Of a stretch of DNA of 64,000 bases, positions 1 through 64,000 are shown piece after piece. The stretch lies in NCBI RefSeq assembly GCF_023573145.1, contig NZ_CP097635.1, positions 1,612,001-1,676,000 on the forward strand, in the 5' to 3' direction. Within the stretch, counting starts at the first letter, position 1. Every line of letters starts with the position of its first letter. The translations under genes and the position numbers were made by a program. Source of the stretch: Aquincola tertiaricarbonis. GTDB lineage: Bacteria > Pseudomonadota > Gammaproteobacteria > Burkholderiales > Burkholderiaceae_C. A model generated the notes under the pieces. The model was not told the DNA's origin. It worked only from the letters and a program-made list of their open reading frames with translations, and ran no database searches.

Positions 1-104
1 TCCATGATGCCGAACACCAGCGTCAGCCCTGCGGCCAGCAGGAACAGCATCAGCCCGAACTGCAGGCCGTTGAGGGCCTGCTCCGCCAACAGCGTCGCGC
101 TCAC
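1..104 (-). CDS. Branched-chain-type ABC importer permease, LivH family (partial, 5' end only)
   Basis: The first 34 codons of an inner-membrane permease reading leftwards out of the window. The visible N-terminus begins at a GTG and enters a hydrophobic stretch (LQFGLMLFLLAAGLTLVFGI) that is nearly the same as the first membrane segment of the second LivH at 12.3 kb. Start and the upstream stop share a GTGA overlap, so it is translationally coupled to the binding-protein gene. It would form the membrane channel for the solute bound by that protein. The remainder lies outside the window. Confidence 0.8.
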   Translation of the reverse strand, partial: MSATLLAEQALNGLQFGLMLFLLAAGLTLVFGIM

Positions 105-1294
105 GACATCTTGCAGGCGGCGGCGTAGGCGTCGGTGTGGCCTTTGAACACCGTGCCCAGCGTGCGGTTGGTGATGCGGCCCTGCGCGTCCTGCGTCACC
201 ACGCGCAGGTAGTAGTCCTGGATCGGGAACTGGTTGGCGTTGAACTTGAAGCTGCCGCGCACCGAGTTGAATTTGGCGGCCTTCAGCGCCTGCCGCACGG
301 CGGCCTTGTCGCCCAGCTGGCCCTTGGTGTCACGCACCGCGGCGTCCATCAGCATGGCCGCGTCATAGCCCTGCGAGGCATACAGCGTGGGCAGCCGCCC
401 ATAGGCCTTCTGGAAATCGGCCACGAAGCGCTTGTTGGCCGCGTTGTCCAGGTCGTGCGCCCATTGCGAGGTGTTGAACATGCCCAGCATCGGCGCGCCC
501 ACCGCGCCGATCACGTCCTCGTCGGCCGAGAAGCCGGGGCCGAACAGCGTGGCGTCCTTGGACATGCCCGAAGCCACGTATTGCTTGACAAAGTTGATGC
601 CCATGCCGCCCGGCAGGAAGATGTACATCGCATCGGGCTTGGCCGCACGCACCTGGGCCAGTTCGGCCGCATAGTCCAGCTGGCCCAGCTTGGTGTAGAT
701 CTCCTGCACCACCTCGCCCTTGTAGAAGCGCTTGAAGCCGGTCAGCGCGTCCTTGCCCGCCGGGTAGTTGGGCGCCAGCAGCGCCACGCGCTTGAAGCCC
801 TTGTCCTGCACCGTCTTGCCCACCGCCTCGTGCTGGTTGTCGTTCTGGTAGCTGACGCTGAAGAAGTACGGGTTGCACTGCTCGCCCGCGTACTGCGAGG
901 GGCCGGCGTTGGCGCTCAGGTAGAAGGTCTTGGCCGCGAAGGTGGGCGCACCCACCGCCAGCATCACGTTGGAAAACACGATGCCGGTCATGAAGTCGAC
1001 CTTGTCGCGCTTGATCATCCGGTCGGCCAGCTGGCGCGCCACGTCGGGGCTTTGCTGGTCGTCGGCCACGATCACTTCCGCAGGCCGGCCACCGAGCTGG
1101 TTGCCGGTGTGCTTGAGCGCCAGGTTGAAGCCGTCGCGGATGTCGATGCCCAGCGCGGCGCCGGGGCCCGACAAGGTGCTGATGAAGCCCACCTTCACCG
1201 CATCGGCGGCATGGGCGGCAGGCAGCGCGGCCACAGTGGCAAGGGCTGCGAAGGCGGCCGCCAGCGAGGGCAGGGCGGCAAGGGCAAGGCGCAT
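101..1294 (-). CDS. Periplasmic substrate-binding protein of a Liv-type ABC importer
   Basis: A 397-residue periplasmic binding protein of the type-I (LivJ/peripla_BP_6) fold. The chosen ATG is preceded by AGGAGA and followed by a signal peptide ending near AHA-AD; mature sequence opens with VKVGFISTLSGPGAALG, the usual start of this family. The motif NYPAGKDALTGFKRFY and the C-terminal RGSFKFNANQFPIQDYY are shared almost word for word with the binding protein at 11.2 kb, so the two are paralogues. In this subgroup the ligands are often aromatic or other organic acids rather than amino acids; the real ligand here is unknown. It heads an operon with the LivH gene at the window edge. Confidence 0.9.
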   Translation of the reverse strand: MRLALAALPSLAAAFAALATVAALPAAHAADAVKVGFISTLSGPGAALGIDIRDGFNLALKHTGNQLGGRPAEVIVADDQQSPDVARQLADRMIKRDKVDFMTGIVFSNVMLAVGAPTFAAKTFYLSANAGPSQYAGEQCNPYFFSVSYQNDNQHEAVGKTVQDKGFKRVALLAPNYPAGKDALTGFKRFYKGEVVQEIYTKLGQLDYAAELAQVRAAKPDAMYIFLPGGMGINFVKQYVASGMSKDATLFGPGFSADEDVIGAVGAPMLGMFNTSQWAHDLDNAANKRFVADFQKAYGRLPTLYASQGYDAAMLMDAAVRDTKGQLGDKAAVRQALKAAKFNSVRGSFKFNANQFPIQDYYLRVVTQDAQGRITNRTLGTVFKGHTDAYAAACKMS

Positions 1295-1399
1295 CGGGTT
1301 CTCCTGGAAGGTGGCACAACCACCGGCCAGGCGCCCGGACGCCTCATGGACAGGGTGCGGGGGCGCCAGCCGGAACGGGCCGGAGCTTACCCGCGGCAC

Positions 1400-1654
1400 T
1401 CACACCGGCTGCGGCGGTGCTTCCTGCGGGGCGGCCTGTGGCGCATCGTCGAGGCGGATGGCGCCTTCGGCGACGAAGCGCTTGTACTCGGTCAGCGGCA
1501 TGGCCGTCAGGCCGCGCGATTCGCCTTCGTCCCAGCTCAGGGTGGCGTCGCGCTCGGTCAGCTCCACCTCCACCGGGCCGGGGCGAATCTGGATCTGGGG
1601 GCCGTCGCCTTCGCGATAGAAGACCTCGCCAACGATCTGTGCGTGCTGCGTCAT
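1400..1654 (-). CDS. Small conserved-looking protein of unknown function
   Basis: An 84-residue acidic protein starting at an ATG with a GGAG-type site upstream. It reads as a compact beta-rich domain (QIVGEVFYREGDGPQIQIRP, then an alternating charged and hydrophobic pattern) with an Ala/Pro/Gln-rich tail. No signal peptide or membrane segment. It lies about 105 bases upstream of the ABC binding-protein gene on the same strand and may be co-transcribed with it. I do not recognise the family. Codon use is like the neighbouring genes, which supports a real gene. Confidence 0.65.
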   Translation of the reverse strand: MTQHAQIVGEVFYREGDGPQIQIRPGPVEVELTERDATLSWDEGESRGLTAMPLTEYKRFVAEGAIRLDDAPQAAPQEAPPQPV

Positions 1655-2001
1655 GGGGGGCTCCTTCGTGGTTGAGATACAGATGTGTCGACTTGGATGC
1701 TCGCAAGCGCTTGTGCGTTCCGCCACCAGACGGGCCCGAACACCGATGTGGCGCTTGTCCTACAGCGGCGCGGCGTCAAACAGCACGTGCGAAGGGGGCT
1801 TGTTCCTTCGATGGGTCTGCCCAGCCCTGCGCACAATAGCGACCAGAACGAGGCGAACAACCGACCGCACCATTGGGCGGAATCCCGGAACCCGTGACCG
1901 GCGCCAAGACCCCGTCGATGCAGCTTGAACGCTGCGTCGTCCGGTAGCGAGAAGGGCCACCCTGCGGTGGCCCTTTGCTTATTTACAGCCCCAAACTTGC
2001 T
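1655..2001. other. Intergenic region without a visible gene
   Basis: About 350 bases between the small unknown gene (minus) and the end of the GNAT gene (minus). Short open frames here overlap each other in all directions and have no coding pattern. The only clear element is the hairpin at 1952-1975, listed separately. The stretch near 1660-1800 probably carries the promoter of the leftward operon. Confidence 0.5.
1952..1975 (-). terminator. Strong hairpin, probable terminator of the GNAT/aminotransferase operon
   Basis: A perfect 10-bp stem (AAGGGCCACC / GGTGGCCCTT) with a CTGC loop, 27 bases beyond the stop of the GNAT gene. The plus-strand side is followed by TGCTTATTT. It could terminate in either direction. 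Confidence 0.6.
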
Positions 2002-2946
2002 TCAACAGGCCAGTGATTCGCTGAAACGCCAATCCGGCGCCAGCTGCACGCTGATGGCTTGCAGGTCGACCTCCAGCACCTCGCCGTGGGGCAGCTGCAG
2101 CTCGATGCGCTCGGCCGGCTGGTCGCGGCACGGCAGACGCAGTTCCCCGTGCCAGCTTCCCCGCAGGCGCACCCGGCCATCGCGGATGCGGCCGAAGAGG
2201 GCGGGCGGGGGCGCCGCGTCAGGGGGCAGCACCCACTGCAGCGCCACGCCACGCGCATAGCCGGCCACGCCCTCGGGCGACACCATGGCGGCGGCCGAGA
2301 GCGTCAGCAGCCACCGGCCGTCGGGCTGTGCCTGCACCGCGGCCAATTCGCTGTCGGCCAGCTGCAAGCGCCAGCCGGTGGCCGGGTCGGGCGTGGCCGG
2401 TGCGTCCTCCACCGGCACCGGCAGCACCTTCAGGTACAGCACTTCGCGCGGCGACAGCCCCAGCGGCGCGGCTTCTTCCGGCGTGGCCGGGCGCATGCCC
2501 AGCCTCTGCATCAGGCCGATCGACCGCTGGTTGCCCGGCTCGGCCGAAGCCAGCAGCAGGCCGATGCGATGCACCGACTGCAGGTGCTCGATCATCAGCG
2601 CGGCGGCCTGCCGCGCCAGGCCGCGGCCCCAGTGCCGGCTGCCGAACACCCAGGCCACCCAGCTCACGCCCGGGGCGATGACCGTGGCCTGCACATAACC
2701 CACCGGCTCACCCGGCTGGCCGGCCTGCAGCGGCCGCACCACCCAGTTGAACCACTGCTCGCTGCCATCGGCCGAGCGGCCGCGCGCCATGCGCGCGAAA
2801 GACTCGCGCAAGTGCTCCAGCGAGGGCGGTGGCCCGTAGTCCAGGTGCTCGTAGAGCGCCGGGTCGGCGAGCACCGGCAGCATGGACTCGGCATGTTCAG
2901 GGGTCAGCGGCTCCAGCCGCAGCGCATCGGACATCAACAGGTGCAT
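2002..2946 (-). CDS. GNAT-family N-acetyltransferase with a C-terminal extra domain
   Basis: A 314-residue cytoplasmic protein. Residues about 5-180 match the GNAT (Acetyltransf_3, RimJ-like) fold: RLEPLTPEHAESM at the start and the acetyl-CoA-binding region GSRHWGRGLARQA near residue 115. The last 110 residues form a second beta-rich part (GWRLQLADSELAAVQ..., VRLRGSWHGELRLPC) not usual for a bare GNAT enzyme. The start lies 14 bases after the aminotransferase stop, so the two genes form an operon. A start four codons downstream is also possible. The acetyl acceptor cannot be told from sequence. Confidence 0.8.
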   Translation of the reverse strand: MHLLMSDALRLEPLTPEHAESMLPVLADPALYEHLDYGPPPSLEHLRESFARMARGRSADGSEQWFNWVVRPLQAGQPGEPVGYVQATVIAPGVSWVAWVFGSRHWGRGLARQAAALMIEHLQSVHRIGLLLASAEPGNQRSIGLMQRLGMRPATPEEAAPLGLSPREVLYLKVLPVPVEDAPATPDPATGWRLQLADSELAAVQAQPDGRWLLTLSAAAMVSPEGVAGYARGVALQWVLPPDAAPPPALFGRIRDGRVRLRGSWHGELRLPCRDQPAERIELQLPHGEVLEVDLQAISVQLAPDWRFSESLAC

Positions 2947-2960
2947 GGGCCGATCATGCG

Positions 2961-4214
2961 TCAGCCGGCGTCCATCCCCTTCACCAAGTCCACCACCGCG
3001 CTGACGATGGCCTGCGCCTCGGCCACCGTCAGCACCAACGGCGGCAGCAGGCGGATCACCGTGCCATGGGTGACGTTGATCAGCAGCCGGTGGCGCTGCA
3101 GCGCACGCAGCGCCAGTTCGCGAGCGGGCCGGTCGAGTTCGATGCCGATCATCAGGCCCAGGCCGCGCACCGCGCGCACGCGCGGATCGCCGGCCAGGGC
3201 GGCCTGCAGGCCGGCCAGCAAGGCCTGGCCGCGCTGGGCGGCGCGGGCCACCAGGTCTTCGCGCGCCATCACATCGAGCACGGTGCAGGCGGCGCGGCAG
3301 GCCAGCGGGTTGCCGCCGAAGGTGCTGCCATGGCTGCCGGGCGTGAACAGTTCGGCCGCCGCGCCGTCGGCCAGGCAGGCGCCGATGGGCACGCCGCCGG
3401 CCAGGCCCTTGGCCAGCGTCATCACGTCGGGCTGCACGTCTTCGTGCTGGCCCGCGAACCAGCGGCCGGTGCGCCCCAGGCCGGTCTGCACCTCGTCCAG
3501 CATCAGCAGCCAACCATGCTGGCTGCACAGCGTGCGAAGGCCGCGCAGGTAGCCGGGCGGCGCCAGGTGGACGCCGCCTTCGCCCTGCACCGGCTCTACC
3601 AGCAGCGCGACGATGCGGTCGCCATGGGCCGCCTGGGCCGCGGCCACCGCCGCCAGGTCGCCGAAGGGCAGCCGCAGGAAGCCTTCCACATGCGGGCCGA
3701 AGCCGGCGCGCACCGCGGGGCTGGCGCTGGCCGAGAGCGTGGCCAGCGTGCGGCCGTGGAAGCCGCCGTCCATCACCAGCACCAGCGGCTGGGCCACACC
3801 ACGGCGCTGCGCATGCAGCCGCGCCAGCTTGAGCGCGGCTTCGTTGGCCTCCGCGCCCGAGTTGCAGAAGAACGCGCGCCGCAGGCCCGACAGCGCAGTC
3901 AGCCGCTCGGCCAGCTGCTGCGCCCACGGGCTGTGGCACAGGTTGGAGACATGCAGGAGCCGGCCCGCCTGGTCGGCGATGGCGGCCACCAGGGCCGGGT
4001 GGGCATGGCCCAGCAGGCTCACGCCCACGCCGGCGATCGCATCCAGGTACGCACGGCCCTGCGCGTCCCACAGCGTGGCGCCACGGCCGGCCACGAACTC
4101 GACGTCGGAGGGGGCGTAGGTGTCCATCAGCGCCGCGGGCGCCACGCGCCAGGCGGGCAGGGCGGGGGTGGCGGGCAGGGTGGCAGGCGGGTCCAGCAAG
4201 GCGTCGGCGTTCAT
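2961..4214 (-). CDS. argD: Class-III PLP aminotransferase, acetylornithine aminotransferase-like
   Basis: A 417-residue PLP enzyme. [18 protein letters not shown] near residue 115 is the phosphate-binding loop of acetylornithine/succinyldiaminopimelate aminotransferases, [15 protein letters not shown] is the cofactor Asp region, and [13 protein letters not shown] holds the Schiff-base lysine. Length fits ArgD (about 400). The usual reaction is N-acetyl-glutamate-semialdehyde to N-acetylornithine with glutamate. Linked to a GNAT gene rather than to arg genes and divergent from a LysR gene, so it may be a catabolic or specialised paralogue; the gene symbol is family-level. Confidence 0.8.
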
Positions 4215-4258
4215 GGGGGCTCCTGAAAGGGTGGTGGGCGCCGCAAGGCCATGGCAGT

Positions 4259-4287
4259 ATGTTTAGTGCGCCAGGCTGGATAAACAT
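4259..4287. promoter_or_regulatory. Inverted repeat in the LysR/aminotransferase divergent promoter
   Basis: ATGTTTA at 4259-4265 and TAAACAT at 4281-4287 form a perfect inverted repeat with a 15-base centre. It lies midway between the divergent aminotransferase and LysR starts and has the size and place of a LysR-type operator. A+T-rich arms stand out in a GC-rich sequence. Binding is inferred. Confidence 0.5.
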
Positions 4288-4323
4288 GCCGGCGCTGCAA
4301 TCACTATCCACCCAGAGTTGAAG

Positions 4324-5247
4324 ATGGACCTTCACCAAGCCATGCAGGTGTTCGTCGCGGTGGTCGATGCCGGCAGCCTCACCGCCGCCGGCCAGCGGCT
4401 GGAGATGTCCACCACCATGGTGGGCAACCACCTGCGGGCGCTGGAACAGCGGCTGGGCCTGCCGCTGCTGAACCGCACCACGCGCCGGCAAAGCCTCACG
4501 CCCTTCGGCGCGCAGTACCACGCGCGCTGCGTCGACATACTGGGCCAGATCGACGCCGCCGAGCGCCTGGCCGAAGACGCACAGGCCAGCGCCGGCGGCA
4601 CGCTGCGCATCACCGCCACGCCGGCCTTCGGGGCCGAAGCGCTGATGCCGCAGCTGCCCGACTACTTGGCGCTGCACCCGGCGGTGAAGGTGGACGTGGT
4701 GCTCACCGACCGCCTGGTGGACCTGGTGGACGAAGGCTTCGACGCCGCGCTGAGACTAGGCACGCTGGACACGCCGCGGCTGGTGGCCCGCCGGCTGCGC
4801 GACTACGGGCTGAGCCTGTGCGCCTCACCCGACTACCTGGCGCGCCGGGGTGAGCCGCGGCAGCCGCAGGACCTGGCCGCGCATGACTGCCTGGTGTTCA
4901 CCTACCCCGCCGGCACCGAATGGCGCTGGACCGAGCAGCAATGGCGCTTTGCCGCGCCCGACGGCGGCGAGGTGGCGGTGCCGGTGCGCGGCCCGGTATC
5001 GGTCAACCATGCGCAGGCCCTGCGGCGCGCGGCGCTGGCCGGCCTGGGCCTGGCCATGCTGCCCGAGGTGATGGTGGCCGACGACGTCGCCCAGGGCCGG
5101 CTGCAACCGCTGCTGCAGCCCTATGCGCTGCCGCGCCGGCCGATGCACCTGCTGTACGCGCCCGAGCGCCAGCGGTCGCCGAAGCTGCAGGGGTTCATTG
5201 CGTTTGCGTTGAAGGCGTTTGGGGGTGGGGTGGGGGTGGGGGGTTGA
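4324..5247 (+). CDS. LysR-family transcriptional regulator
   Basis: A 307-residue regulator. Residues 1-60 are the winged helix-turn-helix (QVFVAVVDAGSLTAAGQRLE) followed by the linker helix, and residues from about 90 form the effector-binding domain. ATG 4324 is preferred to a TTG two codons upstream. It is divergent from the aminotransferase operon, its likely target. The last residues are almost all Gly/Val, encoded by a run of G-tracts (5221-5243), suggesting that the original C-terminus was altered by local sequence change. Confidence 0.9.
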   Translation: MDLHQAMQVFVAVVDAGSLTAAGQRLEMSTTMVGNHLRALEQRLGLPLLNRTTRRQSLTPFGAQYHARCVDILGQIDAAERLAEDAQASAGGTLRITATPAFGAEALMPQLPDYLALHPAVKVDVVLTDRLVDLVDEGFDAALRLGTLDTPRLVARRLRDYGLSLCASPDYLARRGEPRQPQDLAAHDCLVFTYPAGTEWRWTEQQWRFAAPDGGEVAVPVRGPVSVNHAQALRRAALAGLGLAMLPEVMVADDVAQGRLQPLLQPYALPRRPMHLLYAPERQRSPKLQGFIAFALKAFGGGVGVGG

Positions 5248-5580
5248 TGGCGGCCGCATTGGGCAGCGATACCAGTGCGATCTGCTGTCTGAAACTCGTA
5301 CCAGACGGTGCAGGGGAAGCGATAGCACGCGGTAGTGAAGACCGTCCTCATTGGACGGCCACATGTCGGCTTGCTCATGCAGTCCATCGATGGCTGCAAC
5401 AACCTGGATGCGGAAGGCGTCAGCCGCCATGGGGCTGCGGTCGAGGTACCAGACGAACGCTTCACGAAACTCGCTCCAGGGCGCCGCTGCCATCTCGCCG
5501 CGGCGCAAGGCATTTCTGCGCCTGGGCAGCTCGGCGCGCGCCGGGCTTGGCCGATTGACCTCGACCGGCAAGTTCGCCTC
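5244..5580 (-). pseudogene. Frameshifted ParE/RelE-type toxin remnant
   Basis: On the minus strand one frame reads SEFREAFVWYLDRSPMAADA and then GLHYRVL, typical of the ParE family ('WY..RSP..A..F', followed by the loop before the last strands). The continuation of the family pattern, YRFPCTVWYEFQ then GIAAQCGRHQP, is found in the next frame. The switch falls near 5328. No antitoxin gene or clean start is visible upstream, where the plus-strand gene begins. I read it as a decayed toxin gene; a sequencing error would be the alternative. Confidence 0.45.
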
Positions 5581-5606
5581 CAATGCGCTCGTCCAGGGAG
5601 TGGTCG

Positions 5607-6659
5607 ATGGTGTCGAGCCGGCGGAAAAAGTGGGTGTGGGTGGTCTTGCTGCTGGGCGCGTGCGGGGTCGTCTGGCTGCTGGCGCGGCAGCCTGTGCCTC
5701 ACCCGCCGCTGGAGGTGCGCAGCCCCGGCCCGGTGGACACGGGACTCTGGCCGCCCGCCGCACAGACGCCCGTGTTCGAGCCGATCGCCGCTGCCTCCGA
5801 GCCCATGCCGGCGGTGCCGCCCGCCGCCGCACCCGTCGACCCCGGCTTGCGCCAGCGCAGCGAGTGGCTGTCGCGCCTGCGGCTGTCGACCAACCTGCGC
5901 GCGCTGTTGAACGAGGCGCAGGCGCGGCCGGAGTTGGGCGGCCTGGTGCTGGCGCAGCGCATCGGTACCTTCTGCAGCGAGGTGGAAGCCTCGAAACAGC
6001 CCGGCACGGCACGCATGGACATGGACGTCAACCACCCGCTGTATGCGCGACACCAGTCCACCACCGCCAGGTTGGATGCCTGGTGCAGCAGCCTCGTGGG
6101 CGACGAGAACAACGGGTCGTTCGCCCTGACCAACTACATGCGACCCGGCCAGCCCGACCCGATCCTCAATGCGCTCAACGACCTGGTGTTCAAGCGCGGT
6201 GACCGCGCCCAGGCACTGGCGGCGGCCTTGCAGCGGTTCGACCCCGTCATGGCCCATGTGCTGTTGCCGATGACGGTGCCCGGTGGCGAGCAACCGCCCG
6301 TCGTGTGGTTCAACGGCCGTCGATTCGACACCGAAGCGGACCCGATGGCCGAGACCTCGGCCCTGCCGTTGAGCCACGTCGGGCCTTTGGCTGAATGCGC
6401 TTTTGGCGCGCCGTGTACGGCGGCGGATGACAGCATGCTGGCCCTGCAATGCCTGCAAGACCCGATGTACTGCGCCGCCAGCAACCGGCACGAGCTGGTG
6501 CAGCTGATGATCTACGACGATCTGGGCCGCGATCCGCAGCTGACGCATGCGCAGAAGGTGGAGATGTCGGCCCAGCTGCTGGCCCGCGCGCAATCGATGG
6601 CCGACGAGGTCGTGCGGCAGATTCAGGCGAAAAACATCGCGGCCTTCATGCCGCGCTGA
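5607..6659 (+). CDS. Membrane-anchored protein of unknown function
   Basis: A 350-residue protein. ATG 5607 has AGGGAG six bases upstream and is preferred to an ATG at 5583. After SSRRKK a single hydrophobic helix (WVWVVLLLGACGVVWLLA) anchors it, followed by a Pro/Ala-rich linker (to about residue 80) and a soluble, probably periplasmic, domain. Six or more cysteines in the soluble part (FCSEVE, AWCSSLV, ECAFGAPC, LQCLQ, MYC) suggest disulfides. I do not recognise the family. It stands alone, convergent with the AraC gene. Confidence 0.75.
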   Translation: MVSSRRKKWVWVVLLLGACGVVWLLARQPVPHPPLEVRSPGPVDTGLWPPAAQTPVFEPIAAASEPMPAVPPAAAPVDPGLRQRSEWLSRLRLSTNLRALLNEAQARPELGGLVLAQRIGTFCSEVEASKQPGTARMDMDVNHPLYARHQSTTARLDAWCSSLVGDENNGSFALTNYMRPGQPDPILNALNDLVFKRGDRAQALAAALQRFDPVMAHVLLPMTVPGGEQPPVVWFNGRRFDTEADPMAETSALPLSHVGPLAECAFGAPCTAADDSMLALQCLQDPMYCAASNRHELVQLMIYDDLGRDPQLTHAQKVEMSAQLLARAQSMADEVVRQIQAKNIAAFMPR

Positions 6660-6686
6660 GCCTGAGCATCGCGCCCTGGCTGCCCG

Positions 6687-7694
6687 CTAAGCGCGCGCCT
6701 GCGTCTGGCTCGGCATTTCGCCGAAGCGGGCCTTGTAGTAGCTGGCAAAGCGCCCCGCGTGCGCAAAGCCGAAGCGCAGCGCCGTGTCGGTCACGGTGGC
6801 TTGCGGATGCAGCCGCAGGTAGCGGCGGGCGGCCTGCAGCCGGCGTTCACGCACCCAGGCCATCGGCGACAGGTCGTGCACCTGTGCGCACAGCTGGTGC
6901 AGCGTGCGCACGCTCATGTTGCCGGCGCGCGCCAGGTCTTCCAGGCTGATGGGCGCGCCAATGTGGCTGTCGATGTAGTGCATCACTGCGTCGATGCGCT
7001 GGGCCTGGCGGCTGCCGCCTGCCACCGTGCCGTGGTCCACCGGCACCGGGGCTTCCGTGGGTTGGCCGCTGCCTTGGGCGGTGCGCGCCTGCGCCGCCAC
7101 GAACATGGCCACGCTGCGCTCGAAGTGGGTGAGCCAGGCCGCGCGCATCGGCGTGTCGGAGGTCAGCGACATCGCACCCAGCAGTGCCTCGGTGTGCAGG
7201 TCCCACAGCGCGGTGTGCTCGCGCGGCAGCACATGCCCGGGCCCGATGTCCACCGGCTGCTCGGCCTGCATGCCGGTGACTTCTCGCAGCAGGTTGTGCG
7301 GTACGCGGACGATGAGCTGCGCGGTGCCCGGCTGCCAGTGCAGCCGCACGCCGCGTCGCGCCGGCAGCACCGCCGAGCGGCCTTCGGCGATGTAGAGCCG
7401 TTGGTCGTCGGTCTCGATCTCCAGCCCGCCCACCAGCGAGGTATGCACCAGGCAGAAGTCGTCGAACGGGTGCGGCGTGACCTCCACCTCGGCACCGTAC
7501 TTGAGCATGTAGACATGCAGGTGCTCGGTGCGGCCCTTGTGCATCACCGCGTCGGGGGCGCCGCGGCGCCAGCGCAGCGAGTGGTCGGCCAGCTCGCGCG
7601 CCACATGGTCGTGCACGGCCACACGCTCGTCCGACCGGAACAAGCAATGCGCCGTGAGCGGCGCGAGGGCTTTGCTTGAGAGGGTCAGTGCCAT
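6687..7694 (-). CDS. andR: AraC/XylS-family activator, AndR-like, divergent from the dioxygenase operon
   Basis: A 335-residue regulator. The N-terminal 200 residues are an AraC-binding-like domain of the type common among aromatic-catabolism activators; the C-terminal 100 residues hold two helix-turn-helix units (ISLEDLARAGNMSVRTLHQL and AHAGRFASYYKARFGEMPSQ). The start at 7694 begins the conserved part; it lacks a strong ribosome site and a start 24 codons upstream is possible. Its position, back to back with the ring-hydroxylating dioxygenase genes, matches AndR of Burkholderia anthranilate dioxygenase clusters. Target assignment is by context. Confidence 0.8.
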   Translation of the reverse strand: MALTLSSKALAPLTAHCLFRSDERVAVHDHVARELADHSLRWRRGAPDAVMHKGRTEHLHVYMLKYGAEVEVTPHPFDDFCLVHTSLVGGLEIETDDQRLYIAEGRSAVLPARRGVRLHWQPGTAQLIVRVPHNLLREVTGMQAEQPVDIGPGHVLPREHTALWDLHTEALLGAMSLTSDTPMRAAWLTHFERSVAMFVAAQARTAQGSGQPTEAPVPVDHGTVAGGSRQAQRIDAVMHYIDSHIGAPISLEDLARAGNMSVRTLHQLCAQVHDLSPMAWVRERRLQAARRYLRLHPQATVTDTALRFGFAHAGRFASYYKARFGEMPSQTQARA

Positions 7695-7834
7695 TTCTGG
7701 TGCGTGGTGGGTGGGGGGTGCGTGGGTTTCGCAAGAAGTGGACCGACTGTGCGCGAAGACTGCCAAAGCTGGATAGGTATGGCATTCCCGGGTCTGGACA
7801 CTGACAGCGTCAAGTCACGCAACAGGTGAAGCCC

Positions 7835-9112
7835 ATGGCGGACACGCCCATCCAGGAACGCGCGCCCAGCGAGCGTTCCATCTCCTTCCCGCAGGCGGAC
7901 GGGTCGTCCGTGCCTTATGCGGTGTTCAGTTCACAGGCGGTGTACGACCGCGAGCAGGAGCGCCTCTACCGCGGCCCTTACTGGAGCTTCGTGGCCCTGG
8001 CCGCCGAGCTGCCCAACGTGCACGACTTCAAGAGCACCTTCGTCGGCGACACGCCGGTGGTGGTCACGCGCACGGCCAGCGGCTTTGCCTGCTGGGTGAA
8101 CCGCTGCGCCCACCGCGGCGCGATGGTGTGCCGTGAAAAGCACGGCAACGCGGCCAGCCACACCTGCGTGTACCACCAGTGGGCCTACAACTGCGAAGGC
8201 GACCTGCAGGGCCTGCCGTTCCGCCGTGGCATCCGCACCGACAACGGCACGCTGGCCGGCATGACCAAGGCCTTCAAGCCCGAGGACCACGGCCTGCAGA
8301 AGCTGCGCGCGGTGAACTACAAGGGCCTGATCTTCGCCACCTTCAGCGACGAGGCGCCGCCGATCGAAGACTATCTGGGCCCGGAGATGAAGCCCTGGGT
8401 GGACCGCATCTTCCACAAGCCCACGGTGTACCTGGGCTGCACGCGGCAGTACAGCAAGAGCAACTGGAAGCTGTACTTCGAGAACGTGAAGGACCCCTAC
8501 CACGCCAGCTTGCTGCACCTGTTCCACACCACCTTCAACATCTTCCGCGTGGGCATGCAGGCGCGCTCACTGCCCGATGCGCAGCACGGCCTGCACAGCC
8601 TCATCACCGTGACCAAGCCGCCGGTGGAGGCGGACACCGCGGCGGCCTACAAGCAGCAGGACATCCGCTCGATGCAGGAAGGCTTCAGCCTGGAAGACGG
8701 CTACCTGCTGGGGCAGATCAAGGAGTTCGACGAGGACTGCACCAACCACATCCAGCCGATCTTTCCGCAACTGGTGATCCAGCAGATCCACAACACGCTG
8801 GTGGCCCGCCAGCTGCTGCCCAAGGGGCCCAGCAACTTCGAGCTGGTGTTCCATTTCTTCGGCTACGAGGACGACACGCCCGAGCTGCGCGAGATGCGGC
8901 TGCTGCAGGCCAACCTGGTGGGGCCGGCCGGCTACATCAGCATGGAAGACACCGAGGCCACCGAACTGGTGCAGCGTGGCACCGTGCGTGATGGCGACAA
9001 GGTCTCGTTCATGGGCATGGGGCTGGACGCACCCGACGAGACGCGCACCAACATCACCGAAAGCCTGATCCGCCGCTTCTGGGCCGGCTACCAGAAGGCC
9101 ATGGGGTACTGA
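7835..9112 (+). CDS. andAc: Ring-hydroxylating dioxygenase large subunit, anthranilate 1,2-dioxygenase type
   Basis: A 425-residue catalytic subunit. The Rieske 2Fe-2S ligands are seen as C-A-H (about residues 91-93) and C-V-Y-H (111-114); the mononuclear iron histidines lie in VKDPYHASLLH (about 223 and 228). ATG 7835 follows AGGTGA at the right distance; a GTG at 7826 is less likely. It would dioxygenate anthranilate to catechol with release of ammonia and CO2, receiving electrons from the ferredoxin and reductase encoded downstream. Gene order (large, small, ferredoxin, disulfide-reductase-type reductase, with an AraC regulator) fits andAcAdAbAa. A salicylate 5-hydroxylase is the main alternative. 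Confidence 0.8.
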   Translation: MADTPIQERAPSERSISFPQADGSSVPYAVFSSQAVYDREQERLYRGPYWSFVALAAELPNVHDFKSTFVGDTPVVVTRTASGFACWVNRCAHRGAMVCREKHGNAASHTCVYHQWAYNCEGDLQGLPFRRGIRTDNGTLAGMTKAFKPEDHGLQKLRAVNYKGLIFATFSDEAPPIEDYLGPEMKPWVDRIFHKPTVYLGCTRQYSKSNWKLYFENVKDPYHASLLHLFHTTFNIFRVGMQARSLPDAQHGLHSLITVTKPPVEADTAAAYKQQDIRSMQEGFSLEDGYLLGQIKEFDEDCTNHIQPIFPQLVIQQIHNTLVARQLLPKGPSNFELVFHFFGYEDDTPELREMRLLQANLVGPAGYISMEDTEATELVQRGTVRDGDKVSFMGMGLDAPDETRTNITESLIRRFWAGYQKAMGY

Positions 9113-9114
9113 AG

Positions 9115-9591
9115 ATGGACCAGCAACTCATCCTGTGGCTGGAGATCAATGCCCTCCAGCAGCGTTATGTGCACCTGCTCGACAGCGGCCAGCTCGACCA
9201 GTGGCCCGAGCTGTTCACCGAAGACGCCGAGTACAAGATCATCAGCAAGGAGAACGACGACCGCGGCCTGCCGGCGCCCATCGTCTTCTGCCGCAACCGC
9301 GCGATGATGCGCGACCGCGTGGTGGCCACCCGGCACGCCAACATCTACGAGGCGCACACCTACCGCCATGCGGTCAGCGGCCTGACGATCGAGAGGATCG
9401 ACGGCGACGTGGTGGAGACCACCTCCAGCTACATCGTCGTCAACACCGGCCTGGCCGGTGATTCGGTGGTGTACCAGGCCGGCTGCTACCGCGACACCGT
9501 GGTCAAGGTGGACGGGCAATGGCGCTACCGGCGCAAGCATGCGGTGTACGACACCTCGCGCGTCTACACCCTGCTGGCCACGCCCATCTGA
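9115..9591 (+). CDS. andAd: Ring-hydroxylating dioxygenase small subunit
   Basis: A 158-residue beta subunit of the SnoaL-like cone fold (Ring_hydroxyl_B). It opens with the family pattern of a short helix, LDSGQLDQWPELFTEDAEY, and carries the central RHAVSGLTIERIDGD and terminal WRYRRKHAVYDTSRVYTLL. It packs with the large subunit as an alpha3beta3 hexamer in this family and has a structural role. It starts two bases after the large-subunit stop, indicating coupled translation. Confidence 0.85.
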   Translation: MDQQLILWLEINALQQRYVHLLDSGQLDQWPELFTEDAEYKIISKENDDRGLPAPIVFCRNRAMMRDRVVATRHANIYEAHTYRHAVSGLTIERIDGDVVETTSSYIVVNTGLAGDSVVYQAGCYRDTVVKVDGQWRYRRKHAVYDTSRVYTLLATPI

Positions 9592-9602
9592 AGGAGCCCA
9601 CC

Positions 9603-9914
9603 ATGAGCCAATGGCAAGACGTGGGCGACACCGCCGCCTTCCAGGAAGACGAGCCGCGCGCGGTGACGGTGGCCGGTGAACCGGTGGCCGTGGTGCGTCA
9701 GGGCGACGAGTTCTTCGCGGTGCACGACATCTGCACCCACGAGGTGGCCCGGCTGTCCGAGGGCTTCGTGGAAGACGGCTGCATCGAATGCCCGCTGCAC
9801 CAGGGCCTGTTCGACCTGCGCACCGGGCAAGCCCGCAAGGCGCCGTGCGTGACGCCGGTGCGCGTGTACAAGACCCGCGTGCAGGGCGGGCGGCTGGAAG
9901 TGCAGGCGCCATGA
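9603..9914 (+). CDS. andAb: Rieske-type ferredoxin of the dioxygenase
   Basis: A 103-residue soluble 2Fe-2S protein. Ligands are C-T-H in HDICTHEVARLSEG (about residue 43) and C-P-L-H in CIECPLHQGLFDLRTG (about 63), the normal Rieske ferredoxin spacing. It carries electrons from the FAD reductase to the oxygenase. AAGGAG precedes the ATG. The end overlaps the reductase start by an ATGA. Confidence 0.9.
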   Translation: MSQWQDVGDTAAFQEDEPRAVTVAGEPVAVVRQGDEFFAVHDICTHEVARLSEGFVEDGCIECPLHQGLFDLRTGQARKAPCVTPVRVYKTRVQGGRLEVQAP

Positions 9915-11131
9915 AGCGCATCGTCATCCTGGGTGGCGGGCAGGCGGGCGGTTGGGCCGCCCACACGCTGCGCAGCGAAGGCTTCGACGGCACGCTGACG
10001 GTGGTGGGTGAAGAGCCGCACCCGCCTTATGAGCGGCCGCCGTTGTCCAAGGCGGTGCTGGCCGGCCGGGCACAGCCCGAAAGCACGCACCTGTTTCCGC
10101 CCGACGTGTGGGCCGGCCTGAACCTGGATTGGCGCGCCGGTGCCCGCGCGCTGCGCATAGACCGCGACGCGCGCACGGTGCAGCTGGCCGATGGCACGGC
10201 GCTGCCCTACGACCGGTTGCTGCTGGCCACCGGCGGGCGCCCGCGCCGGCTGCCGGTGCCGGGCATGGATCTGCCGCAGGTGCACACGCTGCGCACGCTG
10301 GACGATGCCCGGCGCCTGGGCGCTGCGCTGCAGCCGGGCGGCCGGCTGCTGGTCATCGGTGGCGGCTGGATCGGCCTGGAAGTGGCGGCCACCGCGCATG
10401 CGCAAGGCCTGTCGGTCACCGTGGTGGAGGCCCGGCCGCGGCTGTGTGAACGCAGCGTGCCGGCCGAAGCCTCGGCCCTGCTGCGGGCGCTGCATGCCCG
10501 CCATGGCGTGCGTGTGCTGCTGGGCAGCCAGGTCGAGGCCATCAACGAAGCCCCAACTGAAACCGTCACCGGCGTCACCGTGCGTCTGCAGGACGGCAGC
10601 CTGCTGGCCGGCGACACGGTGGTGGTGGGCGTGGGCCTGGTGCCCAACGACGAACTGGCCCGCGAGGCCGGCCTGGCCTGCGCCGATGGCGTGTGCGTGG
10701 ATGCCGAGGGCCGCAGCAGCGATGCCGACATCTACGCCGCCGGCGACGTGGCCCGCGCGCCCAACCCCTGGGCCGGCGATGCGGTGCGGCTGGAGTCTTG
10801 GCAGAACGCGCAGCACCAGGGCATTGCCGTGGCCCGCGCGATGCTGGGCAAGCCGGCCGAAGCGCCGCCCTTGCCCTGGTTCTGGTCCGACCAGTTCGGC
10901 GTCAACCTGCAGGTCTACGGCGTCTACCGACCGGGCTGCCACGCCGTGATGCGCGGCCGGCCCGACGAAGACCGCTTCCTGCTGTTCCATCTGCACGAAG
11001 GCCGTGTGATCGCGGCGCTGGGTGCCAATGCCGCGCGCGACATGCGGCTGGCGCGCCGCCTCATCGAATCCGGCCAGCCGGTGGACCCGGCCGCGCTGGC
11101 CGACCCCGACCGCCCCCTCAACCGCCTCTGA
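9911..11131 (+). CDS. andAa: NAD(P)H-ferredoxin reductase of the dioxygenase (BphA4/GR type)
   Basis: A 406-residue FAD enzyme of the pyridine nucleotide-disulfide reductase family. It shows the FAD-binding GGGQAGGWAA at the N-terminus, YERPPLSK, the NAD-binding VIGGGWIGLEVAATA near residue 150, and the second FAD motif YAAGDVAR near 275, followed by a C-terminal reductase domain. It passes electrons from NADH to the Rieske ferredoxin. This reductase class, rather than a plant-type FNR, supports the three-component anthranilate dioxygenase reading over a NagG-type salicylate hydroxylase. Confidence 0.88.
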   Translation: MKRIVILGGGQAGGWAAHTLRSEGFDGTLTVVGEEPHPPYERPPLSKAVLAGRAQPESTHLFPPDVWAGLNLDWRAGARALRIDRDARTVQLADGTALPYDRLLLATGGRPRRLPVPGMDLPQVHTLRTLDDARRLGAALQPGGRLLVIGGGWIGLEVAATAHAQGLSVTVVEARPRLCERSVPAEASALLRALHARHGVRVLLGSQVEAINEAPTETVTGVTVRLQDGSLLAGDTVVVGVGLVPNDELAREAGLACADGVCVDAEGRSSDADIYAAGDVARAPNPWAGDAVRLESWQNAQHQGIAVARAMLGKPAEAPPLPWFWSDQFGVNLQVYGVYRPGCHAVMRGRPDEDRFLLFHLHEGRVIAALGANAARDMRLARRLIESGQPVDPAALADPDRPLNRL

Positions 11132-11158
11132 TTCCCCTTCCCCACGGAGTTGCCCACC

Positions 11159-12334
11159 ATGCGTCCTCATGCTCTTCTTCGCGTCGCCGCTGCCGCGCTG
11201 GCCTTCGGCGTGGCCGGTGTCTCCGCCCAGACCCTCAAGGTGGGCGCCGCGCTCGATCTGTCGGGGCCTTTCGCCGGCCCCGGCGCCGAGGTGCGCGACG
11301 GCCTCAACCTGGGCCTCAAGCTTCTGGGCGGCAAGCTCGGCGGCCAGCCGGCCGAGTTGCTGGTGGCCGACACCGCAGGCAACCCGCAGCAGGCGCGCCA
11401 GGTGGTCGAGCGCTTCCTGCAACAGGACAAGGTGAACCTGTTCACCGGCCCGGTGGCCAGCAACGTGGCGCTGGCCGTGGCGCCGCTGCTGGCCGCGGCC
11501 AAGGTGCCCTACCTCACGCCCAATGCCGGCCCCAGCCAGCTGGCTGGCGCGCAGTGCAGCCCGTACTTCTTCGGCGTCAGCTACCAGAACGATGCGATGC
11601 ACGAGGCCGCCGGCCAGTACGCCGCCAGCAAGGGCTACAAGAAGGTGATCGCGCTGGCACCCAACTACCCGGCCGGCAAAGACGCGGTCAACGGCTTCAA
11701 GCGCCTGTACAAGCAGCCGCTGGCCGACGAGATCTACACCAAGCTGGGCCAGCTCGACTTCGCGGCCGAGCTGGCGCAGCTGCGTGCGGCCAAGCCCGAT
11801 GCCATCTACATCTTCCAGCCCGGCGGCATGGGCATCAACTTCATCAAGCAGTTCGCGGGTGCCGGCCTGGCCAAGGACGTGGTGCTGATCTCCAGCCCCT
11901 TCACCGCCGACGAGGACATCATCCCCGCGGTGGGTGAATCGATGGTGGGGCTGTACAACGCCAGCTCCTGGGCCCACGACCTGGACAACCCGGCCAACAA
12001 AACCTTCGTGGCCGAGTTCCGCAAGGCCTACGGCCGCACGCCTTCGCTGTACGCCGCCTTCGCCTACGACGTGGTGTATGCGATGGACACGGCGGTGCGG
12101 CTGGCTGGCGCCAAGGCCACCGACAAGGACGCGCTGCGCCAGGCGTTGGCGCGCGGCGGCTTCCCGTCGGTGCGTGGGGCGGTCAAGTACGGCCCCAACC
12201 AGTTCATCACCCAGGACTACTACCTGCGTCTGGTGGTCAAGGGCGCCGACGGCAAGGTGACCAACCAGCTGCAGCCGGGCAAGCTGCTGAGCGGCCACCA
12301 GGACGCCTACGCGCCCGAGTGCAAGCTGTCGTGA
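11159..12334 (+). CDS. Periplasmic binding protein of the Liv-type importer beside the dioxygenase
   Basis: A 391-residue binding protein with a signal peptide ending near VSA-QT and the mature start LKVGAALDLSGPFAGPGAE. It follows the reductase gene by 27 bases and begins the importer set of the same operon, so it probably captures the dioxygenase substrate (anthranilate or a related aromatic acid). It is a close paralogue of the protein at 101-1294, sharing NYPAGKDAVNGFKRLYK and KYGPNQFITQDYYLRLVV. Confidence 0.9.
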   Translation: MRPHALLRVAAAALAFGVAGVSAQTLKVGAALDLSGPFAGPGAEVRDGLNLGLKLLGGKLGGQPAELLVADTAGNPQQARQVVERFLQQDKVNLFTGPVASNVALAVAPLLAAAKVPYLTPNAGPSQLAGAQCSPYFFGVSYQNDAMHEAAGQYAASKGYKKVIALAPNYPAGKDAVNGFKRLYKQPLADEIYTKLGQLDFAAELAQLRAAKPDAIYIFQPGGMGINFIKQFAGAGLAKDVVLISSPFTADEDIIPAVGESMVGLYNASSWAHDLDNPANKTFVAEFRKAYGRTPSLYAAFAYDVVYAMDTAVRLAGAKATDKDALRQALARGGFPSVRGAVKYGPNQFITQDYYLRLVVKGADGKVTNQLQPGKLLSGHQDAYAPECKLS

Positions 12335-12338
12335 GGCC

Positions 12339-13259
12339 ATGGACGCCATCTTCTTCATCGAGCAGCTGGCCAACGGGCTGGGCTACGGCCTGATGCTGTT
12401 CCTGCTGGCGGCCGGCCTCACGCTGGTGTTCGGCATCATGGACACGCTCAACCTGGCGCACGGCTCGCTCTTCATGGCCGGCGCCTACGTCAGCGCCACG
12501 GTGCACGCGGCCAGCGGCAGCTTCGTCGCCGCGCTGCTGATCGGCATCGCCGTCACCGTGCTCATCGCGCTGGCGCTGGAGGCCTTGCTGGTGCGGCACC
12601 TCTACGGCCGCGACCACCTGTCGCAGGTGCTGGCCACCTTCGGCGTCATCCTGTGCGCCGACGACCTGGTCAAGCGCGTGTGGGGGCCGGCGCCCATCAT
12701 GGCGCCCACGCCCGCCGCGCTGGCCGAACCGGTGCAGCTGCTGCCCGGCCTGCCGTACCCGGCCTTCCGGCTGCTGATTCTGGTGGCCGGCCTGCTGGCC
12801 GCGCTGGGGCTGTACGTGCTGGTCAACCGCACGCGGGTGGGCATGCTGGTGCGGGCCGGTGCGTCCAACCGCGCGATGGCCGAATGGATGGGCGTGCGCG
12901 TGGGCCGCATCTTTACGCTGGTGTTCTGCCTGGGCGCTGCGCTGGCGGCGCTGGCCGGCGCCTTGATGGGCCCGATCAGCGCGGTGGAGGTGGGCATGGG
13001 CGAGGCCATCCTGATTCCGGCGCTGGTGGTCATCGTCATCGGTGGCATCGGCTCGGTGCGCGGCGCCTTCGTGGCGGCGCTGCTGGTGGGCCTGGTGGAC
13101 ACCGCCGGCCGTGCCTTCCTGCCGCCGCTGCTGCGCGCTTCGCTGCCGCCCACGCTGGCGGCCGACCTCGGGCCCGCCATCGCCAGCATGGCCGTCTACC
13201 TGCTGATGGCGGTGGTGCTGGTGGCCAAACCTTCCGGGCTGTTTCCGGCACGCGCCTGA
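12339..13259 (+). CDS. Liv-type ABC importer permease (LivH family)
   Basis: A 306-residue polytopic inner-membrane protein with about eight hydrophobic segments. The N-terminus (GLMLFLLAAGLTLVFGIMDT) and the conserved cytoplasmic stretch VRAGASNRAMAEWMGVRVGR near residue 175 identify LivH; the latter contacts the ATPase. It pairs with the LivM protein downstream and follows the binding-protein gene by four bases. Confidence 0.92.
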   Translation: MDAIFFIEQLANGLGYGLMLFLLAAGLTLVFGIMDTLNLAHGSLFMAGAYVSATVHAASGSFVAALLIGIAVTVLIALALEALLVRHLYGRDHLSQVLATFGVILCADDLVKRVWGPAPIMAPTPAALAEPVQLLPGLPYPAFRLLILVAGLLAALGLYVLVNRTRVGMLVRAGASNRAMAEWMGVRVGRIFTLVFCLGAALAALAGALMGPISAVEVGMGEAILIPALVVIVIGGIGSVRGAFVAALLVGLVDTAGRAFLPPLLRASLPPTLAADLGPAIASMAVYLLMAVVLVAKPSGLFPARA

Positions 13260-13279
13260 GCCTGCGCCTGAGCTTACGC

Positions 13280-14224
13280 ATGAGCACCATGAAACATCCT
13301 CTTCTTCCCTGGCTGGTGCTGGCGCTGCTGGCCAGCCTGCCCTTCGTGCTGCCGGTACTCGGGCTGGGCTACTACGTCGGCTTCGTGCGGCGCCTGATGA
13401 TCGTCGCGCTGGCGGCCATGAGCCTGAGCTTCCTCATCGGTGGCGGCGGCATGGTGGTGCTGGGCCATGCGGCCTTCGTCGGCGTGGGCGCCTACACCGT
13501 GGTGGCGCTGGCCGATGGCGGCGTGGCCTCGGCCTGGGTCATGCTGCCGGCGGCCATCGTCGTCGCGGGCCTGGTGGCCACGCTCATCGGTGCGGTCTCG
13601 CTGCGCACCAAGGGCGTGTACTTCATCATGATCACGCTGGCCTTTGCGCAGATGCTGTACTACGCCGTGGTCTCGCTGCGCCGCTACGGCGGCGACGACG
13701 GCTACACCCTGCCCATGCCCGCCACGCTGGGCCAGGGCCTGACCACCGCCAGCGGCGATGCGCTGTATGCGCTGGTGCTGGCGGCGGCCGCGGCGGTGTA
13801 TGCGCTGATGGCGCGGCTGCCGCAGGCCCGCTTCGGCGCGGCGCTGGCCGGCATCCGCGACAACGAGACCCGCATGCAGGCGCTGGGCTACCCGGTGTAC
13901 CGGCTCAAGCTGGTGGCCTTTGCGGGCGCCGGCGCCATCGCCGGCCTGTCGGGTGCGCTGCTGGCGCTGCAGGACGGCTTCGTCAGCCCCAGCATGCTGC
14001 ACTGGACGCAGTCGGCCCTGCTCATCGTCATGGTGGTGGTGGGCGGCGTGGGCCACCGCTGGGGCGCACCGGTGGGCGTGGCCCTGTGGCTCACGCTGCA
14101 GGAGCTGATGCGCCAGGTCACCGACTACTGGCACTGGCCGCTGGGCCTGCTGCTGGTGGCGGTGGTGTTTTTGGCGCCGCGCGGCCTGGCGGCCCTGCGG
14201 CTGGGGCGGAGGGTGGCGGCATGA
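13280..14224 (+). CDS. Liv-type ABC importer permease (LivM family)
   Basis: A 314-residue polytopic permease. The LivM hallmarks are the early GHAAFVGVGAYTV (residues 65-80), LRTKGVYFIMITLAFAQMLY, and the ATPase-contact loop GIRDNETRMQALGYPVYRLK near residue 200. ATG 13280 is taken; an in-frame ATG three codons later is possible. It overlaps the next gene by ATGA. Confidence 0.92.
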   Translation: MSTMKHPLLPWLVLALLASLPFVLPVLGLGYYVGFVRRLMIVALAAMSLSFLIGGGGMVVLGHAAFVGVGAYTVVALADGGVASAWVMLPAAIVVAGLVATLIGAVSLRTKGVYFIMITLAFAQMLYYAVVSLRRYGGDDGYTLPMPATLGQGLTTASGDALYALVLAAAAAVYALMARLPQARFGAALAGIRDNETRMQALGYPVYRLKLVAFAGAGAIAGLSGALLALQDGFVSPSMLHWTQSALLIVMVVVGGVGHRWGAPVGVALWLTLQELMRQVTDYWHWPLGLLLVAVVFLAPRGLAALRLGRRVAA

Positions 14225-14982
14225 GCCTCTTTGTGGCTGAAGGGCTGGTCAAGCGCTTCGACGCGCTGCTGGCCACCGACCATGTGAGCTTCAGCGTCGA
14301 GCCCGGCCAGCTGCATGCGCTGATCGGCCCCAACGGCGCCGGCAAGTCCACGCTGGTCAACCAGATCTCGGGCCTGCTGCAGCCCGATGCCGGCCGCCTG
14401 CTGCTGGACGGGCAAGACATCACCCGGCTGCCGCCGCATGCGCGGGTGGCGGCCGGGCTGTCGCGCTGCTTCCAGGTGACCAGCGTGTTCAAGGGCCAGA
14501 CGGTGCTGGACAACCTGCTGCTGGCGGTGCAGGCGCATGCCGGCAGCAGCTTCCACTTCCTGCGCAGGCGCGCGGCCGAGGCGGCCTTGCAAGACCAGGC
14601 GCTGGCCCTGGCCGCGCGCACCGGCCTGGCCGAGGTGCTGGCCGTGCCCGCTGGTGAGCTGCCGCACGGCGCCCAGCGCAAGCTGGACGTGGCGCTGGCC
14701 ATTGCCGCCCGACCCAAGCTGCTGCTGCTGGACGAACCCATGGCCGGCATGGGCCCGGCCGAATCGGCCGAGATGGTGACGCTGATCGGCGCGCTGCGCC
14801 GCGAGATGGCCATCCTGCTGATCGAGCACGACATGGACGCGGTGTTCAAGCTGGCCGACCGCATCACCGTGCTGGTGTACGGCAAGGTGCTGGTCAGCGG
14901 CAGCGCCGACGAGATCCGCGGCCACCCGCAGGTGCAGGCCGTGTACCTGGGCACCGAAACCACGGAGGCGACCCATGCCTGA
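14221..14982 (+). CDS. Liv-type ABC importer ATPase (LivG family)
   Basis: A 253-residue ATPase. Walker A is GPNGAGKST (about 39-47), Walker B is LLLLDEPMAGMG, and the H-loop is LIEHDMD. The signature region reads LPHGAQRKLD instead of LSGGQ, a change usual in LivG-like proteins, which have YGQQR here. It forms a heterodimer with the LivF-type ATPase encoded next, which overlaps it by eight bases. Confidence 0.92.
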   Translation: MSLFVAEGLVKRFDALLATDHVSFSVEPGQLHALIGPNGAGKSTLVNQISGLLQPDAGRLLLDGQDITRLPPHARVAAGLSRCFQVTSVFKGQTVLDNLLLAVQAHAGSSFHFLRRRAAEAALQDQALALAARTGLAEVLAVPAGELPHGAQRKLDVALAIAARPKLLLLDEPMAGMGPAESAEMVTLIGALRREMAILLIEHDMDAVFKLADRITVLVYGKVLVSGSADEIRGHPQVQAVYLGTETTEATHA

Positions 14983-15688
14983 AGCACTTCTCAGCTGCCG
15001 CGGCCTGCAGGCCGGCTATGGCGCCAGCCAGGTGCTGTTCGACGTCGGCTTCGACATCGCGCCCGGCCAGGTGGTGACCCTGCTGGGCCGCAACGGCATG
15101 GGCAAGAGCACCACCATCAAGACGCTGATCGGCGCGCTGCGGCTGCGTGCCGGTGAGCTGCGCTTCGGCGGCCACACGCTGGGCGGCCTGGCCGCCGATG
15201 CGGTGGCGCGGCTGGGCATCGCCATCGTGCCCGAGGGGCGGCAGTGCTTTCCCAACCTCACGGTGCATGAACACCTGGTGGCCTTTGCCGCCCACCGTAA
15301 CGGCCAGCGCGACGCCTGGACGGCCGAGCGCATCTACCAGGTGTTTCCGCGCCTGAAGGAGCGGGCGCGCAACCTGGGCAATCAGCTGTCGGGCGGTGAG
15401 CAGCAGATGCTGGCCATCGGCCGTGCGCTGTCCACCAACCCGCGGCTGCTCATCCTGGACGAGGCCACCGAAGGCCTGGCCCCGGTGATCCGCGAAGACA
15501 TCTGGCGCTGCCTGCGCCAGCTCAAGGAAGCCGGGCAGACCACGCTGGTGGTGGACAAGTACATCGACCGCCTGGTGGCCCTGGCCGACCACCATGTGAT
15601 CCTGGAACGCGGGCGCGTGGTGTGGCAGGGCAACTCGCCCGCGCTGTCGGCCGACCGGGGGCTGTGGCAGCGGTACCTGGGGGTGTAG
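14975..15688 (+). CDS. Liv-type ABC importer ATPase (LivF family)
   Basis: A 237-residue ATPase. Walker A is GRNGMGKST, the signature is LSGGEQQMLAIGRAL, and Walker B is LLILDEATEGLAP. The region after Walker B reads TTLVVDKYIDRL where LivF proteins normally have LLVEQN, an unusual switch region that still keeps the fold. It closes the nine-gene dioxygenase-importer operon and converges on the EamA gene with only 18 bases between. Confidence 0.92.
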   Translation: MPEALLSCRGLQAGYGASQVLFDVGFDIAPGQVVTLLGRNGMGKSTTIKTLIGALRLRAGELRFGGHTLGGLAADAVARLGIAIVPEGRQCFPNLTVHEHLVAFAAHRNGQRDAWTAERIYQVFPRLKERARNLGNQLSGGEQQMLAIGRALSTNPRLLILDEATEGLAPVIREDIWRCLRQLKEAGQTTLVVDKYIDRLVALADHHVILERGRVVWQGNSPALSADRGLWQRYLGV

Positions 15689-15706
15689 CGACGGTGGGCC
15701 GGTGCC

Positions 15707-16603
15707 TCACCGCGCCGACACCAGCGCCACGCCGGCCGTGGTCACCACGATGCCCAGCGCGCTGAGCGGCGTGGGCACCACGCCGAACATCGCCCATTCC
15801 AGCAGCACCGCCACGATGGGCGTGAGAAACAGCAGGCTGGTCACGCGGGTGGCATGGCCGCGGCGCATCAGCAGGTGCAGGACATTGGTGGCCAGGATGG
15901 ACGAGAACAGCACCAGGAACACCACCGCGGCCAGCAGCGGCCCGGCCCACTGCACCCGAAAGCCTTCCACACCCCAGGCCAGCGGCGCCAGCACGGCCAG
16001 CGACAGCGCGAACTGGATCAGCGAGGCGCTGCGCAGGTCGGCCGTGGGGCAGTAGCGGCGCTGGTACAGCGTGCCGGCGGTGATGGCGGTCAGCGAGATC
16101 GCCACCGCCAGCAGCGCCTTGGCGTTGACGGCCTGCACGTCCACCTTGTGCCACACCACCAGGGCCACGCCCAGCAGCCCGACCGCCACGCCCAGCCACT
16201 GCCGCGCGTTGAGGCGCTGGTGAAGAAAGCGGTGCGCAATCAAAGCCGTGAACAGCGGCTGCGTGGCCAGCAGCAGGGCGGTGATGCCGGCCGACAGGCC
16301 CAGCGTCTGCGCATGGTGGCTGCCGCCCAGGTTGATGGCATGCATCAGCAGCCCGGCCACGCCGATGTGCGCCCACTCGCGCCGCGTGGCCGGCCAGCGC
16401 GGCCGCGACCACAGCAGCCAGGGCAGCAGGCACAACACGCCCAGGCTGAAGCGCAGCGTGAGAAAGGTGAAGGGCGCGGCGTACTGCAGCCCCGTCTTGC
16501 TGGCCAGGTAGCCCGAGCCCCACACCAGCACGAAGAACCAGGCCAGCGCGGTGTCGGTGCGCGGCGCGGGCGGCGTCTGGGGCAGGGCGGGGGTGGTGGT
16601 CAT
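15707..16603 (-). CDS. EamA/DMT-family transporter
   Basis: A 298-residue inner-membrane protein with ten predicted hydrophobic helices, arranged as two EamA repeats (about 10-140 and 155-290). The start LAWFFVLVWGSGYLASKTGL is typical of the drug/metabolite transporter superfamily, as is the C-terminal LLFLTPIVAVLLEW. Such proteins export amino acids, metabolites or drugs by proton antiport. The substrate is not evident. It stands alone. Confidence 0.88.
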   Translation of the reverse strand: MTTTPALPQTPPAPRTDTALAWFFVLVWGSGYLASKTGLQYAAPFTFLTLRFSLGVLCLLPWLLWSRPRWPATRREWAHIGVAGLLMHAINLGGSHHAQTLGLSAGITALLLATQPLFTALIAHRFLHQRLNARQWLGVAVGLLGVALVVWHKVDVQAVNAKALLAVAISLTAITAGTLYQRRYCPTADLRSASLIQFALSLAVLAPLAWGVEGFRVQWAGPLLAAVVFLVLFSSILATNVLHLLMRRGHATRVTSLLFLTPIVAVLLEWAMFGVVPTPLSALGIVVTTAGVALVSAR

Positions 16604-16789
16604 GCAGTGCCCATGGTGCCTCACCCAGCCGCGCCTGGCCCGCAACGGCGCAACGTCCACCGGCTGCACCGGCTATCCGCGCCTGGCAGCTTCTTGCCAC
16701 CGGCGCGCCTGCCCACGCCGCAGACGGCTGGCCGGCCCGCACACTGGGCACTCCTGGCCCCCTGGGCCGCCACCCCTGTTGCGATTGTC

Positions 16790-17437
16790 ATGTCCACGCG
16801 CCATTCCTATGCGCCGGCCCAGGGCCACCGCCTGCGCCACGATCCGCTGGCCGCCATCCTGGGTCCGCGGCCCATCGGCTGGATTTCCACGCTCAGCGAA
16901 ACAGGCGTGGCCAACCTGGCGCCCTACAGCTTCTTCAACGTCTTCAACTACCGGCCGCCCATCGTGGCCTTCTCCAGCGTCGGCCACAAGGACACGGTGC
17001 GCCATGCGCAGCGCAGCGGCCAGTTCGTGTGCAACCTGGCCACCCGCGCGCTGGCCGAGGCGGTCAACCACTCCAGCATCGAGGCGCCGCCCGGCACCAG
17101 CGAGTTCACGCTGTGCGGCCTGACGCCGCGCGCCAGCACGCTGGTGCAGGCCCCGGCGGTGGCCGAGAGCCCGGTGAACCTGGAATGCGAGGTGCTGCAG
17201 GTGCAGCGCCTGCACGACCGCCAGGGCCGCCCGCTGGACACCTGGATGGTGCTGGGCGAAGTGGTGATGGTGCACATCGACCCGCCACTGCTGTGCGGCC
17301 CCGACGGCACCTACGACACCGCCGCTGCCGCCCCCATCCTGCGCGGCGGCGGCCCGGCCGACTACTTCGAGGTCACGGCGGCAGCGCGGTTTGAGATGCG
17401 GCGGCCGGCGCCTCAACCGCAGTCAGGCGCCACTTGA
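16790..17437 (+). CDS. Flavin reductase-like FMN-binding split-barrel protein
   Basis: A 215-residue protein of the flavin-reductase-like (split barrel) family: GPRPIGWISTLSETGVANLA and YSFFNVFNYRPPIVAFSS are the FMN-contact strands at residues 27-64. Members are NAD(P)H:FMN reductases or flavoproteins with another role. Divergent from the EamA gene. Its last 15 bases overlap the BrnA-like gene tail to tail. Confidence 0.85.
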   Translation: MSTRHSYAPAQGHRLRHDPLAAILGPRPIGWISTLSETGVANLAPYSFFNVFNYRPPIVAFSSVGHKDTVRHAQRSGQFVCNLATRALAEAVNHSSIEAPPGTSEFTLCGLTPRASTLVQAPAVAESPVNLECEVLQVQRLHDRQGRPLDTWMVLGEVVMVHIDPPLLCGPDGTYDTAAAAPILRGGGPADYFEVTAAARFEMRRPAPQPQSGAT

Positions 17438-17734
17438 TGCGCGGCGGCTGCGCCGGGCGATGTACGCCTTGAGCACGCCGTCCATGCGGGATTGCCAGCC
17501 TTCACCTGTGGCCTTGAAGTACGCCAGGACTTCGGGGCTGTAGCGGATGGATACCAACTGCTTCCTGGCTTCGAGCGGAGGCCTGCCGCGCAGGGCGCGT
17601 GCCGGCACCATGGCCTTCAGCTGAGCGGGGGTCAGAGGGGGCGCGTCAGGGTCAGCCTTGGCGGCTGCGGTGATGGCGCGGTCCTCTTCCGCGGTCGGCA
17701 TCACGACATTGGGGCGCTTACGTTGCTTGGACAT
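17423..17734 (-). CDS. brnA: BrnA-type antitoxin, no toxin partner
   Basis: A 103-residue basic protein whose C-terminal half carries the BrnA ribbon-helix-helix signature: KQLVSIRYSPEVLAYFKATG followed by GWQSRMDGVLKAYI. It starts at an ATG with GAGGTGA upstream. In intact modules brnT (an RNase toxin) lies immediately upstream of brnA; here only about 60 bases separate it from the MarR gene and no BrnT-like sequence was seen, so the antitoxin is an orphan. It may act as a repressor or as an immunity remnant. Confidence 0.75.
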   Translation of the reverse strand: MSKQRKRPNVVMPTAEEDRAITAAAKADPDAPPLTPAQLKAMVPARALRGRPPLEARKQLVSIRYSPEVLAYFKATGEGWQSRMDGVLKAYIARRSRRASSGA

Positions 17735-17798
17735 GGTGCTTCACCTCGCGGCGATGGGCGCGGCGCAGGCTCCTGTGTAGCGACTGCCGATCCACATG

Positions 17799-18284
17799 TC
17801 AAAGCTGCCCGTCCGGCACCAGCGCCTGCAGCAGCCCCACCAGCTGCTGCCAGCGGGCATCGCCGAACTGCTGGCGTTGCTGGTGCTGGTGGGCCTGCGC
17901 CTGCTGGATCAGGCGGCGCACCGTGGTGTGGCCGGCGGGGGTGATGCGCAGCAGGGTCTGGCGGCGGTCTTGCGGGTCGGGCTCGCGCTGCACCAGGGTC
18001 TGTTGCGCCAGGCGGTCGATCAGCCGCGTCAGCGTGGGCTGCTTGGTGGCCGCGCGGCGGGCCAGCAGGCCCAGCGGCACCGGGCCGCCATCGGCCAGCG
18101 TGGCCAGCACCCGCCACTCCAGCACCGACAGGCCCGCCGCACGCACCTGCTCGGCGAAGTCGCCCACCAGGTGGGCGGCGGCCTGCGTCAGCAGCGCCGG
18201 CAGGTACTGGGCGACGAAGCCGCCCTCTGCGGGCGGCGCCGCGGGCAGCTCGTCAATAGCGCCCACTGAGCAAGGCCCCGCCAC
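17799..18284 (-). CDS. MarR-family regulator of the gentisate-type operon
   Basis: A 161-residue winged-helix regulator. The core is GLSVLEWRVLATLADGGPVP, then TKQPTLTRLIDRLAQQTLVQ (recognition helix) and the wing REPDPQDRRQTLLRITPAG. Its start overlaps the maleate-isomerase gene by 32 bases, so it is the last gene of the large minus-strand operon and probably represses it in response to an aromatic acid or CoA ester. A GTG six codons in is an alternative start. Confidence 0.85.
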   Translation of the reverse strand: MAGPCSVGAIDELPAAPPAEGGFVAQYLPALLTQAAAHLVGDFAEQVRAAGLSVLEWRVLATLADGGPVPLGLLARRAATKQPTLTRLIDRLAQQTLVQREPDPQDRRQTLLRITPAGHTTVRRLIQQAQAHQHQQRQQFGDARWQQLVGLLQALVPDGQL

Positions 18285-19020
18285 CCGGGATGTGCGTGGG
18301 CAGGTTCAGCTGCTTCAGCATCTGCCAGGTGGTGGCCACCGCGGCCGACAGCGTGGGAATGCCCGATGCGTCCTGCACCTTCTGGATGGAGGGCAGCGAA
18401 GGCATCTGCACGCAGGCCGACAGCACGATGCCGTCGATGCCGCTGCGGTCCAGCCGCTGGTAGATCTCCAGCAGGTTGGCCGGGTTCTGCGCCGCCACCG
18501 CCAGGTTGTCGGGGATCTCCAGCGCCACGTAGTCCTTCACCTCCACGCCTTCGTGCTCGATGTAGTCCACCACCAGCTTGGTCAGCGGCTTCATGTAGGG
18601 GCAGATCACGCTCACCCGCTTCATGCCCATCGCATGCAGGCCTTCGATCAGCGCGCCGGCGCTGGTGACCACCGGGGCGGCGTTGCCATTGGTCTCGGTG
18701 GCCAGCTGCAGCCGCGCCTGCGACTGGCGGTGGTAGCCCAGGCCCATGCTCATGATGGCCACCAGGCAGGCATAGCCCAGCACATCGACCTTGGCGTCCG
18801 ACAGCTCCAGCGCGCAGCGGTCGCTGTCGCGGTCCATGGCTTCCAGCTCTTCCTTCACCACCTTCTTCATCCGCATGCGGCTGGAGTGGAAGGTGAAGCG
18901 CTCGGGCGCCACCAGTTCGCGCGCCCGCAGCAGCGCCGGAATCTCGGTTTCCATCGTCGTGTTGGACGAAGGCACGATCTGCCCCACGCGGATGGGGCGG
19001 GCAACGAAGTCGAAGCTCAT
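18253..19020 (-). CDS. maiA: Maleate cis-trans isomerase (Asp/Glu racemase superfamily)
   Basis: A 255-residue enzyme converting maleate to fumarate. It opens with VGQIVPSSNTTMETEIP, which fits maleate isomerase and arylmalonate decarboxylase. The two catalytic cysteines expected for the family are C85 (LGYACLVAIM) and C203 (VLSACVQMPSLP). The start overlaps the nitrilase stop (ATGA). In this operon it would take maleate released from the gentisate ring-cleavage product into the citric acid cycle as fumarate. Confidence 0.85.
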   Translation of the reverse strand: MSFDFVARPIRVGQIVPSSNTTMETEIPALLRARELVAPERFTFHSSRMRMKKVVKEELEAMDRDSDRCALELSDAKVDVLGYACLVAIMSMGLGYHRQSQARLQLATETNGNAAPVVTSAGALIEGLHAMGMKRVSVICPYMKPLTKLVVDYIEHEGVEVKDYVALEIPDNLAVAAQNPANLLEIYQRLDRSGIDGIVLSACVQMPSLPSIQKVQDASGIPTLSAAVATTWQMLKQLNLPTHIPGGGALLSGRY

Positions 19021-20039
19021 GCGGAGGCCTCCGGGCTCACGGTCAGGTCCAGGCCCTGCAGCGCATCGGCGCTGGCGGGGTCGATGAAGCGCGCCGCCGC
19101 CAGCGGCTGGCGGTTGACGCGCAGGTCGAAGATGTCGAAGCGGTTGTAGTGGCCGGTGATGTCGTGCATCTGCCGCGGCTGCAGGCATTTGCCGAGGTCG
19201 ATCTCGGCATAGGCGATGCCTTCGACGTCGATCAGCGGCTGGCCGATGACGCGGCCGTCGGGCCCGATGAAGCCCGAGAACGCGCTGTTGGGCCGGGCCA
19301 GCAGCTCACGCGCCTCGGGGTGGGTGGCGGCCATGGCATCCACGATCTCGCCCGACACGGTGGAGCAGGACACCACCGTGAACAGCTTGCCCTCGAAGCT
19401 GTGGGCCGCCGCCCGCAGGCGGATGGCCTCGGCCATGTCGTAGTCCTTGGGCGCCACCGGCAGCGCGATGTAGCTGGCCACGTGCACCAGCTCACCCTGC
19501 GCCAGCAGCGAGAAGCGCGCCAGCGTGTTGGTGTTTTCGCCGCAGGCCAGCGAGCCCAGCTTGCCGATGGGCGTGTCGTGCACCCGCAGCGCCGAGGCAT
19601 CGCCCGGCGCCCAGGTGAGCTTCTCGGCCCAGGTGGGCACCAGCTTGCGGTGGCGGCCCAGCAGGCGGCCGTCTTCGCCGATGGTGACCAGCGTGTTGTA
19701 GATGGTGCCGATGCTCTGCGGATGCCGCTCGTTGACGCCGATCACCACATGGATGCGGTGGCGCGCCGCGGCCTGCGCGATCTTGCGGATCTCGGGGCCC
19801 GGGATCTCGATGGCCGAGCGGGCCAGCTTGTCGAACCAGGGGCTGCCGTCGATCGGGTTCATCACCCAGCTCCAGTACGGGTAGCCCGAGACGAACACTT
19901 CCGGAAAGGCCACCAGCCGCGCGCCGTTGGCGGCGGCCTCGGCGATCAGCCGGCAGGCCTTGTCCACCGTGGCGTCGGTGTCCAGGAAGACGGGCGCGGC
20001 CTGCACGGCCGCGGCCTTGAAGGTGGGTAGCTGCAGCAT
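19017..20039 (-). CDS. Nitrilase
   Basis: A 340-residue carbon-nitrogen hydrolase. The catalytic triad is visible: E47 in LVAFPEVFVSGYPYW, K132 in GRHRKLVPTWAEKLTW, C166 in GKLGSLACGENTN. The CGEN pattern and the 340-residue length fit true nitrilases (nitrile to acid plus ammonia) rather than amidases. It lies 14 bases after the FAH-family gene. Its place in an aromatic operon suggests an aryl or arylacetonitrile substrate that yields an acid for this pathway; the substrate is inferred. Confidence 0.85.
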   Translation of the reverse strand: MLQLPTFKAAAVQAAPVFLDTDATVDKACRLIAEAAANGARLVAFPEVFVSGYPYWSWVMNPIDGSPWFDKLARSAIEIPGPEIRKIAQAAARHRIHVVIGVNERHPQSIGTIYNTLVTIGEDGRLLGRHRKLVPTWAEKLTWAPGDASALRVHDTPIGKLGSLACGENTNTLARFSLLAQGELVHVASYIALPVAPKDYDMAEAIRLRAAAHSFEGKLFTVVSCSTVSGEIVDAMAATHPEARELLARPNSAFSGFIGPDGRVIGQPLIDVEGIAYAEIDLGKCLQPRQMHDITGHYNRFDIFDLRVNRQPLAAARFIDPASADALQGLDLTVSPEASA

Positions 20040-20053
20040 GCCGCGCCCCGACC

Positions 20054-20965
20054 TCAGACCGCCACCACCGGGTGGCGCAGGCGGCCGATGCCCTGCACCT
20101 GGCCCTCGATCACGTCGCCCGGCCACACCCATTCCTGCGGGCTGCGGCCGGCGCCCACGCCATCGGGCGTGCCGGTGGCGATGATGTCGCCCGGCTCCAG
20201 CGTGATGCCGGCGCTCAGGTCGGCGATCAGCTCGTCCACCTTGAACAGCATGTGGCGGGTGTTGGAGCTTTGCTTGGTGATGCCGTTGACCGTCAGGCTC
20301 AGGTCCAGCACCTGTGGGTCGGGGATCTCGTCGGCGGTGACGATGCACGGGCCCATCGGTGCATAAGTGTCCTGGCCCTTGGAGTAGATCCACTGGCCGG
20401 CGCGGCGGCAGTCGCGCGCGCTCATGTCGATGATCACGGTGTAGCCGAACACGTGGTGCAGCGCCTGCTCCACCGCCACGCGCTTGGCGCGGGTGCCGAT
20501 GACCACGCCCAGCTCGATTTCCCAGTCCAGCTGCTGCGTGATCTTGGCGTTGTGCTCGATGGCGTCGCCGGGGCCGATGACGGTGGTGGGCGGCTTGGAG
20601 AAGATCACCGGCTGCTTGGGCAGCTCCTTCGAGGTGTCCAGCGTGCGGGCCGATTCGGCCACGTGCTCCACGTAGTTCAGGCCGATGCCGAACAGGTTCT
20701 TGCGCGGCCGCGGAATCGGCGCCAGCAGCTTCACGTTGGCCAGCGGCCAGCTGGTGCCGTCCGGGAAGCGGCCTTCGAACGAGGCCAGCAGCTCGGTGGT
20801 GCTGCGCACGGCCTGCGGGCCCAGGTCGATGAAGTCCAGCATGTCGGCCGGCAGGCTCTGGCCGCGCTGGGCGGCCAGCAGGGCCAGGTCCACGACCTGG
20901 TGGTCGACGATGGCGCCCAGGCGGGCGGCGGCCAGGATGTCGGCGCGGTAGGTGACGAGTCGCAT
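20054..20965 (-). CDS. Fumarylacetoacetate-hydrolase-family enzyme, probable maleylpyruvate/fumarylpyruvate hydrolase
   Basis: A 303-residue FAH-family hydrolase. Metal and active-site regions are WEIELGVVIG, GYTVIIDMSARD and GDIIATGTPDGVGAGRSP, with the N-terminal lid in the first 80 residues. Between gentisate dioxygenase and maleate isomerase, and with no maleylpyruvate isomerase gene nearby, it is best read as hydrolysing maleylpyruvate directly to maleate and pyruvate. The fumarylpyruvate hydrolase alternative needs an isomerase from elsewhere in the genome. Confidence 0.82.
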   Translation of the reverse strand: MRLVTYRADILAAARLGAIVDHQVVDLALLAAQRGQSLPADMLDFIDLGPQAVRSTTELLASFEGRFPDGTSWPLANVKLLAPIPRPRKNLFGIGLNYVEHVAESARTLDTSKELPKQPVIFSKPPTTVIGPGDAIEHNAKITQQLDWEIELGVVIGTRAKRVAVEQALHHVFGYTVIIDMSARDCRRAGQWIYSKGQDTYAPMGPCIVTADEIPDPQVLDLSLTVNGITKQSSNTRHMLFKVDELIADLSAGITLEPGDIIATGTPDGVGAGRSPQEWVWPGDVIEGQVQGIGRLRHPVVAV

Positions 20966-21005
20966 GGAAAAGGTCTCCGATGAGGTGAAGAAGCAGGCGA
21001 GGGCG

Positions 21006-22133
21006 TCAGCCCGTCACCGGTTGGTGGCCGTCGTTCTCGGCCAGCGCCTGTTCGCGGTACAGGCCCAGGGCGTTGATCGTGGGCAGGTCATGGAAGGCGA
21101 AGAGGCAGGCGTCTTCGCTGCCGCTGGCATTGGCGTGCTCGTGGAAGGCCCAGGACGGCACGCAGAAGATGTCGCGCTCCTGCCAGTCGAAGCGCTGGCC
21201 GTTGATCACCGACCAGCCTTTGCCCTTGGCCACCTGGTACAGGAAGCTGCCGGTGTGGCGGTGGGCCTTCGTGTGCTCGCCGGGGCGCAGCAGCTGCATC
21301 GAGGCGCCCACCGTCTGCATCACCGGCCCGCCGGTCAGCGGGTTCACGTAGTTCATCAGCACGCCGTCGAAGGGGCTGCCGTCGCTCACCGCGGCCTGGC
21401 GCACCAGCGCCTCGTAGGTGGCTGCCCATTCGTACTTGAAGAGCGGCGAGTAGGGCTTGGTCCAGCCGTGCTGCAGCGGCTGCAGGCCGGCGCCGGCCCA
21501 GGCCGCCACCAGGTCGTTCACCGGGCGCGTCACGGCCTGGTGCAGGTCGGGGTGCACCGCGTAGAAGTTGGCCTCCATCGCGTTGACCAGCGGAATGTCC
21601 AGCCCGTCCTGCCAGATGCAGGGCGTGCCGTCCTCGGCCACGCCGTGCTCATGCCAGGTGCCATTGGGCGTGATGACGAAGTCGCGGGCGGCCAGCGTCA
21701 CCTGGTGGCCGTCGACGATGGTGTAGGCGCCGCTGCCTTCCATGATGAAGCGCAGCGCCGAAGCCGCATGCGCATGGGCCGAGGCGCGCTCGCCCGGCTT
21801 CATCACCTGCAGCCCGGCATACAGCCAGCCCACCGCGGCCGAGACGTCGCGGCGGCCCGGGTTGTCCAGGTACACCACGCGGCGGCCGGCCTTCTCGGGC
21901 GTCACCAGGTCGACCGAGCGCAGCACGTGCTCACGCAGGTCGCGGTAGCGCCACAGCACCGGCACCGAGGCCGACTGCGGCTGCCACGGCTCGATCTTGT
22001 TGGCCACGGTCCACAGCGCGCCGGTCTTCAGCCGTTCCAGCTCGGCGTAATAGGCCAGCAGCTCGGGTGAGTCGGCCACGTCGGCGCGGCCGGCCACCGA
22101 TTCGCGGTATTGGTCGTAGTTCGCTTGGGTCAT
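21006..22133 (-). CDS. Gentisate 1,2-dioxygenase
   Basis: A 375-residue bicupin Fe(II) ring-cleavage enzyme (gentisate to maleylpyruvate). The first cupin carries YAGLQVMKPGERASAHAHAA, whose His residues bind iron, then FIMEGSGAYTIVDG; the second cupin has LLRPGEHTKAHRHTGSFLY. Length and motifs agree with gentisate or related salicylate/1-hydroxy-2-naphthoate dioxygenases. The gene is 14 bases from the fused hydroxylase gene, whose product should be gentisyl-CoA. Confidence 0.85.
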   Translation of the reverse strand: MTQANYDQYRESVAGRADVADSPELLAYYAELERLKTGALWTVANKIEPWQPQSASVPVLWRYRDLREHVLRSVDLVTPEKAGRRVVYLDNPGRRDVSAAVGWLYAGLQVMKPGERASAHAHAASALRFIMEGSGAYTIVDGHQVTLAARDFVITPNGTWHEHGVAEDGTPCIWQDGLDIPLVNAMEANFYAVHPDLHQAVTRPVNDLVAAWAGAGLQPLQHGWTKPYSPLFKYEWAATYEALVRQAAVSDGSPFDGVLMNYVNPLTGGPVMQTVGASMQLLRPGEHTKAHRHTGSFLYQVAKGKGWSVINGQRFDWQERDIFCVPSWAFHEHANASGSEDACLFAFHDLPTINALGLYREQALAENDGHQPVTG

Positions 22134-22147
22134 CGCAGGGCTCCTGC

Positions 22148-24463
22148 TCAGGCGGGGGTCGAGAAAGGCTTGGCCAGCACACGCTCGAACTGCGTGCGCG
22201 CCGGCTCGATGGCCGGGTGCCAGGCCACGCCGCCACGGCCCAGGCGCACCAGCTCGCGGTGCAGCCAGGCCGGGTCGCTCATGAAGGGGCGGCCGATGGC
22301 GCACAGGTCGGCGCGGCCGGAGGCGATCACGCTGTTGACCTGGTCGGCCTCGGTGATGGCGCCCACGGCGATGGTGGGCACCCGCGCCTCGTTGCGGATG
22401 CGGTCGGCCATCGGCGTCTGATAGAGGCGGCCATACACCGGCCGCTGCTCGGGCGTCACTTCGCCGGTGGACACGTCCACCAGGTCGGCGCCGGCCTGCT
22501 TGAACTGGCGCGCCATCTCGATGGCGTCGTCCACCGTGGTGCCGCCTTCGGCCCAGTCGGTGGCCGAGAGCCGCACCGACATCGGCCGATCGGCCGGCCA
22601 GGCGGCGCGCATGGCGGCCAACACCTCCAGCGGGTAGCGCAAGCGCTTGGCCAGCGAGCCGCCGTAGTCGTCCTCACGCTGGTTGGTCAGTGGCGACAGG
22701 AAGCTGGACAGCAGGTAGCCGTGGCCGGCCTGCAGCTCCAGCCAGTCCACGCCGGCCTCGGCCGCGCGGCGGGTGGCGGCGACGAAGGCCTCGCGCACCG
22801 CGTCCATCTGCGCGCGGTCCATGGCCGCGGGCACGGCAGAAACCCCGGGCTTGTAGGGCAGGGCCGAGGCCGACAGCAGCGGCCAGCCTTCGGCCAGCGG
22901 CTGGTCGGCCGGCTCCCAGCCCGGCTGCACCGCGCCGCGGCGGCCGGCATGGCCCAGCTGCAGGCCGAAGCGGGCCGGCGTGTGGCGGTGGATGAAGTCG
23001 GCGATCGCCGCGATGCCGGCCTGCTGCTCGGCATTCCACAGCCCGGTGTCGGCCCGGGTCATGCGGCCTTCGGGCGTCACCGCGGTCATCTCCATCATCA
23101 CCAGGCCGGCGCCGCCCAGCGCCCGGCTGCCCAGGTACATGCGGTGGAAGTCGCCGGCCACGCCGTCGTCGGCCGCGGCTTGCAGCAGCGTGGGCGACAC
23201 GACCACGCGGTTGCGCAGCGTCAGGCCGCGGGCGGTGTAGGGCGTGAGCATGGGCAGCGGCGCGGCTTGCGCCTCGGGCGCCTGCACCCCTGCCTGGCCG
23301 GCCAGCCAGCGCTCATAGCCGGCCACCCAGGCCGGGTCGCGCAGGCGCAGGTTCTCGTGCGAGATGCGCTGCGAGCGTGTGAGCAGCGAGTAGGTGAATT
23401 GCTCGGGCGCCAGGTCGGCGTAGCGGCGCACGTTCTCGAACCACTCGGTGGAGTTGCGCGCGGCGTTCTGGATCTTCAGCACCTCCACGCTGCGCACTTC
23501 CTGGTAGTGGGCCAGGCCGGCGCGCAGGTCGCCTTGCGCGCCTTTCAGGCAGCGGGCCAGCTCGATCGCGTCTTCCAGCGCCAGCTTGGTGCCCGAGCCG
23601 ATGGAGAAGTGCGCGGTGTGGGCGGCGTCGCCCATCAGCACGACGGGGGTGTCGCCGTTCCAGTGCACCCAGCCGCCGCAGATCACCCGCGGGAAGCGGA
23701 TCCAGATGGCCGAGCCGCGCAGGTGCGAGGCATTGCTGATCAGCGCCTCGCCGTCCAGCCAGGGCGCGAACAGGCGCTCGCAGAAGGCGATGCCTTCTTC
23801 CTGGCTCATCTGGTCGAGGCCGCTCTTGTGCCAGCAGTCGTCGGGCGTTTCCACGATGAAGGTGGACAGCCCGTTCTCGAAGCGGTAGGCATGGGCCGCG
23901 AACCAGCCATGCTCGGTTTCCACGAACAGGAAGTTGAAGGCGTCGAACACCTTGCGCGTGCCCAGCCACACGAAGCGGCAGTGCCGGGTGTCGATGTCGG
24001 GCTGGTAGGTGGCGGCGTAGCGGGCGCGGGTGGGGCTGTTGATGCCGTCGCTGGCGATCACCAGGTCGGCGCCGTACTGGCGCGCGATGGCCTGGTCGTC
24101 GCTGACGGTGGTTTCGAACACCAGCTGCACGCCCACGTCTTCGCAGCGCGCCGGCAGGATGTTGAGCAGCCGCTTGCGGCCGATGCCGATGAAGCCGTGG
24201 CCGGTGGTGCGGATGGCCCGGCCCTTGAAGTGCACCTCGATGTCTTCCCAGCGCGAGAACTCGTCGGCGATGCTGCGGGCCGAGACGGGGTCGGCCTCGT
24301 GCAGGTGGTCCACCGTGGCGTCGGAGAACACCACGCCCCAGCCGAAGGTGTCGTAGGGCCGGTTGCGTTCAACCACCACCACTTCGTGGCTCGGGTCCTG
24401 CAGCTTCATCAGCAGGCCGAAGTACAGGCCGGCGGGGCCGCCGCCAATGCAGACGATCTTCAT
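22148..24463 (-). CDS. Fused aryl-CoA monooxygenase/old-yellow-enzyme (salicylyl-CoA 5-hydroxylase or 2-aminobenzoyl-CoA monooxygenase/reductase)
   Basis: A 771-residue two-domain flavoenzyme. Residues 1-395 are a class-A FAD monooxygenase: [11 protein letters not shown] at 6-16 and [20 protein letters not shown] around 276-293. Residues from 405 are an old-yellow-enzyme barrel: [30 protein letters not shown] and [18 protein letters not shown]. This architecture is known for 2-aminobenzoyl-CoA monooxygenase/reductase and for salicylyl-CoA 5-hydroxylase. The neighbouring thioesterase and gentisate dioxygenase favour salicylyl-CoA to gentisyl-CoA; anthraniloyl-CoA is the alternative because anthranilate genes are also present. 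Start overlaps the thioesterase stop by four bases. Confidence 0.88.
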
Positions 24464-24888
24464 GCGTGTGCTCCCAGCGCGTGGCGCAGTTCGGGGGGGA
24501 TGGGAATGGCTTCGTGCGTGACCAGCGAGGTGGTCACCAGGGTCTGGCGGGCCTGCATGCGCAGCTGGCCATCGCTGCCGCGGCAGGCCAGCTCCAGCAC
24601 CAGCGAGCGGCTGCCCACGTGGGCCACGTCCAGCGTCAGCGCCACGTCGTCGCCCATGCGGCTGATGGCCTTGAAGTCGGCCTCGATGCGCACCGAGGGC
24701 ATGCCCTGCCGGCGGCCCAGGATGTAGCCGGCAAAGCCGCCATCGGGCAGCAGCTGGTCGACCCAGGCTTCCAGCAGGTCGTTGAACATCACGAAGTACT
24801 GCGGGTAGAAAACGATGCCGGCGGGATCGCACTCCGAGAAGCGGATGCGGTGCGCGCGGCGGAAATGCCGTGGCGTGGCGGTGGTCAT
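24460..24888 (-). CDS. Hotdog-fold aryl-CoA thioesterase (4-hydroxybenzoyl-CoA thioesterase family)
   Basis: A 142-residue enzyme. The active-site helix is seen in [20 protein letters not shown] (residues 14-33), with the Asp-Pro-Ala-Gly-Ile-Val pattern of the 4-HBT family. It should cleave the hydroxylated aryl-CoA made by the fused hydroxylase, probably gentisyl-CoA to gentisate. Its stop overlaps the hydroxylase start, keeping hydroxylation and release adjacent. Confidence 0.88.
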
Positions 24889-24904
24889 GCGGTATCTCCG
24901 GGGC

Positions 24905-26404
24905 TCAGGCGTGCAGCGCCTGTTGTTGCAGCGCGGCCTGCAAGGCCTTGCCGTGTTCGTCGGCCAGCGCGGCATCGCGCAGCCGGGCCAGCTGCGCCGG
25001 GGCCAGCGTGGCGCCGTGGCGGTCCAGCACGCCCAGCAGCGTCTGGTAGTTGCGCAGGCCGCGCGCATGGGTGTCGCCATAGCCCTTGACCAGCCGCTGC
25101 AGCCGCGCCACTTCCAGTGCCAGCGCCGGGTGGCTGGCCGCCAGTGCCTGCACCCGCTGCACCCAGTGCTCGATGCGCTGGTTCTCCTGCACGTAGCGCA
25201 GCGTGCTGCGGCGGGCCACGCGCCAGCGCGACAGCAGCCACAGCAGCGCAAAGCCGCGCAGGCTGGAGGTGCGGATCACGCGCCCTTCCCGCGTGAAGCG
25301 GGCCACCAGCCGGTGCAGCGCATGCGGCCGGGCCAGCCAGCGGCCCAGGGCCGCCGGCAGGGTTTCGCACACCTCTTCGATGCGCGGGTGCATGAACTCG
25401 TTGATGTGCAGCTGCTGGTCGGCCTTGGCCCGCACCTCGCCCTGCACGCGCTGGAAACGGCTGTCGCGGGTCTTCAGGTCGGCCACGCGGATGGTGTCTT
25501 CGTACGACATCCACAGCGCCAGGTGGCGGGCGGTCTCGCGCACCAGGGTGTCCTCGTCGGCGCCGGCCTGGCGCACCAGCGCGGCCAGGCGGTCGAGGTA
25601 CAGCGCGGCGTAGGCCGTGTCCTGGTAGTCGATGAGCCGGCGCACGCCTTCACGCACCACGTGCTGGCAGGCCGGGCGGTGTTCACGCTCCACGCGCTGC
25701 AGCAGCGCGGCTACGGCGGCGGTCTGGGGGGCCGGCGTGGGCACGGTGGCCGCGGGCTCGGCGGCCGGTGCGTCCTGGCCCAGCGCCGCCTGGCAGCCGC
25801 GGCCAAAGGCCTTGAGGCTGGGCTTGACGCCCACGCCGCCGCGTTCGATGGTGGCTTCGAAGTCGGCGCGCGAGAAGGGCAGGGCGCCCACGCCGCACAG
25901 CGCACCGAACAGCACGGCGCTGATCACGCTGCCGCTTTCTTCGGCGGTGCGCGCCATGTCGAAGCTCACCAGCTTCTGCGCCGCTTCGCGCGCATGCTGC
26001 ACCAGCACCTCGTCATTCACCCGGCCGTCGCCCATCGCGGCCTTCTCGGCGATGGCGTACACGCGGTGGGTGGAGGTGATGAGGGTGGTGCGCTGCGGTG
26101 TCACCAGGCCACGCTGCACAGCGCGGCCGGCTTCCATCAGCTCGGAGCACAGCACCACGTCCACGTCGCCGGGCATGGGCATCAGCGCCAGCACCGGCTG
26201 GCGCGTGGTGGGCTGCGGCGCGGGTGGCAGCAGCTCCACGTAGTAGATGGTGGCGCCGGTGCGCTGGGCGACGCCGGGCACCGAGGTGGTCTGGGCATGC
26301 CAGCCCTGGTGTTCGCCCAGGTCGACGATCCAGTCGGCCAGCACGCCGCCGCCTTCGCCGCCCATGGCCAGGATGGCGATCTTGATGGGTTGTTGCACGC
26401 TCAT
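24905..26404 (-). CDS. iorB: Indolepyruvate:ferredoxin oxidoreductase beta subunit, long form
   Basis: A 499-residue protein. Residues about 8-200 are the gamma-type 2-oxoacid:ferredoxin oxidoreductase domain (IAILAMGGEGGGVLADWI, TTSVPGVAQRTGATIYYVEL). Residues from about 235 form an additional helical domain absent from archaeal IorB (about 200 residues) but usual in the proteobacterial long form. Start ATG 26404 is chosen; an upstream TTG is rejected. It pairs with the IorA subunit encoded 24 bases upstream to decarboxylate an aryl 2-oxoacid to its CoA ester. Confidence 0.88.
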   Translation of the reverse strand: MSVQQPIKIAILAMGGEGGGVLADWIVDLGEHQGWHAQTTSVPGVAQRTGATIYYVELLPPAPQPTTRQPVLALMPMPGDVDVVLCSELMEAGRAVQRGLVTPQRTTLITSTHRVYAIAEKAAMGDGRVNDEVLVQHAREAAQKLVSFDMARTAEESGSVISAVLFGALCGVGALPFSRADFEATIERGGVGVKPSLKAFGRGCQAALGQDAPAAEPAATVPTPAPQTAAVAALLQRVEREHRPACQHVVREGVRRLIDYQDTAYAALYLDRLAALVRQAGADEDTLVRETARHLALWMSYEDTIRVADLKTRDSRFQRVQGEVRAKADQQLHINEFMHPRIEEVCETLPAALGRWLARPHALHRLVARFTREGRVIRTSSLRGFALLWLLSRWRVARRSTLRYVQENQRIEHWVQRVQALAASHPALALEVARLQRLVKGYGDTHARGLRNYQTLLGVLDRHGATLAPAQLARLRDAALADEHGKALQAALQQQALHA

Positions 26405-26428
26405 GGTGGGGCTCTTCAAAAGGCCAAT

Positions 26429-28582
26429 TCAAAAGGCCAGTTGGGCGCGGCGCTGCGCATCGCGGCGCTGCAGCCAGCCGATGACGGCCTGGCGCACGCG
26501 CTGGCGCAGGCGGTCGCCGCGGGTGGGGTTGGTGACGATCTCGGCCCGGTAGAAAGAAGGGCACAGCACCGCCGCATGCGACACCTCGCCGCACAGGCCG
26601 CAGCCCACGCAGCTGTCCTGCACCGCGGCCACCGGGTCGGTGCGCAGCGGGTCGGGGTTGGGCTTGATGGTCAGCGAGGGGCAGCCCGACAGCCGGATGC
26701 ACGAGTGGTCGCCGGTGCAGGTGTCGGGGTCGACGCCGAAGCGCTCACGCACCACGCGCTGGCCGGCGGCCACCGCCTTGCGCACCTGGGGCTTCTCGCG
26801 GCGCTGCTTGTTCAGCATGCATTCGCTCTGCGCCACCAGCACCTTGGGGCCCTTCTCTTTCGTGGTCAGGGCTTCGCGCAGCGTGGCGGTCATCGCCTTC
26901 AGGTCGTAGGTGCGCTTGAGCGTGCGCACCCAGCGCACGCCCACGCCGCGCACCGCCTGCTCGATGGCGTGGCCGGTGCTGCGGGTGGCGTTCAGCGCCT
27001 TGGACGACAGGATGTCCTGGCCGCCGGTGGCCGAGGTGTAGCTGTTGTCGACGACGATGGTGAGGTTGTCGCTGCGGTTGAACACCGCATTGGCGATGCC
27101 GCTGGTCAGGCCGTTGTGCCAGAAGCCGCCGTCGCCCATCACCGAGATGGCGCGCCGCCCGCCCGGTACGTTGAAGGCCGCCGCGCTGGCCGCACCCAGG
27201 CCGTAGCCCATGGTGGTGGCGCCGATGTTGAAGGGCGGCAGGATGGAGAACAGGTGGCAGCCGATGTCGGCCGTGACGTGGTGCGGCCCCAGCTCACGCT
27301 CCACCAGCTTCATCGCGGTGAAGATGGGCCGCTCCGGGCAGCCGGTGCAAAAACCCGGCGGCCGCGCGTGCACGTTGGCGGCCAGCTCGGCGCTGGTGGC
27401 GGCGGGCGCGGCCACCAGCGGAATCATCTTGCGCGCCTTGGGCTCGGGCGCCAGCTTGCCGTACTGCTGCAAAAAGGCGGTCAGCCCCTTCAGCAGCGTC
27501 GCGGTGTTGTATTCACCGGCCAGTGGCAGCAGGTCCTTGCCGTGCAGCGTGGTGGTGCTGCCCAGCCGGCGCAGGATGTCGGCCACGTTCTGCTCAACGA
27601 AGTTGGGCTGGCCTTCTTCCAGCACCAGGATGGCCCGCTTGCCCTGGCAGAAGCGCTCGAACTCCGCGTCCACCAGCGGGTAGGCCACGTTCATCACGTA
27701 CAGCGGCAGCTGGCTTTCGCCGTACACGTCGGCCAGGCCCAGGTGGTTGAGCGCGCGGATCAGCGTGTTGTAGGTGCCGCCCTGCACCACCACGCCCACG
27801 TCGTCGGCGTCTTCCGCGAAAAACTCGTTGAGCTGGCGCTCCTGGATGAAGCGCACCGCCGCCGGCCAGCGCTGCTCCACCTTCTCTTTCTCGTGCAGGA
27901 AGCTGGCGGGCGGCAGCACGATGCGGTTGACGTCGCGCTGCGGCTCGGCCAGCGCCTGCTGCAGCGTGAAGGCCGACTTGCGGTTGTCGCTGGCCACGAA
28001 CTGGCCGTGCACGTGGCAGGCGCGGATGCGCAGCTGCAGCATCACCGGCGTGCTGCTGGCTTCCGACAGGTCGAAGCCGTCTTTGACCGCCTGCACGATG
28101 CAGGGCAGGTTGGGCCGCGGGTCCAGCAGCCACATCTGCGACTTCATCGCAAAGGCGTGCGAGCGCTCCTGCATGATGGAAGAGCCCTCGCCGTAGTCCT
28201 CGCCCACGATGATGAGCGCGCCGCCCAGCACGCCGCCCGAGGCCAGGTTGGCCAGCGCGTCCGAGGCCACGTTGGTGCCCACCGTGGCCTTGAAGGTCAC
28301 GGCGCCGCGCAGCGGATAGTTGACCGACGCGGCCAGCGTGGCGGCGGCGGTGGCCTCGCTGGCGCTGTTCTCGAACCGGATGCCGTGGTCGGTCAGGATG
28401 TCCTGGGCGTCGGCCAGCACGTCCATCAGGTGCGAAATCGGCGCGCCCTGGTAGCCCGCCACGTAGGCCACGCCCGATTCCAGCAGGGCCTTGGTCACGG
28501 CCAGGATGCCCTCGCCGCTGAACACCTCGCCTGCGCCCAGGCGCAGCTTCTTGACCTCTTCGACGAATGAGCGCTCGGCCAT
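26429..28582 (-). CDS. iorA: Indolepyruvate:ferredoxin oxidoreductase alpha subunit
   Basis: A 717-residue TPP-dependent subunit. The N-terminal half contains the pyrimidine-binding part (SGVAYVAGYQGAPISHLMD); the C-terminal half contains the TPP motif GDGGFWHNGLTSGIANAVF. The tail holds two [4Fe-4S] sites, CTGDHSCIRLSGCP (from about residue 622) and CVGCGLCGEVSHAAVLCP (about 658-675). GGAGG sits eight bases before ATG 28582. It is the first gene of the operon. The family oxidises indolepyruvate, phenylpyruvate or similar acids to arylacetyl-CoA with reduced ferredoxin; here it may supply the aryl-CoA for the downstream hydroxylase. Confidence 0.9.
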   Translation of the reverse strand: MAERSFVEEVKKLRLGAGEVFSGEGILAVTKALLESGVAYVAGYQGAPISHLMDVLADAQDILTDHGIRFENSASEATAAATLAASVNYPLRGAVTFKATVGTNVASDALANLASGGVLGGALIIVGEDYGEGSSIMQERSHAFAMKSQMWLLDPRPNLPCIVQAVKDGFDLSEASSTPVMLQLRIRACHVHGQFVASDNRKSAFTLQQALAEPQRDVNRIVLPPASFLHEKEKVEQRWPAAVRFIQERQLNEFFAEDADDVGVVVQGGTYNTLIRALNHLGLADVYGESQLPLYVMNVAYPLVDAEFERFCQGKRAILVLEEGQPNFVEQNVADILRRLGSTTTLHGKDLLPLAGEYNTATLLKGLTAFLQQYGKLAPEPKARKMIPLVAAPAATSAELAANVHARPPGFCTGCPERPIFTAMKLVERELGPHHVTADIGCHLFSILPPFNIGATTMGYGLGAASAAAFNVPGGRRAISVMGDGGFWHNGLTSGIANAVFNRSDNLTIVVDNSYTSATGGQDILSSKALNATRSTGHAIEQAVRGVGVRWVRTLKRTYDLKAMTATLREALTTKEKGPKVLVAQSECMLNKQRREKPQVRKAVAAGQRVVRERFGVDPDTCTGDHSCIRLSGCPSLTIKPNPDPLRTDPVAAVQDSCVGCGLCGEVSHAAVLCPSFYRAEIVTNPTRGDRLRQRVRQAVIGWLQRRDAQRRAQLAF

Positions 28583-28695
28583 CGCCATCACCTCCAGTGG
28601 GTCGGCACACCCGTCGTGCCGTCACAGCCACTGTCGCCGCCGATCGTTTAGAGGTCAATCAATGAAGAGTCATGGAACCAAGATCGCTGCAGGAT

Positions 28696-28723
28696 GTGGA
28701 CAGGCATTGCAGAAGGTGGACAG
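28696..28723. promoter_or_regulatory. Direct repeat, candidate AraC-type binding site for the ior operon
   Basis: GTGGACAG at 28696-28703 is repeated exactly at 28716-28723, a period of 20 bases, with further similarity in the bases before each copy. Direct repeats two helical turns apart are the usual form of AraC/XylS sites. It lies about 115 bases upstream of the iorA start. Binding by the adjacent AraC protein is inferred. Confidence 0.4.
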
Positions 28724-28892
28724 CGGCACGCGCGCAAGCGCGCCGACGGCGCCATTTGTCTGCAGAAAACTGTTTCAGTTGTGCATGTTTTTGGGCGCCC
28801 GCGGGCGGTGCGCATGCACCGCGGCGGCGCAGCCCGTCAGGGAAATCACGGGCGCAGTCCGTACTTTTTAGTTCTAAAGTGCTTTAGCGCTT

Positions 28893-28908
28893 TGGCACTG
28901 CTTTTGCG
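28893..28908 (+). promoter_or_regulatory. Sigma-54 (RpoN) promoter in front of the AraC gene
   Basis: TGGCAC, five bases, then TTGCG: a match to the -24/-12 consensus TGGCAC-N5-TTGC(A/T) at all but the last position, with the GG and GC doublets spaced correctly. It points towards the AraC gene, with the expected transcript start about 55 bases before its ATG. Confidence 0.6.
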
Positions 28909-28973
28909 TCATTGCCGTCGGCGCCGGTGGCCTTGCACCGGCATGTTGCTACCGCCTGTCGCCAGGATGTCCC

Positions 28974-29984
28974 ATGCTGATGCCCGCATCCCACCCCCAG
29001 CCCGCCGGCCTGCCCCGCGCCATGCTCGGCATGCCTTCGCGCCAGCTGTTCGCCTCCCGCGACCTGCAGGAAACCTGCTCGCAGATCTCACGCGTGATGA
29101 AGCGGCATGCGCTGCAGGTGGTGGGGCCGCGCCAGCGGCTCGATGCCCGCATGCACCACCTCACCTTCGGTGACGTGAGCCTGAGCCGCCTCAGCCACGG
29201 TGCCGAAGTGCGCATCGAGCCCGGCGAGCTGTCCGACTTCTTCCTGGTGATGATGCCGCTGCACGGCCATGCGCAGGTGCGCTGCGGCAACGAGGCGGTG
29301 GACTCCACGCCCGACGTGGCCTCCGTCATCAGCGCGCACCTGGGCACCACCATGCACTGGAGCGCCGATTGCGACCAGCTGATGGTGCGCATCTCGCGGC
29401 CGTTCCTGGAACGCATGCTCACCGCCCAGCTGGGCCGTGAACCGGACGCACCGCTGCAGTTTGCGCTGGGCTTTCGCTGGCGCGACCATGCCGCCTGGCA
29501 CTGCCTGGTGCGCTACCTGGTCGACTGGGCCGACCAGTCGGTGCAGCCCACCGACCACAAGATCATCGTCGGCCAGCTGGAGCAGCTGGTCGCTTCTTCG
29601 CTGCTGTGCAGCCAGCCGCACAACTTCAGCGCCGCGCCGGCGGCCCGCCGGTCGGTGGTGCTGCCGCGCCACGTCAAGCGGGTGCAGGAGTACCTGCAGG
29701 CCCATGCGCACGAAAGCATCCGCGCTGAAACACTGGCCGACGTGGCGGGCGTCAGCCTGCGCAGCCTGTATGCCGGTTTTCAAGACTTCTGCGGCGTGAG
29801 CCCGATGCAGTACCTGCGCAACATCCGCCTCGAACGGGTGCGCGCCGAGCTGCTGGCCGGCACCGTCACCGGCGGCGTGGCCTCGGTGGCGCTGCGCTGG
29901 GGCTTCAGCCACCTCGGCCGCTTCAGCGCCGAGTACAAGGCGCACTTCGGCGAATCGCCGAGCCAGACGTTGCGCAGAACCTGA
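28974..29984 (+). CDS. AraC-family regulator divergent from the ior-gentisate operon
   Basis: A 336-residue activator. The N-terminal 200 residues are an AraC-binding-like sensor domain (RMHHLTFGDVSLSRLSHGAE, VRISRPFLERMLTAQLG); the C-terminal double helix-turn-helix includes IRAETLADVAGVSLRSLYAG and LRWGFSHLGRFSAEYKAHFG. AGGA precedes the ATG by six bases. It is related to the andR-like protein at 6.7 kb. Its position suggests that it controls iorA and the genes behind it. Its own expression appears to be RpoN-dependent, which is unusual for this class. Confidence 0.88.
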   Translation: MLMPASHPQPAGLPRAMLGMPSRQLFASRDLQETCSQISRVMKRHALQVVGPRQRLDARMHHLTFGDVSLSRLSHGAEVRIEPGELSDFFLVMMPLHGHAQVRCGNEAVDSTPDVASVISAHLGTTMHWSADCDQLMVRISRPFLERMLTAQLGREPDAPLQFALGFRWRDHAAWHCLVRYLVDWADQSVQPTDHKIIVGQLEQLVASSLLCSQPHNFSAAPAARRSVVLPRHVKRVQEYLQAHAHESIRAETLADVAGVSLRSLYAGFQDFCGVSPMQYLRNIRLERVRAELLAGTVTGGVASVALRWGFSHLGRFSAEYKAHFGESPSQTLRRT

Positions 29985-30000
29985 GCCACTGGCCAGGCCC

Positions 30001-30029
30001 GACAAGCCCTCCTCGCGGAGGGCTTTGTC
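30001..30029. terminator. Bidirectional terminator between AraC and channel genes
   Basis: GACAAGCCCTCC and GGAGGGCTTTGTC form a 12-bp stem with one bulged base and a TCGC loop. It lies between two convergent genes and can serve both strands. Confidence 0.75.
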
Positions 30030-30035
30030 CATTCA

Positions 30036-30941
30036 TCAGAACGGCACCGTCACCTTCGCCCACAGCGCCTGGCCTTCAGGGCGGTGGCGCACGCCGAATT
30101 CGTTCTGCCACTTCACCGTGAACAGCAGGCCCTTGCCGTCGGCATAGCGCAGCGAGGGGCCGATGGCGTTGGCCGCGGCCTTGCCAGTGCCGGCGTTGGG
30201 GCCGCGGTCGTCGGTGATCTGGCGGTACACGTGGCCGCCCACGCCCACCACCCAGCCATTGCCCAGGCCCCAGCCCAGCGCATAGTCGGCATGCAGCGCC
30301 TGGCCCGAGCGGGTGTCGGTGTCGCCGTTGCGGCGGTTGATGTCCCACATCAGCTTGGCATCGGCATTCAGGCCGCTGGCGGGCATGTAGCTCACCGCTG
30401 CCAGCGGCTGGAAGGTGACGATGTTGCGGCCCAGGCTGGCCGGGTTGGTGGTGCTGTAGCTGCCGGTGGGCAGGTAGACGTCCAGGCCTACCGCGCTGTG
30501 CAGTTCGGCCGAATGGTGAAAGCCCAGCGCAGTGCCCAGCACCACGTCGCCCAGGCCGCTCTTGCTGAAGTGCTGGCCGCCGGCCTTCACGTCCACGTCC
30601 AGCAGCGGGGCCAGCGCCTCGAAGGCCAGCTGGCCGCCCAGCACCTTTTGCTGCGTCACCCACACCAGGCGCGGAATGACGCCGCGCACCTTGACGCTGA
30701 AGTCGGGCGGGCTGACGCTGCGGCCACCGGGGCCGAGCACGCGGTCGTAGTTGGCGCCGCCGCCGTACACCAGCAGGTGCACGCCGGGCGGCGGCAGCGC
30801 GCCGCTGGCAAAGTTCTCCAGCCCGTCGGGGTACACGCCCAGGCCATTGCCCTCGGTGGCCCAGGTCGCCGGGCTGGTGGCCAGCAGCCCCAGCAGGGCG
30901 GCCGCGGCGGCCAGCGGCCGGATCTTGTGGTTGCGGTTCAC
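30036..30941 (-). CDS. SphA/MetA-like outer-membrane protein of aromatic clusters
   Basis: A 301-residue protein with a signal peptide (to about residue 28, ending TWA-TE) and a beta-barrel-like alternation ending in Phe (WAKVTVPF). It fits the 'phenol MetA degradation' family found in aromatic-catabolic operons, thought to help uptake of hydrophobic substrates across the outer membrane. GTG start with GAGGAGA six bases upstream. It follows the flavoprotein gene by 134 bases, so it is probably the last gene of the indole operon. Confidence 0.78.
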   Translation of the reverse strand: MNRNHKIRPLAAAAALLGLLATSPATWATEGNGLGVYPDGLENFASGALPPPGVHLLVYGGGANYDRVLGPGGRSVSPPDFSVKVRGVIPRLVWVTQQKVLGGQLAFEALAPLLDVDVKAGGQHFSKSGLGDVVLGTALGFHHSAELHSAVGLDVYLPTGSYSTTNPASLGRNIVTFQPLAAVSYMPASGLNADAKLMWDINRRNGDTDTRSGQALHADYALGWGLGNGWVVGVGGHVYRQITDDRGPNAGTGKAAANAIGPSLRYADGKGLLFTVKWQNEFGVRHRPEGQALWAKVTVPF

Positions 30942-31075
30942 GGCATCTCTCCTCGGCCCACCCCGGGGCCTGCTTGCGCGGCGGTTGCACGGATCGGGTG
31001 GGCCCGACCGCCGCGTCTGCAAAAAACCAGGGCCCACCGATGGCGAAACAGGTGTTTGTGGTGTGGGCGCCCGGC

Positions 31076-32677
31076 TCAGCGCGGCGCCAGTGCCTGGGCC
31101 ACCAGGTAGCCCGAGCCGGCCCCCAGGCCGGGGCCCGGGTGGGTGGAAGCGCCGATCTGGAACAGCCCGGCGCAAGAGGTCACGTGGTTGCGTGCACCCG
31201 CCGTGGCCGCGAAGGGCCGCAGCCAGAAGAACTGGTCGGGCGAGCACACGCCGGCATAGGGGTCGCCGCCCACCAGGTTGCAGTTCAGCGCCTGCAGGTC
31301 GGCCGGGCCGTAGGCCTTGCGGCCGACGATCTGCCCGGCCAGGCCGGGCAGCACCTGGGCCAGCCGCGCCTGCACGCGGTCGGCCATGGCCTCGCGCACC
31401 GCGGGGGTCCATTGGCCGTCGGCCGGCACCTCGATCTGACCGGCGGCGTCGCCCTTCAGCCGCGTGGGCAGCTCCTGCATCTGCACCCACAGGATGGCAG
31501 CGCCCGCGGGCGCGCGCGTCGGGTCCACCGCGGTGGGCTGGCCGATGGCCAGCGTGGGCCGCGCCGGCAGCAGGCCGTTGTTGGCCTCCACCACCGAGGC
31601 GCACACCTGCTCCAGGCTCTCGGTCAGGTGCACCAGCGGCACCTTCGCCATCTCGGGGTCGGCCCAGTTCGGCGGCGCATCGAGCGCAAAGTGGATCTGC
31701 ATGCCGCCGCGGCCGAAGCGGTAGGCGGCGGCCCGGTCCTGCAGCGGCGCCGGCGCATCGCGCCACAGCCGGCCGTACAGCTGCGGCGGCGTGACGTTGC
31801 ACACCACCGCGCGGCGGGCGGCCAGGCGCTGGCTGCCCACGCGCACGCCCACGGCGCGGGCGCGGCGGCCGCTGCCTTCCACCAGCACTTCGTCCACATG
31901 GGTGCCGACGCGGCATTGGCCGCCGTGGCGCTCGATCACCTGGCGCAGCGCACGCACGATGCCTTCGCTGCCGCCTTGCACCACCGGCATGCCGCCGGCC
32001 ACCACCGCCGCGAAGGTGAGCTTGCCGATGAGGGCGGAGCAGGCTTCGTCCGGCCCCAGGCCGGAGTGCAGCACCCAGGGCGCCAGCAGCGCGCGGGTCA
32101 CGTCGTCCTGCAGGTGGCGGTCGGCCCAACGGCGGAAGCTCTCCAGCGAATCGCCGGCAAAGCCCACCAGGCCTTCCAGCCCGCGCTGGCGCCAGGCACC
32201 CCACAGCAGCTTGAGCAGGCCGCGGCCATAAGGCTGCTGGCCCAGCAGGCCGAAGGTCAGTGCCGCATCGGCGCCGAAGAGGCGCTCGGCCATCTGGCCC
32301 AGCGCCGTGCCATCGCCAGGGCGCAGCGCATTGATGCGGCGCACCGCATCGGCCATGTCCTGCCGCAGCGCCAGGCTGCGGCCATCGGGCAACACCACGC
32401 CGGTGCTGTAGTCGCCCTGCGCAAAGCGCAGGCCGGCGGCGGCCAGTTCCTCCTTCAGCTCGGCATAGGCCGGGCTGCCGACGAACAGCGGATACCACTG
32501 CGACAGCACGTCGTGCCTGTAGCCCGCAAACAGCTCCTCGGTGCGTATGCAGCCGCCCAGGCGCTCATTGCGTTCCAGCACCAGCACCCGCTGGCCGCGG
32601 CGGGCCAGCAGCGCGGCGCCCACCAGGGCATTGATGCCGCTGCCCACGAAGATGACATCGGCGTTGTCCGCGGCCAT
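31076..32677 (-). CDS. CrtI-like FAD-dependent oxidoreductase in the indole operon
   Basis: A 533-residue flavoprotein of the phytoene-desaturase/amine-oxidase superfamily. The dinucleotide fold is VIFVGSGINALVGAALLARR at the N-terminus, followed by ERNERLGGCIRTEEL; the C-terminal FAD contact is IGASTHPGPGLGAGSG. It sits 14 bases after the cyclase-family gene. It has no counterpart in the described iif indole clusters that I know of. A role in oxidising an indoxyl-type intermediate, or in preventing indigo formation, is only a guess. Confidence 0.8.
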   Translation of the reverse strand: MAADNADVIFVGSGINALVGAALLARRGQRVLVLERNERLGGCIRTEELFAGYRHDVLSQWYPLFVGSPAYAELKEELAAAGLRFAQGDYSTGVVLPDGRSLALRQDMADAVRRINALRPGDGTALGQMAERLFGADAALTFGLLGQQPYGRGLLKLLWGAWRQRGLEGLVGFAGDSLESFRRWADRHLQDDVTRALLAPWVLHSGLGPDEACSALIGKLTFAAVVAGGMPVVQGGSEGIVRALRQVIERHGGQCRVGTHVDEVLVEGSGRRARAVGVRVGSQRLAARRAVVCNVTPPQLYGRLWRDAPAPLQDRAAAYRFGRGGMQIHFALDAPPNWADPEMAKVPLVHLTESLEQVCASVVEANNGLLPARPTLAIGQPTAVDPTRAPAGAAILWVQMQELPTRLKGDAAGQIEVPADGQWTPAVREAMADRVQARLAQVLPGLAGQIVGRKAYGPADLQALNCNLVGGDPYAGVCSPDQFFWLRPFAATAGARNHVTSCAGLFQIGASTHPGPGLGAGSGYLVAQALAPR

Positions 32678-32691
32678 GGTGCGCCCCTCGT

Positions 32692-33468
32692 TCACTGCGT
32701 CAGGGCCAGCACACGCAGCGGGCTGCCCGAGCCCTGCCGGATCTTCAGCGGCGCGGCCACGATCAGCGCGCCCTGTGGCGGCAGCTGGTCGAGGTTGCGC
32801 AGGCATTGCAGCCCGTACTTGTTGGCGCCGTGCATCAGTGTGTGGCAGGGGTAGGGCACCGGCCAGGCGTAGGACTGGCCGGCGTCGGTGTTGATGGTTT
32901 CCACGCCGAAGCCCAGCACGTTGCGCTCGCGGATCAGCCACTCCACCGCCTCCTGCGTGGGGCCGGGGGTGTGGGCGCCGTCTTCCTTCAGGTTGAGGAA
33001 GGCGGCGGGGTCGGTGATGCGCAGCGACCAGTCGGTGCGCAGCAGCACCCAGGCACCGGCCGGGATGCGGCCATGCTGCTGCTCCCAGGTCTGCACGAAG
33101 TCCACGGTCAGCAGCCAGTCGGCATTGCGGGCCACTTCGGCGCTGGCGTCCAGCACCACCGCGGGCGCGATGAAGCGGGCCGGGTCGATGGTGTCCACCG
33201 TGTTGGCCGGGTGGTCCTTGCCCGTCACCCAGTGCACCGGCGCGTCGAAGTGGGTGCCGGTGTGCTCGCCGCAGGAGAAGTTGTTCCAGTACCAGCCGGG
33301 GCCGGCTTCGTCGTAGTGCGAGATGCGTTCCTGCTTGAAGCCCCACACCTGGCCGAACTGCGGCGGCAGCACCAGCGCCGGAAAGTCGGGCGACAGCGTG
33401 TGGGTGAGGTCGACCACGCGCAGCGCGCCGGTCTGCAGGTGGTCAAGGAGTTGGGCGGTGGCGGTCAT
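32692..33468 (-). CDS. Cyclase-family (isatin hydrolase/kynurenine formamidase-like) enzyme
   Basis: A 258-residue metal-dependent hydrolase. The metal motif HTGTHFDAPVHW (residues about 71-82) is the cyclase-family HxGTHxDxP signature; TDWSLRI and GFGVETINTDAG complete the active site region. The family includes isatin hydrolase (isatin to isatinate), kynurenine formamidase, and enzymes acting on oxindole intermediates. Between the StyA/StyB-like pair and a flavoprotein, an isatin or 3-hydroxyindolin-2-one substrate leading to anthranilate is most likely. Confidence 0.82.
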   Translation of the reverse strand: MTATAQLLDHLQTGALRVVDLTHTLSPDFPALVLPPQFGQVWGFKQERISHYDEAGPGWYWNNFSCGEHTGTHFDAPVHWVTGKDHPANTVDTIDPARFIAPAVVLDASAEVARNADWLLTVDFVQTWEQQHGRIPAGAWVLLRTDWSLRITDPAAFLNLKEDGAHTPGPTQEAVEWLIRERNVLGFGVETINTDAGQSYAWPVPYPCHTLMHGANKYGLQCLRNLDQLPPQGALIVAAPLKIRQGSGSPLRVLALTQ

Positions 33469-33499
33469 GCGGGGCCTCTTGCGTGGAGTAACGGGGGTA

Positions 33500-34018
33500 T
33501 CAGCCGGCCATGTGCAGCGCGCCGAAGCGGCCGCCATGGAACACCAGCGGTTCGCCCTCGCGGGCGTCCAGGCGCACCACCTGGCCGATGAACAGCTCGT
33601 GGTCGCCTTCGGTCACGTACTTGCTGGTGCGGCACACCAGCGTGGCCAGCGCGCCTTCGATCACCGGCACGCCTTCGGCCGCTTCCAGCACTGCCACCTG
33701 GTCGAACTTGTCGGTCACGGCCGGGTTGGCGAAGCGGCTGGCCAGGCCTTGCTGGCCCTGCGCCAGCACGCTGATGGCGAAGTGCGGCGCGGCCTGGAAG
33801 GCCGCCAGGTTGGGCGAACGGTCCACCAGGCTCCACAGCACCAGCGCGGGCGACAGCGACAGCGAAGCGAAAGAGTTGATGGTCAGCCCCACCGGCCGGC
33901 CATCGGCGGTGCGGGTGGTGACGATGGCCACCCCGGTGGGGTAGCGGCCCAGGGCCTGGCGCAAGGCCTTGCCCTCGAACTCGGTCTGGCCCCAGGGAGC
34001 CTGCAGAACGGCGCTCAT
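33500..34018 (-). CDS. Flavin reductase component (StyB/IifD-like)
   Basis: A 172-residue NAD(P)H:flavin oxidoreductase of the split-barrel family. LRQALGRYPTGVAIVTTRTA and VGLTINSFASLSLSPALVLW are the FMN/FAD-binding strands, and YVTEGDHELFIGQVVRLD is the conserved dimer strand. It supplies reduced FAD to the StyA-like oxygenase encoded directly upstream. ATG 34018 follows AAGGGA; a start at 34039, touching the preceding stop, is possible. Confidence 0.88.
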   Translation of the reverse strand: MSAVLQAPWGQTEFEGKALRQALGRYPTGVAIVTTRTADGRPVGLTINSFASLSLSPALVLWSLVDRSPNLAAFQAAPHFAISVLAQGQQGLASRFANPAVTDKFDQVAVLEAAEGVPVIEGALATLVCRTSKYVTEGDHELFIGQVVRLDAREGEPLVFHGGRFGALHMAG

Positions 34019-34038
34019 CTCGGTCGTCCCTTCGTGCA

Positions 34039-35283
34039 TCAAGCCGGGGCCAGCTCGGCCATCTTGCTGCCCACGAACGCTTCGCAGGCATCCGCCTCGG
34101 CCCACCACGGGAAGAAGTCGGGCGGGTTGTCGAAGCCGTTGACGATGGCCTTGGCGATCGGCGGGCACTGGCCGGCCGCACCCAGCAGGTTGAGGATGTG
34201 CGGCGGCGGCGGCGTGAGCATCGAGTTGGTCCAGGTGACCACCGACTGGGCATAGCGCCAGAAGGTCTCGAAGGTCTCGTTCATCCACGCTTCGGTGTAG
34301 GGCTGGTCGCCCCGCGCCACGATGGCGTCGAAGTACACCTTGAAGGCCTTGGTGGCGTTGTTCGAGCCCTGGCCGGTGATGGGGTCGTTCACGGCCACGG
34401 CATCGCCCAGGCCCAGCACCCGCTTGCCCGAGGGCAGGCGCAGCACCGGCTTGCGGATGGTGGGCGCAAAGCTGCCGGCCAGCACGCCGTTGGCGTCGGT
34501 CAGCTCGGCATGGCGGGCGCGCTCGGCTTCCCAGGGCAGGTAGGTGTCCAGCAGCCGGCGGCTGGTGGCCAGGTGCTCCTGCGGGCTGGTGATGCCTTTC
34601 CAGCAGTCCATCGGGCCGCCGGGCACGCCTTCGAACACCATGATGTGGCACGGCCCGGTGTGGGTATAGGCCGGGAACACGAAGTACTCGCCCACGCCCG
34701 GAATCAGGTTGAAGGCCACGCGGCTGAATTCGGGCGTTTCCTTCAGGCCGTGCACGTAGGTCAGGGCCAGCGCGCGCTGCGGCTTGTCGAACACCGAGCG
34801 GGCATGGTCACGCTCGAACAGCTTCACCACCTCGCCCTTGCCGGCGGCCAGCACCACCAGGTCGTGCGACTCGGCCAGCGCTTCCAGCTCGGCCACGCCG
34901 GCGTCCTGCAGCAGCAGCTCGCCGCCGCGCTGGGTGAACAGCTCCATCCACACCGGCATCTTCACGCGCTGGTCCACCGACTGGGCCACGTGGTCCAGCC
35001 GGTGCGCCCAGTCGATCAGCTTGGCGCCGGGCTGCTCGGGGTGCGGCACCGTCAGGCCGATGCCTTCGACCGGCGGGCATACGGCTTCCCACTGGTTCAG
35101 GCCGAGGTCACGCTCGATCTGCAGCGAGGTGTTGAACATGCACTGGCTGGACATGACCTTGCCTTCGCGGATCTGGTCCGGCGTGCGGTTGGACACCAGG
35201 GTGACCCGGTAGCCCTGGTTCAGCAGCGAGAGAGCGAGCGGCAGGCCGGCCTGGCCCCCGCCGACGATGGCGATGCGACGCAT
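34039..35283 (-). CDS. StyA-like FAD monooxygenase, probable indole oxygenase
   Basis: A 414-residue oxygenase of two-component, single-component-flavin type. The N-terminal RRIAIVGGGQAGLPLALSLL binds FAD; SSQCMFNTSLQIERDLGLNQ and VLGLGDAVAVNDPITGQGSN are characteristic of styrene/indole monooxygenases. Aerobic indole degraders use a homologue (IifC) to oxidise indole. AAAGGA precedes the ATG. Its company (SDR, StyB, cyclase-family enzyme) matches an indole module better than styrene catabolism, which would have styC/styD. Confidence 0.88.
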   Translation of the reverse strand: MRRIAIVGGGQAGLPLALSLLNQGYRVTLVSNRTPDQIREGKVMSSQCMFNTSLQIERDLGLNQWEAVCPPVEGIGLTVPHPEQPGAKLIDWAHRLDHVAQSVDQRVKMPVWMELFTQRGGELLLQDAGVAELEALAESHDLVVLAAGKGEVVKLFERDHARSVFDKPQRALALTYVHGLKETPEFSRVAFNLIPGVGEYFVFPAYTHTGPCHIMVFEGVPGGPMDCWKGITSPQEHLATSRRLLDTYLPWEAERARHAELTDANGVLAGSFAPTIRKPVLRLPSGKRVLGLGDAVAVNDPITGQGSNNATKAFKVYFDAIVARGDQPYTEAWMNETFETFWRYAQSVVTWTNSMLTPPPPHILNLLGAAGQCPPIAKAIVNGFDNPPDFFPWWAEADACEAFVGSKMAELAPA

Positions 35284-35323
35284 GGGATTTCCTTTCAATG
35301 TGAAGAGACGAGGGTTGGCGTCC

Positions 35324-36112
35324 TCAGGACATCAGGCGGGGAATGGCGGGCAGGTTCTGTTCCGGGCCCATGGCGGAGTAGCCGCCGTCCACGGCGTAGT
35401 CGGCGCCGGTGACGAAGCTGGCCTGCGGCGACAGCAGGAAGGCCACCACCTCGGCCACCTCGGCCGGGTTGCCCAGGCGGCCCAGCAGGTGGTACGAGGC
35501 GGCCACCGCATCGGCCTTGGCGCGGTCGCCGCCCGACATCTGGCTGATCGGGTTCGACCAGGTCCAGCCCGGCGACACCGAGTTCACGCGGATGCCGTCG
35601 GGCGCGAAGTCCATCGCCATGCTGCGGGTGGCCTGCAGCATCGCGGCCTTGGACACCGGGTACAGCCAGCGGCCCGTCTGCGCCACGCTGGACGAGATGC
35701 TGGTGAAGTTGACGATGGCGCCGCCACCGGCCTGGCGCAGGTGCGGCCGCAGCGCGCGGGCCATCATCACCGCGCTCACCAGGTTCACGTTCAGGGCCTG
35801 CAGCCAGTCGGCACGCGGCGAATGGGCGCCGTCGTCCAGGTAGGAGCAGGCCAGGTTCACCAGCGCATGCACGCCGCCGAAGGTCTGCACCACGGCGGCC
35901 ACGCCGGCCTCGATCTGCGCGTCATCGGTCAGGTCCAGCGTGCGGAACTGCACACGCTCGGGGTGGCGGGCCGCCACGCGCGCGCCACCGGCGCTGTCCA
36001 CGTCGAACACCACCACCTGGGCACCGGCCGCCACCAGGCGGTCGACCACCGCCTCGCCGATCAGGGTGGCGCCCCCGGTGACGATGGCCACCTTTCCGTT
36101 CATTGCCTGCAT
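35324..36112 (-). CDS. Short-chain dehydrogenase (IifB-like), first gene of the indole operon
   Basis: A 262-residue SDR. Cofactor motif TGGATLIGEAVVDRL, catalytic Ser in NFTSISSS, and Tyr/Lys in YPVSKAAML. The cofactor motif has TGGATLIG instead of the classical TGxxxGxG, so one Gly is replaced. In iif clusters an SDR oxidises the indole dihydrodiol to 3-hydroxyindolin-2-one; the same step is inferred here. AAAGGA lies eight bases before the ATG; an in-frame ATG three codons later is possible. Confidence 0.85.
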   Translation of the reverse strand: MQAMNGKVAIVTGGATLIGEAVVDRLVAAGAQVVVFDVDSAGGARVAARHPERVQFRTLDLTDDAQIEAGVAAVVQTFGGVHALVNLACSYLDDGAHSPRADWLQALNVNLVSAVMMARALRPHLRQAGGGAIVNFTSISSSVAQTGRWLYPVSKAAMLQATRSMAMDFAPDGIRVNSVSPGWTWSNPISQMSGGDRAKADAVAASYHLLGRLGNPAEVAEVVAFLLSPQASFVTGADYAVDGGYSAMGPEQNLPAIPRLMS

Positions 36113-36323
36113 GACATGAGTCCTTTCCGTCGCGCTGCGCCGGCCAGGCTGGCCCGCGTTGGAAAGGATCTTGGTCTGCGCCCCCCTGGCGGCTGTAGCC
36201 GGCGGCTGCATCGCTTATCCGCAAACTGCGGACAACGCGCCGGCAATTAGTGACCGCTCTCCATCAAGTTGCGCGCATGCCCGGCGATAACCGGCTGGTG
36301 TGCAACCTCAGATGTGATCGGCC
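36113..36323. promoter_or_regulatory. Divergent promoter region of the indole operon with a perfect palindrome
   Basis: About 210 bases between the SDR (minus) and the STAS-like gene (plus). TCCGCA-AAC-TGCGGA at 36218-36232 is a perfect inverted repeat and a likely operator, suiting a dimeric MarR- or TetR-type repressor. The MarR gene at 36.9 kb is a candidate ligand. Confidence 0.5.
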
Positions 36324-36719
36324 ATGTGGAAGATCAGCAAGCAGAGCTTCGGCTTCGTTCTCACCTTCGCCAGCCCGATGTCGGCCCAGGACATGCAGGA
36401 CTGGGTGGCAGAGTCCAAACGCGTGTTGTCCGAACCTTTGCCCGGCGAGTGGGGTGTGGTGGTGGACATGCGTGAGCTGTCGGCCCTGACCGCCGAAGCG
36501 CAGAAGCTGATGCAGACCGGCCAGGCGCTGTACAAGCAGGCCGGCATGAAGCGCTCGGCCGTGGCCGTGCGCGATGCCGTCACCGCGATGCAGTTCCGCC
36601 GCCTGGCGCGCAACAGCGGCATCGACCAGTGGGAGCGCTACATCAATGTGCAGCAGGTGGCGCAGTGGCAAAGCGCGGCCAAGCGCTGGGTGGTGGAAGG
36701 AACCGAACCACCGCAGTAA
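36324..36719 (+). CDS. Small STAS/SpoIIAA-like protein of unknown role
   Basis: A 131-residue soluble protein. The alternation of strands and helices (FGFVLTFASPMSAQDMQDWV, WGVVVDMRELSALTAEAQKL) resembles the SpoIIAA-like/STAS fold, where such proteins act as anti-anti-sigma or lipid-binding modules. No phosphorylatable Ser in the usual DxSG motif is seen, so regulation by a kinase is not supported. It ends just before the 73-bp repeats. Confidence 0.65.
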   Translation: MWKISKQSFGFVLTFASPMSAQDMQDWVAESKRVLSEPLPGEWGVVVDMRELSALTAEAQKLMQTGQALYKQAGMKRSAVAVRDAVTAMQFRRLARNSGIDQWERYINVQQVAQWQSAAKRWVVEGTEPPQ

Positions 36720-36727
36720 AGGAGTGC

Positions 36728-36878
36728 AGCCCCCAAGCTCACTGCGTTCGCGCCCCCCCGAGGGGGAGCCCAGCGCCTTGGGGCGGCCCGGCGGCGCTGG
36801 AGTGGAGCCCCCAAGCTCACTGCGTTCGCGTCCCCCCAAGGGGGAGCCCAGCGCCTTGGGGCGGCCCGGCGGCGCTGG
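36728..36878. repeat. Two tandem copies of a 73-bp GC-rich repeat
   Basis: Copies at 36728-36800 and 36806-36878 differ at only two visible positions. Each contains internal inverted parts (CCCCAAG...CTTGGGG and CCCCCC.AGGGGGA) able to form hairpins. They fill the space between convergent genes, where they may act as terminator or REP-like element. Confidence 0.9.
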
Positions 36879-36881
36879 GGT

Positions 36882-37430
36882 CTAGTCCAGCCGCCCGGCC
36901 TCGGTATCGCCCGCCGCCGGCGTGGCGGTGGTCATCACCTGCTGGCGCAACTGGCCCAGCAGGTCGGCCATCAGCTTGCGGTCCTGCACGCGCAGGCTGG
37001 CGAACATCGAGACCACCCAGGCCTCGTGCACGGTGGCGATCTGCTCGAAGGTGCTGATGCCCAGCGGCGTCAGCCGCACCCGCACCGAGCGGCGGTCTTC
37101 CAGGTCGGGCAGGCGTTCCACCCAGCCCTCCTTCACCAACTCGTTGGTCAGGCCGGTGACGTTGCCGCCGGTCACCATCAGGTATTCGCCCAGCAGGCGC
37201 ATGCCCAGCCCGTCGGCATGCCGGTACAGCTGCGCCATGTAGTCGAAGCGCGCCAGCGAGATGCCGAACTGCTGCCGCAGCCGGCGCCGCAGCTCGGCCT
37301 GGATCTGGTTGGTGCAGGCCATCATGCGCAGCCACAGCTTCAGCGACTGATGGTCATCGTCGGTCGCCCGCGCCTCCAGGCCCAGGCTGGCGGGCGGGGG
37401 CGGTGCGGTGGGGTGGGGGTCCCGGCTCAT
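36882..37430 (-). CDS. MarR-family regulator
   Basis: A 182-residue winged-helix regulator. It contains FGISLARFDYMAQLYRHADG, the recognition-helix region VTGGNVTGLTNELVKEGWVE, and the wing RLPDLEDRRSVRVRLTPLG. A Pro-rich N-terminal 15-residue extension precedes the domain. It is divergent from the LacI gene and lies 0.8 kb from the indole operon promoter, so it may control that operon. Confidence 0.85.
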   Translation of the reverse strand: MSRDPHPTAPPPPASLGLEARATDDDHQSLKLWLRMMACTNQIQAELRRRLRQQFGISLARFDYMAQLYRHADGLGMRLLGEYLMVTGGNVTGLTNELVKEGWVERLPDLEDRRSVRVRLTPLGISTFEQIATVHEAWVVSMFASLRVQDRKLMADLLGQLRQQVMTTATPAAGDTEAGRLD

Positions 37431-37493
37431 CTGAAGATCATGTTACCCCTCCCACCCTGGCGGGCCGGCCGTGCAGCTTCTGCATGAAACCCC

Positions 37494-37507
37494 TGAAACT
37501 GGTTTCA
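37494..37507. promoter_or_regulatory. PtxS-type operator before the LacI gene
   Basis: TGAAACTGGTTTCA matches 13 of 14 bases of the palindrome known for PtxS (TGAAACCGGTTTCA). It lies 10 bases before the LacI ATG, so binding would block its own expression. A further half-site TGAAAC starts at 37485. Confidence 0.8.
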
Positions 37508-37517
37508 TAATCCACCC

Positions 37518-38576
37518 ATGAACGCCCCCCAGCCGCCCGACGACACCGCGCCGACCGAGGTGGCGCGCAGCACCATCGCCGACGTGGCGCGGGTGGCCGG
37601 CGTGTCCAAGGCCACGGTGTCGCGCTTTCTCAACCACCGCGACAAGCTGCTGTCGGCCGAGATCGCGGCGCGGGTGGAAGCGGCCATCGCCAGCCTGGGC
37701 TACAGCCCCAGCCCGATGGCGCAGGCGCTCAAGCGCGGGCGCTCGCGGCTCATCGGGCTGGTGGTGGCCGACATCACCAACCCCTTCTCGGTGGCGGTGC
37801 TGCGCGGCGCCGAGAAAGCCTGCCAGCAGGCCGGCTACCTGGTGATGCTGTTCAACCTGGGCAACCAGAGCGAACGTGAGCGTGAAGGCATCGAGGCGCT
37901 GGCCTCCTACCAGGTGGAAGGCTTCATCCTCAACACCCTGGGCGCCGACCCCACGGCCGCCGGCGAGGTGGCCCGCCACGGCAAGCCCGCGGTGCTGGTG
38001 GACCGCCGGCCGCCGGGCATGAAGGCCGACTTCGTCTCGCTGGACAACGCCGACGCGGTGCGCCAGGCCGCCGGCCACCTGCTGGCCAACGGCTGGCGCG
38101 AGATGCTCTACGTCACCGAGCCCATCAAGGGCGTCAGCTCACGCGTGGAGCGCGAGGCCGCCTTTCGCGCCTTCATCGCCGAGCAGGGCCGCGCCGCCGG
38201 CGGCCAGACGCTGGAGGCGGGCGAGGGCGACGACGCCGCGCTGGTGCAGGCCCTGAAGGACTGGCGCAAGCGCGCCGGCCGCAAGCCGGTGGCGGTGATC
38301 GCCAGCAACGCGGTGGTGACGCTGCGCGTGGCCAGCGCCGTGGCGCAGCTGGGCTGGCAGTTCGGCACCGACCTGGGCTTCGTCGGCTTCGACGACACCG
38401 ATTGGGCGCCGCTGATCGGCCCCGGCCTGTCCACCATCGCCCAACCCACCGACGACTTGGGCCACGTGGCTGCCAGCTGCCTGCTGGAGCGGCTGCAGGG
38501 CCGGCAACTGCCGGCCAGGCAGATCCTGCTGCCGGGCAAGCTGGTGGTCAGGGGCTCGTCACAGCGCGCAGCCTGA
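37518..38576 (+). CDS. ptxS: LacI-family repressor, PtxS-like regulator of 2-ketogluconate use
   Basis: A 352-residue repressor. The LacI helix-turn-helix is TIADVARVAGVSKATVSRFL (about 19-38), followed by the hinge and a periplasmic-binding-protein-like effector domain (RLIGLVVADITNPFSVAVLR, FVGFDDTDWAPLIGPGLSTI). The 14-base palindrome directly before its start and the two copies before the kgu operon at 57.8 kb link it to 2-ketogluconate metabolism. PtxS in Pseudomonas represses the kgu operon and itself and is released by 2-ketogluconate. Confidence 0.85.
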   Translation: MNAPQPPDDTAPTEVARSTIADVARVAGVSKATVSRFLNHRDKLLSAEIAARVEAAIASLGYSPSPMAQALKRGRSRLIGLVVADITNPFSVAVLRGAEKACQQAGYLVMLFNLGNQSEREREGIEALASYQVEGFILNTLGADPTAAGEVARHGKPAVLVDRRPPGMKADFVSLDNADAVRQAAGHLLANGWREMLYVTEPIKGVSSRVEREAAFRAFIAEQGRAAGGQTLEAGEGDDAALVQALKDWRKRAGRKPVAVIASNAVVTLRVASAVAQLGWQFGTDLGFVGFDDTDWAPLIGPGLSTIAQPTDDLGHVAASCLLERLQGRQLPARQILLPGKLVVRGSSQRAA

Positions 38577-38601
38577 ACGGCATCCATCGATCGGGCCACT
38601 A

Positions 38602-38622
38602 GAATGCGAGTGATTCTCATTC
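38602..38622 (+). promoter_or_regulatory. Fur box before the FecI-type sigma gene
   Basis: GAATGCGAGTGATTCTCATTC is close to the 19-bp Fur consensus (GATAATGATAATCATTATC) and contains GAATG...CATTC arms. It ends 6 bases before the predicted ATG, so iron-bound Fur would block transcription of the iron-uptake set. Confidence 0.75.
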
Positions 38623-38628
38623 GCTCGC

Positions 38629-39135
38629 ATGGCCGTCCCCCCGTCCGCCCTTCACCACCAGGTTCACACGCTGTATGCCGAGCACCATGGCTGGCTGCAC
38701 GGCTGGATGCGGCGCCGCCTGGGTTGCGGCCACCGTGCCGCCGACCTGGCGCATGACACCTTCATGCGCCTGCTGTCGCGCGAGGAGCCGCTGGCGCTGC
38801 AGGAGCCGCGCGCCTTCTTGACGACGGTGGCCCAGCGGGTGCTGGGCAACCACTGGCGGCGCGAGCAGATCGAGCGCGCCTACCTGGAAGCGCTGGCCTC
38901 GCACCCGGAGATCGTCGCGCCCTCACCCGAAGAGCGGGCCATCCTGCTGGAAACGCTGCTGGAAATCGACCGTCTGCTCGACGGCCTGCCCGCCGTCGTG
39001 CGCCGCGCCTTCCTGATGGCGCAGCTGGACGGCCGGCCGCTGGCCGAGATCGGCGCCGAGCTGGGGCTGTCGCTGGCCACCGTCAAGCGCCACCTGCAGC
39101 GCGCGGGCACACGCTGCTTCTTCGCGCTGCGCTGA
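38629..39135 (+). CDS. ECF sigma factor, FecI type
   Basis: A 168-residue extracytoplasmic-function sigma factor. Region 2 reads CGHRAADLAHDTFMRLLSR and region 4 EIGAELGLSLATVKRHLQRA, as in FecI-like iron-starvation sigma factors. Located between a Fur box and fecR. It would transcribe the TonB-receptor gene downstream. Stop and the fecR start overlap (TGATG). Confidence 0.9.
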   Translation: MAVPPSALHHQVHTLYAEHHGWLHGWMRRRLGCGHRAADLAHDTFMRLLSREEPLALQEPRAFLTTVAQRVLGNHWRREQIERAYLEALASHPEIVAPSPEERAILLETLLEIDRLLDGLPAVVRRAFLMAQLDGRPLAEIGAELGLSLATVKRHLQRAGTRCFFALR

Positions 39136-40130
39136 TGGACGCGGCCCAGCCCCCCATTCCGCCGGCGGTGGCCCGCCGCGCCGTGGCCTGGTGGGTGGAC
39201 CTGCAGGCCGATGCGGCCGACGAAGCCCTGCGCCAACGCTGGCAGCGCTGGCTGGCGCGCGACGACCTGCACCGCCTGGCCTGGGCGCGGCTGGAAGCCG
39301 TGGGCGCGCGCCTGAACCAGCGTGTGCATGTGGACCTGGCCGAAGTGCCCGGCGCCGCCGCGCTGGTGCAGGGCACGCTGGCCGGTGCAGCGGGTGCACG
39401 GCGGCGTGCGATCAGGGGGTCGCTGGGCGGCGCACTGCTGGCCGCGCTGGGCGGCGGCGCGGCCTGGGCGCTGCACGACGACCCGGCGCTGCGGGCCCGG
39501 CTGGCCGACCTGGGCACCGGCGTCGGTGAACGCCGCCGCCGGGTACTGGCCGATGGCACGCGGCTGGCGCTCAACAGCGGCAGTGCCGTCGATGTGCGCT
39601 TCGGCCCGGCCGAGCGCCGCCTGGTGCTGCGCCGCGGCGAGGTGCTGCTGGACACCGGCCCCGACCCCCAGGGCCGACCCTTCGTGCTGCAGACGGCCGC
39701 CGGCGACCTGCGCCCGCAAGGCACCCGCTGGCGGGTGCGCGAACGCGGCGCCCAGGTGGAAGTGGCCGTGCATGCCGGCGCGGTGGATGTGCACCCCCGA
39801 GCGGGCACCGTGCAGCGCCTGCAGGCCGGCCAGCAGGCACGCTTCGACGCCCACGGCATGGGCCCGGCCCAGCCCGCCGACACCGACTTGGCCGCCTGGG
39901 CCGACGACATGCTGGTGGCCAGCGGCATGCGGCTGGACGCGTTCCTGGCCGAAGTGGGCCGCCACCGCCGTGGCCGGCTCGATTGCACGCCGCAGGCGGC
40001 GGCGCTGCGCGTGTCGGGCAGCTATCCGCTGGCCGACCCCGACCGCCTGCTGGCCATGCTGCCGGTGGTGCTGCCGGTGCGCGCGGTCTGGCGCACCCGC
40101 TGGTGGCTCACGCTCGAGATGAAAAGCTGA
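39135..40130 (+). CDS. FecR-type transmembrane sigma regulator
   Basis: A 331-residue inner-membrane regulator. Residues 1-85 are the cytoplasmic anti-sigma part (RAVAWWVDLQADAADEALRQ with conserved Trp); one membrane helix follows near 93-112; the periplasmic part contains RRRVLADGTRLALNSGSAVD of the FecR domain and a C-terminal STN-like part. It passes the signal of the loaded TonB receptor to the sigma factor. Confidence 0.9.
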   Translation: MDAAQPPIPPAVARRAVAWWVDLQADAADEALRQRWQRWLARDDLHRLAWARLEAVGARLNQRVHVDLAEVPGAAALVQGTLAGAAGARRRAIRGSLGGALLAALGGGAAWALHDDPALRARLADLGTGVGERRRRVLADGTRLALNSGSAVDVRFGPAERRLVLRRGEVLLDTGPDPQGRPFVLQTAAGDLRPQGTRWRVRERGAQVEVAVHAGAVDVHPRAGTVQRLQAGQQARFDAHGMGPAQPADTDLAAWADDMLVASGMRLDAFLAEVGRHRRGRLDCTPQAAALRVSGSYPLADPDRLLAMLPVVLPVRAVWRTRWWLTLEMKS

Positions 40131-40190
40131 GCCGTTTGCCGCTCTCGCGTGACAAGCAGGAAGAACCCCCTGTTGTCCGAGAGGAGCCCC

Positions 40191-42656
40191 ATGCATTCCA
40201 CCCTTCACCGCCCGCTGCCCCGTTGGGCCCGTTGGGCTCGCTACACCGTCTCTGCGGCGCTGGCCTGCACGCTGCCGCTGTCGCCGGTGCTGCTGGCCGC
40301 GCTGGCGCCCGCGGCCCAGGCTGCCAGCATCACCTACGACATTCCGGCCGGCCCGCTGGAGCCGGCGCTCAACCGCTTCGGCCGTGAGGCCGGCATCCTG
40401 CTGTCGTTTTCCAGCGAGCTGGTGGCCGGCCTGCGCAGCCCCGGCTTGCGCGGCCAGCACGAGGTGGGCGCGGCACTGGAGCGCCTGCTGCAGGGCACCG
40501 GCCTGCAGGCCCAGCCGCAGCCGCAGGGCGGCTGGGCGCTGGTGCGCGCTGGCCAGGCAGCGGCTGCCGCCCCGGCCGCCCCAGCCGCTGTCTCGGTCCT
40601 GCCGGCGGTCACCGCGCGTGCCGCCGCCGAAACGGCCACCGGCCCGGTGGCCGGCTACGTCGCACGCCGCAGCGCCACCGCCAGCAAGACCGACACCGCG
40701 CTGCTCGACACGCCGCAGTCCGTCTCGGTGGTCAGTGCCGAGCGCATCGAGGCACTTGGCGCCACCCGGCTGCAGGAGGTGCTGGCCTACACCCCCGGCG
40801 TCGACGGCACCATCTACGGCGACGACTCGCGCTACGACTGGATCGCCGTGCGTGGCTTCGAGACCTTGTCACCCGGCTACTACCTCGATGGCCTGCAGCT
40901 GCGCAACAACGCCTGGTGGGCCGTGTGGCAGACCGAGAACTACGGCGTCGAGCGGGTCGAGATCCAGCGCGGCCCGGCCTCGGTGCTGTGGGGCCAGAAC
41001 GGGCCCGGCGGCATGGTCAACCTGGTGAGCAAGCGGCCCGCGCCCGGGCTGCTGCAGGAGCTGCGCGTCACGCTGGGCAGCCATGCCCGGCGCGAGGTGG
41101 CCGCCGACCTGTCCGGCGCCTTCGGCGAAGGCGAAGCCGCGCAGTGGCGGCTGGTGGGCCTGGCGCGCGATGCCGAGCTGCCCGCCGGCGGCATGGCCAA
41201 CGACCGCCAGTACCTGGCGCCTTCGCTCACGCTCAAGCTGGGGTCCGACACCCGGTTGACGCTGCTGTCGCAGCTGCTGCGCACGCGGGCCGGCGTGTAC
41301 GTGCGGGTGCTGCCCGAAGCGGGCACCCTGGTGCCCACGGCGGCGGGCACGCGCCTGCCCGCCACCCTGCTGGCGGGTGAACCGGGCTTCAACCGCTTCG
41401 ACCAGGACCAGACCATGCTGGGCTATGAGCTGGAACACCGGCTGAACGACCGCTGGACCTTCTCGCAAGGCCTGCGCTGGGCGCGGCTGGACGCCGACAT
41501 GCGTCAGGTCTACCAGACCGGCTACCTCGATGCGGCCCCCGCCAACCCGCAAGACCCGGCCGCCTGGCGTTTGCTCGGCCGCTCGGTCACCACCAGCCGC
41601 GAGAAGATCCATTCGCTGGTGGTGGACAGCCGCCTGCAGGGCGACCTGGTGTTCGGCGCCTGGCGCCACACGCTGCTGGCCGGCGTCGACCTGCAGCGCA
41701 GCCGGGTCGATCAGGTGAGCGTGTTCGGCGGCACGGTGTCGCCGCTGGACGTGGTGGCGCCTGTGTATGGCGGCGCGGTGGTGCCGGGTGATCCCGCCGT
41801 CAACTCGCACACCGTGCTGGAACAGACCGGCCTGTACCTGCAAGACCAGATCCGCCACGGCGCCTGGGTGATGACGCTGGGCGCGCGCCACGACCGCGCC
41901 GGGGTGGACACCGACGATCACCTGGCCGACGCCAGCACCCGCCAGCGCGACCACCACACCGGCGTGCGGGCGGGCATCGTCTACCGGGCGGCCGATGGCT
42001 GGGCGCAGTATGCCAGCTACGCCAGCTCGTTCGTGCCCTCCACCACGCTGAACCCGGCCACCGGCCGGCCCTTCGAGCCGGAGACCGGGCGCCAGCTGGA
42101 AGCCGGCCTGCGCTATGAGCCGGCGGGCCAGCGCGCGGTGTACAGCGCCGCCGTGTTTGAGCTGCAGCGCCGCAACTACGTCACTTACGACGCCTTGTTC
42201 GTGCCCTCGGCCCAGGGCGAGGTGACGGTGCGCGGCCTGGAGCTGGAAGCGGTGGCCGAGCCGCGCGCCGGCATGAACCTCACCGCCGCCTATGCCTTCA
42301 CGCCCAAGGCCGACGTCACGCGCAGCGCCAAGCCCGAAGAGATCGGGAAGCAGGCCACTGCGGTGCCGCGCCACCGGCTCTCGCTGTGGGTGGACCAGCG
42401 CCTGGGCGCCGGTCTCAAGCTGGGGCTGGGCGCCCGCGTCGTCGGCTCGCACCACGGCATCGGCGAAACCGCGGTGCGCGACGTGCCTGGCTACACCTTG
42501 TTCGATGCACTGCTGGGCTGGGAGATGCGCGCCTGGAGCGTGGCGCTCAACGTCAGCAACCTCACCGACAAGGACGTGATCGTCAACTGCAGCAGCGGCA
42601 ACTGCTACTACGGCAGCCAGCGGCGCGTGTCATTGAGCGCGGCCTACCGGTTCTGA
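40191..42656 (+). CDS. TonB-dependent siderophore receptor with N-terminal signalling (STN) domain
   Basis: An 821-residue outer-membrane transporter. It has a signal peptide to about residue 43, an STN domain (ITYDIPAGPLEPALNRFG, residues 46-110), a plug domain (PQSVSVVSAERIEALGATRL; RGPASVLWGQNGPGGMVNLV) and a 22-strand-type barrel ending in Tyr-Arg-Phe. The STN domain means that it signals to FecR. Features resemble ferrichrome/FhuE-type receptors. GAGAGGAG precedes ATG 40191. Confidence 0.93.
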   Translation: MHSTLHRPLPRWARWARYTVSAALACTLPLSPVLLAALAPAAQAASITYDIPAGPLEPALNRFGREAGILLSFSSELVAGLRSPGLRGQHEVGAALERLLQGTGLQAQPQPQGGWALVRAGQAAAAAPAAPAAVSVLPAVTARAAAETATGPVAGYVARRSATASKTDTALLDTPQSVSVVSAERIEALGATRLQEVLAYTPGVDGTIYGDDSRYDWIAVRGFETLSPGYYLDGLQLRNNAWWAVWQTENYGVERVEIQRGPASVLWGQNGPGGMVNLVSKRPAPGLLQELRVTLGSHARREVAADLSGAFGEGEAAQWRLVGLARDAELPAGGMANDRQYLAPSLTLKLGSDTRLTLLSQLLRTRAGVYVRVLPEAGTLVPTAAGTRLPATLLAGEPGFNRFDQDQTMLGYELEHRLNDRWTFSQGLRWARLDADMRQVYQTGYLDAAPANPQDPAAWRLLGRSVTTSREKIHSLVVDSRLQGDLVFGAWRHTLLAGVDLQRSRVDQVSVFGGTVSPLDVVAPVYGGAVVPGDPAVNSHTVLEQTGLYLQDQIRHGAWVMTLGARHDRAGVDTDDHLADASTRQRDHHTGVRAGIVYRAADGWAQYASYASSFVPSTTLNPATGRPFEPETGRQLEAGLRYEPAGQRAVYSAAVFELQRRNYVTYDALFVPSAQGEVTVRGLELEAVAEPRAGMNLTAAYAFTPKADVTRSAKPEEIGKQATAVPRHRLSLWVDQRLGAGLKLGLGARVVGSHHGIGETAVRDVPGYTLFDALLGWEMRAWSVALNVSNLTDKDVIVNCSSGNCYYGSQRRVSLSAAYRF

Positions 42657-42669
42657 GCGGTCGATTCAC

Positions 42670-44001
42670 TCACTGCAGCCCGTCGACCTCTTCTCGCACC
42701 CGCGCCAGGGCCTTGCGCAGTTCGTCGAGCGCCACCGAGCCCAATGCCAGCCGCAAGGCATGCGGCACCGGCGCGGCCGCGGCAAACGGCTCGGCGGTGG
42801 ACACCGAAATGCCGTCCTTCAACAACGCGGCCGCCACGCGGTCGGCCCGCGCGCCTTCAGGCAGCGGCAGCCACACGAAGTACGAAGACGGATGCGACTG
42901 CACCCGCAGCCCGCGGAGCGCCTGCGCCGCCAGCTGCTGGCGCATCGCGGCATCGGCGCGCTTGTCGGCTTCCAGCCGCGCCACCGTGCCATCGGCCAGC
43001 CAGCCCAGCGCGATGGCCGTCATCACGCCCGGCGTGTTCCAGGTGGTGGCGCGTATGGCCCGCTGCAGCCGCGGCACCCAGGCTGCCGGCGCCGCCACAA
43101 AGCCCACGCGCAGGCCGGTGGCCAGGCTCTTGGAAAAGCCGGACACGTACACCGTGGCTTCGGGCAGCCAGGTGGCCAGCGGCGGCGGCGCTTCGGGCGC
43201 CAGAAACGCGTAGGCCGCATCCTCGATCACCAGCAGGCCGTGGCGGCGCGCCAGCGCGGCCAGCTGGCGGCGGCGGGTGGCGCTCATCACCCAGCCCAGC
43301 GGGTTGTGCATCGTGGGCATGGTGTACAGCGCCCGCACCTGCCGCCGTCGGCACAGCGCCTCCAGCGCGTCCAGGTCCGGCCCGGGGCCGGCCGCCGGCA
43401 CCGCCAGCAGTTCCAGGTGCTGCTGCTCGGCCAGCACCTTGAAGCCCGGGTAGGTCAGCGCATCGGCGGCCACCACGTCGCCCGGCTGCAGCAAGGCCAT
43501 CACCGCCGTGGCCAGGCCATGCTGCGCGCCATCGCAGATCAACACCTGATCGCCCGCCACCTGCAGCCCGCGGTCCTGCAGGTGGCGGGCGATGGCGGCC
43601 CGCTCATGCGGCCGGCCGCCGTGGGGCTGGTAGCGCAGCAGCGCGTCCAGGTCGCCACCGGCTGCCAGCTGGCGCAAGGCCTGGCGCAGCAGCTCGGCCT
43701 GGCCGGGCACCGCGGGGTAGTTGAAGCTCAGGTCCACCACGCCATCGGCCGCCGCCTGCTGGTCGATGCCCAGGCCGCGCGGCAAGGCCACCTCGCGCAC
43801 GAAGGTGCCGCGGCCGGTTTCGCCGCTCACCAGGCCCATCGCTTCCAGCTCCGCGTACGCGCGGGTGGCCGTCACCAGCGCCAGGCCCTCGGCCGCGGCC
43901 AGCGCCCGGTGCGTGGGCAGGCGCGTGCCGGGTGGCAGCCGGCCCTGGCGGATGTCGGCGGCCAGGCGGTCCACCAGCGGCTTGTAGCGGGGCAGGGGCA
44001 T
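42670..44001 (-). CDS. MocR-type regulator (GntR helix-turn-helix fused to an aminotransferase-like domain)
   Basis: A 443-residue protein. Residues 1-75 are a GntR winged helix (IRQGRLPPGTRLPTHRALAA, ALVTATRAYAELEAMGLVSG). Residues 95-440 are a fold-type-I PLP aminotransferase-like domain, with the PLP lysine in TVYVSGFSKSLATGLRVGFV. It is divergent from the DJ-1-type gene, its likely target. Such regulators sense PLP or amino compounds. Confidence 0.9.
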   Translation of the reverse strand: MPLPRYKPLVDRLAADIRQGRLPPGTRLPTHRALAAAEGLALVTATRAYAELEAMGLVSGETGRGTFVREVALPRGLGIDQQAAADGVVDLSFNYPAVPGQAELLRQALRQLAAGGDLDALLRYQPHGGRPHERAAIARHLQDRGLQVAGDQVLICDGAQHGLATAVMALLQPGDVVAADALTYPGFKVLAEQQHLELLAVPAAGPGPDLDALEALCRRRQVRALYTMPTMHNPLGWVMSATRRRQLAALARRHGLLVIEDAAYAFLAPEAPPPLATWLPEATVYVSGFSKSLATGLRVGFVAAPAAWVPRLQRAIRATTWNTPGVMTAIALGWLADGTVARLEADKRADAAMRQQLAAQALRGLRVQSHPSSYFVWLPLPEGARADRVAAALLKDGISVSTAEPFAAAAPVPHALRLALGSVALDELRKALARVREEVDGLQ

Positions 44002-44065
44002 GGCGGCGGCGTGTATCCATGACAATCGTTTGATCGTATCGGATGGTGGCCCTAGCATCGGCCGC

Positions 44066-44689
44066 ATGCACACCGCCATCCTCACCTTTGAAGGCTTCAA
44101 CGAGCTGGACTCGCTCATCGCGCTGGGCATCCTGCGCCGCATCCAGCGCCCCGGCTGGCGGGTGACGCTGGCCACGCCCACGCCGCGTGTGCGGTCGATG
44201 AACGGCGTGGTGCTGGAAGGGCAAAGCACGCTGGAAGAGGCGAGCCAGGCCGATGCGGTGATCGTGGGCAGCGGCCTGCTCACGCGCCAGGTGGTGGCCG
44301 ATGCGGCGCTGATGGCGCGCCTGCAGCTGGACCCCACGCGGCAATTGGTCGGCGCCCAATGCTCCGGCACCCTGGTGCTGGCCAGGCTGGGCCTGCTGCA
44401 AGGCGTGGCGGCCTGCACCGACCTGACCACCAAGCCCTGGGTGCAGGAAGCCGGCGTGGGCGTGCTCGACCAGCCCTTCTTCGCCCGCGGCAACGTGGCC
44501 ACTGCCGGCGGCTGCCTGGCCGCGCAGTACCTGGCCACCTGGGTCATCGCCCGCAGCGAAGGCGTGGAGGCGGCGGCCCAGGCCATGCACTACGTGGCCC
44601 CGGTGGGCGAGAAGGACGACTACGTGGCCCGTGCGCTGGGCAATGTGGCGCCGTACCTGCCTGCGATGGATGAGCCGGTTGGCGCCTGA
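44066..44689 (+). CDS. DJ-1/PfpI-family protein
   Basis: A 207-residue protein of the class-I glutamine-amidotransferase-like superfamily. The nucleophile cysteine is in the elbow LVGAQCSGTLVLARLG (about residue 99) and the N-terminal Glu in LTFEGFNELDSLIALG. The reaction is unknown; relatives include isonitrile hydratases, glyoxalases and regulators. Divergent from the MocR gene with 64 bases between, which contain three ATCG steps (44032-44041) that may be an operator. Confidence 0.85.
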   Translation: MHTAILTFEGFNELDSLIALGILRRIQRPGWRVTLATPTPRVRSMNGVVLEGQSTLEEASQADAVIVGSGLLTRQVVADAALMARLQLDPTRQLVGAQCSGTLVLARLGLLQGVAACTDLTTKPWVQEAGVGVLDQPFFARGNVATAGGCLAAQYLATWVIARSEGVEAAAQAMHYVAPVGEKDDYVARALGNVAPYLPAMDEPVGA

Positions 44690-44721
44690 AGCTGGACGCC
44701 TTGACCGCGAAAGCCGACCCG

Positions 44722-44750
44722 CTCGCTGCGCGCCTTGGGCGGGCAGCGAG
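44722..44750. terminator. Hairpin between DJ-1-type and PEP-CTERM genes
   Basis: CTCGCTGC at 44722-44729 and GCAGCGAG at 44743-44750 form an 8-bp stem with a 13-base loop between two convergent genes. No T-run follows, so termination is only likely. Confidence 0.4.
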
Positions 44751-44762
44751 GTTGGGGGCAAC

Positions 44763-45455
44763 TTAGTGACGGCGACCGCGCCCGGATGACAAGCGCAGGC
44801 CCAGGCCCAGTGCGCCCAGGCCGGCCAGCAGCATGCCGTAGGTGGAGGGCTCCGGCACGGCAGAAACGTAGGAGCTGATGAACTCCACGCGCACGCCCGT
44901 CGGGTTGGTGTACGGGCTGTTGTAGTTCGTGACCTCAAAACGCAAGGAATTGACGCCGTCGACGAAACCGGAATTGACCGAGAACACTTCCCAGTTGGAG
45001 GCGCCTTGGGTGAGTTCGACGCCGTTCAAATACGCCTTCCCGAAGTCGTCGGCAAACCATTTGAGAGACATCTGCGCCGTGCTGGCGTTCTTGCCGCTCA
45101 GGTCAAACTGCAGGGTCCAGTTGTAGATGCCATCCAGCCCCGTGTTCCGGTCGAAACTGGTGCCTTGCAGTGCGGTCGGCGTGAGCCAGCTGGAGGCCTC
45201 GGTGTTCAGCGGCCAGTACGTGTTGCTCGTGAGCGGATAGGAGCCGTTGCTGGTGACCACCCCGTAGGTGCCGGAGGACGTGGTGGTGCCGAATGCGCTG
45301 CCTTGAACTCTGGAGAACGCGTAGTTGTAGTCGACACTGCCGGCAGATAGGCCGTATCCGGTGCTGACCAGTCCTGAAATGGTGTCTGCTTGTGCTTGCA
45401 ATGCCAGTGTGCAGGTGGCGGCGACTACTGCTAGTTTGGCGGCTTTTGCGATCAT
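44763..45455 (-). CDS. PEP-CTERM sorted extracellular protein
   Basis: A 230-residue secreted protein. It has a signal peptide (to LQAQA-DT) and the C-terminal sorting tail VPEPSTYGMLLAGLGALG followed by a hydrophobic helix and an Arg-rich end. The middle is Ser/Thr/Asn/Gly-rich and beta-rich. The tail is recognised by an exosortase, which must be encoded elsewhere in the genome. Function of the mature protein unknown; the family is linked to biofilm and exopolysaccharide. ATG 45455 is chosen for the signal peptide, though no strong ribosome site is seen. Confidence 0.9.
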   Translation of the reverse strand: MIAKAAKLAVVAATCTLALQAQADTISGLVSTGYGLSAGSVDYNYAFSRVQGSAFGTTTSSGTYGVVTSNGSYPLTSNTYWPLNTEASSWLTPTALQGTSFDRNTGLDGIYNWTLQFDLSGKNASTAQMSLKWFADDFGKAYLNGVELTQGASNWEVFSVNSGFVDGVNSLRFEVTNYNSPYTNPTGVRVEFISSYVSAVPEPSTYGMLLAGLGALGLGLRLSSGRGRRH

Positions 45456-45999
45456 GTTAGCTGTGAAGGTGTAGCGGGGGTCTGAAGCAATTTGGCAATT
45501 GGCAGAAGCGTCGGCAGCCGACATCAGGTACGGCAAATCGTCAGCGAAGAGGCTGATGGCTCAATTGTCCGGGGGCGGGTCTGTGAGCTGTTGACTTGTG
45601 GTGGGATATGGATCCTTTGCAATGAAGCTGCAGCACGGCGGTGCCGTGCGGCTTGAGCCTAGCGTTGGCACTCGTGCCGGTCAAAGGCCTTCTGCTTCAA
45701 GCAATCGATGGACCACAGGTCGGACATTTGTCGTGAATGTTGACCGCGAAAAACATCACGCAATTGTCGCGTTTCGCACAGAGCCAATGCTGCAGGTTGA
45801 ATGAGGCGCTGGCGATGCACCAAGTCGTCGAATTGGCGCCATCCGTGCAAGGTGACCATCTTGTCGCGCACCAACGCGCAGCGCGGCCATTGGGCCGCGC
45901 TTTGTTCCGTCAATCAAAAATGTGGCCGCTTTTAGGAGCCCAAATGCGCCGTCACGGAGTTCGACAAGCTCGTCATTTGGAAGTCGGCCTGACCCTTCT
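45456..45999. other. Intergenic region with a terminator-like hairpin, no convincing gene
   Basis: About 540 bases. The short open frames have no motif or codon pattern. A GC-rich hairpin at 45881-45900 (stem GCGCGGCC/GGCCGCGC, loop ATTG, then TTTG) looks like a plus-strand terminator with no gene in front of it. The rest contains nothing I can identify. Confidence 0.5.
45881..45905 (+). terminator. Orphan terminator-like hairpin
   Basis: Perfect 8-bp stem with a 4-base loop followed by TTTG. No coding gene ends just before it on the plus strand, so it could end a small RNA or be a relic. Confidence 0.45.
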
Positions 46000-47181
46000 T
46001 CAGCGATAAGCCTGGTACGTCGCCGTCTCGAAGTTGACGTAGCCCATGAACGAGCCCGGGTCGCCGAAGGGCAGGATCTGCGTGGCCCAGAAGCCGCCGA
46101 TGCCGCTTTCGCGGTCGACCCAATAGAACAGGTTGGCCAGGCCTGCCCAGCCTTGGGCGCCGGCCGGGCGGCCGGTGGGGGCGGGTGCTTCGTTGATCAT
46201 GAAGGGCAGTGACCAGGCCTTGGGCAGGCCGGGGAAAAACTCCGCGTCGTTCGACAGCGTCTTGATCACGCCGGGCAGCATCGTCACCTTCAGCTTGGGG
46301 TCCAGGTGGCGCTGGCAGGCCATGGCCACCGTCTCGGGCTTGAGCACGCGGCCGTGCGGGCCGGCCCCGTCGTTCAGCCACATGCGGATGAACTTCATGT
46401 ACTCACCCACCGTGCCATAGAGGCCGTGACCGCCGCAGTGCACTTCGGGCTTGGCGGGCAGCTCGAAGTCCATCGCTTCCAGCCGGCCGTCGGGGTGGCG
46501 CGCATGCATGCCGGCCACGCGGGCGCGCAGGCGGTCGTCGATCTCGAAGGTCATGTCCTCGATGCCCAGCGGCGCAAAGATGCGCTGGCGGAACACCTCG
46601 CCCAAGCGCTGGCCGGTGATGCCTTCCACCACCTGGCCCACCCAGTCGATGTTGCTGCCGTATTCCCAGCGCTCACCGGGGTCGAACAGCAGCGGCGTTT
46701 GCAGCGCGGCGCGGGTGGCGGTGATCACGCTGGGCTGCTTGCCCGCATCGGCCAGGCGCTTGTAGTTTTCGTTGAAGAAGTCGTAGCCAAAGCCGCCGGT
46801 GTGCGTCAGCAGCTGGCGGGTGGTCACCTGCGTCTTGGGCGGGCGCGTGCGGGCGTTGCCCTGCTCGTCAACGCTTTCCAGCACCTGCAGCTGGCCGATG
46901 GCCGGCGCATACCGCGCGGCCGGTGCGTCCAGGTCCAGCTGGCCGCTTTCCACCAGCTGCAGCGCGGCGGTGGCGGTGATGGCCTTGGTGGTGGAAAAGA
47001 TGGCAAACACCGTGTCGGTGCTCATCGGCGCCGGTGCGCCCAGGCGGCGCACGCCGGCCGCGCCCTCATACACATTGCCATTGCGGTCGGTGACCATTGC
47101 CACCACGCCGGGCACCTGGGGGCTGTCTTCCACCGTGCTCTTCAAGATGGAGTCCAGCGTGGCCTGCAACTGCTTGCTCAT
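46000..47181 (-). CDS. Serine beta-lactamase-like hydrolase/esterase (class C fold)
   Basis: A 393-residue hydrolase. The nucleophile is in [18 protein letters not shown] (SxxK, with S near residue 65), the second motif is Tyr in WEYGSNIDW, and the third a [10 protein letters not shown] segment near residue 250. This is the pattern of EstB-like esterases. No signal peptide, so it is cytoplasmic and not a resistance enzyme. It follows the Baeyer-Villiger monooxygenase gene by 22 bases and should cleave the ester or lactone that enzyme makes. AGGAG precedes the ATG. Confidence 0.88.
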
Positions 47182-47203
47182 GGGTTTGTCTCCTGTGCTG
47201 TGG

Positions 47204-48832
47204 TCAGTGCATCTCGAATCCGGGGTAGCCATCACGCGCCACCTCGTCGCAGCGGCGCTTGTAGTCGCCCACGCCGCCGGTGTAAGACAGTACGCGCCGT
47301 GGCTTACCGGGTACGTTGGAACCCACATACCACGACGTGGTCTTGCTGATCAGCGTGGCATTGGCCGTTTCGTCGTGGTGGCGCACCCAGGCGGCTTCCG
47401 CGGCGGCGGTGGGCTCCACCACGCGCTTGCCGTGGCGGCGCATGTGGCCCACCAGGCCGGTGATCCATTCGGTCTGCTGCTGCAGGCAGGTGGTCATGTT
47501 GCACAGCGCAGCCGAAGGCGCCAGCGGCACCGCGGTGGTCAGCAGGTTGGGGTAGCCGTGCTTGGCCAGGCCCATGGTCGTGCGGATGTCGGTGAACCAG
47601 TCGTCGCGCAGCGACCGGCCGCCGCGGCCGCGGATGTCGATGCGCGTCAACGCGCCGGTGCCCGCATCAAAGCCCGTGGCCAGCACGATCACGTCCAGCT
47701 CATGCACCGTGCCATCGGCCAGCTGAATGCCCTGCGGCACGATGCGCGCTATCGGGTTGGCCTTGACGCTCACCGCTTCCACGTTCGGGCGGTGGTACAC
47801 CTCCAGGTAGTTGGTTTCCAGCGGCACGCGATGCGTGCCGAAGCCGTAGTCCTGCGGAATCAGCAGCTCGCACAGGCGGGGGTCCTTCAGGCGCTGGCGC
47901 ATCTTCTCGCGCACAAACTCCGAGATCTCTTCGCTGATCTGCTCGTCGAAGAACATCTCGGCGTACGAGGCCAGCCACAGCTTGAGCGAGCCATCGGCAT
48001 GCACCTCTTCCAGCCAGGCGCGGCGCTGCTCGGGCGTGTCGGTGGCCCACTGGCGGGTGAAGTCGTACTCAAAGCCGGTGAAGCTGTGGGGCAGTGTGTC
48101 GCGCAGCTCCTCGAAGCGCGCCTTGTAGGCCGCGGCCTCGCGCTCGCCATAGCTGGGGTTCTTCATCGGCAGCACATACTGCGGCGTGCGGATGAACACC
48201 TTCAGCTGCTTCACCTGGTCGGCAATGGTCTGGATCACCTGGATGCCGGTGGCGCCGATGCCCACCACGCCCACGCGCTGCTCGCGCAGGTCCAGCGGCT
48301 GGTGCGGCCAGCGCCCGGTGTGGAAGATGCGGCCGGCAAAACTCTCCTGCCCCTCGAACACCTTCTCCATCGGCGCCGACAGCATGCCGGCGCAGGTGAT
48401 CAGGTACTGGGTGTCGATCTGCTCGCCGGTGTCGGTGCTCACCCGCCAGCGGCCGCGGCTGTCGTCCCACTCCGCGCGGGTGATGCGGGTGTTGAACTGG
48501 ATGTCGGGCCGCAGCGCCAGCCGGTCGGTCACGTAGTGCATCCAGCGCTCGATCTCGGGCTGGCCGGGAAACTTCGAACTCCAGGTCCAATCGGTGTACA
48601 GGCTTTTGTCAAACAGGTACTGGTAGATGTAGGCCTCTGAGTCGAACTTGGCGCCGGGGTAGCGGTTCCAGTACCAGGTGCCGCCCACGTCGCTCGCGGC
48701 GTCGTACACACGCACCTTCAAATCCAGCTGCCGCAGCTGGTGCAGCTGGTACAGGCCGGCCACGCCGGCGCCGATGATCAGCGCGTCGAGCGTGCGGGTG
48801 GTGCTGCCGTTCGATGGAATGGGTTCCGTCAT
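47204..48832 (-). CDS. Baeyer-Villiger-type FAD monooxygenase
   Basis: A 542-residue flavin monooxygenase. FAD site [18 protein letters not shown] (19-36), the BVMO fingerprint [12 protein letters not shown] (165-176), and the NADPH site [18 protein letters not shown] (from about 189). It inserts oxygen next to a ketone carbonyl, giving an ester or lactone. Length fits cyclohexanone/phenylacetone monooxygenases. The C-terminal [18 protein letters not shown] is typical. Substrate unknown. Preceded by the AraC gene on the same strand by about 170 bases. Confidence 0.9.
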
Positions 48833-49002
48833 CTTCCTCTCCATGCGGTGGATCAATCCGCCCCGAACGCCAGCGTTCAGGCGGGAGCCGCAGGTTAGGA
48901 AGGGCCAGCCGCGCGGGCTTGAACAATCGCTGCGCGCGCGTTGAAGATTCGGCCCGGCCCGGGCAAACCCCGGGTAGGTCGGTCTGTGCGTCGGTCTGCC
49001 TG

Positions 49003-49923
49003 TCAGTGCCCGCGCCGCAGCTCGCCGGGCGTGCGGCCCAGCCGGGCCTTGAGCGTGCGCGTCATGTGCGCCTGGTCGGCAAAGCCGGTGGCCGCGGCCA
49101 CCGCCTTCAGCGGCAGGTTGCCGTGGTGCAGCAGCTGGCGCGCACGCTCCACCCGGCGGTCGATCACGTAGCGGTGGGCCGTGGTGCCCCAGCTGCTGCG
49201 CAGCAGGCGGCCCAGCGCGCACACGCCCACGCCGGCCACGCGGGCCAGCTGCTCCAGCGAGATGGGCTCGCACAGGTGCGCATCCACATACTCCTGCAGC
49301 CGGCGCGCCTGCACCGGGTGCAGCCGCTCATCGCGCGGCGCCTGCTTGAACCGAAAGGCCGCGTAGTGCCGCAGCAGGTGAATGCCCAGCTGGGTAGACA
49401 GCGCCTCGGCATACAGCGAGCAGCCCACGCTGGCGGTGGTGGCCTCTTGGCGCAGCAGGTGCGTCATCTGCGTGACGATGGGGTCGGCGCCGCTCAGCAC
49501 GTCGTGCAGGCGCACCTCGTCCACCGGCCGGCCTTCCATCTCGCTGGCCAGGCGGCACAGCAGGTCGTTGGTCAGGTACACGTGCGACACCACGATGTCC
49601 TCGGTCCAGTGCCAGTGCGAGTCGGCCGATTCGGTCATCAACGAGAACAGCCCGGCCGCGCAGCTGGTGCGCGTCCACCGACCATCGAACTGCCGCCGCA
49701 TGGGCGTGAAGCCGTCTTCGTACTGCACGATCAAGAAGCAGTCCAGCGGCGGAATCTCCACGTCCTGCCCGCGGTAGCGGTAGGTGCGCTGGCTGACGCC
49801 CTGCCAGTGCAGGTCGTCGCTGGCGCACAGGATCTCGCCCGGCACCCACACGGGCAAGTCGGCATAGCCGATGCGCTCAGGCCGCCGCGCCGGCGGCGCG
49901 GGAATCGAGGGAAGTGCTCGCAC
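49003..49923 (-). CDS. AraC-family regulator of the BVMO-esterase cassette
   Basis: A 306-residue regulator. The C-terminal 100 residues hold the double helix-turn-helix (ISLEQLARVAGVGVCALGRL; ATGFADQAHMTRTLKARLGR). The N-terminal 190 residues are a sensor domain of the FeaR/AraC-like type. Upstream of and co-oriented with the monooxygenase and esterase genes, so it probably activates them. Confidence 0.88.
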   Translation of the reverse strand: MRALPSIPAPPARRPERIGYADLPVWVPGEILCASDDLHWQGVSQRTYRYRGQDVEIPPLDCFLIVQYEDGFTPMRRQFDGRWTRTSCAAGLFSLMTESADSHWHWTEDIVVSHVYLTNDLLCRLASEMEGRPVDEVRLHDVLSGADPIVTQMTHLLRQEATTASVGCSLYAEALSTQLGIHLLRHYAAFRFKQAPRDERLHPVQARRLQEYVDAHLCEPISLEQLARVAGVGVCALGRLLRSSWGTTAHRYVIDRRVERARQLLHHGNLPLKAVAAATGFADQAHMTRTLKARLGRTPGELRRGH

Positions 49924-50021
49924 GGCGGGCTCCCAGGAAGTCAGGGAGGGATTGCAGCGAGTGGGGTGGGGGGAGTCAAGGGGGAGTACCCGGCGGGGGA
50001 GGGGCGCAGGAGATGGTTGTT

Positions 50022-50438
50022 TCAGGCAGTGGGCCGGTGCTCAGGCACGGCCGACAAGCCGGTGGCAACCCTATGGGCGGCGACCACGAGGAACCCGCGA
50101 AAGGCGCGGTCGGTGATTCGAATATTGCCCTTGCCGATGTGGGCAGCGACAAAGTCCACGGCTTGCCGCCTTGGTAAGCAGTCGCCCAGCTTGCGGTGTA
50201 CCTCTACCAGCAGATCGCCGGGTGGGACATGCTGGTCCAGCAAATCAGCCAGCACATTTGTTCGTAACCCATGCTCATCCGCAGCCACGATCCAGGAGCG
50301 GCTGGCTGCCTGCACCTCGGGGAAATGCTTGACCATCAACTCAGGAACACGGCTGGGGTTGATTCGTCTGATTCTGTCCGGTGCGACTGTGTTTGACCGC
50401 TTCACATTGACTGGTTGCTTTAACGCATGCGGAGTCAC
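50022..50438 (-). CDS. Protein of unknown function at the island edge
   Basis: A 138-residue soluble protein with a coherent amphipathic pattern in its second half (LADLLDQHVPPGDLLVEVHR, DFVAAHIGKGNIRITDRAFR). I do not recognise the family. Codon use is mixed and the first 30 residues (with VNVKRSNTVAP) look less typical, so the start could be the Met near residue 35. It lies between the BVMO cassette and the low-GC block. Confidence 0.5.
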   Translation of the reverse strand: MTPHALKQPVNVKRSNTVAPDRIRRINPSRVPELMVKHFPEVQAASRSWIVAADEHGLRTNVLADLLDQHVPPGDLLVEVHRKLGDCLPRRQAVDFVAAHIGKGNIRITDRAFRGFLVVAAHRVATGLSAVPEHRPTA

Positions 50439-50720
50439 TTACTTGCAGCGGGCGGCCTCACGGTAGTAGCCGCCAAGCAGACGCATGGATCGGCGGTTCG
50501 GTGGCGACCTGGGCGGCAGCCATCCTAGGAACAGCTGACCTTGGGGTCGCCTGCTGATCGCGCCGCAACGGCAACTCTCTCGCGACGTGCGACGGATTGA
50601 AGCCGACCCTGCTGCAAACATCGCTTAGTGCTTCACTCGATCTTCAAAAAAGCTAAATCTGTGGCAATGGATCTGCATCTGTAACTGCGCCAACCCGCGC
50701 GGCTTCGATATTGGCTACCA
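50439..50720. other. Non-coding junction at the right-hand edge of the low-GC block
   Basis: About 280 bases after the end of the deoxyribosyltransferase-like gene. Short open frames have no recognisable content. Base composition changes here from GC-rich to near balanced. No flanking direct repeat, tRNA or integrase was found. Confidence 0.4.
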
Positions 50721-51185
50721 TTAAAGCGTTATTTGGGAACGAGCGAACGAGTCTGCCCATTCGCCAGCACTCTCGATGCTGCGGAAGATCTTTTGCAGCG
50801 GCATTTCGATCATTGGGTTGTTTCCTGCTGGCAGCAGACGTCGCGGATCGGTTTGGAGACCGAAGCACAGCTTCCTATGGGCATACGCGTACCCGAGCTC
50901 AAAGGCTGCGCCTTCGTCGATCGCACGTCCATCTAGCACGATGATCAGAGCACAGGCGGCATCAAGGGCTCGCAAGTCGCGGTCGAATATCGACTTGTAG
51001 GCTGCATTCTCCTCCACCCCGCACGCCAGCAGATCCACGAGCTTGCCTCCGTCTCTTTGCGGCAGATAGACATCCAAGCTTGCCTCAATTCGCGTCGTCA
51101 GAGCGAGGTTGAAGTTGAGTTCAGCTTCTGAAAAGAGGGGGGCCGCGAGGTAAACAAGCGGCCGGTTGTGATCAAACCGCTCCAC
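50721..51185 (-). CDS. Nucleoside 2-deoxyribosyltransferase-like protein
   Basis: A 154-residue protein. The start LVYLAAPLFSEAELNFNLAL and the active-site segment AIDEGAAFELGYAYAHRKL (catalytic Glu near residue 96, Asp at 90) identify the nucleoside 2-deoxyribosyltransferase family, which moves deoxyribose between bases or hydrolyses nucleotide glycosidic bonds. Starts at GTG 51185, overlapping the SIR2-kinase gene by 14 bases. Last gene of the putative defence operon. It could modify, salvage or destroy nucleotides during infection. Confidence 0.85.
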   Translation of the reverse strand: MERFDHNRPLVYLAAPLFSEAELNFNLALTTRIEASLDVYLPQRDGGKLVDLLACGVEENAAYKSIFDRDLRALDAACALIIVLDGRAIDEGAAFELGYAYAHRKLCFGLQTDPRRLLPAGNNPMIEMPLQKIFRSIESAGEWADSFARSQITL

Positions 51186-52839
51186 CGCCTGCTCCGATGT
51201 AGCTCTTCAGCTTCGTAGTCAAATCCGCTGGCACATATTCGTGACGGTGGATTACCTCGGCGACTCGCTTGGTTAGCTCCGCGATACCCATAAACTGCGT
51301 GTCGATCGTGATGGTGCCCGGCATGGATTCATACAGCTCCTTCATGTCGATCTGCATTTCTTCCAACTTCTTCGCAGTATATTCTTCCCTACCGGTGGCA
51401 CGTACCCGGGCAGACAGCTCTTTGGGGTCACCGAGCAAGAGTATGACGACGCCTTCTTCGACGCCGTAGCCGCCGTGTCCGTCATCAGGGCAGAGGCGAT
51501 CCGCTAGGAATTTTGCCTTGGAGGGCCGCTCGCTCTTAGGCGTGAAGACTAGTGGATCGAGCGGTGGGCGGTCAACAACACTGATCACAGCATTCTCCTC
51601 GTGCCTCAGCGTGTCGTTCTTTTGCTCAAATTGACCAGCGATCCAATCGTCTGTGAAGGACCGCTGATCGTCCGTAAGCTTGTCCCAGGGGATACTTAGT
51701 ACCTCTGGTCGAGGTTCGAGCCACTCATCCAAAACATTCAGATTGCGAAGATGACTGGTGGTCGTACTCTTGCCAACCCCAATGGAGCCGGTCATATAGA
51801 AAGTGTACTTCAGGGGGGTGGCGCTACGTTTCGCCAAGTCCTTAAGCTTGCCGTCCGGAACTTCACTTTCATTAATTAGCTTTAGCAGCAGCCTAATTTC
51901 CGAGGACGTCAGAAAAAGGGTTATAAGATTGTAAACCTTGAAATTTGTCTCGGAAATGAGATGTCGTTCAACATCAGAAAGCGTTTCCTTATTGGGGATC
52001 CAGTGGCAATAGTAATGGAAGTTGCCGGGATTTGTCTCGGCGCCACGCATCAAGACATTTCTGAGTTCGGCTTCTAGCGAGCACCCGACTAGCAGGCAGG
52101 TTTTTCTGGCGAAGTGAGCCAAAAGAAACGACGAGTCGTGACCGCGCGCTCCAACGTACTGCTTCGAATACGAAGCCTCTGAAAAAACAAATCGGTCGAC
52201 CGTCTTTTCCATAAGGCCTGCCGGAACATATCCGTGCAGATGATAAATCACGCAGTCTTGCCGCCGAAATTGTGGCCAAGGGTCAGTGACAACCTCGAAG
52301 CCGCGGTTCCCCTTATCTTTTTCTCGTTTCCTTTCGGCGAGCGCTCGCTCGAGATAGTCGTCGAAGTTGAAATTGATAGTTAGTGCACTATTTTGGACGA
52401 GCGGGATAAGCGCTTCCATATAGGGGTGTTTGGGTAGCTCGGCAGCTATATCGATCGGCGGCGTTTTGTATAAATATTTCTGGCAAATTTTGAGCCACGC
52501 TGCCGTAGCAGTGTTCTGCTGCTCGGCGGGAGATAGATCGGCGTGCTTCCCAGAAAACGCCGCCCGAAACTTTTGGTAGAGGATTTCGGTCTGGTAGGGC
52601 GCTGCCATACCCTTGAACGCTGCGCCATTCGCTACGTCATTTCCGTCTACGTCGGGATCAGAAGCAATGTCATTGATCAATTTGCCCCACTGAGGGGCGC
52701 CGAAATCAATGCTTATTCCTGCTCCAAGGATCGTGCCGAAGCGCTGCTTGCGAACTTGCGAACGCAAATGCACGATTGCACGGGGGTACTGCCTCAGCAG
52801 ATCGCAAAAAGCCTTATCGTCTTCTTTTTCCCTGGACAT
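51172..52839 (-). CDS. SIR2-domain protein fused to a P-loop nucleoside-kinase-like domain
   Basis: A 555-residue protein. The N-terminal half is SIR2-like: TILGAGISIDFG (37-48), TINFNFDDYLE (154-164) and the catalytic-His region YHLHGY (199-204). The C-terminal part begins with Walker A GSIGVGKST (351-359) and continues VVDRPPLDPLVF and LLLGDPKELSARVRATGREE, as in deoxynucleoside/thymidylate-type kinases. SIR2 proteins in defence systems cleave NAD+. I know of no described system with this fusion and these partners. ATG 52839 has a GGGG-type site. It lies 8 bases after the DUF6884 gene stop. Confidence 0.88.
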   Translation of the reverse strand: MSREKEDDKAFCDLLRQYPRAIVHLRSQVRKQRFGTILGAGISIDFGAPQWGKLINDIASDPDVDGNDVANGAAFKGMAAPYQTEILYQKFRAAFSGKHADLSPAEQQNTATAAWLKICQKYLYKTPPIDIAAELPKHPYMEALIPLVQNSALTINFNFDDYLERALAERKREKDKGNRGFEVVTDPWPQFRRQDCVIYHLHGYVPAGLMEKTVDRFVFSEASYSKQYVGARGHDSSFLLAHFARKTCLLVGCSLEAELRNVLMRGAETNPGNFHYYCHWIPNKETLSDVERHLISETNFKVYNLITLFLTSSEIRLLLKLINESEVPDGKLKDLAKRSATPLKYTFYMTGSIGVGKSTTTSHLRNLNVLDEWLEPRPEVLSIPWDKLTDDQRSFTDDWIAGQFEQKNDTLRHEENAVISVVDRPPLDPLVFTPKSERPSKAKFLADRLCPDDGHGGYGVEEGVVILLLGDPKELSARVRATGREEYTAKKLEEMQIDMKELYESMPGTITIDTQFMGIAELTKRVAEVIHRHEYVPADLTTKLKSYIGAGGGAV

Positions 52840-52847
52840 ACTATCCC

Positions 52848-54074
52848 CTATAGCAAGTCAATTTGGCCGCTCGCGTTCTCGCGGTCTTTGATGCGCAAGC
52901 GCCATCCGCTCGGCGCCAACGACTGCTCTGTTTTGGCACGTCGTCCCTCGGCAACTTCAATGTGTTGTTCGAATACGTCTAGCGATCTTGGATCAAATGT
53001 TTCGTAGACGTGATTAACGTTCCAGAGCCCTGAGCTTGTGACAGCTCCGCGAGTGCTCCATCGGCCTAGCCAATTCCCACTTGGCAGATCCAGCGGCCCT
53101 GTTGGGCCTGCTAGGAGCGCGATGAAATTCCTTTCTAGGTAGCCGCGATCACTATCGGCCGACGAAGGGTCAGGCACCTCTAGCCATGCGACTTGCATAC
53201 CTCCAATATACTCGGAGACTGCGAGCTCAATCTCTTCTTCTGCCGAGCGAACTTCGGCCGATGCAGACTGCCCCTTGCCCCATGTCGGGAAGATCGGTTC
53301 GAGCTCCCCAAGTCGTATGAGGGATTCACCCACGTGAAGGCGAAAGATCGATCCGCGGTGATTACCGAGGCCGTCGCCTCCGCCACGGTGAGTGCGAAGG
53401 CGGTTCCAAAGGGTGGCCTTTGATCCCTGACTGACCGAATGAGTGCCTATTCGAACAACGCGGTGCTGGAATGGTGCAGTCATGCGCATCTCTCCATCTT
53501 CGAAGAAGAAGTAAATGCCACGTTTTTGTCGAACAGACGCGGTTGTCTGCTGAGAAAGTCTCCGGCTCAAGCCGGTAGTTAAAGCGGCAACTCGTTCCAG
53601 AAGCCTGTAGAAGCGATCAATGTGCGACAGGCGCGCGTGTTCGCTTTCGACTTTCTGCAGCCAAGCCACTTGGCTACCAATCCCAAGTGCCGACATCGGT
53701 GCTGCGGTTTCATGGCCTTCTGACTCAAATGCGGGAGCAAGATATGAACGATACGCAGATCCGGCTAGAAATATGACACGACTGCCGACGGGGACGCGCG
53801 CACGAAAGGCTTTGAGGACACCGGCAGCCCATGTCCGTCGCTGCGCTTCACTTTGACTTAGGAGCGACTCGTCGTAAGGGGCGATTACGTCCTTGGGGGA
53901 CAGCAGACCGTGCTTTGCGGAAAGGATAAACCATTGATCGGCACGCTTTTCGGCGTAGCTGCGTGCAGCCGAAAATAGCGGTGACCGATAGATAAATTCG
54001 GCTGTCGCCGGCTGATCACTCTTCCTGCTGGTACAGGCGACTAAACAAACCGTATTCGAGTGGGTCTTCTCCAC
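52848..54074 (-). CDS. DUF6884 domain fused to a GIY-YIG nuclease domain
   Basis: A 408-residue protein. Residues 8-140 fit DUF6884 (VCLVACTSRKSDQPATAEFI; FILSAKHGLLSPKDVIAPYD). Residues 185-340 show a GIY-YIG nuclease layout: GIYFFF (186), RVVRIGTH (205-212), LWNRLRTHRG (222-231), catalytic-type E314 in YLERNF and N334 in PSGNWLG. GTG start with AGGTGAGG upstream. It directly follows the QueC-like gene (7 bases) and may cut DNA containing, or lacking, a deazaguanine base. Confidence 0.8.
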   Translation of the reverse strand: MEKTHSNTVCLVACTSRKSDQPATAEFIYRSPLFSAARSYAEKRADQWFILSAKHGLLSPKDVIAPYDESLLSQSEAQRRTWAAGVLKAFRARVPVGSRVIFLAGSAYRSYLAPAFESEGHETAAPMSALGIGSQVAWLQKVESEHARLSHIDRFYRLLERVAALTTGLSRRLSQQTTASVRQKRGIYFFFEDGEMRMTAPFQHRVVRIGTHSVSQGSKATLWNRLRTHRGGGDGLGNHRGSIFRLHVGESLIRLGELEPIFPTWGKGQSASAEVRSAEEEIELAVSEYIGGMQVAWLEVPDPSSADSDRGYLERNFIALLAGPTGPLDLPSGNWLGRWSTRGAVTSSGLWNVNHVYETFDPRSLDVFEQHIEVAEGRRAKTEQSLAPSGWRLRIKDRENASGQIDLL

Positions 54075-54081
54075 GGATGCC

Positions 54082-54720
54082 TCACCTTAGGTCCTGCCAC
54101 GCGAACTCGTGGAGCTTGCACGCATCGCACGCGCCGCATGGTACGAATCCGGCCGCCGAAATCTTCGGGCGATAGCAGCTCCAGGTGTCATGGCGCTGCA
54201 AGCCCAGACGCTGGGCGAGCTTGGCAATCTGAGGTTTCGACTTCGCTTGCAGCGGCGCCAAGAGCTTTGGACCCTTGGGAATGGCATAAGAGAGCATGTC
54301 TCTGAAACTTGCGATGAACTCGGGGCGGCAGTCGGGATAGCCGGAAAAATCAACGGAATTGATTCCCGTCCAGACTTCGTCGGCGCCAATTCCAGCAGCT
54401 TCGGCCGAGGCCAACATGAGGAAAATCCCATTCCGGCCAGGAAGGAAGGCACTCGAAACACCCTTCTTGATTTCCGCCACCGAGCGATTTTTCGGAATCT
54501 CGCGTGCGGGCTTGCTCCAAGCGACAGACACAATCTTCCGCTCAATGCCGAAGCGAGCGCACTGGGCCGCGGCATAGTCCAGCTCGACGTGGTGATGCTG
54601 GTTGTAGCTGACGCCCAGGCTAACGACTTCGTGGCCACGAGACTGGGCAAGTAGCATGCAGACGGTGGAGTCCAACCCACCGCTATGCAGCACAACAACC
54701 TTTCGCTTTTCTTTTCCCAC
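54082..54720 (-). CDS. QueC-like 7-cyano-7-deazaguanine synthetase
   Basis: A 212-residue ATP-dependent ligase-type enzyme. The PP-loop SGGLDSTVCMLLAQ opens the protein; GINSVDFSGYPDCRPEFI and the zinc site CYRP...PCGACDACKLH are textbook QueC. The usual reaction converts 7-carboxy-7-deazaguanine to preQ0 for queuosine. Here no other queuosine genes are adjacent, and it heads a defence-like operon. QueC homologues are known in type IV CBASS and Qat defence systems. GTG 54720 has GGAG six bases upstream; a TTG at 54804 is less likely. Confidence 0.88.
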   Translation of the reverse strand: MGKEKRKVVVLHSGGLDSTVCMLLAQSRGHEVVSLGVSYNQHHHVELDYAAAQCARFGIERKIVSVAWSKPAREIPKNRSVAEIKKGVSSAFLPGRNGIFLMLASAEAAGIGADEVWTGINSVDFSGYPDCRPEFIASFRDMLSYAIPKGPKLLAPLQAKSKPQIAKLAQRLGLQRHDTWSCYRPKISAAGFVPCGACDACKLHEFAWQDLR

Positions 54721-55050
54721 TTCGCGCTCCGTTTCCGCAGATTTCCACAGGGCTGCTGTCTCACGCCTAAAGGCTCGCAGTGCGCGCCGCGAGCCCAGCT
54801 CCAAACGGGCCTAGCCTGCTGTCATCGTACAGCGCCCGCGCGCAGAGCGTCACCGAGCGAAGCCGCAGCCTAAGTGGTCGTGCCTGGCAGTTGTTCTGAG
54901 AACAGCGGACGCAGAGGTGTTACCCCTAATGTCAGGTTTCCGAGTCCGAAGCCTTTCGGCCATCGTGCTTGGCTGACCGCACCCAGTCCCATTCAGATGC
55001 CTGTTGACGACAAGGAGGTTCACACTGCCAGACCGGACGTCAACGAGCAT
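54721..55050. other. Upstream region of the QueC-led operon, left edge of the low-GC block
   Basis: About 330 bases carrying the expected promoter of the leftward operon. A palindromic TTCTGAGAA occurs at about 54893. No gene, tRNA or repeat marking an integration site was identified. Confidence 0.4.
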
Positions 55051-56484
55051 TCACAGGAGGGGGCGCCAAAGCTCATTCGAAAACTTCCCCGCCGAGTCGA
55101 CCGCCGTCTTCACCCGCCTCAGCCCCTCCACCTCCGGATACCCCCTCCCAAACTGCCCCACCGTCGCATGCAGCTGATACGGCTGGTAGTACCGCCCGCC
55201 GTGTTCCAGCGTCACATCGATCAGCGCCCGCGTCCACTGGCCCACCCGCTCCCGCGCGCTGGCCCAGGTGCGCTGCTTGTAGTACAGGACGAAGGAGAAC
55301 ACCGGCTCCTTGGCCCAGGGCAGCACCGATACCCGGTCCGCCGGTGAATGCCGGATCGAGACGTTCAGCGCTTCCACTTCGTTCTGGCGCAGCACCTTGG
55401 CCATGGCCTTCGCAAAGCTCAGGAACGCCGGCTCGGGGATGAAGTACTCCTGCAGCACATAGGTCGACACGGCCCGGGTGCGGGGTTCCAGTTCGGCCAC
55501 GTCCAGGCTGGCTTCGTGGTTCAGCCATTTCACGACCTTCGGTCGCATCAACGCCGGGTGAGTCACCTTCTCGCGCAGCAGCGCGCCGCCCGGTAGTTCG
55601 GTCATCACGAAGATGGCGTTTTGCTCCAGCGCGTAGCTGGCGCCCCGGGGCACCAGCCGGCGCGGCTCGGTCAATGGCGTGTCGTCGGCCACGCGGTGCC
55701 AGGTCACGCTCACGGGCGCGTTGAAGTGGGGCGGCAGCAGGTCGGCGTTGTGCAGCACGGCGGTCGGGTCGGGCTTCACCGTCTGCAGGAAGAAGTCTGC
55801 ATAGCCTTCCAGCGGCACCTGCTGTACCCGGCGCTCGATGCGCACATTGGGCACCACGTCCAGTTCCACTTCGGTGATCACGCCCACCGCGCCGTAGCCG
55901 CCGATGGCCGCCGCAAGTAGGTCCGGCCTTTGCTCGGGATTCACTTCCAGCACCGCGCCATCGGCCGTCACCGGTTGCAGCGCCCGCACTGAATGCCCCA
56001 CCGGCCCCAGGCCGACGTAGCGGCCGTGGCAGTTCACCGAGACAGAGCCGCCGATCGTGAAGTTGCTGTAGCTCTGCATGATCTTCACGGCCAGGCCCAG
56101 CGGGTCGAGCACGTCTTGCAGGTCGCGCCAGCGCATGCCGGCTTGCACGCGCACGGCGCGGTCAGCAGGCCTCACCCACACCAGCTGGTTCATCGCCCGC
56201 ATGTCGATGTGCAGGCCGCCCTTCACGCCGATCTGCCCGCCCATGCTGTAGCGGCCACCGCCCACGGCCACCTGGCCGGGCCAGCGGGTGATGGCCGCCG
56301 CCACATCGGCCGCGCTGTGAACCACGTCGATGCGCGCGACCTCGACGGGGTAAAGCCGGGTGACGTTTTCCACCAGCAGTGGCGCGGGCGTTGCCGCCGA
56401 GCCAGTGCCCGTGGCCAGTGCGCCTGCAGCGCCGAGTGATCCCACCATGAGGCGGCGTCTGTCGATCGATGGCGGCGGGGGCAT
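55051..56484 (-). CDS. Tat-exported FAD-linked oxidoreductase (PCMH-type)
   Basis: A 477-residue periplasmic flavoenzyme. A twin-arginine-type signal (DRRRLMVGSLGAAGALA) is followed by a PCMH FAD domain (AVGGGRYSMGGQIGVKGGLH; NFTIGGSVSVNCHGRYVGLG) and a C-terminal substrate domain. It resembles sugar/aldonolactone oxidases and cytokinin-dehydrogenase-like enzymes. The GRYSMGG His/Cys anchor for covalent flavin is not clear. Stands alone; substrate unknown. GC content returns to the level of the host genome here. Confidence 0.85.
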   Translation of the reverse strand: MPPPPSIDRRRLMVGSLGAAGALATGTGSAATPAPLLVENVTRLYPVEVARIDVVHSAADVAAAITRWPGQVAVGGGRYSMGGQIGVKGGLHIDMRAMNQLVWVRPADRAVRVQAGMRWRDLQDVLDPLGLAVKIMQSYSNFTIGGSVSVNCHGRYVGLGPVGHSVRALQPVTADGAVLEVNPEQRPDLLAAAIGGYGAVGVITEVELDVVPNVRIERRVQQVPLEGYADFFLQTVKPDPTAVLHNADLLPPHFNAPVSVTWHRVADDTPLTEPRRLVPRGASYALEQNAIFVMTELPGGALLREKVTHPALMRPKVVKWLNHEASLDVAELEPRTRAVSTYVLQEYFIPEPAFLSFAKAMAKVLRQNEVEALNVSIRHSPADRVSVLPWAKEPVFSFVLYYKQRTWASARERVGQWTRALIDVTLEHGGRYYQPYQLHATVGQFGRGYPEVEGLRRVKTAVDSAGKFSNELWRPLL

Positions 56485-56543
56485 GCGGCCGAGTATCTAG
56501 TGCCCAGCCTTGCTGGTGTTCAGTCGCGTGACGCGAGCCGCCA

Positions 56544-57680
56544 TCACGGCGTGCCGCCCTCGCTGTTCAAGCGCTTGTGTTCTTCGATGGCCTCGCGGTC
56601 GCGCTGCAGTTCCAGCCGCAGTTCTTCTTCGCTGGGCAGGATCAGGCGGTACTTGCTGGCGAACAGTTGCTCGCTGCCATGAAGCACCGAGTAGCGCGCC
56701 ACCGATTGGTCCTTGCTGCCGCACAGCAAGATGCCGACGGTCGGGTTGTCGCCCTCTCCCCGGCGCAGTTCGTCGTACATGCGCACGTACATGTCCATCT
56801 GCCCCACGTCCTGGTGCGTGAGCGGCCCGGTTTGCAGGTCTATCAGCACGAAGCACTTGAGCAGGTAGTTGTAGAACACCAGGTCGATGTAGAAGTCCTG
56901 GGTCTCGGTGCTGATGCGCTGCTGCCGGGCCACGAAGGCGAAGCCCTTGCCCAGCTCCATCAGGAACTGCTGCAGCTTGTCCATCAGCGCCGCTTCCAGC
57001 GTGGCTTCGAGCAAACGGCCGGCACCGGGCAAGCCGAGAAACTCCAGCATCACCGGGTCGCGCACAAAGGCGCGTGGAGAGTCTTCCAGCGCCTTGAGGT
57101 TCGCGTGTGCCTCCTCGCTGACGGCGGCCCTGTCCTGGCTCAGCAGCAGGCGTTCGTAGTACAGGCTGCCGATCTGCCGCTCCAGGGCCCGGGTGCTCCA
57201 GTTTTGGCTCGCGGCTTCGTGCACGTACCACTGCCGCGCTTCGGTACTGTCCACTCGCAACAGCAGGCGGTAGTGGGTCCAGCTCAATTCGCGACGCAGT
57301 GCGTCGCGAATTGGAAAGGCCTGGTAGAACGCCCGCATGTGGCGCAGGTTGGTGGCATCAAAGCCCCGTCCGAACTCTGCCGACAGCGCCTGGCCCAACT
57401 GGGGCAGCAAGCGCTGTCCATAGGCCGCCCGCTGCGAGCCGCCTTGCTCGAACTCCACGATGTGCCGACCGATGTGCCAGTAGGTCTGCACCTGCGCCAC
57501 ATCCACAGCCCGCAACACCTGCTGCCGCGCATCGGCGATGAGTTCGCGCAGGGTGCCCAGCAAGGGCGCTAGGCCGGCGGCCGGGGTCGCCTGTTTACCG
57601 CTCGTTGGCTTACGGCTCCTGGAGGTCATGACGGGAAGTGGCTGTCTGGGAGAGTCGTTGGCGGGCGTCGACGCGGTCAT
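56544..57680 (-). CDS. YhcG/DUF1016 PD-(D/E)XK nuclease-family protein
   Basis: A 378-residue protein. The N-terminal DUF1016 half has QVQTYWHIGRHIVEFEQGG and FDATNLRHMRAFYQAFPIRD; the C-terminal PDDEXK half has FAFVARQQRISTETQDFYID, LVFYNYLLKCFVLIDLQTG and GILLCGSKDQSVARYSV. The pattern D...(D/E)xK is visible in DFYIDLVFYN...VLIDLQTG, with Lys/Gln variation. Members are found in defence and restriction islands and are thought to be nucleases. The N-terminal 40 residues are variable, so the start is uncertain (57680 or 57629). Confidence 0.82.
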   Translation of the reverse strand: MTASTPANDSPRQPLPVMTSRSRKPTSGKQATPAAGLAPLLGTLRELIADARQQVLRAVDVAQVQTYWHIGRHIVEFEQGGSQRAAYGQRLLPQLGQALSAEFGRGFDATNLRHMRAFYQAFPIRDALRRELSWTHYRLLLRVDSTEARQWYVHEAASQNWSTRALERQIGSLYYERLLLSQDRAAVSEEAHANLKALEDSPRAFVRDPVMLEFLGLPGAGRLLEATLEAALMDKLQQFLMELGKGFAFVARQQRISTETQDFYIDLVFYNYLLKCFVLIDLQTGPLTHQDVGQMDMYVRMYDELRRGEGDNPTVGILLCGSKDQSVARYSVLHGSEQLFASKYRLILPSEEELRLELQRDREAIEEHKRLNSEGGTP

Positions 57681-57774
57681 GGCGGTCGACGGTGACGGCG
57701 GATTGTGGCCGTTGGCTTGTCGCCCAAGGTGCAGCACAAGATGCCCATCCCCCGGGAAATCCCCAATCCCACCC

Positions 57775-57788
57775 TGAAACCGGTTTCC
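57775..57788. promoter_or_regulatory. PtxS-type operator 1 before the kgu operon
   Basis: TGAAACCGGTTTCC matches 13 of 14 bases of the PtxS palindrome (last base C instead of A). It lies about 90 bases before the first permease gene. Confidence 0.85.
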
Positions 57789-57804
57789 TACACTGAACCC
57801 ATCA

Positions 57805-57818
57805 AGAAACCGGTTTCA
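57805..57818. promoter_or_regulatory. PtxS-type operator 2 before the kgu operon
   Basis: AGAAACCGGTTTCA matches 13 of 14 bases (first base A instead of T). Its centre is 30 bases, about three helical turns, from the first copy, so two dimers could bind the same face of the DNA. Confidence 0.85.
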
Positions 57819-57877
57819 CGGCGCGCCGCTCCAGAGGCCGCCCGAAGCCGCCAGACGCCCCCAAGCCGTACCCCACC

Positions 57878-58549
57878 GTGAACTACACCCTCCAATTCGC
57901 CGACGTGCTGGCCGCCTGGCCGCTGTTGCTCAAGGGCACGTGGATCACCGTGCAGCTGTCGCTCACCGCCACGGTGTTGGGGCTGGTGGTGGCCATCGTG
58001 TGTGCCTGGGGCAAGACCTCGGGGCCGCGGCCGCTGCGCTGGGTCATCCAGGCCTACATCGAGCTGATCCGCAACACGCCGTTCCTGGTGCAGCTGTTCT
58101 TCTTCTTCTTTGCGCTGCCGGCCATCGGGCTGCGCTGGTCGCCGTACACCGCCGCGCTCACGGCCATGGTGGTGAACCTGGGGGCCTATGCCACCGAGAT
58201 CATCCGCGCCGGCATCGAGTCCATTCCCAAGGGGCAGATCGAGGCCGGCCTGGCGCTGAACATGAAGCGCCACCAGATCTTCCGGCTCATCGTGCTCAAG
58301 CCTGCGCTGCGCGCCATCTTTCCGGCGCTTACCAGCCAGTTCATTTTGCTGATGCTCAGCAGCGCGGTGGTGTCGGTGATCTCGGCCGACGACCTCACCT
58401 CGGTGGCGGCCAACCTGCAGTCGCAAACCTTCCGCAGCTTCGAGATCTACATCGTGGTGGCGCTCATCTACCTGGCGCTGGCCATGGCCTTCTCGGCCCT
58501 GTTCCGCCTGATGCAGCGCCGTTTCCTCTCCTACCCGGACCGCCGCTGA
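57878..58549 (+). CDS. Polar-solute ABC importer permease (HisMQ/GlnP family)
   Basis: A 223-residue inner-membrane permease. IQAYIELIRNTPFLVQLFFF is the conserved start of the BPD_transp_1 domain, and IESIPKGQIEAGLALNMKRH is the EAA loop that contacts the ATPase. GTG start. First gene of the kgu operon; such permeases normally carry amino acids, but the operon suggests that this one moves 2-ketogluconate or a related sugar acid. Its stop overlaps the next start (TGATG). Confidence 0.88.
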   Translation: MNYTLQFADVLAAWPLLLKGTWITVQLSLTATVLGLVVAIVCAWGKTSGPRPLRWVIQAYIELIRNTPFLVQLFFFFFALPAIGLRWSPYTAALTAMVVNLGAYATEIIRAGIESIPKGQIEAGLALNMKRHQIFRLIVLKPALRAIFPALTSQFILLMLSSAVVSVISADDLTSVAANLQSQTFRSFEIYIVVALIYLALAMAFSALFRLMQRRFLSYPDRR

Positions 58550-59202
58550 TGCGTACCTTCGGCCTCAACGACCTGTGGTTCATCGCTGCCGCGGCGCAGT
58601 GGACCATCGCCCTGTCGCTCATCGCCTTCATCGGCGGTGCCGCGGTGGGCCTGCTGCTGGCGCTGGCCCGCACCTCCGACAAGCCTTTGCCCATGGCGGT
58701 GGCGGGCGCCTTCATCCAGGTGTTCCAGGGCACGCCGCTGCTGCTGCAGCTGTTCCTCATCTTCTTCGGGCTGCCGGTGCTGGGGCTGGAAGTCAGCCCC
58801 TGGGTGGCGGCCGGCACGGCGCTGGTGCTCAACACCGGCGCCTTCCTGGGCGAGATCTGGCGCGGCTGCATCCAGGCCGTGCCCCGCGGCCAGTGGGAAG
58901 CGGCCGAGGCGCTGGGCCTGCACTACGTGGCCCGCATGCGCCGCGTGGTGCTGCCGCAGGCCTTCAAGATCGCGCTGCCGCCCACCGTGGGTTACATGGT
59001 GCAGGTGATCAAGGGCACCTCGCTGGCGGCCATCATCGGCTTCACCGAGATCACCCGCGCCGGCCAGATCATCAACAACGCCACCTTCCAGCCGCTGATC
59101 GTGTTCAGCGTGGTGGGCGCCATCTACTTCCTGCTGTGCTGGCCGCTGTCGCTGTGGGCCGGCCACATCGAGCGCCGCCAGGCGCTGGCGCTGCAGCGCT
59201 GA
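58549..59202 (+). CDS. Second permease of the kgu-linked ABC importer
   Basis: A 217-residue permease of the same family. IQVFQGTPLLLQLFLIFFGL and the EAA loop IQAVPRGQWEAAEALGLHYV identify it, and the two permeases probably form the heterodimeric channel. It overlaps the upstream gene by a TGATG. Confidence 0.9.
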   Translation: MRTFGLNDLWFIAAAAQWTIALSLIAFIGGAAVGLLLALARTSDKPLPMAVAGAFIQVFQGTPLLLQLFLIFFGLPVLGLEVSPWVAAGTALVLNTGAFLGEIWRGCIQAVPRGQWEAAEALGLHYVARMRRVVLPQAFKIALPPTVGYMVQVIKGTSLAAIIGFTEITRAGQIINNATFQPLIVFSVVGAIYFLLCWPLSLWAGHIERRQALALQR

Positions 59203-59244
59203 GCCCCCGCTTCTTCTTTCTCGCTTCCATCACCGGAGACACCG

Positions 59245-60057
59245 ATGTCCACCACGTCCCGCCGCCCCTTCATCGCCGCTGCCGCCGCCCTGGCCTGCAG
59301 CACCCTGCTGGCCGCCTGGGCGCCCCTGGCGCAGGCGCAAACGGTGGACGAGATCAGGAAGAAGGGCACGCTCACCGTGGGCATGCTGGTGGACTTTCCG
59401 CCGTACGGCACGGTGGACACCAGCAACAACCCCGACGGGTATGACGCCGACGTGGCCAAGCTGCTGGCCAAGGACCTGGGCGTCAAGCTCAACCTGGTGC
59501 CCGTCACCGGCCCCAACCGCATCCCCTTCCTGCTCACCAACAAGGTGGACGTGCTCATCGCCTCATTGGCGGTGACGCCCGAGCGGGCCAAGCAGGTGCA
59601 GTTCTCGCGCCCGTACTCGGCAGCCACCATCGTGCTGTTTGCGCCCAAGAAGGCCAACATCAAGGCCCCGGCTGACCTGAAGGGCGTGCGCGTGGCCGTG
59701 GCCCGTGCCAGCACGCAAGACACGGCGCTCACCGCCATCGCCCCGGAAGGCACCGAGATCCGCCGCTTCGACGACGACGCCTCGGCCATGCAGGCGCTGC
59801 TGTCGGGCCAGGTCGATGCCATCGGCTGCTCCACCACCGTGGCCGCGCAAATCGCCAAGCGCGCCGGTGCCGACACCTTCGAGCAGAAGCTGGTGCTGCG
59901 CCAGCAGCTGATGGCCGTGGCCATGCGCCCGGGCCAGGCCGACCTGCTGAAGACCATGGACGGCCTGATCGAGAAGAACACCGCCAACGGTGAGCTGAAC
60001 AAGCTCTACACCAAGTGGCTGGGCGCGCCGCTGCCGCAACTGCCGGCCGCCAACTGA
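59245..60057 (+). CDS. Periplasmic binding protein of the kgu-linked ABC importer
   Basis: A 270-residue SBP_bac_3-type protein. The signal peptide ends AQA-QT; the mature start [20 protein letters not shown] and the [20 protein letters not shown] stretch are typical. The family binds polar amino acids and some opines or sugar acids. In this operon 2-ketogluconate is the most reasonable ligand. Confidence 0.88.
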
Positions 60058-60085
60058 AGCCCCTGACCCACCCGAGCGCCGCACG

Positions 60086-60844
60086 ATGAACACCGCCGCC
60101 GAACCCATCATCCGCATCGAGAACGTCAACAAGTGGTACGGGCAGTTCCAGGTGCTCACCGGCATCGACCTGCAGGTGCGGGCGGGTGAACGCATCGTCA
60201 TCTGCGGCCCTTCGGGCTCGGGCAAGTCCACGCTCATCCGCTGCATCAACCGGCTGGAAACGGTGCAGCAGGGCCGCATCGTGGTCGATGGCATCGACCT
60301 GACGGCCAACGCCCGCAACGTGGACGCGGTGCGGCGCGAGGTGGGCATGGTGTTCCAGCAGTTCAACCTGTTTCCGCACCTCACGGTGCTGCAGAACTGC
60401 ACGCTGGCGCCGATGAGCACCCGCGGCGTGCCGCAGGCCCAGGCCGAGGCCACCGCGATGAAGTACCTGGAGCGGGTGCGCATCCCCGAGCAGGCGCACA
60501 AGTACCCGGCGCAGCTGTCGGGCGGCCAGCAGCAGCGCGTGGCCATTGCCCGCGCGCTGTGCATGACGCCCAAGATCATGCTGTTCGACGAGCCCACCTC
60601 CGCACTCGACCCCGAGATGGTGAAGGAGGTGCTGGACACCATGATCGGCCTGGCCGAAGACGGCATGACCATGCTGTGCGTGACGCACGAGATGGGCTTT
60701 GCCCGCAGCGTGGCCGACCGCGTGATCTTCATGGCCGAAGGCCGCATCCTGGAGCAGGCGCCGCCGCAGCAGTTCTTCAGCGCGCCGCAGCACGCCAAGA
60801 CCCAGGCCTTCCTGGGGCAGATCCTGAGCAGCGCGCACGCATGA
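60086..60844 (+). CDS. ATPase of the kgu-linked ABC importer (GlnQ/HisP family)
   Basis: A 252-residue ATPase. Walker [10 protein letters not shown], signature [17 protein letters not shown], Walker [16 protein letters not shown] and H-loop [11 protein letters not shown] are all intact. It overlaps the epimerase-like gene by ATGA, tying transport to catabolism. Confidence 0.92.
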
Positions 60845-61629
60845 GTGCAGCCCAGATCCTGATCTCGCTGTCGTCCTTCGGCGCCGCCGAGGTGCGGCGG
60901 CACGGCCAGCTGTACTTCAGCCGCCTGGCCGCCGAAGCCGGCGCCGATGGCGTGGAAGTGCGCGGCGAGCTGTTGACCGATGCGGCGCAGGAGCTGCCCG
61001 CGCTGGCCGACGTGACGCTGCAGCTGGGCCTGGCCACGGTGTATTCCAGCCCTGAAGGCCTCTTCGCGGCCGATGGCAAGCTGGACCAGGCCGCCTTGCA
61101 ACGCGCGCTTGCGGCCACCCGGCAGCTGGGCGCGCCACGGCTCAAGATGTCCATCGGCGGTTATGGCGCGCAGTCGCGTGAAGCCTCGGCCGCCGAGCTG
61201 CCCGCGCTACGCGCGGCACTGCAGGCCGCCCCGGGCATCGAGCTGGTGATCGAGAACGACCAGACCGTGCCTGCCGGCACCGTGCGGGCGCTGCAGCCCT
61301 TCTTCGAGGCCGCGGCCGATGCCGCGCTGCCGCTGCCGCTGGTGTTCGACCTGGGCAACTGGCACTGGCTGGGCGAATGCCCGCTGCAGGCGGCGCTGGC
61401 GCTGGGCAGCCGCGTGGGCTATGTGCATTGCAAGGGCGTGCAGCGGCTGCCGGCCAAATGGGTGGCGGTGCCGCTGGCCGACTCATCCGCCGCCTGGCGC
61501 ACGGTGCTGGGCACGCTGCCCACCGGCGTGCCCTGGGCCATCGAATACCCGCTGGTGGGCGACGATCTGCTGGACGTCACCCGCACGCAGATCAGCACGC
61601 TGCGCAGCGTGGCCAGGAGCCTGGCATGA
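60841..61629 (+). CDS. kguE: TIM-barrel sugar-acid isomerase/epimerase of the kgu operon (KguE-like)
   Basis: A 262-residue xylose-isomerase-like TIM barrel. [20 protein letters not shown] and [20 protein letters not shown] are conserved strands with metal-binding candidates (Glu, Asp, His). KguE accompanies kguK and kguD in Pseudomonas 2-ketogluconate operons and its exact step is not settled. Starts inside the ATPase stop and overlaps kguK by ATGA. Confidence 0.85.
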
Positions 61630-62570
61630 GCGAGCCGCTGGACGTCGTCACCTTCGGTGAGGCGATGCAGATGTTCGTCGCCGCCGAACCCGGCCCGCTG
61701 GAAGACGTGGCCAGCTTCCACAAGCGCACCGCGGGGGCCGAGACCAATGTGGCCATCGGCCTGGCGCGGCTGGGCCTGCGCGTGGGCTGGGTCAGCCGGC
61801 TGGGCACCGAGTCGATGGGCCGCTACCTGCTCAAGGCCATGCAGGCCGAAGGCATCGATTGCTCGCACGTGGTGTGCGACCCCACGCAGCGCACCGCCTT
61901 CCAGTTCAAGGGCCGCGTCACCGATGGCAGCGACCCGCCGGTGGAATACCACCGCAAGGGCTCTGCCGCCAGCCAGATCACGCCGGCCGACATCGACGTG
62001 CCCTGGCTCACTGCGGCCCGCCACCTGCATGCCACCGGCGTGTTCGCGGCGCTTGCGCCCAACACGCTGGCCACCGCACACGAGGTGATGCGCCTGATGC
62101 GCGCCGCCGGCCGCAGCATCTCCTTCGACCCCAACCTGCGGCCCACGCTGTGGCCGTCGACCCAGGCGATGCGCGAAGCCATCAATGCCCTGGCCGCCCG
62201 GGCCGACTGGGTGCTGCCCGGCCTGGAAGAAGGCCGGCTGCTGACCGGGGCCGACACGCCCGAAGGCATTGCCGCCTTCTACCGCGCGCAGGGCGCGCAG
62301 GTGGTGGTGGTGAAGCTGGGCCCCGACGGCGCCTACTTCAGCAGCGAAGCGGCCAGCGGCCATGTGCCGGGCTTTGCGGTGGCCGAGGTGGTGGACACCG
62401 TGGGTGCCGGTGACGGCTTTGCAGTGGGCGTGATCAGCGCGCTGCTGGCCGGCCGCACGCTGCCCGAGGCGGTGCGCCGCGGCGCCTGGATCGGCGCGCG
62501 CGCGGTGCAGGTGCTGGGCGATACCGAAGGCCTGCCCACCCAGGCCCAGCTGCAGGAGAGTGGCCTGTGA
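61626..62570 (+). CDS. kguK: PfkB-family sugar kinase, 2-ketogluconokinase-like
   Basis: A 314-residue ribokinase-fold kinase. FGEAMQMFVAAEPGPLED at the start, GGAETNVAIGLARLG-type substrate loop (here TAGAETNVAIGLARLGLRVG), and the PfkB signature VVDTVGAGDGFAVGVISALL with the catalytic Asp. Phosphorylates 2-ketogluconate to 6-phospho-2-ketogluconate in the pathway proposed; 2-keto-3-deoxygluconate kinase is the alternative. ATGA and GTGA overlaps with both neighbours. Confidence 0.88.
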   Translation: MSEPLDVVTFGEAMQMFVAAEPGPLEDVASFHKRTAGAETNVAIGLARLGLRVGWVSRLGTESMGRYLLKAMQAEGIDCSHVVCDPTQRTAFQFKGRVTDGSDPPVEYHRKGSAASQITPADIDVPWLTAARHLHATGVFAALAPNTLATAHEVMRLMRAAGRSISFDPNLRPTLWPSTQAMREAINALAARADWVLPGLEEGRLLTGADTPEGIAAFYRAQGAQVVVVKLGPDGAYFSSEAASGHVPGFAVAEVVDTVGAGDGFAVGVISALLAGRTLPEAVRRGAWIGARAVQVLGDTEGLPTQAQLQESGL

Positions 62571-63547
62571 TCACGCCCCGCCAGCAGGTGCTGGTGTTCC
62601 GCGAACTGCCGCCCGACCAGCTGGCGCGGCTGCAGGCCGCGCATGAGGTGACCGTGGCCAACCCCCGCGTGGCCGAGCAGCGCGACGCCTTTTTCGAGGC
62701 GCTGCCGCGGGCGCAGGGCCTGATCGGCTCCAGCTACCGCATCGACGCGCCGCTGCTGGCGCAGGCGCCCGCGCTGCGGGTGATTTCCAGCATCTCGGTG
62801 GGCATCGACAACTACGAGCTGCCGGCGCTGCGCGAACGTGGCGTGATGCTGTGCCACACGCCCGGCGTGCTGACCGAGACCACCGCCGACACCTTGTTCG
62901 CGTTGATCATGGCCACCAGCCGCCGCCTGGTGGAGCTGGCCGCGCTGGTGCGCGAAGGCCGCTGGCACAAGAACATCGACGAATCGCTGTTCGGCTGGGA
63001 CGTGCACGGCAAGACGCTGGGCATCGTGGGCTTCGGCCGCATCGGCCAGGCGCTGGCGCGGCGGGCGGCGCTGGGCTTTGGCATGCCGGTGCTGTTCCAC
63101 AACCGCTCGGCCGTGAACGTGAACGAAGAACTGCCCGCCCTGGCCGGCCTGGCCCGCCAGGTGAGCCTGGACGAGCTGCTGGCCCAGGCCGACATCGTGG
63201 CGCTGACGGTGCCTTTGACCGACGAGACGCGCGGCCTGATGAACGCCGAGCGCTTCGCGGCCATGAAGCCCGGCGCGATGCTGGTCAATGGCTCGCGCGG
63301 TGGCGTGGTGGACGAAGCCGCGCTGCTGGCCTCGCTCGACAGCGGGCGCCTGCGCGGCGCCGGCCTGGACGTGTTTGCCACCGAGCCGCTGCCGCTCGAT
63401 TCACCGCTGCGCACCCACCCGCGCGTGACGCCGCTGCCGCACATCGGCTCGGCCACGCACGAGACGCGGCATGCCATGGCGGTGCTGGCCACCAGCAACC
63501 TGCTGCAGGCCCTGGCCGGGCAAACGCCCGCGGCCACGGTGCGCTGA
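62567..63547 (+). CDS. kguD: D-isomer 2-hydroxyacid dehydrogenase, 2-keto-6-phosphogluconate reductase-like
   Basis: A 326-residue NAD(P)H dehydrogenase. The Rossmann motif is GIVGFGRIGQALARRA (about 150-165); catalytic Arg in VNGSRGGVVDEAALL, Glu and His in PLPHIGSATHETRHAM. The family reduces 2-ketogluconate (GhrB) or its 6-phosphate (KguD) to the gluconate form; the operon favours KguD, giving 6-phosphogluconate for central metabolism. GTG start overlapping kguK (GTGA). Confidence 0.9.
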   Translation: MITPRQQVLVFRELPPDQLARLQAAHEVTVANPRVAEQRDAFFEALPRAQGLIGSSYRIDAPLLAQAPALRVISSISVGIDNYELPALRERGVMLCHTPGVLTETTADTLFALIMATSRRLVELAALVREGRWHKNIDESLFGWDVHGKTLGIVGFGRIGQALARRAALGFGMPVLFHNRSAVNVNEELPALAGLARQVSLDELLAQADIVALTVPLTDETRGLMNAERFAAMKPGAMLVNGSRGGVVDEAALLASLDSGRLRGAGLDVFATEPLPLDSPLRTHPRVTPLPHIGSATHETRHAMAVLATSNLLQALAGQTPAATVR

Positions 63548-63659
63548 TCTGGGCCCGCAGCGGGCTGTAGGACAGCCCGCACGCCCCATCGCGCCCTCGC
63601 CCCGCAGCCGGCGCGCCGTGGTGGGGGCAGCATGGTTCTTCAAAGACAAGGAGAACCCC

Positions 63660-64000
63660 ATGAGCCTCACCGAAGCCACCACCCGACCGCTGGCCACGCC
63701 GGATGAACGCCACCGCCCGCAGGGCGCCGGCGACGTGGGCGGCCAGGCCAGCACCACCGACGCCGGTGTGGCGCATGCCACCACCGCGCCCGATGACGCG
63801 CCCGGCGTGGGCCCGGCCGCCCGACCGCAGCCGGTGGACGGCGACTGGGCCCGGCGTGAAGACGCCGGCATCGACCCCGGCCAGGAGTACCCCGACAGCA
63901 CCGGCGTGCGCCGCCCTGGCGTGCATGTGAACGACGACGACAACGTGCTGGAATCGCTGGGCAAGGCCATCACCGACCCGATGACCACCGCAGCAGACGA
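63660..64000 (+). CDS. Hydrophilic protein of unknown function (partial, runs off the window)
   Basis: The first 113 codons, with AAGGAG upstream of the ATG. The visible part is low-complexity, rich in Ala, Pro, Asp, Gly and Thr, without a signal peptide or membrane segment. No family recognised. Possible recent motif: VNDDDNVLESLGKAI near the cut. The gene follows the kgu operon by about 110 bases and need not belong to it. Confidence 0.6.
   Translation, partial: MSLTEATTRPLATPDERHRPQGAGDVGGQASTTDAGVAHATTAPDDAPGVGPAARPQPVDGDWARREDAGIDPGQEYPDSTGVRRPGVHVNDDDNVLESLGKAITDPMTTAAD

What the first reader, a model, noticed from the sequence alone, without database searches (positions are those of the whole stretch)
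50721..54720. Four-gene low-GC operon (QueC-like, DUF6884-GIY-YIG, SIR2-kinase, deoxyribosyltransferase) that looks like an undescribed defence system
Seen: four minus-strand genes with gaps of 7 and 8 bases and one 14-base overlap, with base composition clearly lower in GC than both flanks. Known: SIR2 effectors cleave NAD+ in several anti-phage systems; QueC homologues occur in type IV CBASS and Qat; GIY-YIG enzymes cut nucleic acid; deoxyribosyltransferases act on nucleotides. Inference: a deazaguanine-making enzyme, a nuclease, an NADase with a nucleotide-kinase part and a nucleotide-processing enzyme together could sense or mark DNA or nucleotides and respond with cutting plus NAD+ depletion. 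I do not recall a named system with this gene set.
Basis: partly seen in the sequence, partly recalled or inferred. Interest (0 to 1): 0.92.

Follow-up and report, generated by a model that had tools for sequence, protein, structure and literature searches.

The report
QueC–SIR2 four-gene candidate defence operon
Four neighbouring bacterial genes that travel together between distant bacteria look like a new anti-virus suicide system that may use a swapped-in, unusual DNA building block as its alarm signal.

Summary
Four minus-strand genes (gaps 7 and 8, overlap 14; 55% GC against 66-67% flanks) encode a QueC with its catalytic motifs, a DUF6884 protein with a GIY-YIG-like tail, a SIR2 domain fused to a P-loop kinase-like domain, and a nucleoside deoxyribosyltransferase (NDT). 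They are one unit: 11 of 16 assessable relatives, from Burkholderia to Planctomycetota and one phage contig, hold all four in the same order, with correlated distances. SIR2-kinase plus NDT also occurs without the other two (4 loci), so there are two modules. No named system in PADLOC v2 or the papers searched has this set; PADLOC lists only the DUF6884 protein, as candidate PDC-M57. Qat, type IV CBASS, Dpd and Thoeris each fail a defining feature. My reading: a SIR2 abortive-infection system in which QueC supplies a 7-deazaguanine base, NDT puts it on deoxyribose, the kinase domain senses or phosphorylates the product, and SIR2 destroys NAD+ (Kongming-like logic, but self-contained). Unity is shown; defence is inferred with good support; the chemistry is inferred. 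A characterised NDT (PDB 7O62) falls among the SIR2-linked ones. The GIY-YIG label could not be confirmed.

The parts
54082..54720 (-). QueC-family gene, about 212 aa (GTG start; longest ORF to 54804)
   Evidence: Pfam QueC 8.5e-53, TIGR00364 156.1 bits against cut-off 150.3, catalytic motifs
52848..54074 (-). DUF6884 domain fused to a GIY-YIG-like C-terminal domain, 408 aa
   Evidence: DUF6884 1.1e-43; PADLOC PDC-M57A 1.6e-35 and PDC-M57B 7.1e-75, DpdC 8.3e-5
51172..52839 (-). SIR2-like domain fused to a P-loop kinase-like domain, 555 aa
   Evidence: SIR2_2 7.3e-13; AAA_28 at E up to 0.1 in 17 of 17 kinase parts; conserved motifs
50721..51185 (-). nucleoside 2-deoxyribosyltransferase, 154 aa
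   Evidence: PF05014 2.1e-17; active-site residues invariant in 18 sequences; nearest solved chain 7o62, 1.3e-56

Best explanation
A mobile four-gene abortive-infection system built from two modules. Effector module: SIR2-kinase plus NDT. Base module: QueC plus the DUF6884 protein. QueC makes a 7-deazaguanine base (preQ0 or its amide) from the host's CDG. When infection floods the cell with 2'-deoxynucleosides, for instance from degraded host DNA, NDT exchanges their base for the deazaguanine. The P-loop domain fused to SIR2 binds or phosphorylates this abnormal deoxynucleoside, and this switches the SIR2 domain on to hydrolyse NAD+ and stop the cell. The DUF6884 protein, related to the dPreQ0 hydrolase DpdC, either finishes the base or cuts DNA that carries it. 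Shown: gene content, order, co-inheritance, conserved catalytic motifs, the two-module split. Inferred from the families: NADase, base synthesis, base exchange. My own inference: the trigger and the signal. Layered estimates: one functional unit 0.95; defence 0.8; NAD+-destroying effector 0.65; deazaguanine really used 0.5; base-swapped nucleotide as the signal 0.3.
For: Same four genes in the same order in 11 of 16 assessable relatives, pairwise distances correlated at 0.83-0.96. QueC motifs for ATP, zinc and CDG kept in all 12 operon copies, with YPDC (CDG contact by Y and D, passage), and operon QueCs form their own clade. Host has PTPS/QueD with a radical-SAM frame beside it and a second QueC. 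DUF6884 includes DpdC (passages), and 13 of the 79 other viral DUF6884 loci hold QueC, amid FolE, PTPS and Vut_1 genes. NDT active-site residues invariant in 18 sequences; DpNDT, a characterised NDT (passage), groups with SIR2-linked NDTs. Walker A in 118 of 120 and DRxPxDP in 117 of 120 SIR2-kinase relatives. Nearest solved SIR2 proteins are FAM118B and the NADase KomC. Mobile setting: phage portal gene beside L016, type III RM beside L012, LmuB beside L013.
Against: SIR2-kinase plus NDT exists without QueC (L002, L003, L017, L181), so deazaguanine cannot be needed by the pair in general. The residue just before G in the HxHG motif, by my recollection the catalytic His of sirtuins, is Asn in 20 of 116 readable relatives. 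No structure or assay. Classical NDTs are, as I recall, poor with 7-deazapurines. Low GC against flanks is clear in the window, L005, L006, L007 and L016 but not in L004, L009, L010 or L011. The defence-island signal is moderate: each of the 25 PADLOC models listed for 122 neighbour ORFs is matched by only 2 of them.
Confidence: 0.35

Rival explanations
1. Sensor of deazaguanine-modified phage DNA: the DUF6884 domain flips out and recognises dPreQ0 or dADG in phage DNA, the C-terminal domain cuts there, and released modified deoxynucleosides are read by NDT and SIR2-kinase.
For: DUF6884 includes DpdC and YfjM, proposed to flip bases (passages); QueC beside DUF6884 in 13 of 79 other viral loci shows that such phages exist; conserved C-terminal domain with nuclease-like motifs.
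Against: Does not explain why the defence keeps a complete preQ0 synthase. Nuclease fold not confirmed. SIR2-kinase plus NDT exists without it.
Confidence: 0.2
2. Protein tagging as in type IV CBASS: QueC conjugates CDG to the N-terminus of a partner protein and so activates it.
For: QueC relatives do this, or are proposed to, in CBASS and Qat (passages); operon QueC keeps the CDG-binding YPDC motif.
Against: The acceptor there is an N-terminal glycine. Residue 2 is Gly in 1 of 119 SIR2-kinase and 1 of 120 DUF6884-protein relatives and in 0 of 18 NDTs as translated; starts are partly uncertain. No TGT-like Cap10 in the window operon.
Confidence: 0.1
3. Thoeris-like: the NDT, whose active site resembles TIR NADases, makes an NAD-derived signal that activates SIR2; QueC and DUF6884 are accessory.
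For: Weak PADLOC ThsA matches 6.9e-10; TIR/NDT active-site similarity (passages); the pair occurs alone.
Against: All residues of the deoxyribonucleoside site are invariant, including the tyrosine linked to 2'-deoxy specificity, and the relative DpNDT is a characterised NDT. No SLOG or Macro domain reported on the SIR2 protein.
Confidence: 0.1
4. Not defence: a mobile queuosine or deoxynucleoside salvage operon.
For: Q_salvage and TGT genes downstream of NDT in L009 and L010. NDT beside queD-queE-queC in a Streptosporangium biosynthetic cluster. A QueC paralogue cluster neighbours PfkB-NDT proteins (PMC13329287).
Against: A SIR2_2 domain has no salvage role that I know. Patchy distribution (fused DUF6884 protein in 1 of 369 class genomes, the window's own; SIR2-kinase in 2 of 398 phylum genomes) and a phage-borne copy fit mobile defence. 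Q_salvage/TGT are seen in only two related loci.
Confidence: 0.12

Closest known systems
Kongming (KomABC; recalled, paper not held)
   Same: SIR2 NADase effector; KomC is among the nearest solved SIR2 proteins (E 0.0019); a base-modified deoxynucleotide as signal is the logic proposed here.
   Different: No adenosine deaminase or HAM1 gene in the operon; kinase-like domain fused to SIR2; base supplied by QueC and moved by NDT.
Type IV CBASS (Cap9/Cap10)
   Same: QueC-family protein that keeps the CDG-recognition residues.
   Different: No CD-NTase and no Cap10 in the operon; no N-terminal glycine acceptor.
Qat (QatABCD)
   Same: QueC-family protein in a defence-like operon; L002 has a KAP NTPase similar to QatA beside SIR2-kinase.
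   Different: Operon QueC is short with a canonical active site; no QatA, QatB or QatD among the four genes.
Dpd
   Same: DUF6884 protein is a distant relative of DpdC (8.3e-5).
   Different: No DpdA or DpdB among the four genes.
PADLOC candidate PDC-M57
   Same: The DUF6884 protein matches M57A and M57B strongly.
   Different: A candidate protein pair only; QueC, SIR2-kinase and NDT did not match PDC-M57 models.
Thoeris
   Same: SIR2 effector, weak ThsA match.
   Different: No TIR ThsB; kinase-like domain instead of SLOG or Macro.

Membership tests
Qat | QatA ATPase, QatB, long QatC (about 400 aa) with remodelled site, QatD | tested here: not met
   Four genes only; QueC about 212 aa with canonical motifs; PADLOC QatC 0.021
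Type IV CBASS | CD-NTase and Cap10 beside the QueC-like Cap9 | tested here: not met
   No CD-NTase or TGT match among the four genes
Type IV CBASS | N-terminal glycine acceptor on a partner protein | tested here: not met
   Gly at residue 2 in 1 of 119 SIR2-kinase and 1 of 120 DUF6884-protein relatives, 0 of 18 NDTs as translated
Dpd | DpdA transglycosylase with DpdB and helicase genes | tested here: not met
   Four genes only; PADLOC gives DpdC at 8.3e-5 and 0.017, no DpdA or DpdB
Thoeris | TIR ThsB plus SIR2-SLOG or SIR2-Macro ThsA | tested here: not met
   No TIR, SLOG or Macro domain reported in the four proteins; ThsA match only over the start of SIR2
Kongming | KomA deaminase and HAM1 partner of the SIR2 protein (recalled) | tested here: not met
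   Neither domain among the four genes
Kongming | NADase switched on by a base-modified deoxynucleotide | not testable with these tools
   Needs biochemistry
PDC-M57 (PADLOC candidate) | M57A and M57B proteins | tested here: met
   Both match the DUF6884 protein, 1.6e-35 and 7.1e-75
Canonical QueC | SGGxDS, YxQxHxxE, VPxRN, YPDC, zinc cysteines | tested here: met
   Window copy has all, with LPGRN for VPxRN and a 12-residue zinc loop; the H of YxQxHxxE is absent in L009, L010, L015
SIR2 NADase effector | NAD site with Asn, Asp and catalytic His | tested here: inconclusive
   N158, D160, H200 invariant in 37 sequences; H202 kept in the window but Asn in 20 of 116 relatives
Class II nucleoside deoxyribosyltransferase | Tyr, Asp, Asp, Glu nucleophile, Asn, Met set (numbering recalled) | tested here: met
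   Y12, D70, D90, E96, N123, M125 invariant in 18 sequences
GIY-YIG nuclease | GIY-YIG profile match | tested here: not met
   Not matched by 64 members; profile probability 1.6%; motif order only

The most novel reading that the evidence does not exclude
An immune system whose alarm is made by base exchange: a dedicated QueC makes a 7-deazaguanine, an NDT swaps it onto deoxyribose released during infection, and a kinase domain fused to the NADase reads the abnormal nucleotide. The SIR2-kinase plus NDT pairs without QueC would be the minimal form, and the industrial biocatalyst DpNDT (7O62) would be half of such a pair.
Probability: 0.25. Interest if true: 0.87.

Novelty: new variant of a known kind. 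Interest (0 to 1): 0.68.

Why it matters
If true, it would be a third use of QueC enzymes in immunity, one that keeps the original base-making chemistry instead of protein tagging. It would also be the first use known to me of deoxyribosyltransferases as signal makers, and it would extend immune signalling by base-modified nucleotides beyond Kongming (recalled). The two-module layout gives ready tests: the pair alone against the whole operon, and hosts with and without CDG. A structurally known enzyme, 7O62, offers an entry point.

Tried and rejected
Filing under Qat, type IV CBASS, Dpd or Thoeris: each failed a defining feature (see membership test). N-terminal deazaguanylation: tested by residue 2, not met. 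GIY-YIG by profile: not confirmed. Kinase type by solved structures: only P-loop-level matches, best 1.3e-3 shikimate kinase. Insertion site by comparing 60 family genomes with the downstream flank: the flank genes themselves are patchy there, and I sought no empty site further. Q_salvage/TGT as operon members: only L009 and L010, 62.5% identical to each other in SIR2-kinase; L009 also has a Q_salvage fragment upstream, so this may be an insertion site. QueC near viral DUF6884: my control of 15 further viral loci fetched by a portal protein held no QueC, but it is small and those phages are related to each other. The first distance-correlation run mistranslated SIR2-kinase of L013 and L015 and was replaced; the SIR2-kinase starts of these two in the spacing list are off by one base for the same reason. 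Q_salvage in the host genome: no hit, but the control rang nowhere either, so it says nothing. More SIR2-linked NDTs in viral contigs: only the two contigs already known. The paper search for DpdC or YaaA returned mostly unrelated papers.

Papers: PMC13329287 parts 1-3 of 5 read plus a term search; passages only of PMC11701544, PMC11888242, PMC12839542, PMC6884629, PMC13279940, PMC9570332, PMC10952713, PMC11204291, PMC13174449; PMC11996544 seen only as a listing with the start of its abstract. Kongming details, the sirtuin catalytic histidine, NDT residue numbering and roles, NDT weakness with 7-deazapurines, and GIY-YIG motif order are recalled.
Full report
What is there. The window carries four minus-strand genes in the order QueC (about 54720-54082), DUF6884 protein (54074-52848), SIR2-kinase (52839-51172), NDT (51185-50721), with gaps of 7 and 8 bases and an overlap of 14. 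GC is 55.0% against 66.2% and 66.7% in the 5 kb flanks. Flanking genes include an AraC-type regulator, an FAD-binding oxidase-like gene and, 1.8 kb from the start of QueC, a YhcG/DUF1016 nuclease-like gene that PADLOC lists as PDC-S02. The window's genome has 7.11 Mb in 4 contigs.

The proteins. QueC matches Pfam at 8.5e-53 and TIGR00364 just above its cut-off. The motifs that PMC13329287 gives for canonical QueC (parts 1-3 of 5 read) are present in the window copy and, in all 12 operon copies, SGGxDS, YPDC and the zinc cysteines are kept, with LPxRN for VPxRN and a zinc loop of 12 instead of 8 residues; the H of YxQxHxxE is missing in L009, L010 and L015. Operon QueCs form their own clade, apart from the host's second QueC (31% identical) and from ten phage QueCs. 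The host also has a PTPS/QueD gene at C2:8862 with a 255-codon radical-SAM frame just before it, so the precursor CDG is plausibly present. The DUF6884 protein has the CxxxK and LSAxxG motifs of that family (passage). DpdC, a dPreQ0-to-dADG hydrolase, is assigned to DUF6884 by one paper and to PF03883 by another (passages). PADLOC scores the protein's halves as PDC-M57A and PDC-M57B and gives DpdC 8.3e-5. SIR2-kinase: SIR2_2 7.3e-13, with AAA_28 at E up to 0.1 in 17 of 17 kinase parts. NDT: PF05014 2.1e-17, with the active-site set (numbering recalled) invariant in 18 sequences.

Is it one unit? Relatives of SIR2-kinase with DNA context came from two plasmids, 12 genome contigs, two viral contigs and one further genome among 398 sampled of the phylum: 17 loci. 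L008 starts inside the gene and cannot be judged for the upstream genes. Of the other 16, 11 have all four genes in the window's order: L004, L005, L006, L007, L009, L010, L011, L012, L013, L015, L016. Four have SIR2-kinase plus NDT without QueC and DUF6884 (L002, L003, L017, L181) and one has SIR2-kinase only (L014). NDT is present in 16 of 17. Pairwise distances of the four genes over 12 copies correlate at 0.83-0.96, with 0 of 5000 permutations as high for each pair of genes. Shared host ancestry could add to this, but the copies cross phyla: the window copy is 79-93% identical to the Burkholderia (L004) and Pseudomonas (L005) copies, and a Planctomycetota copy (L015) has the same order. 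Low GC against flanks is clear in the window, L005, L006, L007 and L016, and not in L004, L009, L010 or L011.

Two modules. The SIR2-kinase plus NDT pairs, and the separate life of DUF6884 or YaaA-like genes beside M57B-like genes (L020, L030, L032, L111, L112), show two modules. What stands upstream of the pair varies: a KAP NTPase similar to QatA in L002, an unidentified 577-residue protein in L181.

Is it defence? SIR2 effectors are common in defence (passages). Occurrence is patchy: the fused DUF6884 protein in 1 of 369 sampled class genomes, the window's own (five others matched only one half), and SIR2-kinase in 2 of 398. One copy lies on a phage contig next to a portal gene (L016); type III RM genes lie beside L012 and LmuB beside L013, while 6 of the 10 neighbours tested in that call had no PADLOC match at 1e-10, and L012 gave two of the four matches and L013 one (one search shows 7 proteins with no match and 3 with a match). 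Of 122 neighbouring ORFs of the 11 operons, 81 PADLOC models were matched at 1e-10, but each of the 25 listed by only 2 ORFs. The defence-island signal is therefore moderate.

The deazaguanine link. Apart from the operon contig itself (L029), 13 of 79 viral DUF6884 loci hold QueC, within 250 bases of match ends in 11 of the 13. Around them lie FolE, PTPS, radical-SAM and Vut_1 genes: phage preQ0 clusters. Together with DpdC this ties DUF6884 to 7-deazaguanine. Q_salvage and TGT downstream of NDT in L009 and L010 and an NDT beside queD-queE-queC in a Streptosporangium cluster point the same way but are few. PMC13329287 also reports a QueC paralogue cluster next to PfkB-NDT proteins.

The NDT is probably a real one. 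The closest solved chain, 7O62, is DpNDT of Desulfotalea psychrophila. In a small tree it groups with the NDTs of L017 and L181 (support 0.98; 55-59% identity), and all SIR2-linked NDTs with DpNDT are separated from six others with support 0.77. I could not check its gene neighbours.

Mechanism. My best reading: base made by QueC, exchanged by NDT, read by the kinase-like domain, NAD+ destroyed by SIR2. It borrows its logic from Kongming (recalled), whose NADase KomC is one of the nearest solved SIR2 proteins (E 0.0019; FAM118B 7.8e-4). Against it stand the pairs without QueC and the natural His-to-Asn change in 20 of 116 readable relatives, all within P0092-P0120, the more distant end of the 120 listed.

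Known or new. I found no named system with this set in PADLOC v2 or NCBIfam, nor in paper searches for DUF6884 (2 papers), QueC+SIR2+deoxyribosyltransferase (none), SIR2+nucleoside deoxyribosyltransferase+phage+defense (none), PDC-M57 (none), deoxyribosyltransferase+SIR2 (6 papers; passages of two read) and QueC+SIR2+phage (3 papers; passages of one read). The QueC-family survey PMC13329287 does not mention SIR2, GIY-YIG or any DUF in its main text. The library lacks most subscription papers and PADLOC-DB here is of 2023, so a later naming cannot be excluded. I call it a new variant of a known kind: a SIR2 system with its own base-making and base-moving enzymes.

Noticed in passing
window 56544-57737: A YhcG/DUF1016 PDDEXK nuclease-like gene (PADLOC PDC-S02, 5.6e-143) lies 1.8 kb from the operon.
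   Followed up: no
L036, L052, L069, L070, L071, L072, L075, L081, L088, L096, L101, L107, L108: Viral contigs with DUF6884 and QueC genes near each other amid preQ0-synthesis genes, suggesting that phage DUF6884 proteins act on 7-deazaguanine DNA.
   Followed up: partly
P0092, P0096-P0098 and 16 further SIR2-kinase relatives: The residue before G in the HxHG motif is Asn instead of His in 20 of 116 readable relatives, while the His two residues earlier is invariant in 37 aligned sequences.
   Followed up: partly
L009 181-801 and 6999-9630; L010 6016-8390: Q_salvage and TGT genes follow the operon; in L009 a second Q_salvage fragment precedes it.
   Followed up: partly
L023 3228-12061 (Streptosporangium plasmid): A queD-queE-queC-NDT cluster with sugar genes, probably a deazapurine natural-product cluster.
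   Followed up: no
L022, L028 (haloarchaeal plasmids): A relative of the C-terminal (M57B) domain lies a few kb from DUF6884 and DUF6610 genes.
   Followed up: no
L181 6706-8439: An unidentified 577-residue protein precedes a SIR2-kinase plus NDT pair.
   Followed up: no
PDB 7O62 (DpNDT): An NDT studied as a biocatalyst groups with SIR2-linked NDTs in a small tree; its genomic neighbours were not checked.
   Followed up: partly
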